Origin: Thermomonas beijingensis
GTDB lineage: Bacteria; Pseudomonadota; Gammaproteobacteria; Xanthomonadales; Xanthomonadaceae
Direction: 5' to 3'
NCBI RefSeq assembly: GCF_020034655.1
Contig: NZ_JAIQDJ010000011.1
Span: 1-64,000 of the forward strand
DNA length: 64,000 nt
The notes below the pieces were generated by a model, which saw nothing but the letters and a program-made list of their open reading frames with translations, was not told the DNA's origin and made no database searches. Of the stretch, positions 1-64,000 are shown one piece after another. How positions within the stretch are numbered: the first letter of the stretch is position 1; each line of letters opens with the position of its first letter. The position numbers and the translations under genes are program-made.

Positions 1-165
1 GTATTGGTGACGCTGTTGCCGCTGTTGGATGTCGTGACCGTGCTGGGCAGGCCGTCGGCGGTGTAGGTCCAGCTCTGGTTGCCGTTGCCGTCCGGGAAGC
101 TGAGTGTTTGCAGCCGGTTGCGGGCATCGTAAGTGCGGGTTTGGCGGACGTGGGTTTGCCGAGCC
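1..165 (-). pseudogene. RHS/YD-repeat core fragment
   Basis: On the minus strand this stretch encodes typical YD-repeat peptide such as RTYDARNRLQTLSFPDGNG and SWTYTADGLPSTV. It belongs to the core shell of an RHS polymorphic toxin. The reading frame runs off the left edge of the window. At its 5' side (about position 165) the homology stops abruptly in unrelated sequence, so no start or N-terminal part is present. It lies downstream of, and in the same orientation as, the RHS tip and immunity-like gene at 487-2000, as in rhs loci where displaced modules accumulate. It may be one piece of a larger rearranged rhs gene. The family is confident; the boundaries are approximate. Confidence 0.7.
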
Positions 166-265
166 ATCCACCGCATCGCCCGTGCACCACGCCGGCGGCG
201 TGGTGATGGGGATTGGGGATGGAGGGGTAGATAGGGCATGAGGGCTTGTTGCGTTATGCGAAGTG

Positions 266-398
266 AGCTTTCAAGACGTTTATGGGTCAGGGAATGCCTG
301 AGTTGTGGGTGTCCCGGTTTTCGCGCAGATGCACGCAACCAGCATCGCATACAACAAAGGCCGCAACTTGCATTGCGGGCCTTGTGCGTTACGAGCGG
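266..398. repeat. Repeat copy A, shared with right end of window
   Basis: About 130 bp closely match 63389-63560 in the same orientation, including the identical block around CCAGCATCGCATACAACAAA. Copy B carries an extra 42 bp. Copy A sits downstream of the minus-strand immunity-like gene and contains its hairpin terminator. The rest of the 166-486 gap holds no convincing gene. Confidence 0.8.
356..383 (-). terminator. Hairpin terminator downstream of rhs module
   Basis: Read on the minus strand, AAGGCCCGCAA and TTGCGGCCTT form a GC-rich stem with one bulged base and a six-base loop, followed by TGTTGT. It lies about 100 bp after the stop of the gene at 487-903 and is the conserved centre of the repeat found again at 63389-63560. 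Confidence 0.5.
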
Positions 399-440
399 GA
401 ACTAATCGTCCCTGACACCTTTTCCGTCATCGGTGAGCAG

Positions 441-468
441 GAAAGTCGACTCTGACCCCAGTTTTCTG
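441..468. repeat. REP half-site (GTCGACTCTGACCCC type)
   Basis: The stretch AAAGTCGACTCTGACCCC followed by AGTTTTCTG matches one arm of the perfect palindrome at 34498-34581. Only one arm is present, so it is a solitary or decayed REP-type element just downstream of the immunity-like gene. Confidence 0.65.
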
Positions 469-486
469 TTCTTCCTGTTTTTCGTT

Positions 487-903
487 TCATAAAACCTCCA
501 CATGGTCGCCAATGAATTCATAGCCTCCAAATGCATCAGCTTGCACTTCCAGCTCCTCTCCCGATGCGGCAGCAACGAAATAAAATTGATCTCTCAGATC
601 GCTCATAAGTGAGCGCATGAAGTCTTCTGCAGGAGGCTTCCGAAAAGATATGGTTGTTGCGAAGTACTGCCCCTCGCGCGACAAATGCATACGTACCTCT
701 GGATCCTTGCTAGTTGTCGCAATAACCAAAAAACCGTCTTGAACTGCTTGTCTTACTTCGCCGGACGCTACATGCCGAATATCTAATTGCTCAATCACAT
801 CCCAGCCGTTAATTGCTCCGATCGTTGGCGTCAATGCAGCAATGAGCTCCAAAGTTTCTTGAATGCTTGGCAATAACATCGCTAGGTTCGTTCGTGCGCT
901 CAT
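487..903 (-). CDS. Putative immunity protein of the RHS toxin
   Basis: This 138-residue protein starts with ATG two bases after the stop codon of the RHS toxin gene at 906-2000, so the two are almost certainly co-transcribed. It has no signal peptide or membrane segment and is acidic towards the C-terminus (ASGEELEVQADAFGGYEF). I recognise no family. Position is the argument: in rhs and CDI loci a small gene directly after the toxin tip usually encodes the cognate immunity protein, which binds and blocks the toxin domain in the cytoplasm. Its lower GC and AT-rich codons differ from the metabolic genes to the right, as is common for exchanged toxin/immunity cassettes. The function is inferred and the pairing has no direct proof. 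Confidence 0.6.
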   Translation of the reverse strand: MSARTNLAMLLPSIQETLELIAALTPTIGAINGWDVIEQLDIRHVASGEVRQAVQDGFLVIATTSKDPEVRMHLSREGQYFATTISFRKPPAEDFMRSLMSDLRDQFYFVAAASGEELEVQADAFGGYEFIGDHVEVL

Positions 904-905
904 GT

Positions 906-2000
906 TTACGGGTCCGGGTACATGCTTCTAAAGTTTCCGTTTTGATCTAGCCGAAGCAGATCACCACCTTCCCTTATGTGCGTTTCGCCAGCGTGCTCTG
1001 GCGCGTCACTCCTAATAGAGGTTCTTTCAGCTTTCGGGCTGTTAAAAACTTCATTGGCACGTTCCCGATACTCTTGCGGAGACCGATAGCCTTCCCGCGA
1101 TGAGTCACGATGCTCCCCGTATTTCTTGCCAAATTGCTTATCAGAACCTGGTAGTTCACGGCTCGTGCCGCGTGCAGGTGCCTTAGCAGCATCTGGGGCC
1201 TCTCGCTTGAACGCAGAGAACACCGCTTTTGCTACAGCAATAGGATTGCGTGACACAACAATTGCAACACCAATTAGTGCTCCCACGCCCCGAGCTTGAT
1301 CATTCGCTTGTTTTTGCTGTTGTGTCATTTGGCCACTTGCAACAAGACGTTCCTCCGTAGCCACGCGACAAGTAGAAATACCATCACACGCCTGTCGCCC
1401 ATCCGGATCCGTAAAACGGTACGGATTGTTATTGGCGTACCAATACCGATTGAAGTTCCCACCCACACTTGTAGCCGTCACCGGATCCACACTCAAAAAC
1501 CGTCCAATCTGCGGGTCGAAGTAGCGCTGCTGCATATACGTCAGCCCGCTCACCGCATCCATCACATGCCCGGTGTACCCCGCGCGGTTGTCGTTGGCTC
1601 GGTTGAGTAGCCTCCCGTACGGTTCGTACTCGCTGGTTTCGATGATAGCGCCCGCTGCATTGGTTTTGGCGATGGGGCTGCCTAGGGCATCGGTGTGGAA
1701 GTAGCTGATGGTGGGCGCGTTGCTGCCGATGGGGCGGGTGATTTCGGCCAATAGGCTGCCGGCCAGATAGACGTTGTTGATGCGCTTGCTGGCGGGTTCG
1801 TCACGTTGCCAGAGCAGGCGGCCGTCTTTGGCGTAATAGCTGTACTTCAGACTGGTGCCGGCGTTGTCCTGGCGGACTCTTCTTCCGTCGGCATCGTAGC
1901 GGTAGCTTTGGCCGGCGGTGCTGCGTAGGCGGTTGCCGTAGTCGAAGGTATAGCCGGTGCCGTTTCTGCTGGCGAGGTTGCCTTGTCCGTCGTAGGCCAT
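906..2000 (-). CDS. RHS C-terminal tip with probable nuclease toxin domain (orphan module)
   Basis: Of 364 residues, about 1-200 are RHS core: YD repeats, then the conserved terminal block GYTGHVMDAVSGLTYMQQRY, RFLSVDP and FTDPDGR. After FTDPDGR the sequence switches to a variable toxin region (about 203-364), with a hydrophobic segment (GALIGVAIVVS) and a C-terminal domain containing FGKKYGEHRD, YRERANEVFNSP and LLRLDQNGNFRSMYP. That layout resembles BECR-fold (barnase/EndoU/colicin E5/D-like) RNase toxins, which is inference. RHS-type coding continues upstream of the ATG to about 2021 and then meets an IS3 remnant, so the large N-terminal part is missing. It is probably an orphan tip that becomes active only if recombined onto a complete rhs gene. 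An immunity-like gene follows immediately. Confidence 0.75.
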   Translation of the reverse strand: MAYDGQGNLASRNGTGYTFDYGNRLRSTAGQSYRYDADGRRVRQDNAGTSLKYSYYAKDGRLLWQRDEPASKRINNVYLAGSLLAEITRPIGSNAPTISYFHTDALGSPIAKTNAAGAIIETSEYEPYGRLLNRANDNRAGYTGHVMDAVSGLTYMQQRYFDPQIGRFLSVDPVTATSVGGNFNRYWYANNNPYRFTDPDGRQACDGISTCRVATEERLVASGQMTQQQKQANDQARGVGALIGVAIVVSRNPIAVAKAVFSAFKREAPDAAKAPARGTSRELPGSDKQFGKKYGEHRDSSREGYRSPQEYRERANEVFNSPKAERTSIRSDAPEHAGETHIREGGDLLRLDQNGNFRSMYPDP

Positions 2001-2020
2001 GTTGCGGGTTTGGTGGAGAC

Positions 2021-2372
2021 GGCTTCGCGAATGTCATCTATCCACAGGAACAGATGCTGGTCCAGCAGTTCTTCGCGGAAGGTGCGATTGGAGCGTTCGA
2101 TATAGACGTTCTGGTTGGGCTTGCTCGGCTGGGTGTACTGGCTGTCCATGCCGTTGGTCTTGGTCCATTCGACGAATACCTCGCCCAGAAATTCCGGGCC
2201 ATTGTTGGCATGGATGACTTGCCGAAGGCCGCGCGAGAGCGTCAGGTGCTTGAGCACGCGCATCATGCTCAAGCTGGAGATCACGCGCTCCACCTTGATC
2301 GCGACGGTTTCGTGGGTAGCGTCGTCGACGATCGCCAGGTACTTGATGAGGCGCTCTGCAAAACTCAAATCA
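2021..2372 (-). mobile_element. IS3-family transposase (OrfB) fragment
   Basis: The minus strand encodes the middle of an IS3-type integrase-core transposase: LAIVDDATHE (first Asp), VIHANNGPEFLGEVF, SQYTQPSKPNQN, YIERSNRTFREELLD (catalytic Glu) and WIDDIREA. The N-terminus and C-terminus are both missing and no inverted repeats are seen. The second catalytic Asp, normally in a DNGPEF motif, is Asn here (NNGPEF), so it is inactive even apart from truncation. It joins the RHS tip directly at about 2021 and presumably took part in breaking that gene. The rest of the 2001-2423 gap contains nothing recognisable. Confidence 0.75.
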
Positions 2373-2423
2373 AGACACAAAAATGGTGTCAGAGCACTGT
2401 GCGTATCAGCGTTGAACTCGTCT

Positions 2424-2780
2424 CTAGTGCTTCAACCGGCGCTTGCCGACGGCTACCGGTACCGCTTCCACGGTCACGTTGAAGCTGCGTGCTTCACCCG
2501 GATGCACGGCACCGACGCCGGCAACGTGACGGCCCACTTCCTCGCCACGTTCGTTGCGGATCACCACCACCATCGTGTATTCGAAGCTGCCGGTGTCGTT
2601 GCCGTTGATCGTGCCTTCCACTTGCAACGGAACAAACCGCTGTGCGGCATCGCTGGCTGAGGCATCAAAACGCAAATGCCCGCGACAGGCCGGGCAGACC
2701 GCCGAACTTTCCAGAATGGTGGCCTTGCAATGCGGGCAGGCGCGGGTGGCGCCGGCCTCGCCCGGGCGAACGGCACTCAT
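2424..2780 (-). CDS. Zinc-ribbon protein with C-terminal beta domain
   Basis: The ATG at 2780 overlaps the stop of the upstream bactofilin gene (ATGA), so the two are translationally coupled. The 118-residue product has one zinc ribbon with Cys15, Cys18, Cys29 and Cys32 (CPHCKATILESSAVCPAC), then about 75 residues predicted to be beta-rich (VEGTINGNDTGSFEYTMVVV and RNERGEEVGRH). That second part resembles small FxLYD-like extracellular or cytoskeletal accessory domains. It has no signal peptide. A role as bactofilin partner or adaptor is suggested only by the overlap; no precise family can be named. An upstream in-frame start exists but would lie inside bactofilin coding. Confidence 0.7.
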   Translation of the reverse strand: MSAVRPGEAGATRACPHCKATILESSAVCPACRGHLRFDASASDAAQRFVPLQVEGTINGNDTGSFEYTMVVVIRNERGEEVGRHVAGVGAVHPGEARSFNVTVEAVPVAVGKRRLKH

Positions 2781-3271
2781 GCAGCGCCGCCACTCTCCAT
2801 TTTCGCAGCCGGTTTGACATCGCCCCAGCCACACTCCACATGGCCACGAATGCGTGAGCCCGCGGCCACGGTCAAACTGCCGGCCTTGAGGTCGCCGTTA
2901 ATCGCGCCACTGGACAGCAACTCGACCTGTTTGGCCGAGGCGATATTGCCGTCCAATTCGCCGGCCAATGTGACCTTATTGGCAGACACGCCGCCGGACA
3001 CTTTGGCGCCTTGGTCAATGCTGAGATTGCCCTGCACCTTGATGTCACCCTTGAACTTGCCAGCAATGCGCACATGGCCCGAGCCTTCAATCTTGCCCTC
3101 GATGATCAGATCCGAGGCGATCACCGATTCGCGTGCCGCAGCATCAGCAGTGCGAATCGGTGCAGTCTGCGATACCACCGGTTCGGCCGGTATTGGGGTG
3201 GGTGCCGGTGGCTCGAAGCGTACAGGTTCGGCAGCCTTCGGGGCCGGGGTGGGGTCTTTCCAAATAGCCAT
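2777..3271 (-). CDS. Bactofilin (polymer-forming cytoskeletal protein)
   Basis: The 164-residue protein has a Pro/Ala-rich N-terminal tail (about 1-45) and a bactofilin (DUF583) beta-helix core with regularly repeated units such as DLIIEGKIEGSGHVRIAGKF, GNLSIDQGAKVSGGV and GSLTVAAGSRIRGHV. Bactofilins self-assemble without nucleotide into membrane-associated filaments that position cell-wall enzymes and affect cell shape. The length and the disordered tails fit the family. It starts at ATG 3271 and overlaps the zinc-ribbon gene downstream, with which it forms a two-gene unit. No peptidase of the M23 type, a common bactofilin neighbour, lies nearby. Confidence 0.9.
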   Translation of the reverse strand: MAIWKDPTPAPKAAEPVRFEPPAPTPIPAEPVVSQTAPIRTADAAARESVIASDLIIEGKIEGSGHVRIAGKFKGDIKVQGNLSIDQGAKVSGGVSANKVTLAGELDGNIASAKQVELLSSGAINGDLKAGSLTVAAGSRIRGHVECGWGDVKPAAKMESGGAA

Positions 3272-3378
3272 GCGACAGCTCTCCTCGGGGGCGGACTGCC
3301 GAGGCTAACATCACTTTGCAAGGATTTCCTGCATGAATACGACAACTTTAAGCGACAAGCTGCTGTTTTCGAAAAAAC

Positions 3379-4989
3379 TTACATCCTGAATACGCCAAAC
3401 TGCGTGCGCGCTTCCATCGGCGCATTGAGCGATGCCGACAACCCCAGCCCCAGTACGCGGCGGGTGTCGGCGGGGTCGATGATGCCGTCATCCCATAGCC
3501 GTGCCGTGGCATAGTACGGGTTGCCTTGGTCTTCGTACTGCTGGCGAATGGGGGCTTTGAAGGCGTCTTCCTCTTTCGGTGTCCATACACCGCCCTTGGC
3601 TTCGATACCGTCGCGCTTGACCGTCGCCAGCACACTGGCGGCCTGTTCGCCGCCCATCACGCTGATCCGTGCATTTGGCCACATCCACAAGAAACGTGCG
3701 CCGTAGGCACGGCCGCACATCGCATAGTTGCCGGCACCAAAACTGCCGCCGATCACCACGGTGAGCTTGGGCACGTGCGAGCAGGCAACGGCGGTCACCA
3801 TCTTTGCGCCATCTTTGGCAATGCCGGCTTGTTCGTATTTTTTGCCGACCATGAAACCGGTGATGTTTTGCAAAAACACCAGCGGGATACCGCGTTGGTT
3901 GCACAGTTCGATGAAGTGCGCGCCCTTGAGCGCGCTTTCCGCAAACAAGATGCCGTTGTTGGCAATGATGCCTACCGGGTAGCCATGCAGATGGGCAAAG
4001 CCGGTGATCAAGGTTTTGCCGTAGCGCGCCTTGAACTCCTGCAGCTCGCTGCCGTCGGTAATCCGGGCGATGACTTCACGGATGTCAAATGGCCGGCGTG
4101 GGTCTTTCGGCACGATGCCGTACAGCTCTTCGCTGGCATACAGCGGTTCACGCGCCGGCACGGTGGCCACCGGCAGCACTTTTTTGCGATTGAGCATCGC
4201 TACCACCCCGCGCGCGATTTCCAGCGCGTGGCGGTCGTCTTCTGCGAAGTGATCGGCCACGCCCGAAATGCTGGTATGCACATCGGCGCCACCCAGCGTT
4301 TCAGCATCGACCACCTCACCAGTAGCCGCCTTCACCAGCGGCGGGCCGCCCAGAAAAATGGTGCCTTGTTCCTTGACGATGATGGATTCATCGCACATCG
4401 CCGGGACATACGCGCCGCCGGCGGTGCACGACCCCATCACCACCGCGATCTGCGGAATGTTGTCCGCGCTCAAACGTGCCTGGTTGTAGAAAATGCGGCC
4501 GAAGTGTTCCTTGTCCGGGAATACCTCGTCTTGCAGCGGCAGGAACGCGCCGCCGGAATCGACCAGGTACACGCAAGGCAAGTTGTTCTCGCGTGCCACT
4601 TCCTGTGCGCGTAAATGCTTTTTCACCGTCATCGGGAAATAGGTGCCGCCCTTGACGGTGGCGTCATTGGCCACGATGACGACTTCCTGACCCATCACCC
4701 GGCCAATCCCGCAGACCATGCCGGCGGCGGGCGCGGCATCGTCATACATGCCCTCGGCGGCCAGCGGCGCAATTTCCAGAAACGGTGAGCCTGGATCCAG
4801 CAACGCGTTGATGCGCTCACGTGGCAGCAGCTTGCCGCGCTCGGTGTGCTTGTTGCGTGCTTTTTCACCGCCACCATCGGCCGCACGGGCCAGCCGGCGG
4901 TCGAGCTCGGCCACCAATGCGCGGTGATAAGCCACATTGTCTTGGAAGTCTTGCGAGCGCGGGTCAAGCTGGCTGGTCAACGCGGGCAT
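3379..4989 (-). CDS. liuB: Methylcrotonyl-CoA carboxylase, carboxyltransferase (beta) subunit
   Basis: The 536-residue protein matches the usual length of the biotin-dependent acyl-CoA carboxyltransferase beta chain. Visible motifs are [51 protein letters not shown] (first oxyanion region) and [17 protein letters not shown] (second). The spacing and the [14 protein letters not shown] stretch favour methylcrotonyl-CoA over propionyl-CoA carboxylase. The enzyme carboxylates 3-methylcrotonyl-CoA in leucine degradation, needing a biotinylated alpha subunit that is not in this window. ATG 4989 was chosen over an upstream TTG because [10 protein letters not shown] is the normal family N-terminus. 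It is divergent from rlmD. The functionally linked liuA and leucine dehydrogenase lie 16 kb away. Confidence 0.9.
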
Positions 4990-5098
4990 AGGAGCAATCC
5001 GGTGTGGCAAAACGCCAAGGATACCCGTTGTGGCCAAATTCCCGGAATGGCGCTGCGAGTCTGCGACAATAGGCGGCCATTCGTTTGCACTCTTTGCC

Positions 5099-6445
5099 GT
5101 GGCCCGTCTCGATCACACCCCTCAAACGTTGCACATCACCGACCTGATCCACGATGGTCGTGGCGTGGCCCGCTGGCCAGACGAGCATGTTCAGGCCGGT
5201 AAAGCGGTATTCGTCACCGGCGCACTGCCGGGCGAAACCGTGCGCGTGCAGCAAACCGCGCGTTCCAAACATTTTGATGAAGCCAAAACACTGGAGGTGC
5301 TGGCGGCATCACCAGATCGCGTACAGCCACGGTGCCCACATTTTGGTGTGTGCGCCGGTTGCGTGTTGCAGCACTTGGCCGAAGACAAGCAGATCGAAGC
5401 CAAGCAGCGCGTGCTGTTGGAGAATTTGCAGCGCATCGGCCATGTGGCCCCGGGCAGTGTGTTGCCGCCGCTGCGGGGTGATAGCTGGGGTTATCGGCGC
5501 AAGGGGCGGCTGTCGGTACGTCGGGTCGAGAAAAAAGATAACACTCTGGTGGGGTTCCGCGAGCTGGATCCGCGTTTTGTCGCCGACCTGCGCGAGTGCC
5601 ACACGCTGGTGCCACAACTAGGCCTCAAGCTGGATGCACTGGGCGCATTGGTGGATGGCATGGATGGCCGCCGCGACATCCCGCAGATCGAATTCATCGC
5701 CGGTGATGCCGCCACCGTGCTGGTGTTTCGCCATTTGCAGCCACTCGGTAATGCCGACAAAACCCGGTTGGCTGCGTTTGGCGAGGCGCACGGCTTCTAC
5801 ATCTTTTTGCAACCGGGTGGGTTGGATTCGGTGCATCCGCTCAATGGGCAAGCGCCACGGCTATCGTTCCAGTTACCGCAGTGGCAGATTGAGCTGCATT
5901 TTCGACCGCTGGATTTCATCCAGGTCAACGCCAAGCTCAACGAGGCGATGATCGCGCGTGCGCTGGACTTGCTTGATGTGCAGCCGGGTGAGCGCGTGCT
6001 GGACCTGTTCTGCGGCTTGGGCAATTTCACCTTGCCTCTGGCGCGGGTAGCGGGCGAGGGCACGGTGGTGGGTGTGGAAGGCGATGCTGGCTTGGTGGCG
6101 CGGGCGCGCGCGAATGCGCAGCACAATGGGCTGAGTAATGTGCAGTTTCATGCCGCCGATCTGGCGCAGGATTTGGCCGGGCAGGCGTGGTTGAAACAGG
6201 GCTTCGATAAACTGCTGCTGGACCCGGCTCGCGCCGGTGCGCTGGAAGTACTCAAGCAATTGCCGCTGAAAGGGCTCAAGCGCATCGTGTATGTCAGCTG
6301 CCACCCCGGTTCATTGGCGCGGGATGCGGACTATCTGGTGAATGCAACCGGCTGGACGCTGCGCGACGCGGGGGTGATGGACATGTTCCCGCATACCGCG
6401 CATGTGGAATCCATCGCGGTGTTCGACCCACCTAAAAAGGCATGA
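5099..6445 (+). CDS. rlmD: 23S rRNA (uracil-1939-C5)-methyltransferase RlmD
   Basis: It starts at a GTG giving [20 protein letters not shown], with a TRAM RNA-binding domain at the N-terminus. An iron-sulfur cysteine set follows in [16 protein letters not shown], and then the Rossmann methyltransferase domain with [14 protein letters not shown] (SAM binding) and the catalytic-cysteine motif [12 protein letters not shown]. The length of 448 residues fits RlmD/RumA. The enzyme methylates U1939 of 23S rRNA using S-adenosylmethionine. It begins a five-gene plus-strand run in which each gene overlaps or abuts the next (CYTH, nagZ, hpt, mtnP). The GTG start was chosen because residues upstream of it do not look conserved and run into the divergent promoter region shared with liuB. 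Confidence 0.92.
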
Positions 6446-6975
6446 GCATGGGGATTGAAATCGAACGCAAATTTCTACCCAGCAACGACGGATGGCGCGC
6501 TGCTGCGCACAAGACGGTGGCGATGGCGCAAGGCTATCTGAACGACATCGGCATGGTCGACAGTGGCGCAATGCAGGCATCGGTGCGGGTGCGCATCGAG
6601 GGCGATGCTGCCTTTCTCAATATCAAATCGCGCGAACTCGGCGCACGTCGGCAAGAGTTCGAATACGCCATCCCGCTGGCCGATGCGCAGGCGCTGCTGG
6701 CCTTGTGCGTGGGGGGGCGGATCGAAAAGACCCGCCACTATGTCGAGCATCTGGGGCATCTGTGGGAAGTGGACGAATTCCTTGGCGACAACGCCGGGCT
6801 GGTGGTGGCCGAAATCGAACTGGGCAGCGAACACGAAGCCTTCGCCAAACCCGGCTGGGTAGGTGTGGAGGCCACCCATGCGCCGCGCTATTACAATCTT
6901 GCGCTGGCCTCGCGCCCGTATTCGCAATGGCGCGAGGACGAGCAACGGGCGTGCGATCTCAACCAAGGACACTAG
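6442..6975 (+). CDS. CYTH-domain phosphohydrolase/adenylate cyclase-like protein
   Basis: The 177-residue protein begins [11 protein letters not shown], the EIERKF signature of the CYTH triphosphate-tunnel fold. Alternating charged strands follow, for example SVRVRIEG, FLNIKSRELGARRQEFEY, WEVDEFLGDNAGLVVAEIEL. CYTH proteins hydrolyse triphosphates (for example inorganic tripolyphosphate) in a metal-dependent way; fewer act as adenylate cyclases. No CHAD domain is fused. The ATG overlaps the rlmD stop by four bases and nagZ begins directly after its stop, so it is inside the operon. The substrate cannot be read from sequence. Confidence 0.88.
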   Translation: MSMGIEIERKFLPSNDGWRAAAHKTVAMAQGYLNDIGMVDSGAMQASVRVRIEGDAAFLNIKSRELGARRQEFEYAIPLADAQALLALCVGGRIEKTRHYVEHLGHLWEVDEFLGDNAGLVVAEIELGSEHEAFAKPGWVGVEATHAPRYYNLALASRPYSQWREDEQRACDLNQGH

Positions 6976-8028
6976 ATGCTGCAGATTGGCGTTTCCGGGC
7001 ACCAACTGACCGCGCGTGAGCGCGACTGGCTACAGCACGATGCCTGCGCAGGCGTGGTGTTGTTTGGTCGAAATTTTGCATCGCAGGCACAAGTGCACGA
7101 GTTGTGCCTAGCCATTCGTGAGGCTACGCCGCGCCCGCAGTTGATCTGCGTGGATCAGGAAGGTGGCCGCGTGCAGCGCTTTCGCGAAGGGTATAGCAGG
7201 CTGCCTGCTTTGCAGGGATTTGAAGCCGTGTACCAAGCCGATGCCGACGCAGCGCTCACACTTGCGCGTGAGCACGCGTGGCTGATGGCCAGCGAAGTGC
7301 GCGCCAGCGGTGTGGACATGAGTTTTGCCCCGGTGGTCGACTTGGCGCGCGGCAACCGTGCGATTGGGGATCGCGCGTTTGCACAATCTCCGCAGGTGGT
7401 GGCCGCGTTCACCCGTGCGTATGTCGAGGGCATGCACGAAGCCGGCATGGCGGCAACGCTCAAGCATTTTCCAGGCCACGGTTCGGTGTTGGAAGACACC
7501 CACCATGCTGCTGCTGTTGACTCGCGCAGCTTGGATGAGATGCGCGAGCAAGACCTGCTGCCATTTGCTGCCGGTATTGCGGCTGGGGCCGATGCCGTGA
7601 TGATGGCGCATGTCACTTATCCGCAGGTTGCACCGCAGCCGGCGGGGTATTCACTGCGTTGGATTGGTGAAATTTTGCGCACGCAAATGGGCTTTCGTGG
7701 TGTGGTGTTTTCCGACGATATCGGCATGGCCGCGGCGCATTCGGTGGGCGGCGTCAAAGCGCGGATCCACGCCCATCTGGATGCCGGCTGCGATGTGGTG
7801 CTGGTTTGCCATCCACAGCAGGTGGACGAAGCACTGCGTGCCATCGAGGGGCGCACGCTCAACACCATGGCACTGGTCAATCTGATCGGGCGCGGCCCGA
7901 TGGCGTGGGATGGTCTGTTGGCCGACACGCGGCGGGCAAGAATTCAGGCCAAGCTTGCGCGCTTGCGCGCACCGGAGCTGAACACCGATGTGCTTTCAGC
8001 TGCAATTTCAATTGGAGATGTGGCATGA
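6976..8028 (+). CDS. nagZ: Beta-N-acetylhexosaminidase NagZ
   Basis: This is a 350-residue glycoside hydrolase family 3 enzyme of the short, single-domain proteobacterial type. Motifs are LICVDQEGGRVQRF, AATLKHFPGHGSVLEDTHH (conserved Lys-His and the flexible catalytic loop) and GVVFSDDIGMAA (nucleophile Asp). NagZ removes N-acetylglucosamine from anhydromuropeptides in the cytoplasm during cell-wall recycling, which in some species feeds AmpR signalling. There is no signal peptide, as expected. Its ATG directly follows the CYTH stop codon and its stop overlaps the hpt start, so translation is coupled. The gene order nagZ-hpt-mtnP is familiar from xanthomonads. Confidence 0.95.
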   Translation: MLQIGVSGHQLTARERDWLQHDACAGVVLFGRNFASQAQVHELCLAIREATPRPQLICVDQEGGRVQRFREGYSRLPALQGFEAVYQADADAALTLAREHAWLMASEVRASGVDMSFAPVVDLARGNRAIGDRAFAQSPQVVAAFTRAYVEGMHEAGMAATLKHFPGHGSVLEDTHHAAAVDSRSLDEMREQDLLPFAAGIAAGADAVMMAHVTYPQVAPQPAGYSLRWIGEILRTQMGFRGVVFSDDIGMAAAHSVGGVKARIHAHLDAGCDVVLVCHPQQVDEALRAIEGRTLNTMALVNLIGRGPMAWDGLLADTRRARIQAKLARLRAPELNTDVLSAAISIGDVA

Positions 8029-8582
8029 GCGTGCCCAAGCTTGTCGACGCATTGGCGTCGGCGCAGGTGTTGTTCGATCGCGCCACGTTGGAGGCAGCGA
8101 TTGAGCGTATCGCCGAGGACATCGCGCAAGCGTATGTCGAAGGCGAAGTGCCGGTGTTTTTGACGGTGATGAACGGTGGTTTGCCGTTTGCGGCGCAATT
8201 GGCATTTGCGTTGGGCGAGCGCGGATTGGATTTGGAATTTGATTATCTGCATGCCACTCGCTATCGCGGCCAAACCAGCGGCTCCGGGCTGGCCTGGTTG
8301 CATCGGCCGGCCACTCCGCTGCATGGCCGCAAGGTGTTGCTGGCCGACGATATCCTCGATGAGGGGCATACCCTGCTGGCGGTCAAACACTGGTGTGAAG
8401 ATCAGGGCGCGACCGAAGTACGCACCGCGGTATTGGCAGAAAAATTGCATGACCGTTGCGTGGAAGGCATCGTCGCTGACCATGTAGGGGTGCAGGTACC
8501 GGATGCTTATGTGTTCGGCTATGGCATGGATTACCACGAACAGGGGCGCAATCTGCCGGCGATTTATGCGCTGGGGGATTAG
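8025..8582 (+). CDS. hpt: Hypoxanthine-guanine phosphoribosyltransferase
   Basis: The ATG at 8025 overlaps the nagZ stop and is preceded by GGAG, giving a 185-residue protein. It has the type I phosphoribosyltransferase PRPP-binding loop VLLADDILDEGHTL and the upstream FLTVMNGGLPFAAQLA segment. The enzyme converts hypoxanthine and guanine with PRPP to IMP and GMP. Its position before the methylthioinosine phosphorylase gene makes chemical sense: that enzyme releases hypoxanthine, which Hpt recycles. Confidence 0.9.
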   Translation: MSVPKLVDALASAQVLFDRATLEAAIERIAEDIAQAYVEGEVPVFLTVMNGGLPFAAQLAFALGERGLDLEFDYLHATRYRGQTSGSGLAWLHRPATPLHGRKVLLADDILDEGHTLLAVKHWCEDQGATEVRTAVLAEKLHDRCVEGIVADHVGVQVPDAYVFGYGMDYHEQGRNLPAIYALGD

Positions 8583-8585
8583 GCG

Positions 8586-9344
8586 ATGACCATTGACCTT
8601 GCCGTTATCGGCGGCACCGGCGTATATGCATTGGGCGAATTGGCCGATGCGGAGGCATTCCAGCCAGACACGGCCTACGGCGTACCATCCGGCCCGATCC
8701 GGGTGGGCACCTATGCCGGCAAGCGCGTGGCGTTTCTGGCGCGGCATGGCGAAGGGCATTCACTGCCGCCGCACAAGATCAACTATCGCGCCAATCTGGT
8801 GGCGCTGAAAGAGATGGGTGCGCAGCGTGTGCTGGCGCTTAACACCGTTGGCGGTATCAGCGAACGCTTCGGCCCGCGCGTGTTGGCCTGCCCGGATCAA
8901 CTGATTGATTACACCTGGGGCCGTATTTCGACTCTTTGCGAAGAACCCGGCAGCGAGGTGCTGCATGTGGACTTCGGCGAGCCGTACACCACGTCGTTGC
9001 GGCAAGCCATTGTGCAGGCGGCACACCAAGCAAGCGTGGCAATAGTGGATGCTGGTTGCTATGGGGCGACCCAAGGGCCGCGACTGGAAACCAAGGCTGA
9101 AATTGCCCGGATGCGCCGCGATGGTTGCGACCTGGTCGGCATGACCGGCATGCCAGAGGCCGGGTTGGCGCGGGAGCTGGGGCTGGATTACGCCTGTTTG
9201 GCGATTGTGGCCAATTGGGCGGCGGGTGCAGGCCCGGATGCGGATGCAGTCATTACCCTGCAGGACGTGTTGGATAACGTCGCGGTGGCGATGGCAGGTG
9301 TGCCGAAGGTATTGCAGCGGCTGCTGGTGCGTCATTCGGAATGA
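8586..9344 (+). CDS. mtnP: S-methyl-5'-thioinosine phosphorylase (MTAP/PNP family)
   Basis: This 252-residue family 2 nucleoside phosphorylase has phosphate-binding motifs GGTGVYAL and LARHGEGHSLPPHKINYRAN. The substrate region is VGMTGMPEAGLARELGLDYA. Human-type MTAP uses methylthioadenosine, whereas the Pseudomonas enzyme prefers methylthioinosine, the product of MTA deaminase. The short length and the hpt neighbour favour the methylthioinosine form, but this is inference; annotation as MTAP is the alternative. It begins four bases after the hpt stop and ends the operon, just before a strong hairpin terminator at 9418-9445. Confidence 0.88.
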   Translation: MTIDLAVIGGTGVYALGELADAEAFQPDTAYGVPSGPIRVGTYAGKRVAFLARHGEGHSLPPHKINYRANLVALKEMGAQRVLALNTVGGISERFGPRVLACPDQLIDYTWGRISTLCEEPGSEVLHVDFGEPYTTSLRQAIVQAAHQASVAIVDAGCYGATQGPRLETKAEIARMRRDGCDLVGMTGMPEAGLARELGLDYACLAIVANWAAGAGPDADAVITLQDVLDNVAVAMAGVPKVLQRLLVRHSE

Positions 9345-9417
9345 TGCATGTGCGTTGATTCACGCGTCGCTTCAACAATTTTCCAGAGCCACAACAGTTT
9401 TCCAGATCCAAAAATGC

Positions 9418-9445
9418 AACAAGGCCCGCCGAAGCGGGCCTTGTT
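9418..9445. terminator. Hairpin terminator between convergent genes
   Basis: The stem AACAAGGCCCGC / GCGGGCCTTGTT (12 bp, perfect) with loop CGAA is followed by TTCT on the plus strand, while on the minus strand a T-run follows a few bases later. It lies between mtnP and the convergent lipoprotein gene and probably serves both. Confidence 0.8.
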
Positions 9446-9466
9446 TTCTAGCAAAACGCGGAAGAA

Positions 9467-9784
9467 TTACTTCTTCGCAGCGTCGGCAGCCGGAGCAGCC
9501 GGAGCAGCAGCGTCAGCCGGCTTGGCAGCATCAGCAGCCGGAGCAGCGGCGGCGTCAGCCGGAGCAGCGGCCGGGGCAGCAGCGTCGGCAGCCGGAGCAG
9601 CGGCAGCGTCGGCAGCCGGAGCAGCAGCAGCGTCGGCAGCCGGGGCAGCAGCAGCGGCGTCAGCCGGGGCAGCAGCAGCGTCAGCAGCCGGGGCAGCGTC
9701 AGCGGCCGGAGCAGCTTCTTCCTTCTTGCAAGCCGACAGGGCCAGGACGCCAGCGGCGAGCAACACGAAAAGCTTCTTGTTCAT
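9467..9784 (-). CDS. Alanine-rich lipoprotein (paralogue 1)
   Basis: ATG 9784 with a GGAG site upstream gives 105 residues: signal peptide MNKKLFVLLAAGVLALSAC with lipobox LSAC (lipidated Cys19), KKEEAAP, then a low-complexity body of PAADAAAA-type repeats ending in AAKK. The mature protein would be a flexible, anionic tail attached to a membrane. It has no enzymatic domain. The neighbour at 9991-10305 has the same architecture and orientation, so the two look like a tandem duplication. The internal DNA repeats probably vary in number between strains. Function unknown. Confidence 0.8.
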   Translation of the reverse strand: MNKKLFVLLAAGVLALSACKKEEAAPAADAAPAADAAAAPADAAAAAPAADAAAAPAADAAAAPAADAAAPAAAPADAAAAPAADAAKPADAAAPAAPAADAAKK

Positions 9785-9913
9785 TTGAATCTCCAATAGG
9801 GTTGACTGAAAAGCTAAGGTTGGTAAATCAGGCAACGCCGGTGCACTTGGCAAATCGGCCAGGGCCGGGGGTCGTTTCACTGACTTTCGACGTTCCCGGT
9901 TGCCCGGGGCACG

Positions 9914-9942
9914 AAAAAGCCGTCGGCGTACCGACAGCTTTT
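9914..9942 (-). terminator. Rho-independent terminator after second Ala-rich lipoprotein gene
   Basis: Read on the minus strand, AAAAGCTGTCGG, loop TACG, then CCGACGGCTTTTT forms a 12-bp stem with one G-U pair and a T-run. It lies about 50 bp after the stop of the gene at 9991-10305 and so separates the two paralogous lipoprotein genes into different transcripts. Confidence 0.8.
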
Positions 9943-9990
9943 CCGAGTTCTTTGAGAATAATCGATTTGGCTAACTCTCCGCCAGTCCGA

Positions 9991-10305
9991 TTACTTCTTC
10001 GCTTCGGCCGAGGTGGCCGCCGTTTCAGCAGCGTCGGCTGCTTTCTGGGCATCCGCCGGGGTGGCAGCGGCGTCTACCGGAGCGGCATTTGCATCGGCAG
10101 CCGGGGCAGCAGCGGCATCGGCCGGTGCTTCAGCGGTTGCGTCAGCAGCAGGCGCTGCAGCAGCTTGGGTGGCGGCAGTGTCGGCAGCGGCCTGGGCATC
10201 GGCAGCCGGAGCGGCGGCAGCGGCATCAGCAGCCGGCTCGGACTTGCTGCAGGCGGTCAGGGCCAAGCCCAACGCCATTGCCAGCAGGATTTTGTTGATC
10301 GACAT
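9991..10305 (-). CDS. Alanine-rich lipoprotein (paralogue 2)
   Basis: ATG 10305, preceded by GAGGAAA, gives 104 residues. The signal peptide MSINKILLAMALGLALTAC ends in lipobox LTAC, followed by SKSEPAADAAAA and an Ala/Asp/Pro-rich tail with a lysine-rich end (EAKK). The architecture matches the downstream gene at 9467-9784, but the tail repeats differ and include Thr and Gln. It has its own ribosome site and terminator, so it is transcribed separately. No function can be read beyond membrane-anchored, probably disordered, periplasmic protein. Confidence 0.8.
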   Translation of the reverse strand: MSINKILLAMALGLALTACSKSEPAADAAAAAPAADAQAAADTAATQAAAAPAADATAEAPADAAAAPAADANAAPVDAAATPADAQKAADAAETAATSAEAKK

Positions 10306-10427
10306 AATTTCTGTTTCCTCGTCGTTAATTCTGAGCACACACGAAACGCGCGCCCTAACATGATGACGCGCTTGTGTCGCGTGTCAAGCGGTTGGCCGGT
10401 TTTTTTTCAATCCGGCGTTGCATGGGG

Positions 10428-11603
10428 TCATACCAATTCGATTGCCATGGCGGTCGCTTCGCCACCACCAATGCACAGCGAAGCCACGCCACGCTTGCCT
10501 CCGCGCGCCTGTAGCGCGTGGATCAAGGTGACCAGCAGCCGGGCACCGCTGCAGCCGATCGGGTGGCCCAGTGCCAGCGCACCGCCATTCACATTCAGTT
10601 TGTCGTGCGGAATGCCGAGGTCGCTCATCGGCGCCATCGCCACGCAAGCAAAGGCTTCGTTGATTTCGAACAAATCCACGTCGACCACGTTCCAGCCGGC
10701 CTTGGCCAGCACGTTCTGCACCGCGGCCACCGGCGCGGTGGTGAACCATTCCGGCGCCTGCGCGTGGGTGGCATGGGCTTTGATGCGCGCCAGCGGCTTG
10801 ATACCTGCAGCGGCGGCGGCATCTGCCGACATCACGACCAATGCGGCGGCGCCGTCGGAAATCTTGGAAGACGAAGCGGCGGTCAGCACGCCATCCTTGC
10901 CGAACGCCGCACGCAGTTCGGGAATCTTGTTGAGATCGATCTTGCCCGGCTCTTCATCTTTCGCGATGACCACTTCGCCCTTGCGGGTCTTGACCGTCAC
11001 CGGGGTGATTTCGGCATCGAAGGCACCGGCAGCCTGCGCGGCCTGCGCACGGCGTGCGCTTTCGGCGGAGAACCCATCGATGGCGGCGCGGTCGTAGCCG
11101 TACTTGGCGCAGGCGGCATCGCCGAACACGCCCATCGCCTTGCCGTCGTAGGGGTTGGTCAGGCCGTCCCAAGCCATGTGGTCCAGCATTTCAGCACTGC
11201 CGTAGCGGATGCCGGTGCGCGAGTTGTTGAGCAGGTGCGGGGCATTGGTCATCGACTCCATGCCGCCGGCGACCACCGCCTGCGCGGAGCCGGCCTTGAT
11301 GATGTCATGCGCCAGCATCACCGCCTTCATGCCGGAACCGCAGACCTTGTTGATGGTGGTGCAGCCCGCAGCATCGGAAATGCCGGCGCTGCGTGAAGCC
11401 TGACGTGCCGGAGCTTGGCCTAACCCGGCTGGCAACACGCAGCCCATGATGACTTCATCCACCTTGTCGGCGCTCAGCCCGGCTTGCGCCAATGCGCCGG
11501 TGATGGCTGCACTGCCCAATGCGGGCGTGGGGGTGCCGGTGAATTGGCCAAGAAAAGAACCGATGGCGGTGCGCTTGGCACCGACGATGACGACGTCGCT
11601 CAT
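10428..11603 (-). CDS. Acetyl-CoA C-acetyltransferase (thiolase)
   Basis: This is a 391-residue biosynthetic/degradative thiolase of standard length. It shows the acyl-enzyme Cys88 in NKVCGSGMKAV, NEAFACVAMAP, ALGHPIGCSGAR (catalytic His and region) and CIGGGEATAMAIE near the end. It condenses or cleaves acetyl-CoA and acetoacetyl-CoA; the latter is the final product of leucine breakdown, so it could serve with the liu genes elsewhere in the window, or in polyhydroxybutyrate synthesis. ATG 11603 is preceded by GGAG on the minus strand. It is monocistronic in appearance and divergent from the autotransporter gene. Confidence 0.93.
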   Translation of the reverse strand: MSDVVIVGAKRTAIGSFLGQFTGTPTPALGSAAITGALAQAGLSADKVDEVIMGCVLPAGLGQAPARQASRSAGISDAAGCTTINKVCGSGMKAVMLAHDIIKAGSAQAVVAGGMESMTNAPHLLNNSRTGIRYGSAEMLDHMAWDGLTNPYDGKAMGVFGDAACAKYGYDRAAIDGFSAESARRAQAAQAAGAFDAEITPVTVKTRKGEVVIAKDEEPGKIDLNKIPELRAAFGKDGVLTAASSSKISDGAAALVVMSADAAAAAGIKPLARIKAHATHAQAPEWFTTAPVAAVQNVLAKAGWNVVDVDLFEINEAFACVAMAPMSDLGIPHDKLNVNGGALALGHPIGCSGARLLVTLIHALQARGGKRGVASLCIGGGEATAMAIELV

Positions 11604-11793
11604 GGGAAGCTCCGAAAATCCGTGGGGCCGGCGATGCCGGGGAAGCACTGATTATGGCGCGATTCGCGTCGGTTTGCTGCATTGCCGCATTCGGTTCAGT
11701 CAAAACCCATTGCGCCAGCCCGCGCCGGGGCTTACAAGGAGGCATCATTCGCCTGCTTCGCCATGCTGCGAAGTCGATGCAAGGGAATTTGTC

Positions 11794-14751
11794 ATGATGA
11801 TGAACGCATCCACTCAGAGCACACGTCGATCACCTGCAATGTCATTTGCACGGGCGTTGTTGCCTGCCTGCATTGCGCTTGCGCTGGCCGCCTGTGGCGG
11901 CGGAGGCGGAGGGGGCGCAGTGCGCTCAGATCCGCCACCGGTCACACCAACTGGCCCGGGGTTTACACCGACGGTAGCCAATGACGCCTCGATCGTGGTC
12001 AACCCGCCTGCAGTGCCGGTCTTGGGTGCACCGGTCACCTTCACCGATCCTGCGATCAACAAACACCTCAGTCTGACCAATGCCGCCGGCGCGCTGGGTG
12101 CGGGGCTAAAAGGGCAAGGGGTGACAATTGGGTTTGTGGATACCGGGATCAATCGCAATCATCCGGCCCTGAGCGGGCGGGTGGGAGCCAGTTTCATCCA
12201 TATTGACCCCAATACCAATAACACCAGCGTGGATGATGTGGTGGGCCACGGCACCACCGTCGCTTCGTTGGCGGCCGGCCGGCCCGTTACGGGAACCTAT
12301 AGCGGCGGGCAGTTGGGCAACTGGGGCGGCGGCATCGCGCAGAATGCCAGTCTGGTGTCGTCACGCATCATCAACGACAAGCGTCCGGATGATGATGGTT
12401 CGGGTGCAGGCACTGAGATTCATGCCGGCGAAGGGTATGGCGATTTTTTCAAGTCGATCAATGGCGAGTTGGCTGATGCGGGGGCGAAGATCATCAATAA
12501 CTCGTGGGGCGGCTTGTATTGGAAGGATCCGGCACTGACCACGGAGTTGGCCACGGCATGGAAGGATTTTGTGGTCAATCGTGGCGGCATCGTGGTGTTT
12601 GCCAATGGCAATAGCGGCGAAGATTCGCGCTATGTCGACAACCCCTCCGATAATGCAAGACTACCCACGCTAGCCAATGATGCGCAGCTGGAAAAAGGTT
12701 GGCTGACGGTGGGTGCGCTGGACCCGGACGTCCCCAGTCAGCTAACCAGTTATTCCCAGCGTTGCGGAACGGCGATGAACTATTGCCTGGTGGCTCCCGG
12801 CAATACCGTGTTTATCGACCCGCAGGCCAAAGTCGGGGACGCCAATTACAAGTTGTACCAAGGAGGCGGTACGTCGTATGCAGCACCCCTGGTGTCGGGT
12901 GCGGCGGCGGTGGTGTGGTCGGCGTTTCCCTATTTCAACAATGACCAGGTGCGCCAGGCGCTGTTAGGCGGGGCCAAGGATTTGGGCGCGCCGGGGGTGG
13001 ATGCGGTGTTCGGCTGGGGGTTGTTGGATGTGACCAAGGCCGCGATGGGGCCGAGCAATTTTGCGTGGGGCGATTTTTCGGTGGCGTTCTCGGGAAATTC
13101 GGTGTGGCGCAATGAAATCATCGGCAGCGGTGGCTTGATCAAAGGCGGCAGCGGCACCTTGACGCTGACCGAAGCAGGCAAGTTCACCGGTGCCACCCAG
13201 GTCAACGCTGGCGCATTGGATGTGCGCAAGGGGCTGCAGTCCAATCTGGCCATTGTCAACGGGGCCACGGTCTGGGGGAGCGGCGTGTTCGCCGGCAACG
13301 TCAACAACAGTGGACGATTCCTGAGTGGTGCCGGCACGCCGGCCAACATTAGCGGCAATTACATCCAATCCAGTAGCGGTAATCTGGGGGTGTGGCTGGG
13401 CAGCACGCTGCGCGTGACAGGCAGTGCCACCTTGGACGGTACGATGTCGATTCTGGGTGTGAAGTCCGGCTATACCACCACCAGCAAGGAAACCCTGTTG
13501 AATGCAGGGGGTGGTGTCAGCGGCACGTTTGCGTCGCTGAAGGCCGCGCCGAATGTGTTTTTGGATGCAGCGCTGGGCTATGACCCCAACAACGTCTTCC
13601 TCAACATCAACCGTATCGATGTCAGCAAGGCGGTGGCCGGGATGGGGCTGGATGGCATCAGCGTGATGTCGGCGGTGCGGGTGGAGTCGGCGATGCAGGC
13701 CATCGATGCACAACTGGGCGGGGGTGCGCCGGGCGGCATTGGTGCTAGTTTCATCAACGCAGCCGGCGCGTTGCAGCAATCGACCAGCAAGGTCAATGCC
13801 GATCTGTCGCTGCGCAGTTTGTCTGGCGAACTCCACGCGGCTTCCACCACGTTGACCCTTGACGGTATTGATGCCGGCCGGCGTGTGCTGGGCCAGCGGG
13901 TTGACGGCTTGGCCCAAGCCCCGGCGCAGGCGGGCGGTTGGTATCGCAATTTGGCCAGCAGTGGGCAACTGGCGCAGGCGGGGTTTGACGGCGTGGGGCT
14001 GGATAGCAGAGGTGAGATGATCGGCAATGATTGGCGTATCGGTTCCAATGCGGTGCTGGGCATCGCCATGAACAAGCTTGAGCAAAGCAGCTGGCTGGGC
14101 ACACTGGGTGACCACAGCCGGGGCCATCAACGTGAGTTGCAAGTCTATGCCGCCGGTTGGCGCGGCCCGTGGCAGGCGCAGGCGCAGGTGATCAGTGGCG
14201 GTTTCCAACGCCAGATGCAGCGCAATTTATTGCTGGGGAGTTTGCAAGATGTAGTCGCCACACAACTCTCCGGCAACTATCAAGCAGCTTATGTTGAATT
14301 GGGGCGCAACTTCAGTGCGCATGACTTCACGCTGACGCCCTATCTGGGTTCGCAATATGTGCGACTGTCCAACGCCGGGTTTGATGAGGGTGGCAGCAGT
14401 GGCTTTGGCCTGCGCGCCAATGCGTGGGATGCCAGCCGCTGGCAAGCCATGGTGGGGCTGCGTGCTGAGCGCGATTGGTGCATTGGCGATGTGCAGTTGC
14501 GTGCCGATGCACGTGCGGAGTGGCAGCGCACGTTGGCCATGCGCGGTATGGTGTTTGATGCCAGCTATATGGGTCTGAACCAATGGTCGCCGCTGCAAGG
14601 CATGCCGCCGGCGTTGCGCGGGCAGCAGATTGGGCTGGGGCTATCGGCGCTGTTGGGACGTAATGCGCTGCTGCGCTTCGATCTGAGTCAGCGGAGTCGC
14701 ACGTTGGGGGCTGACCAGATGGCATCCTTGTGGGCAAGTTATCGTTACTAG
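11794..14751 (+). CDS. Subtilisin-like serine protease autotransporter with lipobox
   Basis: The start is the first of three consecutive ATGs at 11794, with AAGGGA upstream, giving 985 residues. The N-terminus carries a signal with lipobox-like LALAAC followed by a glycine run. The peptidase S8 domain has Asp116 (IGFVDTGINRNHPAL), His152 (VGHGTTVASLAAG), oxyanion Asn271 and Ser361 (GTSYAAPLVSGAA). An autotransporter-associated beta-helix segment follows (about 440-540, SGTLTLTEAGKFTGATQV). The last roughly 270 residues form the beta-barrel, ending SLWASYRY with the usual aromatic C-terminus. Such proteins are secreted through their own barrel and act at the surface or are released. The combination with a lipobox is unusual and could also be a plain signal peptide with a chance Cys. 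Confidence 0.92.
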   Translation: MMMNASTQSTRRSPAMSFARALLPACIALALAACGGGGGGGAVRSDPPPVTPTGPGFTPTVANDASIVVNPPAVPVLGAPVTFTDPAINKHLSLTNAAGALGAGLKGQGVTIGFVDTGINRNHPALSGRVGASFIHIDPNTNNTSVDDVVGHGTTVASLAAGRPVTGTYSGGQLGNWGGGIAQNASLVSSRIINDKRPDDDGSGAGTEIHAGEGYGDFFKSINGELADAGAKIINNSWGGLYWKDPALTTELATAWKDFVVNRGGIVVFANGNSGEDSRYVDNPSDNARLPTLANDAQLEKGWLTVGALDPDVPSQLTSYSQRCGTAMNYCLVAPGNTVFIDPQAKVGDANYKLYQGGGTSYAAPLVSGAAAVVWSAFPYFNNDQVRQALLGGAKDLGAPGVDAVFGWGLLDVTKAAMGPSNFAWGDFSVAFSGNSVWRNEIIGSGGLIKGGSGTLTLTEAGKFTGATQVNAGALDVRKGLQSNLAIVNGATVWGSGVFAGNVNNSGRFLSGAGTPANISGNYIQSSSGNLGVWLGSTLRVTGSATLDGTMSILGVKSGYTTTSKETLLNAGGGVSGTFASLKAAPNVFLDAALGYDPNNVFLNINRIDVSKAVAGMGLDGISVMSAVRVESAMQAIDAQLGGGAPGGIGASFINAAGALQQSTSKVNADLSLRSLSGELHAASTTLTLDGIDAGRRVLGQRVDGLAQAPAQAGGWYRNLASSGQLAQAGFDGVGLDSRGEMIGNDWRIGSNAVLGIAMNKLEQSSWLGTLGDHSRGHQRELQVYAAGWRGPWQAQAQVISGGFQRQMQRNLLLGSLQDVVATQLSGNYQAAYVELGRNFSAHDFTLTPYLGSQYVRLSNAGFDEGGSSGFGLRANAWDASRWQAMVGLRAERDWCIGDVQLRADARAEWQRTLAMRGMVFDASYMGLNQWSPLQGMPPALRGQQIGLGLSALLGRNALLRFDLSQRSRTLGADQMASLWASYRY

Positions 14752-14823
14752 CACAGACGCGTTGAGGCCGTTGTGGCCGAAGTGACGTTCGGAGAGCATT
14801 GCGCATGGCAGGGGGCTGATGCG

Positions 14824-17800
14824 ATGAAGCGAGTGTTGCTGTGCGTATTGATGCTGCTTGGCGGGTTGGCCAATGGGGCCGCCGCACAAGTACCAGGTGA
14901 AATCGATCTGCGTCTGCAACACCTGGGCGTGGAGCAGGGCTTGTCGCAGTCCACCGCACGTGCGCTGGCACAGGACGGCGATGGCATGTTGTGGATTGGT
15001 ACCCAAGATGGGTTGAACCGCTACGATGGCTATACGTTTCACGTATTTCGACATGATGCCGCTGACAACACCAGTCTCCCTGATAACCATGTGACGGCTT
15101 TGGCAACCGACAAGGCCGGCAGGCTGTGGGTAGGTACGCAGTCCGGAGGCTTGGGTCGGTACGACCCGGAGCAGCAGGCCTTTCATAACTTTCCTGTCGC
15201 ACTGAACCGTTCCGATGCTTTGGCAGCAACCCCTGTAAATGCCATCCTGGCGATGCCGGATGGTGAGTTGTGGGTGGCCAGTGGGCATGGTCATTTGCAA
15301 CGGCTGAACCCCACGAATGAACGGTTCACCACGATTGTGCTGCCCACCCAATCGCAGGTGCGAACGCTATTGGCACTCCCCGATGGCGATGTATTGATTG
15401 GAACGTCGCAAGGGTTGCTGCGCTGGGTCCATTCACAGCAACGAATTCAGGCCTGGGCCGCTCAGGCGCTATCTGCGGGTACTGCCGACGTGCAAGCATT
15501 GGCCCGTGAAGGCGTGCATGGCAACTTGTGGGTGGGGACCGCGAGCCAGGGAGCATTTGAGCTCACAAGCGATGGCGCTGTGTTGCGCCAAGTATCGTTT
15601 GATGATGGTGTTGCTGCAGACGATGTTCGCTCACTGCTGGTAGATGCGCGTGGGCGTATCTGGATTGGCACTTACAACGGGCTGTCGCGTATTGATGCCG
15701 AGGGCGCAGCACCACATCGTTGGCTGGGAAATGAGAGCCGAAGTGACGGCTTGGTCTCTGGACGCGTGCATGCACTGTTGCAAGACCGCGATGGCTTGAT
15801 CTGGATTGGCACCTGGTTGGGTGGCGCACATGTGTATCTGCCAGGTTCCGACACTTTCCGTGAATTTCGCAGCGACCAGCAGGACCCACGTGGTTTGCCC
15901 GGCAATGGCGTGCGTAGCGTGCTGTCAAATCCGGATGGCAGCCTATGGTTGGGTATTCTGGGCGGCGGCGGTCTGATTCATTTTTCGCCTGATCGCGGCG
16001 TTCTGGAGCGCTTTTACACCGGGGGCAAAGGTCCGCTGCAACTGCCCAGCGACCGGATTCAGGCGCTTGCCCGCGATTTGGATGGCGGGCTGTGGGTTGG
16101 CTTTATGGATGTGGGGCTAGCGTATCGCCGGCCGGGTACGAGCAAGTTCGAGCTGTTGCCGCCGCGCCCTGATGATGCAGCCAGTCCGGCTGCCGGCAAC
16201 GTCCTGACGATGCATGTGGATCGTACCGGAACCTTGTGGGTTGGCTACGAAGACAAAGGATTGGATGCCTTATGCCGCGGCTGCGATCGCTTTCGACATT
16301 TCACTTTCGATGCAACTGCGCGCGACAGCCTGCCCGGGCAGACGATTGGTGTGGTGTTCGAGGATCGTGCCGGGCGCTTGTGGGTGGGTGCGCGACCGGG
16401 GGGGCTCTCGATTCTTGATCGCGTGTCCGGGCGCACGACCCCATTGGCCGATGTGCTGTCAGCACCAACATCCAACTTGCCGCGTGCAATCACCATGATC
16501 ACCCAGTCGCGCAATGGCGAACTGTGGGTAGGCACTCAAGGAGGCGGCCTAGCGCGGCTTACACCGGTGCAAGGGGGGCGGTTTCGCTTGCAGACCTACA
16601 CGCGCAAACAGGGGCTGGCAGCAGAGGCCATCGGCAGGATTTTCGAAGATGCGCGTGGTGATATTTGGGCATCCACCACCCTGGGCATCAGCCGGCTGGA
16701 TCCGGCGAGCGGGTTCATCCAGAACTTCAGTTCGCGCGCAGGTGCGCAAGGCGAAGGCTACTTTGTTGAATCCGGCGCGGCCATGCCAGATGGCCGCATC
16801 GCCTTTGGCGGGCTGCGTGGGTTGACCATTTTCAATCCCAATGCGGTGTTTTCCAGCGATGCCATCCATCGTCCGATGTTGACTGATGTGCGCGCTTATC
16901 AAAGTTCGAATGCGAAGGTTACGGAATGGCGTTACCGCAAAGGGTCAGATCATCAGCCGGATAGCTTGTGGTTGCGTGCAGGGTCTGGGGGATTTGGTTT
17001 CAGCTTTTCCGCATTGACCTATTCGGATCCGGAATTGGTGGAGTACAGCTACCGTCTGGAACCCTTGGACAGTGATTGGATTAAGGCGGATGCCAACCAG
17101 CGCAATGCCGGCTATCCGCATTTGTCACCCGGCGATTATCGGCTGCGGTTGCGGGCCCGGTTTCCCGGTGAAAGTTACGGCCCCGAACGCGTCGTTGATG
17201 TGCATTTGGCAGCACTCTGGTGGCAAACCTTGTGGGCACGACTGGGGGCGGCGCTCCTGTTGTTGCTGCCGTTCGGGCTATGGGGCTGGAACCGCCGCAA
17301 GCTGTTTATTGAGCGTGCAAACACGCAGGCAGTTCTTGCCGAAAGCGAGGAGCGCTTGAAACTGGCGCTATGGGGAACCGGGGATGAATTCTGGGATGCC
17401 GATTTAGTCACGGGACGATTGGTTCGGATCAACCCAATGCCGAATATCAAAGGGCTTGGTGACGTCGCGCAATTGAGTTTTTCCGACCTGGTCGCCGCAG
17501 TGCATCCACAGGATCAAGCCGAGTTGACCGCAGCACTGTCGCGGCATATCAACGGCAGTGCTTCAGACTTCGATAACACGTACCGCATGCTGGATGTGCA
17601 CGATCATTGGCGATGGTTGCGTTCGCGCGGGCGGTTGGTGGAATACGATGCGGCCGGTCGCCCTGTGCGCATGGCTGGCGTTACCGTGGACGTCTCGGAG
17701 CTGCGTGAACACGAGTCTGCAATGGAGCGAGTCAATCAGGAATTGGAACAGCGGGTTGATCAGCGCACTTCCGATTTGACCTTGCTCAATCATGAGTTGA

Positions 17801-18579
17801 GCAGCACCATCGATCAATTGCGAATGACTCAGCATCAGTTGGTGGAATCGGAAAAATTGGCGGCTTTGGGGGGCTTGGTCGCCGGCATCGCACATGAGGT
17901 CAATACACCACTGGGTGTGGGGGTGACTGCGGCATCCCATCTGGAGCAGCAGGCGCAGCAGTTTCGTGCTGCAATCACGGCTGGCGCGGTCAGTAGCCAG
18001 CAAGTCTCCGCGTTCAGTCAAACCGTGAGTGATGCCAGTGCCATGGTGTTACGCAATTTGCAGCGCGCGGACAAAATGATTCGCAGTTTCAAGCAAGTAG
18101 CAGTGGATCAAACCAGCGAAGCGCCGCGCATGATTCAGCTCGCTGCATACATGGATGAGATCCTGGTCTCACTGCAACCGGTACTCAAGCGCAGCCCGCA
18201 CGAGCTCGAGATCGATATCCCTGCGGGACTGGCGGTGTACACCCAGCCCGGGGCGATTTATCAGATCGTGGTCAATCTGGTCACCAATTCATTGACCCAT
18301 GCGTTTGCCGGGATTGCCCACGGGCGCATGCAGATTGCTGCGGCTGCGGACGGCGATGGCTGGGTGTTGCACTACAGCGATAACGGCGTGGGCATGCAAG
18401 AGTCTGTGCGGCGACGCATCTATGACCCGTTCTTTACCACGCGGCGCGGGCAAGGCGGCTCTGGCTTGGGCATGCACATCGTTTACAAGCTCGTGGTGCA
18501 AACCCTGGAAGGAAGCATCGAGTGTGAGTCGGAGCTTGGCAAAGGCACCCAATTCACGCTGCGTTTCCCGCATCGCTAG
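14824..18579 (+). CDS. Two-propeller sensor histidine kinase (Reg_prop, Y_Y_Y, PAS, HisKA, HATPase)
   Basis: ATG 14824 gives 1251 residues beginning with a signal peptide (MKRVLLCVLMLLGGLANGAAA). About 30-730 are Reg_prop propeller blades, each with a LWIGT or LWVGT pattern. A Y_Y_Y domain and a membrane segment (about 794-822, WWQTLWARLGAALLLLLPFG) lead to a PAS fold (about 845-960), a coiled coil, and the kinase core. His1024 is in GIAHEVNTPLG; the ATPase has the N-box NLVTNSLTHAF and G-boxes DNGVGM and GGSGLGMHI. It senses a periplasmic signal and phosphorylates a response regulator. No receiver domain is fused, unlike many large relatives. The convergent gene at 18616-20130 encodes a receiver-HD-GYP protein and is the obvious candidate partner. 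Confidence 0.93.
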   Translation: MKRVLLCVLMLLGGLANGAAAQVPGEIDLRLQHLGVEQGLSQSTARALAQDGDGMLWIGTQDGLNRYDGYTFHVFRHDAADNTSLPDNHVTALATDKAGRLWVGTQSGGLGRYDPEQQAFHNFPVALNRSDALAATPVNAILAMPDGELWVASGHGHLQRLNPTNERFTTIVLPTQSQVRTLLALPDGDVLIGTSQGLLRWVHSQQRIQAWAAQALSAGTADVQALAREGVHGNLWVGTASQGAFELTSDGAVLRQVSFDDGVAADDVRSLLVDARGRIWIGTYNGLSRIDAEGAAPHRWLGNESRSDGLVSGRVHALLQDRDGLIWIGTWLGGAHVYLPGSDTFREFRSDQQDPRGLPGNGVRSVLSNPDGSLWLGILGGGGLIHFSPDRGVLERFYTGGKGPLQLPSDRIQALARDLDGGLWVGFMDVGLAYRRPGTSKFELLPPRPDDAASPAAGNVLTMHVDRTGTLWVGYEDKGLDALCRGCDRFRHFTFDATARDSLPGQTIGVVFEDRAGRLWVGARPGGLSILDRVSGRTTPLADVLSAPTSNLPRAITMITQSRNGELWVGTQGGGLARLTPVQGGRFRLQTYTRKQGLAAEAIGRIFEDARGDIWASTTLGISRLDPASGFIQNFSSRAGAQGEGYFVESGAAMPDGRIAFGGLRGLTIFNPNAVFSSDAIHRPMLTDVRAYQSSNAKVTEWRYRKGSDHQPDSLWLRAGSGGFGFSFSALTYSDPELVEYSYRLEPLDSDWIKADANQRNAGYPHLSPGDYRLRLRARFPGESYGPERVVDVHLAALWWQTLWARLGAALLLLLPFGLWGWNRRKLFIERANTQAVLAESEERLKLALWGTGDEFWDADLVTGRLVRINPMPNIKGLGDVAQLSFSDLVAAVHPQDQAELTAALSRHINGSASDFDNTYRMLDVHDHWRWLRSRGRLVEYDAAGRPVRMAGVTVDVSELREHESAMERVNQELEQRVDQRTSDLTLLNHELSSTIDQLRMTQHQLVESEKLAALGGLVAGIAHEVNTPLGVGVTAASHLEQQAQQFRAAITAGAVSSQQVSAFSQTVSDASAMVLRNLQRADKMIRSFKQVAVDQTSEAPRMIQLAAYMDEILVSLQPVLKRSPHELEIDIPAGLAVYTQPGAIYQIVVNLVTNSLTHAFAGIAHGRMQIAAAADGDGWVLHYSDNGVGMQESVRRRIYDPFFTTRRGQGGSGLGMHIVYKLVVQTLEGSIECESELGKGTQFTLRFPHR

Positions 18580-18615
18580 CTGTAGGTGCGCGCACAATAG
18601 CGCCGTGCTTTGACC

Positions 18616-20130
18616 TCAGGAGTCGGGATATTGCTTGCGCAAGGCTTCGGCATCGTCCCAGCGGGCAAACAGCAAATCGATCAGGTGCGGGTCAAACTTG
18701 CGACTGGTTTGTTCGATCAGAAATTCACGGATGCGTTCACGTGGCCACGGCGCTTTGTACACGCGATTACTGCCAAGTGCGTCAAACACATCAGCCAGTG
18801 CGACAATTCGTCCTTCAAGGCTGATGGCTTCGCCATGCAGGCCATTGGGATAGCCGCTGCCATCCCAATTTTCATGGTGTTCGAGGCAAATGCGCGAGGC
18901 CAGCTGCAACAGGGGGCGCTTGGAATTACCCAGCATCTGCGCGCCCAGTTGTGCGTGTGAGCGCATGATCGCGGTTTCTTCCGGACTGTGACTTCCAGGT
19001 TTATTCAGGATGGCGTCGGGAATACCAATTTTGCCGATATCGTGCAGTGGTGCGGCCAAGCGCAGGTTTTCAGCGGCCTTGGCATCCAAACCGGCGGCGC
19101 GCCCCAGCAACTCGGCCAACAGACCGACCCGCAACACATGGTTGGCGGTTTCACGCGAGCGGGTTTCAGCGGCCCCGGCCAGCAACCAGATCATTTCCAG
19201 CTGGCTATCCACCAGATCCTGATTCAGGTGCAGGTTTTTGTAGGCAATCGAAACATTGGTGGAAAATACTTCCAGCAATTTGCGCTCAACCTCTCCGATC
19301 AAACCGCCTTCGCCGATGTAGAGCAGGCTCTCGTGCTCATTGCTGTCGATAAAGTGCAGCACATAGTGGTCGCTGCCAAATACATGGCTGCGGTTGTGCA
19401 ACGCGCTACGCAACGATGCCATGTGGCTGTCAGGCAATACCTGATCGGCCTCGCGGCCAACCAGATCCGCATGCGGGGCGGTACTCAGCGCAATCGGGTA
19501 ACGCTGCTGGTCGGTGCCGGCATCCTCAGCGCGACATAACAAGGTGATGCCATCGGCTTGCGATAGGCGCGCCAAGTGCTTGAGAACCTTGGCGGCAAAG
19601 CTGCTGTCTTCGCGCTGGGAAAAAATTTCAGCACTGGCGTCGATCACCTGCTCCAGCCCTTGCTTGCTGGTCTCGATCGTCATCAGGTCTCGATAGCCGC
19701 GCAAGGCCACAAACAATGTGGTCTGGAAGCGCGCGGCGGTCAGCTCGGTCTTTTCCTTGTAGTCATTGATGTCATATGAACTGATGACATGTTGCTCGGG
19801 TGCCTGGCCTGGTTGCCCCGTGCGTAACACGATACGCACCCGGTGGTTACCCAGCTCCTGGCGAATGCGGCGCACGATTTCTAGCCCGGCGTGCTCGGTT
19901 TCCATCACCACATCGAGTAACAACACCGCGATATCCGGTTGCGCCCGAATCAGTTCGAATGCCTCTGCCGCACTGTAAGCAGACAGGAAGGACAATGGGC
20001 GGTCTTCGAAACGAAAGCCGCCCAGCACAAGGCGAGTGACCTCATGCACTTCGGGCTCGTCATCTGCGATCAACACCTTCCACGGTGTCCCCGCAGGCGA
20101 ACGGATTGGTTCGAACAGAGTGTCTTTCAC
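18616..20130 (-). CDS. Response regulator with DUF3369 and HD-GYP domains (c-di-GMP phosphodiesterase)
   Basis: The 504-residue protein has a receiver domain at about 17-140 (acidic pocket ADDEP, phospho-acceptor Asp73 in LLLDVVM). A DUF3369 linker domain follows at about 150-320 (ASAEIFSQRED). The HD-GYP domain at about 330-500 has His363-Asp364 in LHDIGKIGIPD and the signature HHENWDGSGYPNG. HD-GYP proteins hydrolyse cyclic di-GMP; both metal-binding motifs look intact. It ends 36 bases from the convergently transcribed propeller kinase. It is followed at a distance by liuA but has its own upstream gap. It probably lowers cyclic-di-GMP in response to phosphorylation. Confidence 0.93.
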   Translation of the reverse strand: MKDTLFEPIRSPAGTPWKVLIADDEPEVHEVTRLVLGGFRFEDRPLSFLSAYSAAEAFELIRAQPDIAVLLLDVVMETEHAGLEIVRRIRQELGNHRVRIVLRTGQPGQAPEQHVISSYDINDYKEKTELTAARFQTTLFVALRGYRDLMTIETSKQGLEQVIDASAEIFSQREDSSFAAKVLKHLARLSQADGITLLCRAEDAGTDQQRYPIALSTAPHADLVGREADQVLPDSHMASLRSALHNRSHVFGSDHYVLHFIDSNEHESLLYIGEGGLIGEVERKLLEVFSTNVSIAYKNLHLNQDLVDSQLEMIWLLAGAAETRSRETANHVLRVGLLAELLGRAAGLDAKAAENLRLAAPLHDIGKIGIPDAILNKPGSHSPEETAIMRSHAQLGAQMLGNSKRPLLQLASRICLEHHENWDGSGYPNGLHGEAISLEGRIVALADVFDALGSNRVYKAPWPRERIREFLIEQTSRKFDPHLIDLLFARWDDAEALRKQYPDS

Positions 20131-20186
20131 GACTGGCCCCCTGCGGCCAGTCTATGCGTCCTGTCGCCGGCATGTAAGGGGGGGGG

Positions 20187-21347
20187 CTAGTGATTCCCTG
20201 CAAACAATTCGCGGCCGATCAGCATGCGGCGGATTTCATTGGTGCCGGCGCCAATGGCATACAGCTTGGCATCACGCAGGATGCGGCCGGTGGCAAATTC
20301 GTTGATGTAGCCGTTGCCGCCCAGCGACTGGATCGCTTCCAGCGCTACTTGCACCGCGGCTTCGGAGGCATGCAGCAAGCAGGCGGCAGCATCGATGCGG
20401 CTCTTGTGGCCGGCGTCGTAATCGCGGGCCACTTGATAGGCAAACGCACGCGAGGATTGCAGCGCGGTGTACATATCCGCAATCTTGGCCTGCATCAATT
20501 CAAACGTGCCGATGGCTTGGCCAAACTGGCGGCGTTCACGCACGTAGGGCAGGGCGATATCCAGCGCCGCCTGCATCAGCCCGATCGGGCCACCCGACAG
20601 CACCAAACGCTCGGTGTTGAGGCCGCTCATCAGTACCTTGACGCCGTTGTTGAGCTCGCCCAGCACGTTTTCCTGCGGGATTTCGCAGTTCTCGAACACC
20701 AGCTCGCAGGTGTTGGAGCCACGCATGCCCAGCTTGTCGAGTTTTTGCGCGGTGGAGAACCCCGGCATGCCTTTTTCGACGATGAAGGCGGTCATGCATT
20801 TGCTGCCCAGCTCACGGCTGGCGGTGCGCATGTAGACGATCAGCACATTGGCTTCGGGGCCGTTGGTGATCCACATCTTGTTGCCGTTGGCCACCCACAC
20901 ATCGCCCTTGAGTTCGGCGCGGCAGGCCATCGAGCCGACCACGTCGGAACCGGCGCCCGGCTCGCTCATCGCCAGTGCGCCGACGTGTTCGCCGCTGCAC
21001 AGTTTGGGCAGGTATTTGGTGCGCTGCGCGGCCGTGCCGTTGGCGTACAGGTTATTCACGCACAGGTTGGAATGCGCGCCGTAGGACAGGCCAATCGCAC
21101 CCGAAGCGCGGCTGATTTCTTCCATCGCCACCAAGTGCGCCAGATAGCCCATTTCGCTGCCACCGAATTCGGCGGGGATGGTCATCCCCAGCAGGCCCAT
21201 TTCGCCCAATTTTGGCCACAGTTCCTGCGGAAACCAATTGTCTTCGTCGGCCTTGGCCGCACGCGGGGTGATTTCGGCATCAGCAAACCGTGCAACGGCT
21301 TCGCGCAGGGCGTCGGTGTCTTCACCAAGAGGAAATGGACGCATCAT
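20187..21347 (-). CDS. liuA: Isovaleryl-CoA dehydrogenase
   Basis: The 386-residue acyl-CoA dehydrogenase has the flavin/substrate motifs [16 protein letters not shown] (about 130-145) and [16 protein letters not shown], and the C-terminal [12 protein letters not shown] with [19 protein letters not shown]. These sequences closely follow isovaleryl-CoA dehydrogenases, which oxidise isovaleryl-CoA to 3-methylcrotonyl-CoA in leucine degradation, passing electrons to ETF. The start codon overlaps the stop of leucine dehydrogenase upstream, so the two are one operon. Two adjacent ATGs are possible starts. The product is the substrate of the carboxylase whose beta subunit is at 3379-4989. Confidence 0.93.
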
Positions 21348-22447
21348 CAGCTCCCGCGCACGCGGCCTTGGAAGCGGGTACGCCCGCGACTCAATGGCAG
21401 TTTGAGCTTGCCAATGGTCTCGATGCGCTCTTCGGCCAAGCGGTCGGCGGCTTTGTAGGTGGGGATGCCGTCGCGATCGGAAATTTCGTAGATCCGTGCA
21501 AGGTTGTGATAGATGGTGCGCATCATGCGCATGGCGCGTTCGCGGTTGTAGCCATCCAGCTCCAGCGCCACGTTCATCACGCCGCCCGCGTTCACCGCAT
21601 AATCCGGCGCGTACAGGATGCCGCGCTTGACCACTTCATCCCCAATCTCGTTATCGGCCAGCTGGTTGTTGGCTGCACCGCAGATCACCTTGCACTTCAG
21701 GCGTGGCAGGGTTTGGGGGTTGATGGTGCCGCCCAGCGCACACGGTGAATACACGTCGGCCGGCACGTCGTAGATTTCATCCAGACCCACGGCTTCCGCG
21801 CCGTATTCGGACACGGCTTTGTCCACCAGCGCTTTGTTGATATCGGTGACAAAAATCTTCGCGCCGCGTTCTTTTAGCAGCTTCACGTATTCCATGCCCA
21901 CATGGCCCAGGCCCTGCACGGCATAGGAATATTTGCCCACGTCCTCATCGCCGAACTTGCGATTCAAGGTGGCCAGCAGCCCCTGCAACGCGCCATAGGC
22001 AGTGAACGGGGAGGGGTCGCCAGAGCCGCCATGGACTTGATGGACGCCGGTCACATATTCGGTTTCGCGGTACACGTATTCCATGTCGTTGACGTCGATG
22101 CCCACGTCTTCGGCGGTGATGTAGCGGCCGCCCAGCGACTCCACGAATTGGCCGAAGGCACGGAACAGCGCTTCGGACTTGTCCTTGGCCGGGTCGCCGA
22201 TGATCACCGCCTTGCCGCCGCCGATATTGAGCCCGGCCACTGCGTTCTTGTAAGTCATGCCGCGTGACAGGCGCAGCACGTCGTTCAGCGCTTCCGCCTC
22301 GCTCTGGTAGGGCCACATGCGGGTGCCGCCCAAGGCAGGGCCCAGCACGGTGTTGTGAATGGCGATGATCGCCTTCAGGCCAGCATCCTTGTTATGGCAA
22401 AACACGACCTGTTCATGGCCGTAGGTGGCGAGTGTTTCGAACATCAT
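21347..22447 (-). CDS. ldh: Leucine dehydrogenase (Glu/Leu/Phe/Val dehydrogenase family)
   Basis: The 366-residue protein begins [19 protein letters not shown]. It shows the substrate motif [10 protein letters not shown], the catalytic lysine region [20 protein letters not shown], and the NAD-binding glycine pattern [16 protein letters not shown]. This combination is typical of branched-chain amino acid dehydrogenases of the Bacillus leucine dehydrogenase type, which deaminate leucine, isoleucine and valine to 2-oxo acids. GGAG precedes the start on the minus strand. It overlaps isovaleryl-CoA dehydrogenase, giving the first and third steps of leucine breakdown in one transcript; a branched-chain oxo-acid dehydrogenase is not in the window. 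Confidence 0.92.
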
Positions 22448-22619
22448 GGCAAAACTCCGGCCGGTGCTAGGTGGAGATAGCGGTATCGGCGGCTAGGGTA
22501 GGGATGGATTGAATACGAATGAGAGGGCTGCAGCCATTGGGGGTTTGCAGCGGCGCATAGTTTAAGCCATTCTTTCGATTCGCTTGCCCTGGCGTGCAAG
22601 TACGCAGCAGTATGGTGGG

Positions 22620-25600
22620 TCAGTCTTGTGCGGTCTTTACCCGGTTGCGCCCTGCATCCTTGGCGGCATACAGCGCACGATCAGCGGCCGCCAGCAAGGC
22701 ATCAGCATCATGTATTGGCCCTGACTGGCCTGCCGCCAGTGCGGCCACACCGACGCTGATTGTCAGCCGTGGCCGATGGCTGTCGCAGCAGGGGGTTGGC
22801 ATGGTTTCCACGCAGCGCCGCAGCAGCTCGGCCATGGCTGTGCTTGCGGTTGCATCCAGCCCTGGCAGCAGCACGCAGAACTCTTCACCACCATAGCGTG
22901 CAGCCAAGCCCTGTGGCGGCAGTTGCGCCAACAAACACTGCGCAATTTCCTTCAGGCAGCGGTCACCGGTCAGGTGGCCAAGGCTGTCATTGAGTTGCTT
23001 GAAGTGATCCAGGTCGATCATCAACACGCCAAGCGGGCGCTGTTGCGCCTGTGCATTGCGGAACTGACTAGTCAGCGCTTCAAACAGGCGGCGGCGATTG
23101 GCCAGCCCAGTCAAGGCATCCGTATAGGACAAGCGATGCAGGTCATCATTGGCTTTGCGCAGTGCGCCATCGCTGGCCTGCAATTGCGCAGTGCGCTGTT
23201 TCACCATCTCGCGCAGCAAGTCTTCCTGTTTGCGCAGATGCTGCAAGCGCAAGCGCAACACAGCCCAGAACAGCAACAGCAAGCACATCGCCATCAAAGT
23301 GCGCGCCACCGGCGTTTGCCACCACAGGTAGGGCACATCCACGGTCAGCTCGATCGGTGCGGCCAGCGTTCCGGCAAAATCCATCGCTTCAATACGCACG
23401 TGCTGACGTCCACTGGGCAGACGTGCCAGCACATGCGAGTCGGCGTTTCCCCAAGGGTCACGCTTGGCTGGAACATCCGACAACTGCACGCGATAACGTG
23501 ATGCAGCTTCTTTCTCACCAGTCAGCAGACTGTATTTCAGCTCTAGGCTGCTGTCTCGCTTCGGGAGTTGAATTACACCACCGCGCATGGCGATGGGATT
23601 GCCATCGACCATCAGGTCGCTGATGATGAGCTGCGATGGCTTGCGCGCAGCATTGCGCCAAGGGGTGTAAACGGCGGCGCCGCCAACGGTACCGATCCAC
23701 ACCCTGCCATTGGCATCTTTTTGCATGGCGCTGCCATTGCATTCGTCATGCGGTAAGCCATCTTGCCGATGGTAGGCAGTGGAGGTGTAACCGGTGGCCG
23801 TCGCGCGCCACAAAAAGACGCCATAGTCGGTGCATACCAATACATCACCCGCGCCATCCTGCAATGCGCCGTACACCAGCGGAATGGGCAGCGTAGGCAA
23901 GGCTGGCTGGGTGATCAGGCGCGGCTGATCGGGATCGCTGACATCGATCCGCAGCAAGCCATGCTTATTACTTCCTGTCCATAGCTGGGGGTGGCCATCC
24001 ACCGTAATTACACGCAAGTCGTACAAGGTGTCCTGCGGGAGTCCGATGTTGGATTGAAAATAGCGCCATTGCCCGGCGCGCAAGCGTGCCAACCCGCGTT
24101 CAAGGGTGCTGAACCACACATCCTGCCCCAGCTTGACCGCCGCATAGATGCGGTTGGGCGCTTCGTGCCCGGCCGGCATCCAATCCCATTCGCGGCCATT
24201 CCAATGTGCAATTCCTTGCGTGCGTGAGCTGGCCCACAGGTCGCTGTTGTCAGCCAACATCAAACTGGCAGATTCATCGTCCTGCTTGCGCCATGGCGTG
24301 GCGACTTCGATGAAGTGGTCCCCTTGCAGGCGCAGGACATGGCCGGCCCAGGTGCCAATCCAGAGCGAGCCCTGCTTGCTGCCATTGGGCACCCTCAGCA
24401 CGCTGCGCACAGTTTGATTGGGAATGCCTTCCGCCTTGCCGTAGTGCTGCCATTGGCCATGTTCAAGACGCGCCACACCGTCACCATCGGTCGCCAGCCA
24501 TACGCGTTGTTGGCCATCCTCCACCGACTCGACCCAAAGACCCCAAATTCCGTTGGCGTCATTCCCCAATGTACTGATCACTTGCCATGGCCCGGCCAGC
24601 GGAATGCGCATCGCGCCACCATCGGTACCCACCCAAACCGTCGGCTGGCCTTGGCTGGTTGTGTGCGTACTGATGCTGCGAATGCGCGAAGTTTGCTGGG
24701 TCTGCGCACTGGCCGTGTGGTCAGTACGCCACACTTGCTCATTGCTCATCATCGCCAAACCACCACGGGTACCAGCCCAAATCTCGGTATGTGATGGATC
24801 CGGCTTGACCTGCGCGAGATCGTTCACGAAATCGCTCGGCAAGCTGCTATTGGCGGTACTCCAGCGGGTCCACACACCTGCCTGAAAGCGGGCAACACCG
24901 CCACCCAGCATCGCCACCCAGAGTGCTTGTTGGCCATCCTCGCGCGGCTGTAGCAGCAGGCTGCGAACTTCATTGGTGCGTGGCCCTGCGCCGGTAATCT
25001 TTACCCGGGTACAGGCTTGCCCAGTGATACAACGCAATAGCCCAGCACCGAAACTCCCCAGCCATATGGTTTCCGGCTGATTGTCGGAGGCAGCTTGCAC
25101 GGCGATATCGAAAATCTCATAGCCCTGCATGTCTACTGGCAACGGCAGGTGCTGCCAGTGTTGCCCAACCCAGCGCGCCACACCGTCACCAGTGGCATAA
25201 ATGCGTTGTTCGCCATTGACCTCGATGATACGAATGCGGCGGCTGCGCTGTGCACCGAACGGCGAGCCCAGTGATGCCCAAACGCCGTGCTGCAACCGGA
25301 ATATCCCGGTACTTTCATAGGCCGCATAGACATCGCCATCTGTGCTGGTGGCCACGCTGTGAACGGCGCGGCCATTCATTCCCGGCAGTCCATTGATATG
25401 GGTCAGGCGCGCTCCATCCTGACGTGCCAGGCCTTGCATGGTGCCCATCCACACTTGTCCATTCGGAAGGCTTGCAATGCTGTTGACGGTGGGATCTGGC
25501 AAGCCTTCACCGGTACCGAATACGTCAGGCGGCATCCAGCCAAGCGGCGATTGTGGTGGTTGTGATGGAGTCGTGCCCGCCGATTGCGTTTGCCCGGGGA

Positions 25601-25679
25601 TGCTCAGCAGTGCGCACATGGCCAACAAGAGGGTTGGCAAGGCGTGGCGACTGGCTCGACGGGGGAACGGGCTGTCCAT
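22620..25679 (-). CDS. Propeller-sensor diguanylate cyclase (Reg_prop, Y_Y_Y, GGDEF)
   Basis: About 1019 residues: an N-terminal hydrophobic export signal (ALPTLLLAMCALLSIPGQ), then many periplasmic propeller blades with QVWMGT, IWAGTRGG or LWIGTWAG patterns. A Y_Y_Y-type domain and one membrane segment (VARTLMAMCLLLLFWAVL) lead through a coiled coil to a GGDEF domain with DALTGLANRRRLFEAL and the active-site motif YGGEEF. GGEEF is a functional variant, so it should make cyclic di-GMP in response to an outside signal. It shares the sensor architecture with the kinase at 14824-18579. A TTG at 25718 with GGGAG ten bases before is an alternative start; the ATG at 25679 has no clear ribosome site. 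Confidence 0.9.
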   Translation of the reverse strand: MDSPFPRRASRHALPTLLLAMCALLSIPGQTQSAGTTPSQPPQSPLGWMPPDVFGTGEGLPDPTVNSIASLPNGQVWMGTMQGLARQDGARLTHINGLPGMNGRAVHSVATSTDGDVYAAYESTGIFRLQHGVWASLGSPFGAQRSRRIRIIEVNGEQRIYATGDGVARWVGQHWQHLPLPVDMQGYEIFDIAVQAASDNQPETIWLGSFGAGLLRCITGQACTRVKITGAGPRTNEVRSLLLQPREDGQQALWVAMLGGGVARFQAGVWTRWSTANSSLPSDFVNDLAQVKPDPSHTEIWAGTRGGLAMMSNEQVWRTDHTASAQTQQTSRIRSISTHTTSQGQPTVWVGTDGGAMRIPLAGPWQVISTLGNDANGIWGLWVESVEDGQQRVWLATDGDGVARLEHGQWQHYGKAEGIPNQTVRSVLRVPNGSKQGSLWIGTWAGHVLRLQGDHFIEVATPWRKQDDESASLMLADNSDLWASSRTQGIAHWNGREWDWMPAGHEAPNRIYAAVKLGQDVWFSTLERGLARLRAGQWRYFQSNIGLPQDTLYDLRVITVDGHPQLWTGSNKHGLLRIDVSDPDQPRLITQPALPTLPIPLVYGALQDGAGDVLVCTDYGVFLWRATATGYTSTAYHRQDGLPHDECNGSAMQKDANGRVWIGTVGGAAVYTPWRNAARKPSQLIISDLMVDGNPIAMRGGVIQLPKRDSSLELKYSLLTGEKEAASRYRVQLSDVPAKRDPWGNADSHVLARLPSGRQHVRIEAMDFAGTLAAPIELTVDVPYLWWQTPVARTLMAMCLLLLFWAVLRLRLQHLRKQEDLLREMVKQRTAQLQASDGALRKANDDLHRLSYTDALTGLANRRRLFEALTSQFRNAQAQQRPLGVLMIDLDHFKQLNDSLGHLTGDRCLKEIAQCLLAQLPPQGLAARYGGEEFCVLLPGLDATASTAMAELLRRCVETMPTPCCDSHRPRLTISVGVAALAAGQSGPIHDADALLAAADRALYAAKDAGRNRVKTAQD

Positions 25680-25778
25680 GCCCAACAAGCCAAAGCAACT
25701 CCCGTGCCATACAGCCAAGAGCTGATTTGCCTTGCTTTGGCGGCAGAGTGTGACGCGTAGCGTCAGTTTCGAGCCGCG

Positions 25779-26591
25779 CTAGCCAGCCGGCTTGCCGGTT
25801 TTGAAGCCCACGCACGGATCCGCACGGGTGCTGGCGGGGATGTACCTGATGTCATCGAAGGCGGTGGTATCGGTAGCGGGTTCCAGAAAGCCCACGGAGT
25901 GCACGCGCAAGCCATCGCGATGCAGCCAGAACGGCACCGCGATATCGCTGCGCACATGGCCGTTGCCGGCAATCAGGACGATGCCAGTGGCGGCGTGCGC
26001 GCGCAGGGTTTGCGCCATCACCACGTCGCGTGCGATCTGCGCCTTGGCCATCGGGCCGACCAGTGCTTCCGGCAGTGCGCCGCAGTGACTGTCACGCACT
26101 GCGTTTTCCTGTGCAGCCAGCACCCCGCTGGGTAGAGTGTCCAGCGAATAATGTGCGATGAGAGCGGCCGGCAGCGCGGCGGCAAAGCCATCTTTCACGA
26201 CCTTGGACGCATCGCCGCGCGACAAATTGGCACCATACAGTGGCAGTTTGTATTGCAATGCCAGCGCAATCACCGGTGTGTAGTACTCCCATGTCCAGCT
26301 GCTCTTGGCCGCAGCCACTTTGGCAATCACGCAAGCGGCATCGGCGCATTCGCGCATTGCCGTGTCCAGCGCAGGTTGCTGATCAGTATCAAACTGCTCC
26401 ATCGCAATCGCAGGGCGCCAGCCGGCGGCAAGTTTGCCCTGCAGCAAGGCCACGCGCGCAGCATGACCTGCGGCGTTGTCGTGTACTTCGCCCAGCACAA
26501 GCACCTGTGGCGCAACATCGCTGACAGTGGCCGGCGTGGAGCAGGCGGACAGGGCGATCAGCAGAGGCAACAGCAGCGCGTGGCGGGTCAT
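25779..26591 (-). CDS. ChaN-family lipoprotein (haem-binding uptake-like)
   Basis: The 270-residue protein has a lipoprotein signal MTRHALLLPLLIALSAC (lipobox LSAC). The ChaN-like domain starts with VLGEVHDN and includes AIAMEQFDTDQQ, WEYYTPVIALALQYKLPLYGAN and VLIAGNGHVRSDIAVPFWL. ChaN of Campylobacter binds haem as an iron-regulated lipoprotein, but most family members are uncharacterised; the GEVHD and NGHVR motifs also recall TraB/erythromycin-esterase folds. The gene stands alone between two oppositely oriented neighbours. A membrane location is well supported, the ligand is not. Confidence 0.82.
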   Translation of the reverse strand: MTRHALLLPLLIALSACSTPATVSDVAPQVLVLGEVHDNAAGHAARVALLQGKLAAGWRPAIAMEQFDTDQQPALDTAMRECADAACVIAKVAAAKSSWTWEYYTPVIALALQYKLPLYGANLSRGDASKVVKDGFAAALPAALIAHYSLDTLPSGVLAAQENAVRDSHCGALPEALVGPMAKAQIARDVVMAQTLRAHAATGIVLIAGNGHVRSDIAVPFWLHRDGLRVHSVGFLEPATDTTAFDDIRYIPASTRADPCVGFKTGKPAG

Positions 26592-26752
26592 GTAGGGTCA
26601 CCAGAAATAGTGACTCCAGCATGCCACATTATGGTGGATGGCCTGCGTGGCATGCTGACCACGTTTGCCAATAGGCACCGTTGAATTGAAATTGCATTGC
26701 TTCACCACGCGTCGCTACCGCGCCATACCTGCCCACTTTCCGGAGAATTGCA

Positions 26753-28747
26753 ATGCGCCCAATGTTCAAGCACACCGCGCTGGTGATCGGACTCTCGATC
26801 TCCACGGCACTCCCGATGTCGATCTCGGTCGCAGCTGCGCCTGCACCGCAAGCTGCGACGGCAGCGGCTGATCAACCGGCCACAACACCGCGTGGGACAA
26901 CGTTTATTCTTCCCGAGGGTTGGACACGCGAGCAACGCGGCAATGCCGTGGTGTTGACCCCGCCCGAAGCTGACGGCTCGCGCTTGGTGATTGTGGATGC
27001 GACGGCTGGCAGCGCGGATGACGCCGTAGCGCAGGCATGGCAGGCATTGGGCATGGCGCCGAAATTTTTACTGGCCACCGAGGCCGCCCCGCGTGATGGC
27101 TGGGAGCAGCGTCGTTCCTATGATTATGACGTGCCGCAGAATGCCAAGCGGGTCGTCAACGCATCGGCCTATCGGCGCGGCAAATTGTGGACGGTGATCC
27201 TGGCCGATGTGGACCAAGGTATCGCCGAAAAGCGCGCATCGCAGTTTGGCAAACTCTTTCAACGACTACTGCCAGCGGGTTATGTGCGTGAAACCTTCGC
27301 CGGGCGCAGTGCACATCCATTGGATGCGGCCCGCCTGCAGCAAGTGGCCAATTTTGTCGAACAGATGCGCAAGGATTTTGATGTGCCGGGTGTCGCCATC
27401 GGCATCATTCAGAATGGCAAAGTGGTGATGGCACGTGGCTTCGGGGTGCGTCAGCTGGGCAAGCCTGCCAAAGTCGATGCCGACACCCGCTTCATGATCG
27501 CCTCCAATACCAAGGCGTTGACCACGCTGATGCTGGCCAAACTGGTGGATGCCGGCAAGCTGGATTGGAATGCGCGCGCCGAAGATGTGTATCCCGGCTT
27601 CAAACTGGGGGATGCCGCCACCACTGACAAGGTGCTGGTGAAACACCTGATCTGCGCGTGCACTGGTGTGCCCAGGCAGGATATGGAGTGGTTGTTTGAA
27701 GGCGAAAAACAAACCCCCGCCAGCGTGCTGACAACGCTGGGCACGATGCAACCCACCAGCGGGTTTGGTGAATTGTTCCAGTATTCCAACCCGATGGCTG
27801 CGGCTGCGGGTTATATCGGCGGCCAAGTTGCGTACCCCGGTAGTGAGCTGGGCGCCGGCTATGACAGGGCGATGCAGGCGCTGGTATTTGATCCATTGGG
27901 CATGCGCAACACCACCTTCGATTATGTCAAGGCGCAAACCGGTGACTACGCTGCGCCGCATGGTTACGACATCAACCACAAGGTGCAGGTCATGGGCATG
28001 GGGTTGAACGACACCATCATCGCCTCGCGTCCAGCCGGTGCGGCGTGGAGCACGGTGGACGACATGCTCAAGTATGTACAAATGGAAATCGACCGTGGCC
28101 TGCTGCCGGATGGCAAACGCTACATCGGGGAGGCTGCTTTATTGCAACGTCGTGAGCCGCAAATCGCCCTCGGCGTGGACAAGAATTATGCAATGGCCTT
28201 GATGGTGGACAACAGTGACGGCGTCACCGTGATCGACCACGGCGGCGACTTGGGCGGCTTCCATTCCAACATGATGTGGTGGCCGGAGCAGAAAGTGGGT
28301 GCGGTGATCCTGACCAATGCCGATGAAGGCGTGTACCTACGTGGCCCGTTCAAGCGGCGGCTGATGGAGTTGATGTTCGATGGCGAGCCGCAGGCGGTGG
28401 CCGCTGCCGCCGCCACAGCCAAAGCCAATCGCGCCGCATTCGATGCGCAGCGCAAGTTGCTGCAGTGGCCCGCAGACAACAAAGCGCTGGCCGCCCTTGC
28501 GCCGCGCTATCACAACGCTGCGCTGGGTGATGTGCAGGTCGTTCGCAAGCCGGGGAAAGTGGTCTTCGATGTGGGCGCGTTTGCATCTGCGGTTGCGACC
28601 CAGCCACAGCCTGACGGTAGTCTGGCGTTTGTCACCATCGACCCGGTGGCCGCCGGATTCCCGTTTGTCGGTGCAGTGAAGGCTGGTGTGCGCCAGCTCA
28701 TTGTGCGCGACGGCCAGCATGAGTACGTGTTTGATGAAGTGAAGTAG
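26753..28747 (+). CDS. Exported serine hydrolase, beta-lactamase class C fold
   Basis: ATG 26753 with GGAG upstream gives 664 residues with a signal peptide ([21 protein letters not shown]). An N-terminal domain of about 150 residues precedes the class C/serine beta-lactamase-like domain. Catalytic Ser251 and Lys254 lie in IASNTKAL (SxxK), the YxN motif is [12 protein letters not shown], and the third motif is [12 protein letters not shown]-terminal domain (about 540-664) resembles the small beta domains attached to such hydrolases. Substrates in this family range from D-amino peptides to esters; resistance activity should not be assumed. It ends 80 bp before icmF and is followed by the palindromic operator of that gene. 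Confidence 0.9.
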
Positions 28748-28768
28748 GGCAGCAGCAGACGCAGCGGG

Positions 28769-28823
28769 CTGCGTTCACATGGGCGGTACAATGGGCAAAT
28801 TGCCACGTCCCATGTGAACGCAG
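28769..28823 (+). promoter_or_regulatory. Palindromic operator/promoter of icmF
   Basis: Perfect 15-bp inverted arms, CTGCGTTCACATGGG at 28769-28783 and CCCATGTGAACGCAG at 28809-28823, flank a 25-base centre that contains TACAAT (28787-28792), a good -10 box. The right arm ends four bases before the icmF ATG. This suggests a dimeric repressor or looping site covering the promoter. No regulator gene lies next to it; a TetR- or MarR-type protein elsewhere is plausible. Confidence 0.6.
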
Positions 28824-28827
28824 TCTC

Positions 28828-31800
28828 ATGAATACCCCCACCGCCCAGCTTCCAACCACGGCTTCCACTGCACTGGACGAACACCGCAGCCCGCTGCGCT
28901 TCGTCACCGCCGCCAGCCTGTTCGACGGCCACGACGCCGCCATCAATATCATGCGCCGGCTGATCCAGGCGCAGGGCGCGGAGGTCATCCACCTGGGCCA
29001 CAACCGCAGCGTGGAAGACGTGGTGCGCGCGGCGCTGCAGGAAGACGCCGACGCCATCGCGCTGTCCAGCTACCAAGGCGGCCACGTCGAGTACCTGAAG
29101 TACATGGTGGACATGCTGAAGGCGCGCAACGCCGCGCACATCCGCGTGTTCGCCGGCGGTGGCGGCACCATCACCCCCGAGGAAATCCGCGAGCTGGAAG
29201 CTTACGGCGTCGAACGCATCTACCACCCGAACGACGGCATGCACATGGGCCTGGTGGCGATGATCGAGGACGTGGTCAAGCGCGCCGAGGCCGCGCGCCA
29301 GCCGGTCGACAAGCCGCACAAGGTGGCCTTCGACAACGAGATCGAGATCGGCCGCATGCTCAGCGCCATCGAGGAACAGGCGCTCGACGAAAGCGAGCTC
29401 GCTCACCTGCGCAAGGAATGGCAGCTGGCCGGCGGCAAGACCCCGGTGGTGGGCATCACCGGCACCGGTGGCGCCGGCAAGTCATCGGTCACCGACGAGC
29501 TGCTGAACCGCTTCCTGTCCAGCTTCCCGGACATGCACATCGCGGTGGTCAGCGTGGACCCGACCCGCCGCCGCACCGGTGGCGCACTGCTGGGCGACCG
29601 TATCCGCATGAACTCGCTGCGCAGCAAGCGCGTGTTCATGCGCTCCATGGCTACCCGCCGCCAGCACGCCGCCACCAACGTGGTGCTGCAGGACTGCATC
29701 GCCTTCCTGAAGTCGCTGGGCTATGACCTGGTCATCGTGGAAACCGCCGGCATCGGCCAGAGCGACTCGGAGATCGTGGACCTGGTCGACTTCCCGATGT
29801 ACGTGATGACCAGCGACTTCGGCGCGCCCAGCCAGCTCGAGAAGATTGACATGCTGGACTACGCCGAACTCGTCGTGCTCAACAAGTTCGACAAGCGCGG
29901 CGCCGAGGACGCCCTGCGCGACGTGCGCAAGCAGTGGAAGCGTAACCGCGTGAAGTTCGACTTGAAGGACGAGGACGTCCCGGTCTATCCGACGATTGCC
30001 AGCCAATTCAATGACCCCGGCCTGAACTGGATGTTCGCCAACCTGTGCCGCCTGCTGCGCGAGAAAGGAAAAGGGGGTCAGAGTCACTTTTCGGATGCAG
30101 GCAGTGCTGGTGGCGGTGAGGGTGAGTCGAAAAGTGACTCTGACCCCCTTTTCCCGGTCCCGACCATCGACACCACCCTCAAGGAGCCCCGCGCCACCGT
30201 GCTCATCCCCGGCGCGAGGGTGAGGTATTTGGCCGAGATCGCCGAGCAGGGCCGCGGCATCAACGCCCGCATCGAATCGCAGGCGGAGATCGCCGACCGC
30301 GCGCAGTCGCTGTGGGACGCGCTGAAGGAGCTGGGCGACGACAAGCTGCCGAACGCACTCGACCTCTACGCCGCCGACGCGCTGACCGAAGGCGACGACC
30401 GCAGCCTCAAGACCCTGCGCCAGCGCTACAACGACGCTATCCAGTCGCTGGATTCCGAGGCGCTGAAGCTGCTGCGCGACTGGCCGGCCCGCCTGAAGGC
30501 CATCACCGAACCGGTGAACGAATACCAGGTGCGCGACAAGACCATCCGGGTGGAGAACTACCGCGAATCGCTCAGCCACCAGCAGATCCCCAAAATCGCC
30601 GCGCCCACCTACAAGGCCTGGGGCGAGCTGCTGGTGTTCCTGCAGAAGGAAAACCTGCCCGGTTACTACCCCTACACCGGCGGCGTGTACCCGTACCGCC
30701 GCACCGGCGAGGACCCCATCCGCATGTTCGCGGGCGAGGGTACCCCGGAGCGCACCAACCGCCGCTTCCACTACCTCAGCCTGGGCCAGCCGGCCGCGCG
30801 CCTGTCCACCGCCTTCGACAGCGTGACCCTGTACGGCGAAGACCCGGCGCCGCGCCCGGACATCTACGGCAAGATCGGCAACTCCGGCGTCAACGTGCCC
30901 ACGCTGGACGACATGAAGAAGCTGTACTCCGGCTTCGACCTGTGCGCGCCCACCACCAGCGTGTCGATGACCATCAACGGCCCGGCGCCGATCATCCTGG
31001 CGATGTTCATGAACACCGCCATCGACCAGCAGGTGGAGCAATACCTGAAGGCCGACCCGGCGCGCTGGGCCGATGCCCAGAAGAAGATCGACGCGCTGTT
31101 CGAAGGCGACGCGTCTGGTAAAAGACGGCGCCCGCGCTACGAAGGCGAGCTGCCGCAGGGCAACAACGGCCTGGGCCTGGCACTGCTGGGCGTCACTGGC
31201 GACCAGCTGGTGGACGCCGAGACCTACGCCCGCATCAAGGCCGAAACCCTGCGCACCGTGCGCGGCACCGTGCAGGCGGACATCCTCAAGGAAGACCAGG
31301 CGCAGAACACCTGCATCTTCAGCACCGAATTCGCCCTGCGCATGATGGGCGACATCCAGCAGTACTTCGTGGACCACGCCGTCCGCAACTTCTACTCGGT
31401 GTCCATCTCCGGCTACCACATCGCCGAGGCCGGGGCGAACCCGATCAGCCAGCTGGCCTTCACCCTGTCCAACGGCTTCACCATCGTCGAGTACTACCTG
31501 GCGCGCGGGATGAAGATCGACGACTTCGCGCCCAACCTGTCGTTCTTCTTCAGCAACGGCATGGACCCGGAGTACACCGTCATCGGCCGCGTGGCCCGCC
31601 GCATCTGGGCCCGCGCCATGCGCGAGCGCTACGGCGCCAGCCCGCGCAGCCAGATGATGAAGTACCACATCCAGACCAGCGGCCGCTCCCTGCACGCGCA
31701 GGAAATCCAGTTCAACGACATCCGCACCACGCTGCAGGCCCTGTACGCGCTGTTCGACAACTGCAACAGCCTGCATACCAACGCCTACGACGAAGCCATC

Positions 31801-32364
31801 ACCACGCCCACGGAAGAGTCCGTGCGCCGCGCCGTGGCCATCCAGATGATCATCAACAAGGAGCTGGGGCTGAACTTCTGCGAGAACCCGTGGCAGGGCA
31901 GCTTCATCGTCGACAAGCTCACCGACATCGTGGAAGAGGCCGTCTACAAGGAGTTCGAAGCGATCAGCGAGCGCGGCGGCGTGCTGGGCGCCATGGACAC
32001 CATGTACCAGCGCGGCAAGATCCAGGAAGAAAGCCTGTACTACGAACACAAGAAGCACGACGGCAGCCTGCCGCTGGTGGGCGTGAACACCTTCCTGCCC
32101 AAGGAACACGGCGGCGACATCGTCACCGAGATCGAGCTGATCCGCTCCACGGAAGAGGAGAAGGGGCAGCAGATCGCGAACGTGGCGGGGTATCAGGGCA
32201 ACCGCAACGGGTTTGCTGCCGAGGGGCTGAAGGCGCTACAGGCGACGGCGCGGGAGCGACGGAATGTGTTTGAATCGTTGGTGGAAGCGGTGAAGACGCA
32301 TTCGCTGGGACAGATCAGCCATGCGTTGTATGAGGTGGGTGGGGAGTACAGACGGAATATGTAG
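28828..32364 (+). CDS. icmF: Fused isobutyryl-CoA mutase IcmF (B12-binding, G-protein chaperone, mutase)
   Basis: The 1178-residue protein joins three parts. The B12-binding domain is at about 10-150 ([15 protein letters not shown]). The MeaI-type GTPase is at about 200-410, with P-loop [21 protein letters not shown] and the NKFDKRG base-recognition motif. The mutase barrel and linker run from about 450 to the end ([41 protein letters not shown]). IcmF interconverts isobutyryl-CoA and n-butyryl-CoA, and in some members pivalyl- or isovaleryl-CoA, with adenosylcobalamin; the G domain protects and reloads the cofactor. Residues about 414-443, between G domain and linker, are encoded by a REP-type palindrome (30067-30154) and are rich in Gly, Ser and Asp. 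The frame is kept and the rest looks intact. Codons are strongly GC-ending. Confidence 0.93.
30067..30154. repeat. REP-type palindrome inserted in frame inside icmF
   Basis: Arms at 30067-30093 and 30128-30154 are perfect 27-bp inverted repeats built on GGGGGTCAGAGTCACTTTT, with a 34-base loop. The core GGGGTCAGAGTC is the same as in the palindrome at 34498-34581, which also has a 34-base loop. It is translated as part of IcmF without stop or frameshift. Confidence 0.9.
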
Positions 32365-32400
32365 GTCGTTAGCCACCATTTGGTCAGGGGGAATGATGTG

Positions 32401-33003
32401 ATGCCAACTGAGGTAGATCCCGAAGCGCAGCGTTCCGCTGAGGAAATTGGAGTGGGAGCAGCATCTTCCTCGGCCGCCACGCCATCTGACGTTACTCCGC
32501 GGAATCCAGAATCAAGCCCACCACTTTGCGCAGCCAGTTCTGACTCCCCTGGTTGGAGTATGTGGCTTATCGTCGCCTACCTGATCTCAGTTCTTGCGCT
32601 ACTTCTATACGCGGTTTGGGGGGTCTTCGATGGGCACCTCACCGTCGGTCCGCTTGGTGAAGTCTTTAAGTGCTGTCTTTTCGGTGGCCTAGGCGGATGC
32701 CTCTATTGCCTGCGAGCAGTTTATCTGAATGCATGCGTGCGCCGAAGTTGGACGGCTCATTGGGCTCCTTGGTACTTGATTCGGCCCGTGGTTAGCTGCA
32801 TTTCTGGTGGTGCGGCATTTGTCTTTCTTAAAGCCGGTCTTCTTGTCCTCGAGTCTGTGGCAGGTGCTGAGTCCACAGGGCTCGGCTTCCTGGCTTTGGC
32901 GTTTATCGCAGGGCTCAATGTGGACAAATTTATTGGGAAGCTCGAAGACGTAGCTCAATCGATTTGGGGGATTGAAAAATCTAGAGCTGCCAAAGGGGAG
33001 TAA
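32401..33003 (+). CDS. Membrane protein of unknown family, paired with MBL-fold gene
   Basis: ATG 32401, preceded by AGGGGG at the right distance, gives 200 residues (a TTG 21 bases upstream is possible). The N-terminal 45 residues are polar and low complexity. Hydrophobic segments follow at about 51-75 (WLIVAYLISVLALLLYAVWG), 87-107 (CLFGGLGGCLYCLRAVYL) and two more around 130-170. A conserved-looking cytosolic tail contains GLNVDKFIGKLEDVAQSIWG. I recognise no family. The gene ends three bases before the MBL-fold gene, so the two form a unit. AT-richer codons than icmF next door suggest a separate origin. A membrane anchor or effector role is inference. Confidence 0.75.
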   Translation: MPTEVDPEAQRSAEEIGVGAASSSAATPSDVTPRNPESSPPLCAASSDSPGWSMWLIVAYLISVLALLLYAVWGVFDGHLTVGPLGEVFKCCLFGGLGGCLYCLRAVYLNACVRRSWTAHWAPWYLIRPVVSCISGGAAFVFLKAGLLVLESVAGAESTGLGFLALAFIAGLNVDKFIGKLEDVAQSIWGIEKSRAAKGE

Positions 33004-33006
33004 CTA

Positions 33007-33993
33007 GTGTCTCGTATCCATTTCGTGAACGTGCATCCCGGCGATTGCACAATCATTGAGCATGCGTCTGGACGTGTGTCGATGATCGATGTCTGTGACG
33101 GGAATATAGAAACAGTAGATCGGATCATTTTTGAAGAGACCGCTCTTGTGAAGTCCGCAAGCGGAAACTTTGGAATGTGCAAGAAGAACACAAATCCTCT
33201 TGATTACTGCAAGAGGTGGGGTATTGCCGATGTCTTCAGGTTTATCCTTTCCCACCCTGATATGGATCACATGGATGGGATAGATGAGGTTGTACGTCAA
33301 CTCGGAATCACAAATTTCTGGGATTCCGGTGCGCGCCGCGAAAAGCCCGACTTCGGTGGTGGTTGCCCTTACCTTGAGAAGGATTGGGATAGATACATCA
33401 GCCTCCGTGACAAGAAGGAAGCTGGTGTCACAGTCGTTAATCCGCTTGATGGGGCTAGGTTCAAATTTGCGAACCAAGCTGAGGATGGTAAAGGCGGTGG
33501 CGATGGTTTACATGTGCTGGCCCCCACAAGAGAGCTCTTAGCTGACCCTGATCTTGAAGACGATATCAATGAGGGTTCATATGTAATTCTCTATCGATCT
33601 CTTGGTGGTCGGATATTATTGTGCGGTGATGCCCATGATGCTGCGTTTGAGCACATTAAGCGGCATCACCTTGCTGATGTTCAGGATGTGGAAATCATGC
33701 TTGCTCCGCATCATGGGCGTGATTCGGGGCGATCCTACGATTTTCTTGATTTCATTAGACCGAAACTAACTATCATGGGATGTGCTCCATGTCAGCACAT
33801 TGATTACGGGCAGTGGTCGAGACGGAACTTGACGGTGCTCACCAGTAATCAGGCAGGGAATATTGTGGTTGACTCCGATGAGTCCGGTTTGGTTATTTCA
33901 ATCGAGAACGGACGGTATGCGGAAGCGTTAGCAGGAAAGGCCGTCCATTCGGATGGGCAAGGTATGTTTGCGATCTATCGAATCTCGGCATAG
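33007..33993 (+). CDS. ComEC/Rec2-type metallo-beta-lactamase-fold hydrolase
   Basis: It has a GTG start three bases after the membrane-protein stop; 328 residues. It begins RIHFVNVHPGDCTIIEHASG, typical of stand-alone ComEC-like MBL proteins. Metal-binding motifs are SHPDMDHMDG (HxDxDHxDG), a central ILLCGDAHD, and LAPHHGRDSGRS. No signal peptide and no own membrane segment. Family members are nucleases or phosphodiesterases, several of them in mobile or defence contexts. Pairing with a membrane protein, low GC and location between icmF and RAYT elements suggest an acquired two-gene system whose function is unknown. Substrate prediction is not possible from sequence alone. Confidence 0.82.
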   Translation: MSRIHFVNVHPGDCTIIEHASGRVSMIDVCDGNIETVDRIIFEETALVKSASGNFGMCKKNTNPLDYCKRWGIADVFRFILSHPDMDHMDGIDEVVRQLGITNFWDSGARREKPDFGGGCPYLEKDWDRYISLRDKKEAGVTVVNPLDGARFKFANQAEDGKGGGDGLHVLAPTRELLADPDLEDDINEGSYVILYRSLGGRILLCGDAHDAAFEHIKRHHLADVQDVEIMLAPHHGRDSGRSYDFLDFIRPKLTIMGCAPCQHIDYGQWSRRNLTVLTSNQAGNIVVDSDESGLVISIENGRYAEALAGKAVHSDGQGMFAIYRISA

Positions 33994-34093
33994 AGGAAGC
34001 CGGGTAACAAGAGTGCGTTCGAATTACATTGCGATTGAGGGCGTGTCAGGAAAGAACTCTGTTGCCTTCTGATCAACTGGCGGGAGGGGCAAG

Positions 34094-34489
34094 ATGAAGC
34101 TTGTGGATGTATCCAGGCTGATAGGCAGTCTTAGTCTCGTTGTTCTACTGAAGATGATGCACTTGGTTCGCCGTGGTATGCATTGGATTGCCCTAGCGCT
34201 GGCGTTCATTGCAATTGCGGCGATCGTGAGTGTTGTAGTTCAACCGTCAGAAAAGAACAGTAGTCAATCGGCGATCGCGGGGGTCTCGCAGCAGCCGAAG
34301 CGTTTGGCGATCTTTCTCGACGGCACTTGGAATAGCGTCGATAGCAATACCAACGTCTGGCGGATGCGCGCGCTTGTTGCGCCGCAGGATTCCGATGGTA
34401 GGCCGCAGCTTGTCTATCAAAAACGGGGTCAGGTTAAACCAAAAACGGAACCAAAAACGGGGTCAGGTTCACTTATCCCGTTTCAGTGA
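34094..34489 (+). pseudogene. Truncated DUF2235 (phospholipase effector-like) gene
   Basis: ATG 34094 opens a frame with a hydrophobic segment (WIALALAFIAIAAIVSVVV, about 36-54). The start of a DUF2235 domain follows, KRLAIFLDGTWNSVDSNTNV and WRMRALVAPQDSDG, the beginning of an alpha/beta-hydrolase fold found in type VI lipase effectors. Homology breaks after QLVYQ at about 34417; the remaining codons come from REP sequence (KTGSGSLIPFQ) before a stop. The catalytic Ser and the rest are absent, so the gene is dead. RAYT-linked repeats occupy the breakpoint. Confidence 0.75.
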
Positions 34490-34495
34490 CTGACT
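34419..34495. repeat. REP half-sites (GGGGTCAGGTTCACTTATCC type)
   Basis: Two to three partial copies of AAAAACGGGGTCAGGTT occur in a row; the last continues as CACTTATCCCGTTTCAGTGACTGACTT and is almost identical to 34821-34865 near the RAYT gene. They interrupt the DUF2235 gene. Confidence 0.8.
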
Positions 34496-34497
34496 TT

Positions 34498-34581
34498 AAA
34501 ACAGGGGTCAGAGTCGACTTTTTCAGAGATCAGGCAGGTTGAGGTTGGTCGGCTCTAAAAGTCGACTCTGACCCCTGTTTT
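34498..34581. repeat. REP-type perfect palindrome, GTCGAC variant
   Basis: 25-bp perfect arms (34498-34522 and 34557-34581) built on AACAGGGGTCAGAGTCGACT flank a 34-base loop. Same design and loop length as the element inside icmF; a solitary arm is at 441-468. Confidence 0.85.
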
Positions 34582-34790
34582 CCTTCCTCGGTCGCCCGAT
34601 CTTCTGCGGCCCTGCGGTTCTGCCCAGCTGCGCCTCGATGGCTTGGCGGAAGCGATCGCCGCCATAGGCATGCTGGCGTTGCAGGTGGCGGCGGATGGAT
34701 TCGACATCCTGCGGGTTGACGGTTGCCATCACCATCGCCCTGTAGTTGCGTTGGCGTGTTCCTGGATCGGTGGACAGATCTTCGTAGACT
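34577..34790 (-). pseudogene. C-terminal remnant of a second RAYT transposase
   Basis: The minus strand encodes LSTDPGTRQRNYRAMVMATV, RRHLQRQHAYGGDRFRQAIE and a basic end GRPRKE, the characteristic C-terminal helix region of REP-associated tyrosine transposases. The HUH catalytic domain is missing. The piece lies between the 84-bp palindrome and the tandem REP units that border the intact RAYT gene, so a former RAYT copy has been deleted, probably by recombination between REP repeats. Confidence 0.7.
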
Positions 34791-34792
34791 GT

Positions 34793-34865
34793 GAAAAACG
34801 GGGTCAGGTTCACTTATCCGGAAAAACGGGGTCAGGTTCACTTATCCCGTTTCAGTGATTGACTT
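34793..34865. repeat. Tandem REP units at the RAYT 3' end
   Basis: Two 28-base direct units of the form GAAAAACGGGGTCAGGTTCA + CTTATCCG/C stand head to tail (34793-34820, 34821-34848), the second continuing into GTTTCAGTGATTGACTT. The RAYT stop codon and last residues are encoded inside this unit. Confidence 0.85.
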
Positions 34866-35531
34866 GGTCTTGGCCGGTCGATGCGCGGGGCGCACGCCGG
34901 CGAAGCGTTGGGTCTTGGCTTCCACCATCGCGCGGAAGGCGTCGCGGCCGTAGGCGCGTTGCTGTTGCAGGTAGAGGCGGAGGGCGGCGAGGTCTTCTTC
35001 GCCCAAGGCTTCGGCCAGCAGCGCCCGATAGCCGTCGGCGCCCAGGGCGCGTTGCACGGGATGCGGCGCCAGCAGCGGGTCGTCGCGCAGGCCGCAAAGG
35101 CCGGGGCAGCTGGACCAGGCGAACGCGGTGGGGTCGTCGGTCATGCGGGCGCGCACGGGATTGAGGTCGATGTAGCGGGCGCAGCGCAGCAGGTACTCGG
35201 TGGTGTCGACCAGGCAGGCCTTGTAGCGGCCTTCCCACAGCGTGCCGGTGCGGCCGTGGCGGGCGTTGAATTGCCCGACGTACTGGCGGCCAAGGCGCTG
35301 CATCAGCTGGCCGATGGCGCCGGTCCGCGGCGGCGTGATCAGCAGGTGCACGTGGTTGTCCATCAGCACGTAGGCGTGCAGCCGGCAGTCGCTGGCCAGC
35401 AGGGCTTCACGCAACAGTTGGCGATAGCGGGCGCGGTCCTCGTCGTCCAGGAAGCAGGGCAGGCGGTTGTTGCCGCGCTGCACGACGTGCTGCGGGATGC
35501 CGGGGAGGTCGATGCGGGGCAGGCGCGCCAT
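34842..35531 (-). CDS. REP-associated tyrosine transposase (RAYT, Y1/HUH family)
   Basis: ATG 35531 gives 229 residues, the normal RAYT length. It begins MARLPRIDLPGIPQHVVQRG, the family N-terminus. The HUH motif is His60-Val-His62 in MDNHVHLLITP. NARHGRTGTLWEGRYK and RCARYIDLNPVRARM follow, with Tyr120 a candidate catalytic tyrosine, and then the C-terminal helix LRLYLQQQRAYGRDAF. RAYTs cut REP hairpins as single-stranded DNA and are thought to spread them. The last residues SITETG and the TAA lie inside a REP unit. Many elements with the GGGGTCAG core surround it, so this enzyme or a relative is the likely mobiliser. Intact by eye. Confidence 0.93.
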   Translation of the reverse strand: MARLPRIDLPGIPQHVVQRGNNRLPCFLDDEDRARYRQLLREALLASDCRLHAYVLMDNHVHLLITPPRTGAIGQLMQRLGRQYVGQFNARHGRTGTLWEGRYKACLVDTTEYLLRCARYIDLNPVRARMTDDPTAFAWSSCPGLCGLRDDPLLAPHPVQRALGADGYRALLAEALGEEDLAALRLYLQQQRAYGRDAFRAMVEAKTQRFAGVRPAHRPAKTKSITETG

Positions 35532-35614
35532 GTCGGAAGCCTCGCCCGGGCGGCGCCCGTCGCCCATCGGCGAACGCAGGCGCTGCGGGTCGGCGAATGC
35601 GCCGCGTCCGTGTC

Positions 35615-35638
35615 AGAAGTGAACCTGACCCCGTTCTT
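35615..35638. repeat. REP half-site upstream of RAYT
   Basis: AGAAGTGAACCTGACCCCGTTCTT is the reverse complement of the GGGGTCAGGTTCACTT arm found at the other end of the RAYT gene, so the transposase gene is bracketed by oppositely oriented REP sequences. Confidence 0.8.
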
Positions 35639-35667
35639 ACTCCCTTTGGAGCGCCTAGAATCAGGGA

Positions 35668-36663
35668 ATGATCCCCCTCTCGATCCTCGATCTCGCGCCC
35701 GTTGCCGAGGGCAGCGCGCCCGCCGACACCTTCGCCCACATGCTCGACCTGGCCCGGCTGGGTGAAGCGCTGGGTTACCGCCGCTACTGGCTGGCCGAGC
35801 ACCACAACATGCCGGGCATCGCCAGTGCGGCCACGGCGGTACTGATCGCGCACGTGGCCGCGGCCACGCGCACCATCCGCGTCGGCGCGGGCGGCGTGAT
35901 GCTGCCCAACCATGCGCCGCTGCAGGTGGCCGAGCAGTTCGGCACGCTGGGCACCCTGCATCCGGGGCGCATCGACCTGGGGCTCGGGCGTGCGCCGGGC
36001 ACCGACCAGGCCGCCACGCGCGCGCTGCGGCGCTACTACGCCGCGGCCGACGAATTCCCGGCCGACGTGGTCGAGCTGCTGTCGTATTTCGAACCGGTGC
36101 AGCCCGGCCAGGCCGTGCAGGCGGTGCCCGGTCCCGGCGTGGAACTGGAGGTCTGGATCCTGGGGTCGAGCTTGTTCGGGGCGCAATTGGCCGCCCGCCT
36201 GGGCTTGCCGTACGCCTTCGCCTCGCATTTCGCGCCCGCGCTCCTGGAGCCGGCGGTGGCGGCGTACCGCGCCGGGTTCCGGCCGTCTTCGCGCTTGGCG
36301 CAGCCGCGGGTGATGCTGGCGGTGAACGCGGTGGTGGCGGACACGGATGCGGACGCCGCGCGCCTGTTCACCACCCAGCAGCAGGCCTTCGCGAACCTGC
36401 GCAGCGGGCGGCCGGGTCTGGTGCCCCCGCCGCTGGCCTCCGCGGAGGCGTTGCGGTACCGCTACGCGCCGCAGGTGCTGGCGGGCGTCGACGAGGCGCT
36501 GGCGTGCGCGGCGGTGGGATCGGTTGGCACTGTGCGCGCGCGGCTCGCCGAGTTCGTGGCCCGCCACCGGCCGGACGAGTTGATCCTGACCGCGAACATC
36601 CACGATCCCGGCGCGCGCCTGCGTTCGTTCGAGCTCGCGATGGCGGCGGCGGGCGGAATGTAG
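35668..36663 (+). CDS. Luciferase-like (LLM class) flavin-dependent oxidoreductase
   Basis: The 331-residue protein has the bacterial-luciferase TIM-barrel pattern. It begins [20 protein letters not shown], followed by [40 protein letters not shown] and [14 protein letters not shown]. This is the MsnO8/YhbW-like subgroup of FMN-dependent monooxygenases whose substrates are mostly unknown. It starts 30 bp after a REP half-site and is followed directly by a 137-bp composite repeat. GC-rich codons match icmF and the next few genes. No operon partner is evident. Confidence 0.9.
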
Positions 36664-36800
36664 GAAAAGGGGTCAGGTACATTTTTCCCTAGCCTTGGGA
36701 CGCCCGCGTGGGCGGATGGCCTGCCCGGCACCCGGAACGGTGTATGCCATCGACGCAACACCCGCATGGCGGTCGGAAATGTACCTGACCCCATTTTTGG
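36664..36800. repeat. Composite REP element, copy 1
   Basis: Outer arms AAAAGGGGTCAGGTACATTT (36665) and AAATGTACCTGACCCCATTT (36777) are inverted repeats around an interior that matches 39801-39952 with about 6 differences in 70 bases. It begins at the stop codon of the LLM gene. Confidence 0.85.
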
Positions 36801-36834
36801 CCTAGCCTGTGGGCAATCGAACGGGAATGGGCCA

Positions 36835-37518
36835 ATGAAGATTCTGATGGTGTTGACGTCGCACGACCGGTTGGGCGACACCGGCGAGAAGACGGGCTTC
36901 TGGCTGGAAGAATTCGCCGCGCCGTACTACGTGTTCAAGGACGCCGGCGTGGACGTGGTGCTGGCGTCGCCGCAGGGCGGGCAGCCGCCGCTGGATCCCA
37001 AGAGCGATGCGCCCGATGCGCAGACCGAAGCGACATTGCGTTTCCGCGACGATCCCGAGGCCCGACAGGCGTTGGCGGCGACGCATCGCCTGGCCGAACT
37101 GCAACCCGGAGATTACGACGCGGTCTTCTACCCGGGTGGGCATGGCCCGCTGTGGGACTTGGCGAATGATCGCGATTCGATCCGGTTGATCGAGTCCACC
37201 GACGCGGCGGGCAAGCCACTTGGCCTGGTCTGCCATGCGCCGGGCGTGCTGCAGGGGGCGAAGGGCCGCGACGGCGCGCCGCTGGTGCGCGGCCGCAAGG
37301 TGACCGGCTTCACGAACACGGAGGAGGAGGCGGTGGGACTTACCGAGGTGGTGCCGTTCCTCGTCGAGGACATGCTCAAGGACCATGGCGCGCAGTACGA
37401 GAAAGGCGCGGATTTCGCCAGCCACGTGGTCACCGACGGCAATCTGGTGACTGGCCAGAACCCGGCGTCCTCCGCGGATACGGCGCACGCTCTGCTGCGG
37501 CTGCGCGGCGCTGCCTGA
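36835..37518 (+). CDS. DJ-1/PfpI-family protein (glyoxalase III or deglycase-like)
   Basis: ATG 36835 gives 227 residues. The fold is recognised by KILMVLTSHDRLGDTGEKTG, FWLEEFAAPYYVFKDAGVDV, VFYPGGHGPLWDLAND and the nucleophile elbow GLVCHAPGVLQ (Cys133, His134). The Glu in WLEEF is the likely general base next to the cysteine. Relatives act on methylglyoxal or as stress chaperones; peptidase activity is unlikely for this subgroup. Monocistronic, preceded by composite REP copy 1. The 193-bp gap after it shows nothing recognisable. Confidence 0.9.
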   Translation: MKILMVLTSHDRLGDTGEKTGFWLEEFAAPYYVFKDAGVDVVLASPQGGQPPLDPKSDAPDAQTEATLRFRDDPEARQALAATHRLAELQPGDYDAVFYPGGHGPLWDLANDRDSIRLIESTDAAGKPLGLVCHAPGVLQGAKGRDGAPLVRGRKVTGFTNTEEEAVGLTEVVPFLVEDMLKDHGAQYEKGADFASHVVTDGNLVTGQNPASSADTAHALLRLRGAA

Positions 37519-37711
37519 GCGGAATCCCCCGGTTCACTCCCGCGGGGAGCAGTGCTAAAAGGCGTGCCTGAGCGGCAGCAGGAACGCCTGGTTGGCTCGC
37601 CCGCTTTGCGCTCCGATGGTGGAGGCTGCGCTGCCTAGTGAGGACGAGGTGCGGCGCTGGGGCGTGCGCGGCGAGCATCAGCGCGAATGGTTTCCGGCGC
37701 CCTTCCGCCGT

Positions 37712-38365
37712 TCAGGCCGCGCGTCGATAGTGCAACAAGCGCCCACGCGCATCGCAGTCCGCATCGTCCATCGGACAACGCGATTCACTGACCTCGAACC
37801 CCTGCGCCGCCAGCAAACGGGTGAGTTCGGCGCTGTGGCCGCGGCCGGGGTCGATGAGCACCAGCTCGCAAGTTGCGCGGCTATGGCGCTCGACCACCTT
37901 CGCGAGCAGTTCGGCGTGGCCGCGCTCGTACAGCACGTCGCTGGCGATGAGCATGTCGAAGTCGCCCAGGGCGGGCAGCGGGTGGCCCCAGCGCAGTTGC
38001 CGGTAGTGCAGGGCAGGCAGGCCGTTGAGCGCGGCGTTGTAGGCCAGGAAGGGTTCGACCATCGGGTGCATGTCGGAGGCCACCACATCGGCGCCGCGGC
38101 GTTGCAGCACCAGGCTCGGCAAGCCGATGCCGCAGCCGATCTCCAGCACCCGCTTGCCGGCGATATCCGCGCGTGCCATCGCCTGCGCCAACAACTTGCC
38201 CGAAGGCCACAACTGCCCGAACAGGCACCATTGCGCGGAGGAAATCCCCAGCCGCTCGCCGTGGCCATCGGGGTCCGCGAATTGCTGCCGGTCGCTGAGC
38301 ACGCGCAGGAGGTAGGCGTGGCCACCCACGTGGACGGTGAGGTTGCGTGTGTTGAAGCCGGGCAT
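37712..38365 (-). CDS. Class I SAM-dependent methyltransferase (METTL21/PrmA-like)
   Basis: ATG 38365 with GGGGAG before it gives 217 residues. The SAM-binding motif is RVLEIGCGIGLPSLVLQRRG, followed by VVASDMHP and LIASDVLYERGHAELLAKVV; the last resembles the DVxYD/E motif of protein lysine methyltransferases of the METTL21 family. The N-terminus MPGFNTRNLTVHVGGHAYLL carries a short strand region. The target, protein or small molecule, is not known. It is followed by an FKBP gene's 3' end in the same direction, 160 bp upstream in coordinates, without clear coupling. Confidence 0.82.
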   Translation of the reverse strand: MPGFNTRNLTVHVGGHAYLLRVLSDRQQFADPDGHGERLGISSAQWCLFGQLWPSGKLLAQAMARADIAGKRVLEIGCGIGLPSLVLQRRGADVVASDMHPMVEPFLAYNAALNGLPALHYRQLRWGHPLPALGDFDMLIASDVLYERGHAELLAKVVERHSRATCELVLIDPGRGHSAELTRLLAAQGFEVSESRCPMDDADCDARGRLLHYRRAA

Positions 38366-38526
38366 GCTGCTCCCCTTGAAGCGTCGCCCATCGGGACGGG
38401 CGATAACGCGTGAGAGGAAGCGAGGCGGGCAATGCATGCCGCGGAACGCGAGAAGCGGGCGCACGCCCGCAATGCATCCTAGCACCGGCACGCAGGGGCG
38501 GAGTCGCGTGCCCTGCGGGTTGCAGC

Positions 38527-38967
38527 TTACTTGCGGATATCCAGCAGCTCGACTTCGAACACCAGCGACGCCCCCGGCGGGATGACGTCGCCGGCCCCGT
38601 CCCTGCCGTAGCCCAGGTTGGCGGGGATGCGCAGCTCGCGCTTGCCGCCCACCCGCATGCCCGCCACGCCATCGTCCCAGCCGCGGATGACGCGGCCGGC
38701 GCCCAGCAGGAACACGAACGGCTGGCCGCGGTCGCGGGAGCTGTCGAACTTCCGGCCGCGCTTGTCGGGCGCGTGCTGGTCGTAGAGCCAGCCGGTGTAG
38801 TGCACGCTGACTTCGTCACCGGCCTGCGCGACGGCGCCCTGACCCGTGACGACATCGATGCGCTGCAGTTCGGCGACGTCGCCACCGGTGTAGGGCGGCG
38901 GCTGGCGGCAGGCGGTGAGCAGCAGGACGGAGAGCGTGGCGATCAGGCGGAGCTTGCGGGGGGCCAT
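38527..38967 (-). CDS. FKBP-type peptidyl-prolyl isomerase, lipoprotein
   Basis: ATG 38967 gives 146 residues: signal peptide with lipobox LLLTAC (Cys20), short linker, and one FKBP domain. Motifs are DEVSVHYTGWLYDQ, KFDSSRDRGQPFVFLLGAG, VIRGWDDGVAGMRVGGKREL and NLGYGRDGAGDVIPPGASL, with active-site aromatic and Asp residues present. It should catalyse proline isomerisation in the periplasm, attached to a membrane. The 300-bp stretch to the next gene (38968-39267) shows nothing recognisable. Confidence 0.92.
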   Translation of the reverse strand: MAPRKLRLIATLSVLLLTACRQPPPYTGGDVAELQRIDVVTGQGAVAQAGDEVSVHYTGWLYDQHAPDKRGRKFDSSRDRGQPFVFLLGAGRVIRGWDDGVAGMRVGGKRELRIPANLGYGRDGAGDVIPPGASLVFEVELLDIRK

Positions 38968-39267
38968 GGCAGCGGTGCGGTGGAGGGTGGGGCAGGATAC
39001 GTTGCGGGGCAGGCGAAGCGAAGATCGGAACCCCTCCATTGGCTGGGGCCGCTCCCTGCGGGTTGCGCCCACGTTGCCGATTGAGGCGCTGGGCAGACTG
39101 GTTCCATCCGCCGGCCCCGCCGCGCGGTGCCCGGCAATTTCCCCGTCACAGGGTGAAGGCGGCGGACCGCCGTGCGCCCGCTGCATCCGAACGCCCCGTC
39201 GCTCGCGTACCTGCCACACTTTCCAACTACGCCCGGCGTTGCGCCGGACTTTCCCAGGAGCAGCAGC

Positions 39268-39660
39268 ATGTTCAGTCACGTGATGGTGGGATCCAACGAT
39301 ATCGAGCGCTCCAAGCGCTTCTACGACGCGCTGCTGGGCCTGCTGGGCGCCGGTGAGCCCATTCGCAACGTGTCCGGCAGCGGCCACGTGCGGCTGTTTT
39401 ACCCGCACGACGGCAGCATGTTCTGCGTCACCCAGCCCATCAACGGCGAGCCGGCCTGCCACGCCAACGGCGGCACGGTGGGCTTCAAGTGCGCCTCGCC
39501 GGAGCAGGTGCAGCAATTCCACGACGTGGCAGTGGCCCACGGCGGCACGTCCATCGAGGACGCCCCGGGCCCGCGCCAGGGCGCGCTGGGCACCCTGCAC
39601 CTGGCCTACGTCCGCGACCCGGACGGCAACAAGCTCTGCGCGCTGTACCGCGCGGGCTGA
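39268..39660 (+). CDS. VOC (glyoxalase/bleomycin-resistance fold) protein
   Basis: ATG 39268 with AGGAG upstream gives 130 residues, one VOC module pair. It starts MFSHVMVGSNDIERSKRFYD and ends with YVRDPDGNKLCALYRAG, the usual metal-ligand-containing last strand. Such proteins are lyases, dioxygenases or binding proteins; the exact activity is unpredictable. It is a single gene. The following 39661-39970 gap holds composite REP copy 2 and nothing else. Confidence 0.88.
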   Translation: MFSHVMVGSNDIERSKRFYDALLGLLGAGEPIRNVSGSGHVRLFYPHDGSMFCVTQPINGEPACHANGGTVGFKCASPEQVQQFHDVAVAHGGTSIEDAPGPRQGALGTLHLAYVRDPDGNKLCALYRAG

Positions 39661-39800
39661 GGCAAGCGCCGGCACGACCGTGCCCGCCGGCGTGAGGCCG
39701 GCGGCCCCCGGCGGCGAGTGTGGCCCCGGCGCCTCCGGGGAATTCCCGCCGGATCCAAATGTGAACGGCGCAAGCGGCGCCTGCCTTGGCAGTGCTGAGT

Positions 39801-39952
39801 AAAAAAGGGTCAGGTACATTTTTCCGGTGCGTTTTTTCCCGTGTATCGGGGGGCGCCTGCGCGGGCGGATGGCCTGCCCGGCACCGGGAACGGCGTAAGC
39901 CATCGATGCAACACCCGGATGGCGGTCGGAAATGTACCTGACCCCATTTTTG
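39801..39952. repeat. Composite REP element, copy 2
   Basis: Arms AAAAAAGGGTCAGGTACATT (39801) and AAATGTACCTGACCCCATTT (39930) bracket an interior nearly identical to copy 1 at 36664-36800 (shared stretch GGCGGATGGCCTGCCCGGCA and the following 50 bases). Copy 2 is about 15 bp longer near its left arm. Confidence 0.85.
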
Positions 39953-39970
39953 CCTTTTTCCTCGCGCCAG

Positions 39971-41284
39971 TCAGTGGTTGCCACGCACCACCACGCCCTG
40001 TTTCATCACCAACAGCGGCCTTTCCGTCGCCCGGATGTCCTGCAGTACATCGCCTGGCACGGCGACGATGTCGGCGAACTTCCCGATCTCCAGCGTGCCG
40101 GTCTCGCCATCGATGCCCAACAGTCGCGCCGAACCTTGGCTACTGGTGAGCAGTGCCGCCGACGGGGCCATGCCCAAGTCCACCATATCGCCGAACTCCT
40201 GCGCGTTCATCCCGTGCGGCGATACTGCCGAGTCGGTACCGAAGGCAATCGGTACGCCGATCCGCATCGCGTTCCTGAACATGCCGCCATGCGAGGCCCC
40301 GGCCGCGCGTGCCTTGGCACCGATCTTCGGCGGATAGGTATCGGCGTGGCCGACCGTCCACACCAGTGCCAGCCGGGTTGGCACCAGATACACGCCTTTC
40401 TGCTTCATCAACTGCAGCGTGGCCGGTTGCAGGAAGCTGCCGTGTTCGATCGAATCCACGCCGGCCTCGACCGCCTGCTTCGCGGCCAGGTCGCCATGGC
40501 TGTGCGCGGCGACCTTGCGGCCCCAGGCGTGCGCCTCGGAGATGATTGCGCTGAGTTCGGCCGGCGTGAGCTGCGGCACGTCCACCGGGTCGGATTCCGA
40601 CAGCACGCCGCCGGAGGCGCAGATCTTGATCACGTCGGCGCCGTACTTCATCTGCAGGCGCGTGGCCAGACGGCATTGGTCCGGGCCGTTGCACACGCCT
40701 TCCAGCGGGCCTGAGGGCGTGACCCGATCGGGTGGGAACGGCGAGCTGTCGCAATGGCCGCCGGTGGAACCCAGCGCGTGGCCGGCCACCAGCATGCGTG
40801 GGCCTTCGGCAAGGCCGGCATTGATCGCGTTGCGCAGGGCGACGTCGATGAAGTCGCCGGCACCCAGATCACGCGCACTGGTGACGCCGGCCTGCAGTGT
40901 CACTTTGGCATTGCGCCCGGCATGGAATGATTGTTCGACCGGGAAGCGCAGCATGCCGTCGTAGAACCCTTGCGCCCAGTTGTCGTCGTGATCGTAGGCG
41001 ATGTGGGTGTGGGCATCGATGTAGCCCGGCAGCAGGGTGGCGTCACCCAGGTCGATGACCTTGGCGTCGGCGGGAATGGCGGCATGGGTGCCGATGCCGA
41101 TGATCTTGCTGCCCTGCACGACGACCAGCCCGGGCGACACCAATTGGCCACTGCGACCATCGAACAGGCGCACGGCCTTGAGTACCGTGGTGGTAGGGGT
41201 GACAGGCGCGGCGGCCGAGGTTTGGGCGTTGCTGGCGAAGGCCAACAGCAAGCCGGCCGCGAGTGCGGCGAAACGGTAGGTCAT
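39971..41284 (-). CDS. Exported metal-dependent amidohydrolase (imidazolonepropionase-like)
   Basis: ATG 41284, with GGGGA before it, gives 437 residues. A signal peptide (RFAALAAGLLLAFASNA) precedes the amidohydrolase barrel. Metal ligands are His92 and His94 (GYIDAHTHIAYDHDDN), a lysine in VIKICASGGVLSES, His in KVAAHSHGD and IEHGSFLQ, and Asp in AFGTDSAVSPHG. This subgroup includes Xaa-Pro dipeptidase-type enzymes of xanthomonads (Sgx9260-like) and is exported. It probably hydrolyses dipeptides or N-acyl amino acids in the periplasm. Flanked on both sides by REP elements. Confidence 0.9.
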   Translation of the reverse strand: MTYRFAALAAGLLLAFASNAQTSAAAPVTPTTTVLKAVRLFDGRSGQLVSPGLVVVQGSKIIGIGTHAAIPADAKVIDLGDATLLPGYIDAHTHIAYDHDDNWAQGFYDGMLRFPVEQSFHAGRNAKVTLQAGVTSARDLGAGDFIDVALRNAINAGLAEGPRMLVAGHALGSTGGHCDSSPFPPDRVTPSGPLEGVCNGPDQCRLATRLQMKYGADVIKICASGGVLSESDPVDVPQLTPAELSAIISEAHAWGRKVAAHSHGDLAAKQAVEAGVDSIEHGSFLQPATLQLMKQKGVYLVPTRLALVWTVGHADTYPPKIGAKARAAGASHGGMFRNAMRIGVPIAFGTDSAVSPHGMNAQEFGDMVDLGMAPSAALLTSSQGSARLLGIDGETGTLEIGKFADIVAVPGDVLQDIRATERPLLVMKQGVVVRGNH

Positions 41285-41328
41285 ACGGGACTTCCCCAAG
41301 TCGGTGTGAGCTTGGAGTGTATTCCACC

Positions 41329-41385
41329 AAAACGGGGGCAGGTCCACTTATCTCGTTGTATTGGAAGTGAATCTGACCCCGGTTT
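41329..41385. repeat. Short REP palindrome with TCTCGTTGTAT loop
   Basis: Imperfect arms AAAACGGGGGCAGGTCCACT and GAAGTGAATCTGACCCCGGT surround TATCTCGTTGTATTG. The same loop occurs at 42494-42550, so these are two copies of one sub-family. Confidence 0.8.
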
Positions 41386-41397
41386 ACTAGGTTCAGG

Positions 41398-41841
41398 TCA
41401 CCAACCGCGCCCACGGCGGCCCGAGCCAAAATTGCCCTGGCCAATCCCGATACTGATACCAACTTGGTGTGCGTTGCCGTTATCGTCGTAATAGCGTTTG
41501 CAGGTGTTGAACTGGGCTGCCTGGAAATTGCTGTTGCCCATGCGGCTGGAATAACCGACACCGGCGGTGACGCTGCCATGTGGCTTGCTGTCGCAAGTGT
41601 CGGCAGGTTGCGCTTGCGCTGCGGCATAAGGCGCGGCGAAACGCGTGGCCGGGTCGTAGGGATAACTGCCCGGTGGCATGTTGCTGTCAGCTGATGCGAT
41701 GGGAGCGTAGGTGTTGCTGGCCTGTGCAGGAGCACTGAGGTTGAGTGACTTGGCCAATGGCACGTCGGATTGGCTGCTGTCTGCGGCAAACGCCGGGGCA
41801 ATGGCCAGCAGCGCAATTGCCATCAATAGAATGGGCTTCAT
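41398..41841 (-). CDS. Secreted hypothetical protein
   Basis: The 147-residue protein has a clear signal peptide (MKPILLMAIALLAIAPAFAA) and a polar, Ala/Ser/Pro-rich first half. The C-terminal part, SVTAGVGYSSRMGNSNFQAA, two cysteines and a glycine-rich end (GISIGIGQGNFGSGRRG), looks like a short outer-membrane or beta-strand domain. No family recognised. Transcribed toward the amidohydrolase gene but separated from it by a REP element. Confidence 0.7.
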   Translation of the reverse strand: MKPILLMAIALLAIAPAFAADSSQSDVPLAKSLNLSAPAQASNTYAPIASADSNMPPGSYPYDPATRFAAPYAAAQAQPADTCDSKPHGSVTAGVGYSSRMGNSNFQAAQFNTCKRYYDDNGNAHQVGISIGIGQGNFGSGRRGRGW

Positions 41842-41926
41842 TGCAGCAATTCCGGTACCTGTCGGGAAGCAGGCTATTGCGGCACGGTAGTCCCAGCCAG
41901 TTGAATGCTTGCTGTCTTTCGCACAG

Positions 41927-41953
41927 CCAAAACCGGGTCCAGTTCACTTGCCC
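41927..41953. repeat. REP half-site overlapping YajD leader
   Basis: AAAACCGGGTCCAGTTCACT followed by TGCCCC is a diverged GGGGTCAGGTTCACTT arm just upstream of the YajD-like start codon. Only one arm is seen. Confidence 0.5.
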
Positions 41954-41964
41954 CACGGATAATC

Positions 41965-42351
41965 ATGACCATGCCTACGCCCCAAGACACCAAGCTAGAC
42001 CGCATCGTTGCCGAAGCCCGGCGCAACGCCGAGCAGCGCGAGCAAGGGTATCGCGAGCGGGCGCTGAAGATGTACCCGTGGATCTGTGGCCGCTGCGCGC
42101 GGGAGTTCACCCGCGCCAACCTGCGCGAACTGACCGTCCATCACCGCAACCACAACCACGCCGACAACCCACCCGACGGCAGCAACTGGGAGCTGTTGTG
42201 CGTGTACTGCCACGACAACGAGCACTCGCGCCAGATCGACCACACCGGGGTCAGCGCGCAGGCCGCCGAAGACAAACCAGCCGCAGCCACGTCCAATCCC
42301 TTCGCCGATCTGAAGTCGCTGCTGGGGAAGGGTCCGCCGGGAACGGGGTAG
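41965..42351 (+). CDS. yajD: YajD-family HNH nuclease
   Basis: It starts at ATG 41965 (or the ATG six bases later) and has 128 residues. The HNH region is WICGRCAREF, LTVHHRNHNHADNPPDGSNW and LLCVYCHDNEHSR: two Cys pairs forming a zinc site around an H-H-N catalytic core. YajD proteins are small stand-alone HNH nucleases of unclear cellular role. A Pro/Ala-rich tail follows. The start codons lie just after a REP half-site. The 354 bases after the gene hold a REP palindrome at 42494-42550 and the ABC-transporter promoter, otherwise nothing. Confidence 0.88.
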   Translation: MTMPTPQDTKLDRIVAEARRNAEQREQGYRERALKMYPWICGRCAREFTRANLRELTVHHRNHNHADNPPDGSNWELLCVYCHDNEHSRQIDHTGVSAQAAEDKPAAATSNPFADLKSLLGKGPPGTG

Positions 42352-42493
42352 GTTGGGGAAAAGCAGGGAACCTCACCCCATTTGCCGTGTTTGCTGGTCG
42401 CAGGATTTGAGGCGCAGGTTGAGGCCGCTGACCACGTCGTCGATGGCGAACAGACCCGGCTGCGCCGTCATCTGGCCGCGGTCCAAAATCAAC

Positions 42494-42550
42494 AAAACGG
42501 GGTCAGGTTCACGTATCTCGTTGTATCAGGAGTCAACCTGGCCCCGTTTA
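42494..42550. repeat. Short REP palindrome, second copy with TCTCGTTGTAT loop
   Basis: Arms AAAACGGGGTCAGGTTCACG and GGAGTCAACCTGGCCCCGTT enclose TATCTCGTTGTATC, matching the element at 41329-41385 in layout and loop. Confidence 0.8.
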
Positions 42551-42636
42551 CCAGCTAAGCATGCGATGCAGTGGCCAGTCTGTGGACAAGGTTTGAGCAT
42601 AGCGGCTATGGACCGACAAAAGTGATCTGGTAATTC

Positions 42637-42660
42637 GGTGTTGTAGTGAACTACAATACC
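42637..42660 (+). promoter_or_regulatory. GntR/YtrA-type operator before ABC transporter genes
   Basis: GGTGTTGTAG, spacer TGAA, CTACAATACC: 10-bp arms with one mismatch, equal to GGTG-N16-TACC. YtrA-type GntR repressors of Xanthomonas are, from memory, reported to bind GGTG-N16-CACC palindromes. TACAAT (42652-42657) inside it may be the -10 box. It lies 46 bp before the ABC ATG; no regulator gene is adjacent. Confidence 0.6.
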
Positions 42661-42705
42661 GACCATGAAATTCTGGCCGCCCGGCCGGGAACACACGGAA
42701 ACGCC

Positions 42706-43584
42706 ATGTCTACACACGCTCTCACCGTCCATGCCGTCAACCACACATTCCGCGGCGGTCACCGTGCGTTGCAGGATATTTCATTGCAGTTTGCCCCCGG
42801 CGTGCTGGGGCTGCTGGGCCCCAACGGCGCCGGCAAGTCCACGCTGATGCGCATTCTGGCCACGCTGACCAAGCCGACCTCCGGCAGTGTCAGCTGGAAT
42901 GGCCATGACATCGCCAAGGAACCCGACCGCCTGCGGGCCGTGCTGGGCTACTTGCCGCAGTATTTCGGGGTGTACGACAGTCTGGATGCGCGGGAATTCC
43001 TCGCGTTTTTGGCCGCCGTGAAGGGGATCGGCGGCAAGGCGGCGCGCCTGCGCATCGAGGCCTGTCTGGACATGGTGGGGCTGGCCGACACCGGCGACCG
43101 CCGGCTTGGACAATTCTCCGGGGGCATGCGGCAGCGGGTCGGAATCGCGCAAGCGCTGCTGAACGACCCGGCCCTGCTGATCGTGGACGAGCCCACGGTG
43201 GGGCTGGATCCGGACGAGCGACTGCGCTTCCAACATCTGATCACCGATCTGGCGGCAGACCGTGTGGTGATCCTGTCCACCCATATCGTGTCGGACGTGG
43301 AAGCCAGTGCCAGCCAGATTGCGGTGATGGCCGCCGGCCAGTTGCGCTTCCATGGCACGCCGGGGCAGCTGATCGCCAGCGCCGAAGGGCGGGTCTGGGA
43401 ATGGACGGTGCAGGAATCGGATCTCGCCGCAGTGCGCAGCGGGCAGACCTTGGTGGGCTCCCTGCGCCGCCCGGATGGCATCCGTGTGCGCGTGCTGAGC
43501 GAGGCGTCTCCGGACCCGCTGGCGCGCCCGGTGGCGGCCTGCCTGCAGGACGGCTACAGCTGGTTGTTGCAGGGAGCACATTGA
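42706..43584 (+). CDS. ABC transporter ATP-binding protein
   Basis: The 292-residue protein has Walker A GPNGAGKST (38-46), the Q-loop LGYLPQYFGVYD, signature QFSGGMRQR (about 136-144), Walker B LLIVDEPTVGLDP (Asp161-Glu162) and the switch His in STHIVSD (His193). The LPQxFGVY form is frequent in multi-drug or bacitracin-type exporters. The product pairs with the permease that starts one base after its stop. A YtrA-like operator upstream suggests induction by cell-envelope stress, as in other xanthomonads. ATG 42706 was preferred to the upstream GTG, which lies within the operator. Confidence 0.93.
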   Translation: MSTHALTVHAVNHTFRGGHRALQDISLQFAPGVLGLLGPNGAGKSTLMRILATLTKPTSGSVSWNGHDIAKEPDRLRAVLGYLPQYFGVYDSLDAREFLAFLAAVKGIGGKAARLRIEACLDMVGLADTGDRRLGQFSGGMRQRVGIAQALLNDPALLIVDEPTVGLDPDERLRFQHLITDLAADRVVILSTHIVSDVEASASQIAVMAAGQLRFHGTPGQLIASAEGRVWEWTVQESDLAAVRSGQTLVGSLRRPDGIRVRVLSEASPDPLARPVAACLQDGYSWLLQGAH

Positions 43585-43585
43585 C

Positions 43586-45151
43586 ATGCCGGCCCTGCAA
43601 CGGTTTCTGGCCATGCTGCTGGCTGATCTTCGCGTGCGCACGCGCACCGCCCGTTTCTGGTGCGTGCTTGCGGTCATGATGGTGGCGGCCTGGTGGTGCC
43701 TGCCCGGCGCTGATGCGCCGTACGCGGTGGTGATGCTGTGGGGGGGGGCGCGTGGCAGTTTCTCCAGTGCGTGGGTGGGCATGGTGCTGGCGATGGCGTT
43801 CACCCTCCTGCTCAATCTGGGCGGGTTCTATCTGGCCCGCGGCACGCTGGTGCGCGACATCGAGACCCGCGTGTGGGAATTGCTGGTGGCCACGCCAATG
43901 ACGCGGCGTGCCTATCTGCTCGCAAAATGGGCCAGCCACATGCTGGTCTTCGCGGTGATCATCGTGGCGTGCTTGGGCGTGGGTCTGGTGGCGCAATGGG
44001 TGCGCGCCGAGGACCGCGGCATCGATCTGATGGAACTGGTCAAGCCGGTGCTGCTGCTGACTTTGCCGGGCTTGGCCATGACCGCTGCCGCGGCGATCTG
44101 GTTTGACCTGCTGCCGCCGTTACGGCGCACTGCGGGCAACGTGCTGTTCTTCGTACTGTGGACCACGGCGCTGGCGGTGGGTGTGGCCGGCTTCGAGGCG
44201 AAAAGCCCGGTGGTACGCGAAGGCTGGATCAGCGATACTGGTGGGTTGCTGGTGGCCGGGCGCGACTTTCATCGGGTGCGCGAGGCGCAGACCGGCAAGC
44301 CGCAGGGGTACGGGTTCAGCCTGTTTTCCCCAGCCCCCAAGGCAGGCATCGTGCGCTTTGAATGGCGCCACTGGACGGTGCGGCCGATGGATCTGCTGGG
44401 CCGCGTGTTGTGGTTGCTGGCGGGCATGGGCATGGTGCTGCTTGCCGTCCCGCTGCTGGATCGCTTTGCTGCGCGCACGTCCGGGCGCGAGGCGCAGGTG
44501 CGTGCGCCGGGACTGGCGCTACGTTGGCTGGGCACGGTCTTGCAGCCATTGGCGCGGATGGCGTTCGGGGCGCTGGTTGCGACCGAGTTGACGGCATGCC
44601 TGCGCGAGCGCCCGCGCTGGTGGTGGCTGGCGTGGGTGGTGGTCCTTGGCCTGCAGCTGTTCGGGCAGCCCGAGGGTATGCGGATGGGGCTGTTGCTGGG
44701 CTGGCTGCTGCCGCTCGACGTGCTGGCACGCGGCGCCCTGCGTGAGCGCGACCAGCGCACCGGGATGATCGTGTTTTCCAGTGCCGGCGCGGTGTGGCGC
44801 GTGCTGGCATCGCGCTGGCTGGTCGCAGTGTCGCTGTTGTTGGTGTGCACGTTTGCAGGCCTCACCCGGTTGGCCTTGCAGGCGCCGCTGCAGGCACTTG
44901 CTGCGCTGGTAGTCACCGCCGCGTTGGCCAGCGCCGGGCTGGCGTTCGCTGCGGTGTGCCGCAATGCGCGCCCCTTCGAGTTGGTGCTGGTGGCGGCGAT
45001 CTACGCGGCCACGCAAGGCGCGACACTGTTCAACGTCCAGTCCGCCCCGCTGCCAACGCTGCGGTTGCACCTGATGGTGGCCGCAATCTCGTGGGTGGCC
45101 ATTGCCGTGGCATGGCCGCGCCTGATCAATGCTGTCAGGGACGCTGCCTGA
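43586..45151 (+). CDS. ABC transporter permease
   Basis: The 521-residue protein has about twelve hydrophobic segments in two groups (for example FWCVLAVMMVAAWWC, MLVFAVIIVACLGVGLVAQW, VLFFVLWTTALAVGVAGF, VLWLLAGMGMVLLAVPLL, VVVLGLQLFG, LVVTAALASAGLAFAAV). A large soluble loop lies between the third and later segments (about 195-260). It is the membrane partner of the preceding ATPase. The substrate is unknown. It converges with the diguanylate cyclase gene at a shared hairpin. Confidence 0.88.
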   Translation: MPALQRFLAMLLADLRVRTRTARFWCVLAVMMVAAWWCLPGADAPYAVVMLWGGARGSFSSAWVGMVLAMAFTLLLNLGGFYLARGTLVRDIETRVWELLVATPMTRRAYLLAKWASHMLVFAVIIVACLGVGLVAQWVRAEDRGIDLMELVKPVLLLTLPGLAMTAAAAIWFDLLPPLRRTAGNVLFFVLWTTALAVGVAGFEAKSPVVREGWISDTGGLLVAGRDFHRVREAQTGKPQGYGFSLFSPAPKAGIVRFEWRHWTVRPMDLLGRVLWLLAGMGMVLLAVPLLDRFAARTSGREAQVRAPGLALRWLGTVLQPLARMAFGALVATELTACLRERPRWWWLAWVVVLGLQLFGQPEGMRMGLLLGWLLPLDVLARGALRERDQRTGMIVFSSAGAVWRVLASRWLVAVSLLLVCTFAGLTRLALQAPLQALAALVVTAALASAGLAFAAVCRNARPFELVLVAAIYAATQGATLFNVQSAPLPTLRLHLMVAAISWVAIAVAWPRLINAVRDAA

Positions 45152-45176
45152 GGGAATCAAGCGCGCTTGACTCCCT
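45151..45176. terminator. Hairpin between convergent genes
   Basis: AGGGAATCAAGCG / CGCTTGACTCCCT pairs over 12 of 13 positions and overlaps the end of both genes. There is no T-run, so it is a weak or bidirectional terminator at best. Confidence 0.4.
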
Positions 45177-46227
45177 CCGTCCCCGATGGCGGCTCCGTCC
45201 CGTCCCCTTTTTCCGTCTGGCGCCGCAAGCGTTTGTCGGCGTACATCGCGGCATCTGCACGCGCCAGTTCGGCCTCGGCCTCGGTCGTGGCTGCCTTCAC
45301 CACGCCGATACTGGGCCCGGCGTATTCGATGCTCCGGCCGCCCAGGTCAAACCGCCCGGTGGTGGCTGCGCGCAGGCGTTCGCACATCTGCTGCGTTGCG
45401 TTTTCGCTATCTGCAGGGACACTGCCAACCACCACGAATTCATCGCCGCCAATACGGGCACAGAAATCATCGGAGCGGTGGCAGGACGCCAGTGCACTGC
45501 CAATGGCGACAAGGAAATGATCGCCGGCGTCATGCCCAAAGTGGTCATTGATATGTTTGAATCCATCCAGATCGATAAACGCGATCAGGACGTCGCCGCC
45601 ATCGCGTGCGCGATGGCGCAGGCGGCGGTCCAGCTCCTCCAGCAGTGCGCGGCGATTGGGCAGGCCGGTCACCACGTCGGTCATGGCATTGCGCTGGAGT
45701 TGGCTATTGGCGGCCTGCAAGGACTGCAGCAGTTGCTCGCGTTCCACTTGCCGGCCGATGAGATAGGCAAACAGATTCAGTACGCGCTCGGTACCGTCAC
45801 GCAGCGGCAGCCGTTGGTTGCTGGCTGCACACAGGGTGCCATGCAGTGCGCCGTCCGCGCCCCGAATGGGGGTGCTGGCATAGGTGGCAATCCCCAATGC
45901 CTGCGCGGCATCGGAATCCCCCCAGCAACCGGCCACGTCATCCGTGTAGCTGCGGCCTTCTTCCAGCGCGCGCTTGCACAAGGTGTCACCCCACGGAACG
46001 GTGAGCCCTTCCGGGATGATCAGGCTGCGCGAATTGCGTGAATAAAGCACATGCTGCACGCCTACGGTTTCATCGATCGTCGTCATATAGGTCGACTCCA
46101 GCCCGCTGGCCACCTCGAGCAGTTCAAGCAAGGGGCGAACCAACCCTTCCAGCGATGTTGCCGTGGTCAGTGTGTCGGCAAGCGGTGCGAACAGATTGGC
46201 CGGTGGCGGCGTGGAGGCGGTGTGCAT
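45157..46227 (-). CDS. GAF-GGDEF diguanylate cyclase
   Basis: ATG 46227 gives 356 residues. An N-terminal GAF-type sensor (about 15-165, with VPWGDTLCKRALEEG and GIATYASTPIRGADG) leads through a short coiled coil to a GGDEF domain with DVVTGLPNRRALLEEL and the active site RIGGDEF. The protein is soluble, so it should respond to a small cytoplasmic ligand or redox state. An upstream TTG would add six residues. It is convergent with the ABC permease and upstream of pyrC's divergent region. Confidence 0.92.
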   Translation of the reverse strand: MHTASTPPPANLFAPLADTLTTATSLEGLVRPLLELLEVASGLESTYMTTIDETVGVQHVLYSRNSRSLIIPEGLTVPWGDTLCKRALEEGRSYTDDVAGCWGDSDAAQALGIATYASTPIRGADGALHGTLCAASNQRLPLRDGTERVLNLFAYLIGRQVEREQLLQSLQAANSQLQRNAMTDVVTGLPNRRALLEELDRRLRHRARDGGDVLIAFIDLDGFKHINDHFGHDAGDHFLVAIGSALASCHRSDDFCARIGGDEFVVVGSVPADSENATQQMCERLRAATTGRFDLGGRSIEYAGPSIGVVKAATTEAEAELARADAAMYADKRLRRQTEKGDGTEPPSGTEGVKRA

Positions 46228-46381
46228 CAGCGCATCTTCTTTCAATTTCCGGAATTGTTCAAAAGCTGGCCGGAAGAACGAATGATATTTCCAGGCGAAT
46301 GGTCTCTGGCCGCATTTGGGCTCTTCTTAATGCAGCCTCTGGCAAAATTGCCCGGTCAGCCGTCCCGGCCCCGGAGCCTCC

Positions 46382-47467
46382 ATGCCCACGCTTGCCCACC
46401 ATGTTCCCGATCCCGCACAGGTCCCCGCGGGTACCACGCTGACCCTGACCCGGCCCGACGACTGGCATCTGCACCTGCGCGACGATGCGCTGTTGCAGGC
46501 GGTGCTGCAGCATACGGCAAAGCAGTTTCGCCGCGCCATCGTGATGCCGAATCTGCGGCCGCCGGTGACCACCACGGCACTGGCTGTGGCGTATCGCGAG
46601 CGCATCCTGGCGGCGCGGCCGGCCGGCTCGGACTTCGAGCCGCTGATGACGCTGTACCTCACCGACAAGACGCCAGCTGAGGAAATCCAACGCGCCAAGG
46701 CCAGTGGCCTGGTGCATGCGGTGAAGTTGTACCCGGCCGGTGCCACCACCAATTCCGATTCCGGCGTGACGGACTTGAAGCACGCCTGCGCGGCGCTGGA
46801 GGCGATGCAGGCAACCGGCATGGTGCTGGCGGTGCACGGCGAAGTGACCGACCGCCAGATCGACATCTTCGACCGCGAAAAGATGTTCATCGACAACATC
46901 CTCATTCCGCTGCGCCGTGATTTCCCCGGCCTGCGCGTGGTGTTGGAGCACATCACCACCCGGGATGCGGCGGACTATGTGCGTGATTCCGGTGGCGATA
47001 TCGCCGCAACGATCACCGCGCATCACCTGCTGTACAACCGCAATGCCATTTTTACCGGCGGCCTCCGCCCGCATTACTACTGCTTGCCGGTACTCAAGCG
47101 CGAGCGGCATCGCCAAGCGCTGCTGGATGCGGCAACCAGCGGCGATGCGCGGTTCTTTCTGGGTACCGATTCGGCCCCGCATGCACGCGGCGACAAGGAA
47201 GCCGACTGCGGCTGCGCTGGCTGCTACACCGGCTTGCACGCGCTGGAGCTGTACGCCACGGCATTCGAGGCGGCTGGCCGGCTGCAGCGGTTGGAGGGTT
47301 TCGCCAGTCATTTCGGTGCCGACTTCTACCGCCTGCCACGCAATACCGGCACGCTGACGCTACGCAAACAGGACTGGGCGATCCCCAGCGAGTTGCCGTA
47401 TGGCGAGCGCACCCTGGTGCCACTGGCGCCAGGGGAAACCCTGGGCTGGACGGTTGCGCTGCGCTGA
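46382..47467 (+). CDS. pyrC: Dihydroorotase (class II)
   Basis: The 361-residue enzyme has [10 protein letters not shown] (zinc ligands His29 and His31), the carboxylated lysine in [14 protein letters not shown], His residues in VHGEVTD and LEHITT, and the catalytic Asp in [13 protein letters not shown]. Class II dihydroorotases of about 350 residues close the pyrimidine ring of carbamoyl aspartate in de novo UMP synthesis. CGGAG precedes the ATG. The PAS-GGDEF gene starts only 12 bases after its stop, an unusual operon partner. Confidence 0.95.
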
Positions 47468-47479
47468 CTATAGTTCCGT

Positions 47480-49129
47480 ATGTCCAACCCCTCCACGCCG
47501 TCCGGCCACCTGCTGCAGCTGCTGCCCGAGGCGGTGGTGCAAACCGATGCACTATGGCAGATCACCTACCTAAATCCGGCGTGGCATACGCGCACCGGCC
47601 ATGCGCAGGAGGCGGCGCTCGGCAGGTCGCTGCTTGAATTCGTGCATCCTGACGACATCGGCACCTTGCGCGCGGGCATGCCGGTGTTCCGGCTGCGATT
47701 TGCCAACGCGGACTATCACTGGGTGCGCTTGCAGCTTCACCCGGAAACCGACGCGGTGGATCGGGTGATCAGCCGCCAGGGCGTGCTCATTGAAATTACC
47801 GAGGTCACCGAGCAAGTGCTGGTGGAGGTCCGTCAGCGCTTCTTGCGCCTGCTGGAAACCATTGATGGCGTGGTGTGGGAAGCTGAAATCGGCGTGGGCA
47901 ATACCTTCCTGAGCCCGCAGGTGGAACGGCTGTTCGGCTACTCGGTGGAGGAGTGGCGGGCTGACCCGGGCTTTTGGCGGGCGCATGTGCATCCCGATGA
48001 TCTGGCGGAGGCGATGCGCATCGATGATGCCGCCTACAACGCCACGCATAGCCATGCCTACGAAATGAGCTACCGGCTGATTGCCAAGTCCGGCAGGGTG
48101 GTGTGGGTGCGCGATCTGTGCCGCGCAGTGGTTGAGCCGGGGCGGCCGAACCGGATGATCGGCCTGATGATCGACGTCACCCGGCAGAAGAACACCGAAC
48201 TCGAGTTGCTGCGCTCCGACAACCGCTATTCGCTGGCGACGCGCGGATCCAATGACGGCATCTGGGATTGGGACCTGCGCACGGACGTCCTGCACGTGTC
48301 CGAACGCTTTCACCAGATCGTCGGGCTGGGCGATATCGATCACGTGCATGACGGTGGTTGGCGCTTTCTTGCGCAGCTGATCGATCCCGAGGATCGCGGG
48401 CGCGTGCAGACGGCCTACCGCAGCCATCTGGCGGGAAGCAGCCCGAACTTTTCGGTGGACTTCCGTGCGATTCACGGCTCAGGGCGGCTGCTCTGGGTCA
48501 ATTGGCGTGGGCTCGCCCAGTTCGAAGATGGCGTGGCCGTGCGCATGGCCGGCTCGTTGAGCGACTTGGCCGAACGCGGCAGTTCCTACGATGCCCTGAC
48601 CAACTTGCCCGGCCGGCCGTTGTTCCGCGATCGCCTCGCACATGTCATCGCGCTGCATCGGAACGCGCTGGCGGATGGTGATGGCGGGCCGGCCGGCGAG
48701 GGCCGCACGACGTTCGCCGTGCTGTTGCTGGATCTCAACGGGTTCAAGGCGGTCAATGACAGCCACGGGCACCCTGTGGGCGACCAGCTATTGCAGCAAG
48801 TGGCGCGCCGGCTCGAAGCCTGCGTGCGAGCGGTTGATCTGGTCGCTCGCATGAGTGGCGATGAGTTCAACGTGCTGTTGGAGTCCATCGACCCCGCCGA
48901 AGCCGCCGACCGCGCTTGCCAGATTGCGGCTGCGCTGGACCAGCCGTACCTGATCGACGCGCACACCGTGGTCATCAGCGCGAGTATCGGTTTGGTCAGC
49001 AGCGCATCCGGCCTGACCAGCATCGATGCCTATCTGCGCGCTGCGGACACCGCCATGTACCGGGCCAAGAGTGGGGCATTGGGGGTATGCGTGTTTGCAG
49101 GGGAAGATGCTGAAAAATGGCTTGGCTGA
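47480..49129 (+). CDS. Multi-PAS GGDEF protein with SGDEF active site
   Basis: The 549-residue protein has three PAS-like modules: about 1-110 (LNPAWHTRTGHAQEAALGRS), 115-230 (FLSPQVERLFGYSVEEWRAD) and 240-365 (GIWDWDLRTDVLHVSERFHQ). The GGDEF domain has DALTNLPGRPLFRDRL, LLLDLNGFKAVNDSHGH and RMSGDEFNVLLES. The first Gly of the signature is Ser; SGDEF variants are often still active, but this is not certain. No EAL domain and no membrane segment. It follows pyrC by 12 bases and may be co-transcribed with it. Confidence 0.9.
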   Translation: MSNPSTPSGHLLQLLPEAVVQTDALWQITYLNPAWHTRTGHAQEAALGRSLLEFVHPDDIGTLRAGMPVFRLRFANADYHWVRLQLHPETDAVDRVISRQGVLIEITEVTEQVLVEVRQRFLRLLETIDGVVWEAEIGVGNTFLSPQVERLFGYSVEEWRADPGFWRAHVHPDDLAEAMRIDDAAYNATHSHAYEMSYRLIAKSGRVVWVRDLCRAVVEPGRPNRMIGLMIDVTRQKNTELELLRSDNRYSLATRGSNDGIWDWDLRTDVLHVSERFHQIVGLGDIDHVHDGGWRFLAQLIDPEDRGRVQTAYRSHLAGSSPNFSVDFRAIHGSGRLLWVNWRGLAQFEDGVAVRMAGSLSDLAERGSSYDALTNLPGRPLFRDRLAHVIALHRNALADGDGGPAGEGRTTFAVLLLDLNGFKAVNDSHGHPVGDQLLQQVARRLEACVRAVDLVARMSGDEFNVLLESIDPAEAADRACQIAAALDQPYLIDAHTVVISASIGLVSSASGLTSIDAYLRAADTAMYRAKSGALGVCVFAGEDAEKWLG

Positions 49130-49255
49130 ATACGGCATTGCATTCGTTGCCCGGCGGCATTTGGGGCTGACGTTTGATTGGCTGAACTGCCAGTCAGGTG
49201 CCACCGGCGTGTGTAGGGTATCTTCCCGGTTCGGCATCCCCCATAGGTCGACTGT

Positions 49256-49540
49256 ATGAAAGCCACTGTTGTTGGTCTGGTCACTCCGCATGTGTTGCGC
49301 ATAATGGATCTGGCCAAGCAGGCCGAGTCAGGGGTCAATATCGACTGGTATCTGCGCGATGCCGTGGCAAAGACAATCAATGACCTTGGCCACCAGTACA
49401 ACGCCCGCGAGTTGCTGTCTGCGTACGCCCAAGGACTGCAAGCGGCTGCCGATGATGCGGGGCGGATTCGCAGCACGTATGCCAATGCCTTGCAAGCTGC
49501 AGCCGCTATCGCCGAGCGGGAACTCGGTGCACGCGGATAA
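49256..49540 (+). CDS. Small hypothetical protein
   Basis: The 94-residue, largely helical protein (TPHVLRIMDLAKQAESGVNI and LLSAYAQGLQAAADDAGRIR) has no signal peptide and no membrane segment. No family recognised. It stands alone after the GGDEF gene and is followed by a strong hairpin at 49546-49570. The codon pattern and a plausible start context support it being real. Confidence 0.6.
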   Translation: MKATVVGLVTPHVLRIMDLAKQAESGVNIDWYLRDAVAKTINDLGHQYNARELLSAYAQGLQAAADDAGRIRSTYANALQAAAAIAERELGARG

Positions 49541-49545
49541 ACAAA

Positions 49546-49570
49546 CACCTGCCCGGGTGATGGGCAGGTG
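49546..49570 (+). terminator. Hairpin terminator after small gene
   Basis: The perfect 9-bp stem CACCTGCCC / GGGCAGGTG with a seven-base loop begins five bases after the stop codon. The following CGCTGTTTCC is only weakly T-rich. It also faces the convergent SPFH module. Confidence 0.6.
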
Positions 49571-49603
49571 CGCTGTTTCCCACGTGGATGCAACCCGGCT
49601 CAA

Positions 49604-49867
49604 TCAGGACGAGTCCCCACCTAGTCGCTGCACGCGCTCGCGATAGTCGTGCACGTTATCGTCTTCGATGCGTTTGTTGCGCGTGCCTTTGACCTCATCG
49701 ACTTTGCGGTCGTTTTCGGCACCGGTCACCGGTTTGGCTTCGACCTGGGTTTCACGTTCAAAGGCGTGGGATTTGTCGGTATTGCGGTAGTACCGATACA
49801 AGTACCAGTACAGCCCGGCGGCACCGGCTGGGCCGAGTGCAAGCAGTTCAAGTCCACCGTCGCTCAT
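49604..49867 (-). CDS. Small membrane protein of the SPFH/zinc-ribbon module
   Basis: ATG 49867 overlaps the stop of the upstream zinc-ribbon gene (ATGA). The product has 87 residues: one hydrophobic segment (about 8-28, LLALGPAGAAGLYWYLYRYY) and a highly charged tail (HAFERETQVEAKPV and NDRKVDEVKG). It could be the YdjH-like third member of a module otherwise made of an SPFH protein and a zinc-ribbon membrane protein. The assignment rests on context. Confidence 0.7.
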   Translation of the reverse strand: MSDGGLELLALGPAGAAGLYWYLYRYYRNTDKSHAFERETQVEAKPVTGAENDRKVDEVKGTRNKRIEDDNVHDYRERVQRLGGDSS

Positions 49868-51201
49868 GACGAATGCCCCACAATCCAAAGTGCGATGACT
49901 TCAAGCAAGGTGCCCACGCTGAGGGCGGTGGCCAGCAGCTTCCATTGCTGGATCGGCACGCTGCCCATGGTTTCGCCGGTGCGGCCGTTCACCGCGATGT
50001 AGTGCAGCATGCCGCCATTGGCACCGGGCTGATGGTAGGAATACAGCCAGACCGGCAGATACATCGCCACCCAACGCGAGCCATGCACTTGCAGGCGCTC
50101 TTGTTCCCAACGCACACCGCGGTCGTATCCGCTCACCGAGTCTTCCACCTGCGCACGCGCGATGGAGAGTAGCTGATCTTCCAGATGCGGCCGCAGTTGT
50201 TCTACATCCAAATCACGCTTTTCTGACGTGAAGCCGGAAAGATACGAGGCGTTCCACTTCACTGCGTTCTTGGTGTCAAACGGCAGGATGGTATTGATGA
50301 TGTTGTTGGTGTTGACGCCAGTGTTGAGGTTGCCGCGTTCGCTGGAGGACTCCAGCGGCAAATCGTCCACGGTGAAGTCCACATGCCGCGCTACTTGGTA
50401 CACATCGGCATCGTAGTAGGTCTTTTTGTCGTTGTCGCTGCCACGGGTGTATTCGCGGGTTTTGATTTCGGCCATGCCGGCCACATCGGCACTCGCGTTG
50501 CTATCCACGATCATGTACGGCAGGTACACGCCTACCACGTTTTCCGGCGTGAATTGTTCCTTGAACGCTTTCAGTGCGAGGAATTTGCGTTTGTCCACGA
50601 ATTGACGAATGCGTGCCACGGCATCATCTTTCTTGATGTGGAACGGCAACACGGCATCGGGCACCGCGCCATTGGCGATTTGCTCGTTGACGCCGAACAC
50701 ATGCCGGCACCAGTGGCAACGCGCGGTCATCGCATTTTCGGTATTGACCGTCACTTCAGCACCGCAGCCGGTGCATTTGTAGGTCATCACTGCGCTGACA
50801 TCAGCGGCGATGTTCTGCGCGCCAGAGGCAATCACCGTGCTGTTGAGTTGGTCGATGTTTTCGCCCAACCCGAACTCTTCTTCCACCCGTGCGCCATGCC
50901 ATTCATTGCGGCAGTACAGGCAGATCAGCAAGTCCGTGCCGGGGCGCTGCTTGATATCAGTGGCACCGCATTTGGGGCAGTGATTGGCACCGTCCTTCAG
51001 CTCTTCCGCAGCGGTGTCGATGGCCACCGGATCGGGGGCCAGGATTTCATCGCGCAGCGGTTTGGGCAGGGTTGCCGGGTCAATCGGCGAGCTGCCCGGC
51101 AACGGCGGGACATCGCGCGGTGAACCCGGGCCGGTTGGCATCGGCGGGGGGGAGCCCGCGCCGCTGGGGGGCAGCGGCGGCGGGGGAGTGGTGTTGGACA
51201 T
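49864..51201 (-). CDS. Zinc-ribbon membrane protein (YdjG-like, TFIIB-type ribbon)
   Basis: The 445-residue protein has a Pro-rich disordered start (1-50) and two zinc ribbons, Cys75/78/94/97 (CPKCG and CLYC) and Cys143/146/162/165 (CTGCG and CHWC). A large mixed domain (VVGVYLPYMIVDSNASADVA, KRDLDVEQLRPHLEDQLLS) and a C-terminal membrane segment (about 419-441, LLATALSVGTLLEVIALWIV) follow. In Bacillus, YdjG of this type works with YdjH and the SPFH protein YdjI to localise PspA at stressed membranes. Here it lies between the SPFH gene and a small membrane protein gene, all on one strand. No PspA gene is in the window. Confidence 0.78.
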   Translation of the reverse strand: MSNTTPPPPLPPSGAGSPPPMPTGPGSPRDVPPLPGSSPIDPATLPKPLRDEILAPDPVAIDTAAEELKDGANHCPKCGATDIKQRPGTDLLICLYCRNEWHGARVEEEFGLGENIDQLNSTVIASGAQNIAADVSAVMTYKCTGCGAEVTVNTENAMTARCHWCRHVFGVNEQIANGAVPDAVLPFHIKKDDAVARIRQFVDKRKFLALKAFKEQFTPENVVGVYLPYMIVDSNASADVAGMAEIKTREYTRGSDNDKKTYYDADVYQVARHVDFTVDDLPLESSSERGNLNTGVNTNNIINTILPFDTKNAVKWNASYLSGFTSEKRDLDVEQLRPHLEDQLLSIARAQVEDSVSGYDRGVRWEQERLQVHGSRWVAMYLPVWLYSYHQPGANGGMLHYIAVNGRTGETMGSVPIQQWKLLATALSVGTLLEVIALWIVGHSS

Positions 51202-51222
51202 GGTGATGACCTGATAGGTGGC

Positions 51223-52374
51223 TTACAGGCCCAGCGCCTTGGCTTTCAGGGCGTCGTAATCGGCTTGCGAAATCAGGCCCAGATCCAGCATTTCCTTGGC
51301 CTTCTTCAGCTTCGCAATTGGGTCGTCAGCCGCCGGGGCGGGCGGGGCGACTGGCTGCTGCAAACCCGCCATGCCGCCCATCATGCCGCTGGCCATGCCA
51401 ATGCCCATCATGCCGGCTGCGCCGCCGTTCTCGCCGGCGGCCTGCATCCCTGCGGCCACGCTGGCCTGCAGGTTGGAATTGCCGCGTGCACCCGACAGCG
51501 CATCGGCGCGCTGCACGGTTTTGAGCAGTTCCTTGGTGTTGGCGTCGTACTCAATCGAGATGATCGCGGTTTTGGCAATCATCAAGCCGCGGTCGGACTT
51601 CCATTGGTAGGCGTTTTCCACCGCCTCCGACAGGCTCTTGGCAAACCCGATCGAATCCTGCTGGAGCTTGCTGATGCGGTTGCCCTTGCTGGGATCGTTG
51701 GAGTACAGGCTGAATGCCGGCGCCAGCGAGCCCACCACTTCGTTGAACAATTGGCTGGCTGCGGCGTTGTCGATGTCGGTGAAGTCGAACACCTGGCCCG
51801 GTTGCAGATACGCGGCCGGCACAAAGTTTTTCACGAACAAAATGGGATCCACGATCTTCATCGTGTACGAGCCGCGTGTCACCGCGCCGACCTGCGTGTT
51901 CAAGAACGCGTCGTCCCAATAGATCTCCGACTGCGTGCCGAAGCGATTGTCTGGCAGCTCCTTCAGGGATACGAAGTACGCAGCTTGCTGCGAGCCGGGT
52001 TGGCCGCCGAACTTGAAGCGCTCCCAGCTTTGCATGATCAGCGAATCGACGATGCCGTCGCCGGAGAAGATCGACTTCGAATTGAGGTCGTCCGATTTCC
52101 ATTCATAGCCGCCGGCTTCGGCCGCAAATCCGGTGATCTTGCCGTCCTGGAACAGCAGCAGGCCGTAGCCTTCCGGCACGATGATCTTCGAGCCATTGGT
52201 AATGATGTTGGACGAGCCATGCGTGTTGGAGCCACGCCCGGCATTGGTGCCGTGGGGAACCGCGGCAAACAGCGCCGCGGTGGGCGGCAGGCCATCGGGA
52301 ATGGTGTAGAAGTCCTTCCACTGGTCACCCAGCATGCCGCCGACTGCACCTTTCACCGCTTGAATAAGACCCAT
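51223..52374 (-). CDS. SPFH-domain (virion core/YdjI-like) protein with C-terminal SHOCT-type motif
   Basis: The 383-residue protein has an SPFH/band-7-like region at about 55-280 (IIVPEGYGLLLFQDGKITGF, RGSYTMKIVDPILFVKNFVP, IAKTAIISIEYDANTKELL). An Ala/Gly/Met-rich linker and the last 35 residues DDPIAKLKKAKEMLDLGLIS...DYDALKAKALGL form a SHOCT-like oligomerisation motif. The start MGLIQAVKGAVGGMLGDQWK is amphipathic, as in YdjI-type proteins, and lacks a signal peptide. It heads the three-gene unit with the zinc-ribbon and small membrane proteins, suggesting a membrane-scaffold complex in the cytoplasmic face. The SHOCT end is a guess by pattern. Confidence 0.85.
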   Translation of the reverse strand: MGLIQAVKGAVGGMLGDQWKDFYTIPDGLPPTAALFAAVPHGTNAGRGSNTHGSSNIITNGSKIIVPEGYGLLLFQDGKITGFAAEAGGYEWKSDDLNSKSIFSGDGIVDSLIMQSWERFKFGGQPGSQQAAYFVSLKELPDNRFGTQSEIYWDDAFLNTQVGAVTRGSYTMKIVDPILFVKNFVPAAYLQPGQVFDFTDIDNAAASQLFNEVVGSLAPAFSLYSNDPSKGNRISKLQQDSIGFAKSLSEAVENAYQWKSDRGLMIAKTAIISIEYDANTKELLKTVQRADALSGARGNSNLQASVAAGMQAAGENGGAAGMMGIGMASGMMGGMAGLQQPVAPPAPAADDPIAKLKKAKEMLDLGLISQADYDALKAKALGL

Positions 52375-52479
52375 GACATCTCTCCGTGATTCGTGGCTGC
52401 GGGGGGTCCCGCGTTGTTCGACAAACTACACATTTCGGGGCCACAGGGCCAGTGTGCGAAGGGGGATAGACTCAAAGTG

Positions 52480-53202
52480 TTAGAACCGTTCCCCCACCGG
52501 CAGGTAGCGCCACAGGCCCACCGGCATTTTGGCCAGTGCAACCTTGCCGATGCGCAGGCGGCGGATGGCCACCACGTCCAGCCCCACTTGTGCGCACATA
52601 TCCCGCAACTGTCCGCCTTGTACGCCCTTGAGGGCAAACCGCAGGCGAATTTCGTTTTGCCAGCTCACCTTGCAGGGCGGCAGTGCGCGGCCGTTGTAAT
52701 GCAGGCCATGGTTGAGTTTGCGCAGCCCGTACGGGGCGATGTTGCCGCTGACTTCCACCACGAATTCCTGTTCGATCGCGTCGCCGTCTTCGGTCAATCG
52801 CCGCCACACGCGGCCATCCTGGGTCAGCACCATCAGGCCGCTGGCTTCGGCATCCAGCGGCACCAATGGCGTCAGCCGTTGGAAGTGGCGTTCCAGCACG
52901 CGCACGCCGGACGGGTCTTCGGGCCAGTGGTTGCCCGCCTGCACCAGAGCGGCGGCCATGTTGCGGCCGCTGATGGTGTCGTAGCCGGCAGGCTTGTGCA
53001 GCAGCACGGTGGCCGGTTCAATGGCCTCCAATTGCGCGGCGGCATCCAGCACCACGGTATTGCCCAGCACCGGTAGCGCCGGGTCTTCGCTGACGCGGCC
53101 ATCCACCGACACCCAGCCATTCTTGATGTATTGCTCGGCTTCGATCCGCGAACAATGGGCCAGGTCGGCCACGTATTTGGCCAGTCGAATGGGAGTGGGC
53201 AT
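52480..53202 (-). CDS. RsuA/RluF-family pseudouridine synthase
   Basis: ATG 53202 gives 240 residues. An S4 RNA-binding domain comes first (MPTPIRLAKYVADLAHCSRI, GWVSVDGRV), then the synthase fold with the catalytic Asp in PLVPLDAEASGLMVLTQDG and VQGGQLRDMCAQVGLDVVAI near the end. The last motif resembles RluF, which modifies U2604 of 23S rRNA, but the Xanthomonas branch is less studied and RsuA or RluE is possible. It is divergent from the RIO-kinase gene with a 129-bp shared gap. Confidence 0.85.
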   Translation of the reverse strand: MPTPIRLAKYVADLAHCSRIEAEQYIKNGWVSVDGRVSEDPALPVLGNTVVLDAAAQLEAIEPATVLLHKPAGYDTISGRNMAAALVQAGNHWPEDPSGVRVLERHFQRLTPLVPLDAEASGLMVLTQDGRVWRRLTEDGDAIEQEFVVEVSGNIAPYGLRKLNHGLHYNGRALPPCKVSWQNEIRLRFALKGVQGGQLRDMCAQVGLDVVAIRRLRIGKVALAKMPVGLWRYLPVGERF

Positions 53203-53331
53203 GCAGGTTCTCGGGTGACTGGCGCGTGATTCAGGACAGGCAGTGTAGCGATCAGGCACTCTATTGCTGCAACCCTTCGCTGGCGCACAGGGTTTTCCGG
53301 CCTGCGCCTTACTCTTGAACTTCGAGATGGC

Positions 53332-54189
53332 ATGAAAACTCCCACCGGCCTGCAACCCTTGATCGACGATGGCGTGATCGATGCGGTGCTGCGGCCCTTG
53401 AAAAGCGGCAAGGAAGCGGCGGTCTATGTGGTGCGCGCGGGCGATCAGATCCGTTGCGCCAAGGTCTACAAAGACATGGCGCAGCGCAGTTTCCAGCAGC
53501 GCGTGCAATATCAGGAAGGACGCAAGGTACGCGGCAGCCGCGAGGCGCGCGCGATTGGCAAGGCCAGCAAATACGGCCGCAAGCAGCAGGAAACCGCCTG
53601 GAAGAACACCGAGGTGGACGCGCTGTACCAGTTGCGCGATGCCGGTGTGCGCGTGCCCGAGCCCTACGGCTATTTCCACGGCGTATTGGTGATGCAACTG
53701 ATAGTGGATGCCGATGGACATTCGGCACCGCGGCTGGGTGAAGTGGAGCTGTCGCACGCCCAAGCCTGCGACTTTCATCGTTGCCTGATGCGGCAAGTGG
53801 TGAACATGCTCTGCGTGGGGCTGATTCACGGCGATTTGTCGGAATACAACGTACTGGTGGGTCCCGACGGCCCCGTGATCATCGATTTCCCGCAGGTGGT
53901 CAGCGCCGCCGGCAACAATGCATCGCGCAGCATGCTGCTGCGCGATGTCAACAACCTTACCGCCAGTTTGGGTGCGTGGGCGCCGGAGCTGCTGGATACA
54001 TGGTACGGCGAAGAGATGTGGGCGTTGTACGAGGCCGGTGAATTGCACCCGGACACCGAATTGACCGGTACGTTCGTGCACGACACCACCAAGCCAGACC
54101 TGGAGGGGGTGCGGCATGCCATCAACGATGCGCGTGAAGAAGCCCTAATTCGCCAACAAGGCCGCGAAGCGGCGGCCGAGATGGACTGA
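53332..54189 (+). CDS. RIO1-family serine/protein kinase
   Basis: The 285-residue protein matches bacterial RIO kinases. The nucleotide loop is PLKSGKEAAVYVV, with Lys44 in RCAKVYKD. The catalytic loop is LIHGDLSEYNVL (Asp168, Asn173), and the metal-binding Asp185 is in IIDFPQVV. No activation segment, as in RIO proteins. In archaea and eukaryotes RIO1 acts in small-subunit maturation; bacterial members are linked to ribosome function but targets are poorly known. Divergent from an rRNA pseudouridine synthase, which fits a ribosome theme. Confidence 0.9.
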   Translation: MKTPTGLQPLIDDGVIDAVLRPLKSGKEAAVYVVRAGDQIRCAKVYKDMAQRSFQQRVQYQEGRKVRGSREARAIGKASKYGRKQQETAWKNTEVDALYQLRDAGVRVPEPYGYFHGVLVMQLIVDADGHSAPRLGEVELSHAQACDFHRCLMRQVVNMLCVGLIHGDLSEYNVLVGPDGPVIIDFPQVVSAAGNNASRSMLLRDVNNLTASLGAWAPELLDTWYGEEMWALYEAGELHPDTELTGTFVHDTTKPDLEGVRHAINDAREEALIRQQGREAAAEMD

Positions 54190-54264
54190 TGTCCGCTGGC
54201 GTAGCCAGATGAGGTTGAAATCGAACACGCACAAGCCCCCCCTGCATACGAGGACGCAACAGGC

Positions 54265-54600
54265 ATGACAACAGCACCAGCAGCATCGACAACAACTTGG
54301 GCAGGCAAGGCATTTGCAGCGATTGCCTTGATCGAAGCCTTCACCTGGGCCGGCCTGTTGGCAGGCATGTATTTGAAGTACGGCAGCGGCAGCACGGATC
54401 TGGGCGTGTGGTTGTTTGGCCGCCTGCATGGGCTGGCCTTTATCGGTTATGTGGTGGTTGCCCTTGTTGCCGGGACACAATTGCGCTGGCCGCTGTGGGC
54501 GCTGCTGTTGGCCTTGTTCGCGGCGATACCCCCGTTGTTCACGCTGCCGTTGGAGTTGTGGTATCGCAAGCGCGGCTTGCTGGCGCCGCGGTCGGCATAG
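54265..54600 (+). CDS. DUF3817-family integral membrane protein
   Basis: The 111-residue protein has three hydrophobic segments (AFAAIALIEAFTWAGLLAGM, LHGLAFIGYVVVALVAGTQ and WALLLALFAAIPPLFTLPLE) and the family pattern GRLHGLAF with a charged C-terminus. DUF3817 proteins are small cytoplasmic-membrane proteins of unknown function, often near transporters. It follows the RIO kinase by 75 bases and may be co-transcribed. Ends 15 bases from the convergent lipase gene. Confidence 0.85.
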   Translation: MTTAPAASTTTWAGKAFAAIALIEAFTWAGLLAGMYLKYGSGSTDLGVWLFGRLHGLAFIGYVVVALVAGTQLRWPLWALLLALFAAIPPLFTLPLELWYRKRGLLAPRSA

Positions 54601-54615
54601 ACCAGCGGCAAAGCA

Positions 54616-56142
54616 TCACACCCATGCCGCCAGGGAGACCACCAGTTCCGCTTGGAAGCCCTTGGTCGAGGCCAACGGAATGCTGAATTGGGTTGCAGAT
54701 GCCATGTTGACGCTGGCGGCATGGCTGCCGAGGCTGGCCAATGCCGTGGCCGATTTTTTATCGGTGGCCCAATGATCACCGGTTAGCACATAGCGCAACG
54801 CCCACTGGCCGTTGTCCTCGCGTTTGGCAAACAACACCACGGTATCGCGGAACAGGTATTCGCCCGGGATATGCTGTTTCAGGAACAGTACACCATCGAT
54901 TTCATAACCGGCATTCAACACTGCCAGGTCGATTGAAAACGCGACTTCACTGCCCGCCAGAATTTTCGAGCTGTCCAGGAACACGGAAAACAGGGTTGGC
55001 GAGCGCGCATCCGGCATCAGGTTGCCAGCAGCATCAAACAGCTCGTCATACTGGCGGCGTACCGCGCTTTCCTGTGCCTTGTTGCGCGCCGTCAGTTCGT
55101 AGGTGTAGGCCCCGCGTGGGGCAACCGTAGTCTCGATGTAGTAGGCGGTTTGGATGTGCTTGCCTTGTTTGCGCGCACGTTCGACCTCCGGTGGAAAGGG
55201 CAGGGCTTTGAACTGCAACCGGCCAGTGGCAGCCATGTCCCCGAAGAGGAAGCGCACCAGATTCTGGTAGCCCTCCTCGGAATTGACAATGCCGAAAAAT
55301 CCGCTGTGGCTGCGGTTGACGAATGCGCGCGGACAACCCGCCACATACGCATTCTCGATTTTCACCAAGCCATCGCTCATTTGTCCTACCGCCATCGACG
55401 ACAGGCCATGTGCCACGGCGTAGTCGCGGCTATTGGTGCCGATCAGGCAAAACAGCCGCGCCGCGGGGAAGCCTGAATTGCCCAGCGTGTTGACCTGATC
55501 GGGCGCGGTCTGCAAATACTCGGCCATGCGCGGGCGGCTGAAGTTGTCCATGTCATTCATCGACAAGAAGCTGGGCACATTCATTCCGCCCAATTCGATG
55601 CCGTTATGCGGCGTGGCATAGGTGAACACCTTGTCCACCAGGCCACGAATTTCAGCGCTGGCCACGTCCTGGTTTTGCAACAGGCAACGGCAAATCAACC
55701 CGCCCATCGAGTGTGCAACCAGATACACCTTGAACGCTTTGCGCGCCTCGGTATCGTCGCCACATACGCTGTCACGCAAACGTGCAATGCGTTGCCCCAG
55801 CGCCGCGGCAGCTTCCGGGATGGACGGAGTCTTGCCATTGCCAAATGCAGGGTCGGCCTCATCGTAATAGCGGTGGATGACCAAGCTACGCGCCGGCAGC
55901 TTGTCGGCTTGTTCGGCACCGGCGGCATAGACGTCGCGGTAGTTGTAGTCCTTCATCAATCGCACCAACGGCGATTCGAAGACAAACTTGACGATGCTGC
56001 CATCCTGCGCCTGCCGCACCTTGGTCGAACCAGCCTCGAACCCCATATATGGCGTCGAGGTGGTCTGCACGATTTCATCGCGCGTCATCGCGTAACCGCG
56101 CACGTAGATGATCGGAAAAAACGGGCGTTCAAGCTTGGCCAT
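54616..56142 (-). CDS. Alpha/beta-hydrolase lipase or esterase without signal peptide
   Basis: The start at ATG 56142 gives 508 residues (ATG 56151 is possible). The first strand is PFFPIIYVRGYAMTRDEIVQ, and the nucleophile elbow is YLVAHSMGGLICRC (Ser145) followed by FTYATPHNGIELGG. The C-terminal half (about 340-508) is a beta-rich domain, TAYYIETTVAPRGAYTYELT and LFSVFLDSSKILAGSEVAFS, not part of the core fold. No signal peptide or lipobox. Co-directional with, and 86 bp after, an Asp-zincin peptidase gene, so the pair may be delivered effectors or intracellular lipid/protein degraders. Substrate unknown. Confidence 0.82.
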   Translation of the reverse strand: MAKLERPFFPIIYVRGYAMTRDEIVQTTSTPYMGFEAGSTKVRQAQDGSIVKFVFESPLVRLMKDYNYRDVYAAGAEQADKLPARSLVIHRYYDEADPAFGNGKTPSIPEAAAALGQRIARLRDSVCGDDTEARKAFKVYLVAHSMGGLICRCLLQNQDVASAEIRGLVDKVFTYATPHNGIELGGMNVPSFLSMNDMDNFSRPRMAEYLQTAPDQVNTLGNSGFPAARLFCLIGTNSRDYAVAHGLSSMAVGQMSDGLVKIENAYVAGCPRAFVNRSHSGFFGIVNSEEGYQNLVRFLFGDMAATGRLQFKALPFPPEVERARKQGKHIQTAYYIETTVAPRGAYTYELTARNKAQESAVRRQYDELFDAAGNLMPDARSPTLFSVFLDSSKILAGSEVAFSIDLAVLNAGYEIDGVLFLKQHIPGEYLFRDTVVLFAKREDNGQWALRYVLTGDHWATDKKSATALASLGSHAASVNMASATQFSIPLASTKGFQAELVVSLAAWV

Positions 56143-56228
56143 GACGGGCATCCATGCATGCGGTGAGGGTTGCGATCGACCTTGCAATGCCATTGGCGAG
56201 GCATTGCAAGGCCTGCATTGTCGGCAGG

Positions 56229-56816
56229 TCAGCCCTGACTGCGAAACTCCTCCACGAAATAGCCCCAGCAATCAGCGGTTTTCTTGGCAATGGCGGGGGT
56301 ACGGGCGGCGGTGACTTCGCACATGGGCACGCCATAAGCATCGTCATCGGTGTTCAGGAACAGATGCGTGCACTCATGCACCATGGTCTGGAATTTACTG
56401 TCTGCCGGGCGTTTGAATGGCCGATAGAGTGGCGATGAATTCCAGCTCAAATTGAGAATGATGCGGAAATTCTGACCTTCGGCCTGGCTCATCGGTTTCT
56501 GCCCATCGGTGAAATCCTGCCAGCCATCCAACGGCATTTTTGCCGCCGCAAATTCGCCACCACAGCGCTTTTGCAGCTTCGAAAAATGCACGTCGATGGG
56601 CTTGACATTGATCATGCTGGCCAGCATCGACAACTTCGGCCCCAGCTCACTCATCCATTGGTTGCTGTCATCCCCGAACCATTTCTTGCTTTCAGCGCGT
56701 CCACCGCCTTGCTGGATCTTCATGGCAGCACCACGCAAGGTTCCAATGATGGTGGGCTGCAGATTTATCAAGATTTGTTGATCGGCCGGGCCAAGTCCAG
56801 AACAGTTGAATCCCAT
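56229..56816 (-). CDS. M35-type Asp-zincin metallopeptidase (deuterolysin/lysine-specific family)
   Basis: ATG 56816 with a strong AAGGAG gives 195 residues. The zinc motif is HECTH (147-151) and the third ligand motif NTDDDAYG (155-162) fits GTxDxxYG of Asp-zincins, with Asp158 the ligand. It has no signal peptide or pro-region, unlike fungal deuterolysins, and is shorter. Bacterial members of this Aspzincin_M35_2 group occur next to secretion-system or toxin genes. It is the first gene of a likely two-gene unit with the lipase. No immunity-like gene was noticed. A divergent gap of 293 bp to deoC contains no gene. Confidence 0.85.
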   Translation of the reverse strand: MGFNCSGLGPADQQILINLQPTIIGTLRGAAMKIQQGGGRAESKKWFGDDSNQWMSELGPKLSMLASMINVKPIDVHFSKLQKRCGGEFAAAKMPLDGWQDFTDGQKPMSQAEGQNFRIILNLSWNSSPLYRPFKRPADSKFQTMVHECTHLFLNTDDDAYGVPMCEVTAARTPAIAKKTADCWGYFVEEFRSQG

Positions 56817-57109
56817 CGGTGTACTCCTTAAATGTCGGGGGAATCGGCATGCATCCGCTGGACCGATACCGGTCGCTGCGATTGCGGGGCGCAAGTCCGG
56901 AACTCCGGAATGCATTGCCGTACCGGGGTTAACGCAGGCATCGGTGGCGAGCGGACAGCGATGGCTTCGTGAATGGGGAGTCGTTGCGGCACCCGGCATT
57001 GCGCCAGCAGCGGGTGGGCGGGTGAACCTGCGTGAATTTGTCCCAAATCAAGACTTGCCAGTCGGCAACTGCTTACGCTGGCGCACTCGCCAGTCTCGAG
57101 TGTTCGTTC

Positions 57110-57841
57110 ATGCCGCAATCACTCCTTGCCAGCCGCTTGCTGGCGCTGTTGGACCTCACCAGTTTGGGGGAGGACGATAGTCCGATCAGGATTCGCGCCC
57201 TGTGTGCATCGGCGTGCACACCGTATGGCCAGCCTGCGGCGGTGTGCGTGTACCCCGAGCACGTCACCAGTGCGCGTGAAGCATTGGCCGGGACACCGAT
57301 CAAGATTGCCAGCGTGGTGAACTTTCCGGAAGGTGGCGATGACCCGCAGCGGGTGCATCGGGAAACCCGTCGTGCGGTTGCGGCTGGTGCCGATGAAATC
57401 GACATGGTATTGGCGTGGCGGGCGTTGAGGGCAGGCGATGCCGCGCGTGCCAAAGCGGGTGTGGAGGCCTGCCGGCAAGCCTGCGGAACCGGCATCACCT
57501 TGAAATTGATTTTGGAAACCGGCGAGTTGGCCAGCCCTGCATTGATCCGCGATGCAAGCGCGATCGGGTTGGATGCAGGGGTGGATTTCCTCAAAACATC
57601 CACCGGCAAAGTGCCAGTCAATGCCACGTTGCCGGCAGCCACATTGATGCTGGATGCGATTGCCGAGCGTGGCGGGCAGTGTGGGCTCAAGGTTGCCGGG
57701 GGGATTCGCACGCTGGGCGAAGCGCAGCAGTATTTGGCGTTGGTCGATGCCAAACTGGGATCGGCTTGGGCAGCTCCGATGCGCTTTCGGATCGGTGCCA
57801 GTGCGTTGTTTGATGCCATCGTGGCAGAGTTGGGGCACTGA
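57110..57841 (+). CDS. deoC: Deoxyribose-phosphate aldolase
   Basis: The 243-residue class I aldolase has VCVYPEHVTSAREAL, IASVVNFPEGGDD, and the Schiff-base lysine in DFLKTSTGKVP with AGGIRTLGEAQ at the C-terminal side. It cleaves deoxyribose 5-phosphate to acetaldehyde and glyceraldehyde 3-phosphate. Two bases separate it from deoB, and deoB overlaps deoD, so the three form one nucleoside-catabolic operon. ATG 57110 begins MPQSLLASRLLALLDL, a good family start. Confidence 0.93.
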   Translation: MPQSLLASRLLALLDLTSLGEDDSPIRIRALCASACTPYGQPAAVCVYPEHVTSAREALAGTPIKIASVVNFPEGGDDPQRVHRETRRAVAAGADEIDMVLAWRALRAGDAARAKAGVEACRQACGTGITLKLILETGELASPALIRDASAIGLDAGVDFLKTSTGKVPVNATLPAATLMLDAIAERGGQCGLKVAGGIRTLGEAQQYLALVDAKLGSAWAAPMRFRIGASALFDAIVAELGH

Positions 57842-57843
57842 GC

Positions 57844-59058
57844 ATGGCGCGTGCGATTTGGCTGGTACTGGATTCGCTGGGGATTGGCCATGCCCCGGAT
57901 GCGGATGCATACGGCGACGCAGGTGCCGATACTTTCGGGCATATCGCAGCGGCGTGTGCGGCGGCACCGCGTGGGCCGTTGCAGCTGCCTAATCTCACAC
58001 GGTTGGGCTTGCCAGCGGCGCATGCCTTGGCTGGCGGGCAGGTGGCTGCGGTGTTTGCTGCAGCGCCTGCACCGGTCGCGCTGTGGGGCTGCATGGCCGA
58101 GCAGGCCTGCGGCAAGGACACGCCGTCGGGGCATTGGGAAAGCGCGGGCGTGGTGTTGGATCGCCCATTCGGTGTGTTTGATGCGCCGCAAAACAGCTTC
58201 CCGCCCGAGTTGTTGGCGGCATTGGTGGACGCTGCGCAACTGCCCGGCGTGTTGGGCAACTGCCACGCGTCGGGTACTGAAATTCTTGATCGACTGGGGG
58301 CCGAACACATCGCCACCGGCAAGCCGATTGTGTACACATCGGCCGATTCGGTGTTTCAAATTGCAGCGCACGAGCAGGGTTTCGGCTTACAGCGGCTGCT
58401 GACGCTATGTGAATTGGCGCGCGCCCTGCTGGCGCCGTACAACATAGGGCGTGTCATTGCCCGTCCGTTTATCGGCGCTGCCGCAACCGGTTTCCAGCGC
58501 ACCGGCAACCGCCGTGACTATGCACTACCTCCGCCGGCACCCACGCTGTTGGATGCCGTGCGTGCCGCAGGCGGCGAGGTGATTGCGGTCGGCAAAATCT
58601 CGGATATTTTTGCGGCGCAAGGGGTTGGCCGTAGCGTGCATGCCAGTGGTCATGATGCATTGTTTGATGCCACCCTTGACGCGTTGACGCAAGCGGGCGA
58701 TGGGGCATTGATTGCCACCAATTTCGTCGACTTCGATAGCGTGTACGGGCATCGCCGCGATGTTTTTGGCTATGCCGCCGCGCTGGAGCACTTCGATGCG
58801 CGTCTGCCGCAATTACTCGAGCACCTGCGCGCCGATGACCTGTTGCTGCTCAGTGCCGACCACGGCTGCGATCCCACATGGCCGGGCAGTGATCACACCC
58901 GCGAGCAAGTACCGCTGCTGGCGTATAGCCCCGGGCTGGCTCCGCGTGCACTTGGCAAGCGGTCGAGTTTTGCCGATTTGGGCCAAGGCATTGCCACCCA
59001 TCTGGGCTTGTCGGCGTTATCGGCAGGCCGCTGTTTCTTGACAAGTCAAGCCGCATGA
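57844..59058 (+). CDS. deoB: Phosphopentomutase
   Basis: The 404-residue alkaline-phosphatase-superfamily protein has ligand motifs VLDSLGIGHAPDADAYGD at the N-terminus, SGHWESAGVV, and SADHGCDPTWPGSDHTREQV near the end (metal-binding Asp and His). It interconverts ribose/deoxyribose 1- and 5-phosphates, linking DeoD to DeoC. Length is normal. It begins two bases after deoC, and its stop overlaps the deoD start. Confidence 0.95.
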   Translation: MARAIWLVLDSLGIGHAPDADAYGDAGADTFGHIAAACAAAPRGPLQLPNLTRLGLPAAHALAGGQVAAVFAAAPAPVALWGCMAEQACGKDTPSGHWESAGVVLDRPFGVFDAPQNSFPPELLAALVDAAQLPGVLGNCHASGTEILDRLGAEHIATGKPIVYTSADSVFQIAAHEQGFGLQRLLTLCELARALLAPYNIGRVIARPFIGAAATGFQRTGNRRDYALPPPAPTLLDAVRAAGGEVIAVGKISDIFAAQGVGRSVHASGHDALFDATLDALTQAGDGALIATNFVDFDSVYGHRRDVFGYAAALEHFDARLPQLLEHLRADDLLLLSADHGCDPTWPGSDHTREQVPLLAYSPGLAPRALGKRSSFADLGQGIATHLGLSALSAGRCFLTSQAA

Positions 59059-59759
59059 CAACCCTGCACATCGAAGCCGAACCCGGCACCATCGCCGACA
59101 CCGTATTGCTGCCTGGCGATCCGCTGCGCGCCCGCTTTCTTGCTGGCGCCTTGCTTGCTGCACCTCATCAAATCAATGCGCGGCGCAACATGCTGGGCTA
59201 CACCGGCCAATACAATGGGCAGCGCGTGACCATCCTGGGGGGTGGCATGGGGATCCCCTCCACGGCCATCTACGTCACCGAGCTCGCCCGCGGTTTTGGG
59301 GTACGCACCATCATTCGCGTGGGCACTTGCGGCGGCATTGGTGATGTTGCGGTCGGCGATGTGTTGTTGGCGCAATCGGGCAGCACGGATTCTCGTTTCA
59401 ACCGCATGCAGTTTGGCGGCCATGATCTTTCGGCATGTGCCGATTTCGGGCTCCTGCAACGTGCCGTGCAGGCGGGTCAAGCGCAAGGCTTGTCCGTGCG
59501 TGTCGCCAATGTATTCAGTACCGATTGCTTTTACGACGGGGATCCGGAAATACTGAGACTGCTGCACAAGCACCGGATCTGCGGCATCGAAATGGAAACC
59601 GCCGGCCTGTACGGCCTGGCAATGCGGGAGGGCTTCCAAGCGCTGGCCATCCTCGCCGTCAGCGATCACCTGGAGACGGGCGCAACCATGCCGGCCATCG
59701 AACGTGAACAGGGCTTGGTACGCATTGCGAAATTGGCGTTGGCCAGCGCTATTCAATAG
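59055..59759 (+). CDS. deoD: Purine nucleoside phosphorylase DeoD-type
   Basis: The 234-residue hexameric-type enzyme has LLPGDPLRARFLAGALL, phosphate motif GGGMGIPSTAIYVTEL, VGTCGGIGDV and GIEMETAGLYGLA (substrate-binding Glu), with catalytic Asp in AVSDHLETG. It splits purine (deoxy)nucleosides with phosphate. The ATG overlaps the deoB stop (ATGA). Last gene of the operon; the methyltransferase gene converges 37 bases downstream. Confidence 0.95.
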   Translation: MTTLHIEAEPGTIADTVLLPGDPLRARFLAGALLAAPHQINARRNMLGYTGQYNGQRVTILGGGMGIPSTAIYVTELARGFGVRTIIRVGTCGGIGDVAVGDVLLAQSGSTDSRFNRMQFGGHDLSACADFGLLQRAVQAGQAQGLSVRVANVFSTDCFYDGDPEILRLLHKHRICGIEMETAGLYGLAMREGFQALAILAVSDHLETGATMPAIEREQGLVRIAKLALASAIQ

Positions 59760-59796
59760 GCGCCAGGCGCAGGTTGCCCGATATGGACTACACGTG

Positions 59797-60633
59797 TTAT
59801 TTGCGCACGGCAAGCACGCCATCCAACGCCAGTTCGGCGCGGAAGCCGGCGATCTGCAAGCGGCGTGCCACTTCGCGGGGCACGTCACGGCCGGAGGTCA
59901 GTTTGTTGGGGCTACCGGTGTAGTGGAATAATCGCCCACCGCGTTTGAGTACGCGAGCCAGTTGGTCGTAGAACGCTTGTGAATAAAGCTCGCCTGCGAT
60001 GCCAAATCGCGGCGGATCATGCAGTACGGCATCAAAGCTGGCATCAGGCATTCGGGTAATCGCCTCAGCTGCATCGGCATGGGTCAAGTGCAATCGGTCA
60101 TCGCTGTGGTCGGGGTCAGGTGACCACGGGTTAAGCGTGCGCAGCCACAGCACATCCTCGTTCTTTTCGAAGGATTGCATGCGGGCAACACCGGCATCCA
60201 GGCAGCAACGCGCGAAATAACCCAGCCCACCGCAGGTATCCAGCACGACTTTGCCTGCAGGTTGCACCAGCGCTACTTTGCGGCGCGCATCATCCAGCGG
60301 CGATTCCTTTGCGGTGGGCAGCATCTTGATGCCGTCGATTTCGAATGTCGGCACATTCCATTCGGTAGGTACCAATTTGATCAACTTGCCGGCATAGCGC
60401 GAAATGGGGGCAAACGCTTCGCCATCGAAGTAGTAAAGCGTGCGTTCTTTTGGTTTGCCGGGGTAGGGCAGGTGTTGCCCACGCCATTGCCAGCCTTCGG
60501 CATCCAAAGCCACGGTTTCCACGCTTCGACCCAGATCAAACGAACCTTGCCAGCAGTTGTTGCCGGCATCACGCGACGTCAATAGGGCAGTCGCGATGGA
60601 GTGAGTGAGTAGCGGGGTTGGCAGGTGGCGCAT
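59797..60633 (-). CDS. Class I SAM-dependent methyltransferase
   Basis: ATG 60633 gives 278 residues. An N-terminal domain (about 1-125, GWQWRGQHLPYPGKPKERTL) precedes a Rossmann domain with VVLDTCGGLGYFARCCLDAG, SFEKNEDVLWLRTLNPWSP and AVLHDPPRFGIAGELYSQ. The DPP motif is the (D/N)PPx signature of base- or amide-modifying methyltransferases of the RlmI/TrmN group. A target among RNA or protein is likely but not identified. It converges with deoD. Confidence 0.8.
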   Translation of the reverse strand: MRHLPTPLLTHSIATALLTSRDAGNNCWQGSFDLGRSVETVALDAEGWQWRGQHLPYPGKPKERTLYYFDGEAFAPISRYAGKLIKLVPTEWNVPTFEIDGIKMLPTAKESPLDDARRKVALVQPAGKVVLDTCGGLGYFARCCLDAGVARMQSFEKNEDVLWLRTLNPWSPDPDHSDDRLHLTHADAAEAITRMPDASFDAVLHDPPRFGIAGELYSQAFYDQLARVLKRGGRLFHYTGSPNKLTSGRDVPREVARRLQIAGFRAELALDGVLAVRK

Positions 60634-60757
60634 ATGCAAATGATACGGGGTGGTGGAGCACTTGCAGATGGATTATTTGCTGGAAGCGTCGCGCTGGGCG
60701 TGACCCAAGGTCGATTCCACTGGACAATAGGGGCATCTGGATCTGCACCGAGAGCTT

Positions 60758-61645
60758 ATGCGTGTCCTTCGTCTTGTTTTGATCGCCCTGATCGTGGCGG
60801 TCAGCACAATTGTTCATGTTCTTCCGTTGTTGCTGCTGGCATTGATCAAGGCCATGCTGCCATTGCCGCGCTTCCGCATTGCTTGCAACCCGCTGTTGAG
60901 CGGACTGGCCGAAAGCTGGATAGGGGTAAACAACTGGATGTGGACCCATCTCACCGATACCCGCCTGCAACTTTCCGGTGACAGCGGGTTTCACATGGGG
61001 GGGCACTATCTGGTGTTGGCCAATCACCAGAGCTGGGTGGACATTCTGACCTTGCAAAAAGCCTTCAACCGGCGCATTCCATTGCTGCGTTTTTTTCTGA
61101 AGCGGCAACTGTTTTGGGTGCCATTGCTGGGGCTGGCATGGTGGGCACTGGATTTCCCGTTCATGGGCCGCTACAGCCCCAAGCAAGTGGCCAGGAATCC
61201 GGCGCTGGCTGGCCGCGATATCGCTGCCACCCGGCGTGCGTGTGAGAAATTCAGTGCCATTCCGATTGCCATCATGAATTTTGTGGAAGGCACCCGGTTC
61301 ACGTCCGACAAGCATGCCAAACAAGACTCACCGTATCGGCATCTGCTCAAACCCAAATCGGGTGGGGTGGCCTTCGTGCTGGATGCGATGGGGCAGGGCT
61401 TGCATGCCATCTTGGATGTCAGCATCGCCTATCCTGCGGGCAAACCCGCCCTGCTGGATCTGTTGATGAACCGGATTCCTGTCGTGCGGGTGGATGTGCG
61501 CCAGCGCGAGATTCCGCAGGAATTCATTGGCGGCGACTACCAGAACGATCGCGAATTCCGTGTGCGTTTCCAACGCTGGATGAATACCGTGTGGCAGGAC
61601 AAAGATGCAAGGCTCGATCAATTGCTGGTTCAGTCTGCGACTTGA
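60758..61645 (+). CDS. PlsC-family 1-acyl-glycerol-3-phosphate acyltransferase (YihG-like)
   Basis: The 295-residue protein has an N-terminal membrane segment (LVLIALIVAVSTIVHVLPLL). The acyltransferase motif NHQSWVD (His90, Asp95) is followed by RFFLKRQLFWVPLLGLAWWA, FVEGTR and the phosphate-binding end. It acylates lysophosphatidic acid to phosphatidic acid at the membrane. The YihG branch is a second PlsC-like enzyme in gammaproteobacteria. Followed by a cytochrome b561 gene 65 bases downstream. Confidence 0.9.
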   Translation: MRVLRLVLIALIVAVSTIVHVLPLLLLALIKAMLPLPRFRIACNPLLSGLAESWIGVNNWMWTHLTDTRLQLSGDSGFHMGGHYLVLANHQSWVDILTLQKAFNRRIPLLRFFLKRQLFWVPLLGLAWWALDFPFMGRYSPKQVARNPALAGRDIAATRRACEKFSAIPIAIMNFVEGTRFTSDKHAKQDSPYRHLLKPKSGGVAFVLDAMGQGLHAILDVSIAYPAGKPALLDLLMNRIPVVRVDVRQREIPQEFIGGDYQNDREFRVRFQRWMNTVWQDKDARLDQLLVQSAT

Positions 61646-61710
61646 TCGGTGTCAACCATTTCCGCGTGACATCGCTCATGATCGAAATATTCCACCTTGG
61701 AGATCACCGT

Positions 61711-62250
61711 ATGAATGCCATTACACGTCCGCGCTACACCCCGGTATTGCGTCGCCTGCATTGGTTGACGGCGATTTTGATTGTCTTGGCCTACGTGCTG
61801 ATTGAGCAGCGCGGCATCTTTCCTCGTGGTAGCGGTGGCCGTGTTGCGATGATGCAGGGGCATTTCTGGGTAGGCATCAGCATCTTCTTGCTGGTTTGGG
61901 TTCGGCTTGCCGCCCGCGTGCGCGGCGGTGCGCCGGCTATCACGCCGCCGCTGGACAAAATCACCGGCATGGCTTCGAAGTTGATGCATTTGGTGCTGTA
62001 CGCATTTTTCATCGTGATGCCGCTGCTGGGTCTGGCCACGGTCTGGACCGATGGCAAAGAGATCATGATTCCGTTTACCAGCATCGTGCTGCCGGCACTA
62101 TTGCCGGAAAACGAAGAGCTGGCACACCAGCTGGAAGATTTGCACGGCACCATTGGTGAAGTGTTTTACTGGGTCATCGGTGCACACGTCCTGGCGGCAC
62201 TTTGGCACCATTTTGGCCGTCATGACGACACCCTGAAGCGGATGCTGTGA
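61711..62250 (+). CDS. Cytochrome b561 family protein
   Basis: ATG 61711 with TTGGAG upstream gives 179 residues with four membrane segments. Haem-ligand histidines are visible in RLHWLTAILIV, MQGHFWVGISIF, SKLMHLVLYAFFIVMPLLG and HVLAALWHHFGRHDD. Such small b561 proteins move electrons between the quinone pool and periplasmic acceptors or act on superoxide. No obvious partner is adjacent. Confidence 0.9.
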   Translation: MNAITRPRYTPVLRRLHWLTAILIVLAYVLIEQRGIFPRGSGGRVAMMQGHFWVGISIFLLVWVRLAARVRGGAPAITPPLDKITGMASKLMHLVLYAFFIVMPLLGLATVWTDGKEIMIPFTSIVLPALLPENEELAHQLEDLHGTIGEVFYWVIGAHVLAALWHHFGRHDDTLKRML

Positions 62251-62348
62251 GGGTAGGGCAAGCTTGACCTTGGTCAACTCACGGCAGTGGATGCGCGCGC
62301 ACAATCTTCCGCGTACGCTGCATCGCGCGTGTTTGACGGAAAAACGAC

Positions 62349-62582
62349 ATGGAATATCGAGTGACGCTGGCCACGGCGGCCCCTGATCTTGCCGTGATTG
62401 ACGATGCCATTCGGGAGGCAGATCCGGCCGCGTTGGTGGATCAAGACCCCACCGATGGCGCGCTGCGGGTAACCGCATGGATCAACGCCGAAGAGCTGGC
62501 AGCGGTGTTGGCACAGACGGGGATTACGGCTACCCGCGTGGAATTGCAGCCATCGGTTTGTTGTGGCGATTGCAGCGGCTGA
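62349..62582 (+). CDS. Small hypothetical protein with C-terminal CCGDCSG
   Basis: The 77-residue protein has a ferredoxin-like alternation (MEYRVTLATAAPDLAVIDDA, then VTAWINAEELAAVLAQTG). It ends VCCGDCSG, a clustered-cysteine tail that could bind a metal or iron-sulfur cluster. No family recognised. Lies 98 bases after the cytochrome b561 gene and ends 111 bases before the tmRNA. Likely real, function unknown. Confidence 0.65.
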   Translation: MEYRVTLATAAPDLAVIDDAIREADPAALVDQDPTDGALRVTAWINAEELAAVLAQTGITATRVELQPSVCCGDCSG

Positions 62583-62693
62583 GCAAACTGGCGAACAGGG
62601 AAAATCCGATGCAGGATGAACCGCGGTTACGCGCTGACTTGTGTATCCGCGCCGCGTCCCTATACTGCAAGAGTCGGTGATAGCGACATTCCC

Positions 62694-63046
62694 GGGGGTG
62701 CACTGGCTTCGACGGGGGTAGCGAAATCGCACGGCGCATGCCGAGGGGGTAGCTTTCCTCGTAAATCCAGCTGCAAAACTCTAGTTGCCAACGACGACAA
62801 CTACGCTCTGGCCGCTTAAGGCCTAGCCCCGAACCCACTTGTGCCTGTGCTCGTGGATGTAGGGTCATCATCACAGGATAGGTTCCGGCGGCGACCCGCC
62901 AACCGGATCCAAAATTTAGCGGGTGTGGATGACGGCGTGCTTCGCACGGTGTGTTGCCGGCATTCGAGACCAAACACCGCGCTAAGCATGTAGTGCCGGG
63001 CATGGAGCATCTTCGGACGGGGGTTCAATTCCCCCCACCTCCACCA
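62694..63046 (+). ncRNA. ssrA: Transfer-messenger RNA (tmRNA)
   Basis: 353 nt. The 5' end GGGGGTGCACTGGCTTCGAC pairs with the 3' CACCTCC before CCA. The T-arm GGTTCAATTCC and the CCACCA end are present. The tag frame (62787-62819) encodes ANDDNYALAA and stops with TAA. tmRNA frees stalled ribosomes and tags their products for proteolysis. The tRNA-like end is a known integration site, and mobile-element debris follows directly. Confidence 0.97.
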
Positions 63047-63053
63047 ATACCCT

Positions 63054-63086
63054 AAATCCCAACCCTCATCGGTTGGGATTTTTTTT
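63054..63086 (+). terminator. Rho-independent terminator of ssrA
   Basis: AAATCCCAACC / GGTTGGGATTT forms an 11-bp stem with a six-base loop, followed by a run of at least six T. It starts eight bases after the tmRNA 3' end. Confidence 0.9.
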
Positions 63087-63208
63087 GCCCGTTCCCCCAC
63101 TGTTGGCGCGGTTTCCGGGCATGGCCTCGCGAGCGCCACCCCAGCGAAGGTGGCGTTTTCACCCCCGCCGACGCCTCTCTGTTCTCCGTTTTCTCTGCTG
63201 GTCACGCG

Positions 63209-63395
63209 GTAACCTTGTTCGACACCATCGAGCAGGTGCAGGACAAGGCCACCCGCTGGCTATGGACTTACAACCACGAGCGCCCCAACATGGCGCTCGG
63301 CGGCATCACCCCAATGCAAAAACGGGCACTCGCTGCCTAGCTCCACTTTTGCTGTCCGCTAAAAGCGGGGGGATTACCGTGGGGTTTCAGCTTTC
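63209..63395 (+). mobile_element. IS3-family transposase C-terminal remnant
   Basis: Codons 63209-63340 give VTLFDTIEQVQDKATRWLWT, YNHERPNMALGGITPMQKRA and LAA then TAG, the end of an IS3 OrfB. The stretch GCTGTCCGCTAAAAGCGGGG after it may be the right end of the element. The upstream part is missing. It begins about 160 bp after the tmRNA. It differs from the remnant at 2021-2372. Confidence 0.8.
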
Positions 63396-63560
63396 GGGAC
63401 GTTTACGGGGCAGGGAATGCTGAACTGCCCGGCGTCCCGTTCTCGCACAGATACACGCCACCAGCATCGCATACAACAAAGGCCGCAACTTGCTTGCTGT
63501 CGATAAATGTACCTGACTCCATTAATTCCACTTGCGTTGCGGGCCTTGTGCGTTATGGGC
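63389..63560. repeat. Repeat copy B with 42-bp REP insertion
   Basis: It matches 266-398 in the same orientation. Between the two halves of the conserved hairpin, 63493-63534 adds 42 bp containing ATAAATGTACCTGACTCC, a REP-type half-site. ACTTG occurs at 63488-63492 and again at 63530-63534, like a 5-bp target duplication. The 63561-63706 gap shows one more faint REP arm (GGTCAGGAAGTGAACCTGGA) and no gene. Confidence 0.8.
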
Positions 63561-63706
63561 GGTCAGGAAGTGAACCTGGAACCGTTACCGCCCAAATTGC
63601 TTTCGCAGGTCGGAGAAAACCCACCCAAGCATCAGGGAGCTACTGATTGGTGGGTGTCCCGGTTCTTGTTGTTGAAATGGTGCCCCTGTTTTCTGTTTTC
63701 CCCTAA

Positions 63707-64000
63707 TCAGGCACAGGGAAGAAAATTCGCCACGCTCGTTTTTTCGTAGAACATCGATGGATCACGATAGCCTATGGCATCCAAAGTTTTGTCATTTGCC
63801 ACTTTGTGGATGGAATCAAATACCAAGCCGACTATGCCATTTCCGTCCCACGAGTAGGTGTACGCAATCATCTCGCCTCGATTCACTCCATACATTGTTG
63901 TCGATGTGTGGTAATCGAGACCCAAAGCCGTCACCAAGAGATCACCAACTCTCCACGGCCCCTTGTCGATATTGCTGCATTTTTTTGGCGCGATTATTGA
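63707..64000 (-). CDS. C-terminal part of a hypothetical protein (possible immunity protein), partial
   Basis: The minus-strand frame is open from the right window edge to a stop at 63707, giving at least 97 residues, including DLLVTALGLDYHTSTTMYGV, TYSWDGNGIVGLVFDSIHKV and ending TSVANFLPCA. AT-rich codons resemble the immunity-like gene at 487-903. Like that gene, it is followed downstream by the repeat (copy B here, copy A there). This suggests another rhs toxin/immunity cassette just outside the window. No family recognised; the start is beyond the edge. Confidence 0.6.
   Translation of the reverse strand, partial: SIIAPKKCSNIDKGPWRVGDLLVTALGLDYHTSTTMYGVNRGEMIAYTYSWDGNGIVGLVFDSIHKVANDKTLDAIGYRDPSMFYEKTSVANFLPCA

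What the first reader, a model, noticed from the sequence alone, without database searches (positions are those of the whole stretch)
30067..30154. REP palindrome inserted in frame in icmF and translated
A perfect 27-bp inverted repeat with a 34-base loop, of the same family as the intergenic palindrome at 34498-34581, lies between the GTPase and mutase-linker parts of IcmF. The reading frame stays open and about 30 Gly/Ser/Asp-rich residues are added. Seen directly: the palindrome, its match to other REP elements, and the open frame. Inference: a mobile REP unit was domesticated as a flexible linker in a cofactor-chaperone fusion enzyme. A strong mRNA hairpin in mid-gene could also slow translation between domains.
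Basis: partly seen in the sequence, partly recalled or inferred. Interest (0 to 1): 0.78.

Follow-up and report, generated by a model that had tools for sequence, protein, structure and literature searches.

The report
Repeat DNA recurrently translated in IcmF
In a bacterial vitamin-B12 enzyme, a short repeated palindrome of the genome has become part of the protein at a joint between two domains, and related bacteria carry quite different repeats, or none, at the same joint, so the joint looks like a natural landing place for stray DNA.

Summary
Confirmed: a perfect 27-bp inverted repeat (30067-30093/30128-30154, 34-nt loop) lies in frame in icmF (28828-32364) and codes for residues 414-443. 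It belongs to a GGGGTCAG palindrome family that fits the described TIR motif of tyrosine transposases; a Y1_Tnp gene between inverted copies lies 2.5 kb downstream. It is not a single case. In 194 distinct icmF sequences the linker is 15-231 nt, divisible by 3 in all 194. By motif, the same codon position holds GGGGTCAG elements (25 of 194, strict), GTAG-type REPs (16), GGGAATC-type tandem repeats (20) or another palindrome (4), sometimes different families in sister rows; 55 of 194 have only 5-8 residues. The B12/GTPase junction has the GGGGTCAG motif in 15 of 194. The motif is read in one polar frame (left arm 43 of 43, right arm 37 of 38 occurrences); arm spacing is in phase in 30 of 31 icmF copies, 6 of 22 elsewhere. 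Best explanation: IcmF linkers tolerate short repeats that arrive in frame and polar; selection removes the rest. A domesticated function and a translational pause are untested. Protein-coding palindromes are known, so this is a new variant of a known kind.

The parts
28828..32364 (+). icmF, fused isobutyryl-CoA mutase, 1178 aa
   Evidence: 4xc6 best, E 0; B12-binding 24-127, MeaB 177-372, MM_CoA_mutase 805-1171
30067..30156 (+). repeat-derived linker, codons 414-443 (site 2)
   Evidence: the closest rows without a repeat have 8 residues here
30067..30093 (+). left arm of the palindrome, contains GGGGTCAG; read as GKGGQSHFS
30094..30127 (+). loop, read as [11 protein letters not shown]
30128..30154 (+). 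right arm of the palindrome; with the base before it read as SKSDSDPLF
29299..29334 (+). site 1 (codons 158-169), B12-domain/GTPase junction; short in this genome, GGGGTCAG motif in 15 of 194 sequences
34498..34581 (.). intergenic palindrome of the same family, GTCGAC subtype
34842..35567 (-). Y1_Tnp (RAYT/TIRYT-like) tyrosine transposase gene, possible mobiliser of the family (inference)
   Evidence: PF01797, E 1.4e-13
34800..34843 (+). two GGGGTCAGGTTCACTT copies (34800-34815, 34828-34843) at the 3' end of the transposase gene
35617..35632 (-). inverted GGGGTCAGGTTCACTT copy 50 bp from the transposase gene's 5' end

Best explanation
The segment is a translated GGGGTCAG-type palindromic element (two inverted TIR/REP units). 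It entered icmF, probably through a tyrosine transposase (inferred), and stayed because it fell at an interdomain linker, in frame, in its stop-free polar reading frame. IcmF linkers of this bacterial family act as recurrent landing slots: repeats of several unrelated families enter, are replaced and are lost, and selection keeps those that give a soluble linker. Shown: the element, the open frame, the recurrence at fixed places, the frame and spacing bias, the polar loops. Inferred: translation in the cell, the transposase as carrier, near-neutral tolerance, the disordered state.
For: 194 distinct icmF sequences: linker 15-231 nt, all 194 divisible by 3, no stop in the printed translations. 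Strict GGGG[TC]CAG in 25 of 194 at site 2 and 15 of 194 at site 1, 7 at both by motif, of which L171 looks doubtful at site 1. By motif at site 2: 28 GGGGTCAG-like (3 of them a half type WCQGQF), 16 GTAG, 20 tandem, 4 other. Neighbouring rows carry unrelated families: L044 (GGGGTCAG) and L071 (GTAG) at tree distance 0.043, L128/L156 0.063, L143/L165 0.065, L074/L180 0.077; L150 and repeat-free L220 0.038. Parsimony: 24 changes for 28 GGGGTCAG rows, shuffled mean 26.5. Frame, counted as motif occurrences: left arm 26 of 26 (site 2) and 17 of 17 (site 1), right arm 22 of 22 and 15 of 16; in the own element this frame has GRAVY -1.01, the other open frame +0.33, the third has stops. Spacing in phase 30 of 31 in icmF, 6 of 22 elsewhere, p 7e-8; for four genomes alone 6 of 6 against 6 of 19, p 0.005; loop residues hydrophobic 41 of 459 against 143 of 636 (22 other copies, both orientations), stops 0 against 10. 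In 74 full-length proteins, length variation of 3 or more residues between conserved blocks is confined to six short segments. Codon-position differences to G010 outside the insert 39/29/133 over 1087 codons, as under purifying selection. GTAG REPs have 3-572 matches in 14 of 14 genomes that carry them in icmF, reversed controls 0, and in G149 and G066 the icmF subtype is among the common ones listed.
Against: Gains against losses depend on cost: with gains three times as costly, 6 gains and 32 losses for the GGGGTCAG class; the tandem class is more clustered than every shuffle (15 changes, lowest shuffle 16). Arm spacing 66 in 26 of 31 copies could reflect common descent or gene conversion. 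Rows are related, so the p values are too small. The subtype in this icmF has no second copy in its own genome by the pattern used, and in G020, G257 and G396 the only two matches are the icmF ones; G399 (L092) has none, its variant escapes the pattern. Loops of icmF copies match no other copy seen in four genomes. Insertion is not specific to icmF: three helicase genes carry such elements. One site-1 element is out of frame (L067). The predicted structure is too poor to show disorder (mean pLDDT 52.7). No protein data.
Confidence: 0.8

Rival explanations
1. Domesticated linker: the segment was kept because its length and flexibility improve the hinge between GTPase and mutase, for instance for the oligomerisation that goes with cofactor loading.
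For: It sits at the G-domain/linker boundary (alignment; passages of PMC10481361, split the C. metallidurans protein at 442/443). The 90-nt insert differs from G010 at 1 position while the rest differs at 201 of 3261. Loops are polar.
Against: 55 of 194 sequences, members of the same genus among them, have 5-8 residues there; neighbouring rows have unrelated repeats or none; the inserts of two other near relatives differ at 19 and 32 of 90 nt.
Confidence: 0.12
2. An old palindrome in the slot, homogenised or swapped by gene conversion with other palindromes, rather than many separate insertions. Not exclusive of the best explanation: it may be how the slot turns over.
For: Spacing 66 in 26 of 31 copies and one frame; arms identical (36 of 36 nt) in L128, L130, L131 while loops agree at only 15-28 of 38; matching subtypes at both sites of one gene in L097 and L207.
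Against: Unrelated families, tandem repeats and repeat-free linkers in neighbouring rows at the same codon; a second site; different subtypes at the two sites of L145.
Confidence: 0.3
3. RNA-level role: the mid-gene hairpin pauses ribosomes between domains and is kept as a hairpin.
For: Strong predicted fold; perfect or near-perfect arms in many GGGGTCAG copies at the site.
Against: 80 of 194 linkers have 36 nt or less and no classified repeat; perfect arms are also seen in copies outside icmF.
Confidence: 0.06
4. Assembly artefact or broken gene.
For: L030 has masked bases inside such an element and L067 has one out of frame, both at site 1.
Against: G010 has the same element; open frames in all 194 at site 2; codon-position pattern of a constrained gene.
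Confidence: 0.02

Closest known systems
TIR elements of tyrosine transposases (TIRYT, 'TIRtrons', GGGGWSAS motif; PMC3733652, sections 15 and 16 read, passages of the rest)
   Same: GGGGTCAG fits GGGGWSAS; dimers of inverted units; a Y1_Tnp gene with inverted copies on both sides
   Different: described there as flanking transposase genes and as repeat families; here translated within a metabolic enzyme
Intragenic GTAG and CGTC REPs (PMC3733652)
   Same: palindromes within coding genes; the authors mention flexible linkers; different REPs at about the same site in recB of X. campestris and X. oryzae
   Different: there two species for that site; here many sequences, several unrelated repeat families, more than one site in one protein, and a measurable frame and spacing sieve
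Rickettsia palindromic elements (Ogata 2000, seen only through passages of PMC2229807 and PMC10969869)
   Same: palindromes of about 105-150 bp fused in frame into conserved proteins; one tested product (gmk) is active, with changed substrate affinity
   Different: spread over unrelated genes rather than piled up in one; sequences not compared here
IcmF of Cupriavidus metallidurans (PDB 4xc6)
   Same: same domain order, high sequence similarity
   Different: shorter at this point, with no segment aligned to most of the insert

Membership tests
GGGGWSAS TIR family of TIRYT transposases | GGGGWSAS motif in inverted repeat units | tested here: met
   GGGGTCAG in both arms
GGGGWSAS TIR family of TIRYT transposases | repeated in the genome | tested here: met
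   12 pattern matches in the own genome, 0 for the reversed control; the exact subtype only in icmF
GGGGWSAS TIR family of TIRYT transposases | tyrosine transposase gene flanked by the repeats | tested here: met
   PF01797 gene 34842-35567 with inverted GGGGTCAGGTTCACTT copies on both sides; the icmF subtype differs by two bases in this stretch
GGGGWSAS TIR family of TIRYT transposases | mobilised by that transposase | not testable with these tools
   needs an experiment
GTAG-tagged REP | GTAG at one end of the stem | tested here: not met
   no GTAG in the 90-nt insert on either strand (sequence); 16 of 194 sequences have a GTAG-type motif at the site
Protein-coding palindromic repeats, as a kind | palindrome within a conserved gene with the frame kept open | tested here: met
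Protein-coding palindromic repeats, as a kind | translated product present and active | not testable with these tools
   no proteomics or assay
Rickettsia RPE | sequence of a described RPE family | not tested
   no RPE sequence was compared
IcmF | B12-binding, MeaB-type GTPase and mutase domains in one chain | tested here: met

The most novel reading that the evidence does not exclude
IcmF of this family evolves its interdomain linkers in a modular way from the genome's own repeats: repeats abundant in a lineage are drawn into fixed slots, exchanged between slots and genome copies, and tuned in loop composition, so that repeat turnover sets hinge length and with it oligomerisation and cofactor loading.
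Probability: 0.2. Interest if true: 0.8.

Novelty: new variant of a known kind. Interest (0 to 1): 0.62.

Why it matters
Protein-coding palindromes are mostly known as scattered cases. One enzyme in which close relatives hold unrelated repeats, or none, at the same codon is a replicated natural experiment on what selection allows when selfish DNA enters a gene: frame, polarity and length can be measured, and natural variants can be assayed. It also warns annotators that peptides such as GQSHFS...SDSDP or VGATSVAT...VAPT at such joints are repeat-derived and not conserved domains.

Tried and rejected
Rejected: assembly error (G010 agrees); a conserved IcmF feature (absent in many relatives); GTAG REP for the own element. 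Long open frames around other GGGGTCAG copies looked at first like many more coding insertions. I scanned 21 of these frames with Pfam: 3 (an Lhr-type and two HrpA-type helicases) have domains on both sides of the element, 1 (CorA) on one side only, 17 none. Not all frames listed were scanned (for instance those of L276, L279, L281, L294, L295, L298, L300). In the own genome the palindromes of L002 and L007 lie in long frames but seem to stand between genes; this was judged by reading the frames, without Pfam, and the single match in L001 was not followed. The first tree kept variable columns of another site (446 columns); it was redone with columns filled in 95% of rows (360) and changes for the GGGGTCAG class went from 22 to 24. 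Both are quick trees. Structure prediction gave mean pLDDT 52.7, pTM 0.42; 416-442 is under 50, but so are 643 of 1178 residues, so it was not used. L014 was first put in class D and moved by hand to the GGGGTCAG class. The motif classes rest on simple patterns; some members are weak (L035, several of the tandem class).

Sampling limits: named loci are the best 80 of 544 relatives; unnamed ones are those that the capped listings showed (23 of 25 and 285 of 395 genomes have a match), 111 of them fetched. They were ranked by score to a query that itself carries the palindrome, so the shares are not natural frequencies. 252 of 264 loci had both flanks (11 of the other 12 are loci of repeat matches, not of icmF); identical ones were merged to 194. 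Loci of the order-wide search (145 of 200 genomes match) were not analysed.

Full report
Observation. The palindrome is exactly as described, the frame is open through it, the motif is far more frequent in the window than in shuffles and the RNA fold is strong. The protein is IcmF by Pfam and by its solved relative 4xc6. The insert is codons 414-443, after the GTPase domain; passages of PMC10481361 divide the Cupriavidus metallidurans protein at residue 442/443 into Cbl-binding plus G-protein domain and linker plus substrate domain, which the alignment puts at about the same place.

What the element is. Its arms carry GGGGTCAG, which fits the GGGGWSAS motif of TIRs that flank tyrosine transposases (PMC3733652, section 16). 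The window holds such a gene (PF01797, 34842-35567) between inverted GGGGTCAGGTTCACTT copies. The own genome has 12 matches to a family pattern and none to the reversed control; the pair in icmF is of the GTCACTTTT subtype, the ten others are GTCGAC or GTCGAG. G010 has the same icmF element, G020 another subtype there.

Recurrence. Relatives were gathered from named genomes (80 loci) and unnamed ones. 252 of 264 loci had both flanks and gave 194 distinct sequences; the linker is 15 to 231 nt long and divisible by 3 in all 194. 55 of 194 have 5-8 residues (24 nt in 45, 15 in 6, 21 in 3, 18 in 1). Many others hold a palindrome or repeat of another family. Pattern counts show that these sequences are repeated in the genomes concerned: GTAG type, 3 to 572 matches in 14 of 14 genomes; the GGGAATC triple repeat in 7 of 8; one CCCTCCCC palindrome in 3 of 4; the GGGGTCAG pattern in 26 of 30, where the six genomes taken as repeat-free controls have 0 to 3 matches. 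Reversed-pattern controls are 0 in all of these. Against a simple local-source picture, in G020, G257 and G396 the only two matches are those in icmF, and G399 has none because its variant escapes the pattern.

A second and further sites. The junction of B12-binding and GTPase domains has the GGGGTCAG motif in 15 of 194, seven of them also at the first site; L171 looks like a chance match. In 74 full-length proteins, length varies by 3 or more between conserved blocks at six segments: 158-169, 198-205, 413-444, 523, 760-767 and 1127-1131. Peptides at 523 and 1127 look repeat-derived as well, and GTAG motifs fall there; that those peptides belong to known repeat types is recalled, not tested.

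Selection. Counting motif occurrences, 43 of 43 left arms and 37 of 38 right arms are read in one frame. Spacing between arms is in phase in 30 of 31 icmF copies against 6 of 22 copies elsewhere. Loops in icmF have 41 hydrophobic of 459 residues and no stops; the same reading of the 22 other copies in both orientations gives 143 of 636 and 10 stops. One site-1 copy, in a metagenome-assembled Dokdonella (L067), is out of frame and may be a sequencing error or a broken gene. Rows are not independent, so these tests are indications.

History. On a quick tree without the linker (360 columns, 194 rows) the GGGGTCAG class needs 24 changes for 28 rows (shuffled mean 26.5), GTAG 14 for 16 (15.5), tandem 15 for 20 (19.3, lowest 16), other palindromes 4 for 4. 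With gains three times as costly as losses the GGGGTCAG class has 6 gains and 32 losses, so the number of insertions is not fixed; but neighbouring rows with unrelated families (L044/L071, L128/L156, L143/L165, L074/L180) need at least replacement. Arms can be identical while loops diverge (L128, L130, L131), which points to exchange with other family members or renewed insertion.

How special icmF is. Forty further regions around GGGGTCAG copies of six genomes, mainly four, were fetched. Of 21 long frames scanned, three are genes with domains on both sides of the element, all helicases; other frames were not scanned. The four genomes (G001, G263, G241, G369) each have elements at both icmF sites, but they were picked after one search had shown this, so the contrast is not a fair sample. 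icmF looks like a hot spot; it is not the only target, and how exceptional it is remains open.

Known and new. Intragenic REPs, Rickettsia RPEs and different REPs near one site in recB of two species are in print (PMC3733652 sections 15 and 16; PMC2229807 and PMC10969869, passages). Eight searches of the paper library, several with capped listings, showed no paper that links IcmF or methylmalonyl-CoA mutase with REPs; the direct one found 0 papers, and the main text of PMC3733652 has no 'mutase'. Its supplement, which lists target genes, was not seen. PMC3686654 and PMC2817692 on REPs and RAYTs were seen in the listing only. The claim of novelty is limited to the pile-up of unrelated repeats in fixed slots of one enzyme.

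Noticed in passing
34094-34489: ORF starting like a Tle1-like catalytic domain (PF09994, 26.8 bits, just under the cut-off of 27) that ends in GGGGTCAG-type repeat sequence from about 34423; it looks cut short by repeats.
   Followed up: partly
L274:337-4041, L280:3-2912, L292:3-4016: An Lhr-type and two HrpA-type helicases with GGGGTCAG elements in the open frame between Pfam domains.
   Followed up: partly
L067, site 1 of icmF: A GGGGTCAG palindrome with a length not divisible by 3 (segment of 218 nt) in a Dokdonella metagenome-assembled genome.
   Followed up: no
L030, site 1 of icmF: Masked bases inside the element.
   Followed up: no
L145 site 1; L095 site 2: Further complementary stretches outside the main palindrome, as if one element had entered another.
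   Followed up: no
icmF codons 523 and 1127-1131 in full-length relatives (L014-L093): Two more hypervariable sites with repeat-like peptides such as PSPAGRGAGGEG...PHPNPSPEGRG and PAQAGTQR...LDPRLRGDDD.
   Followed up: partly
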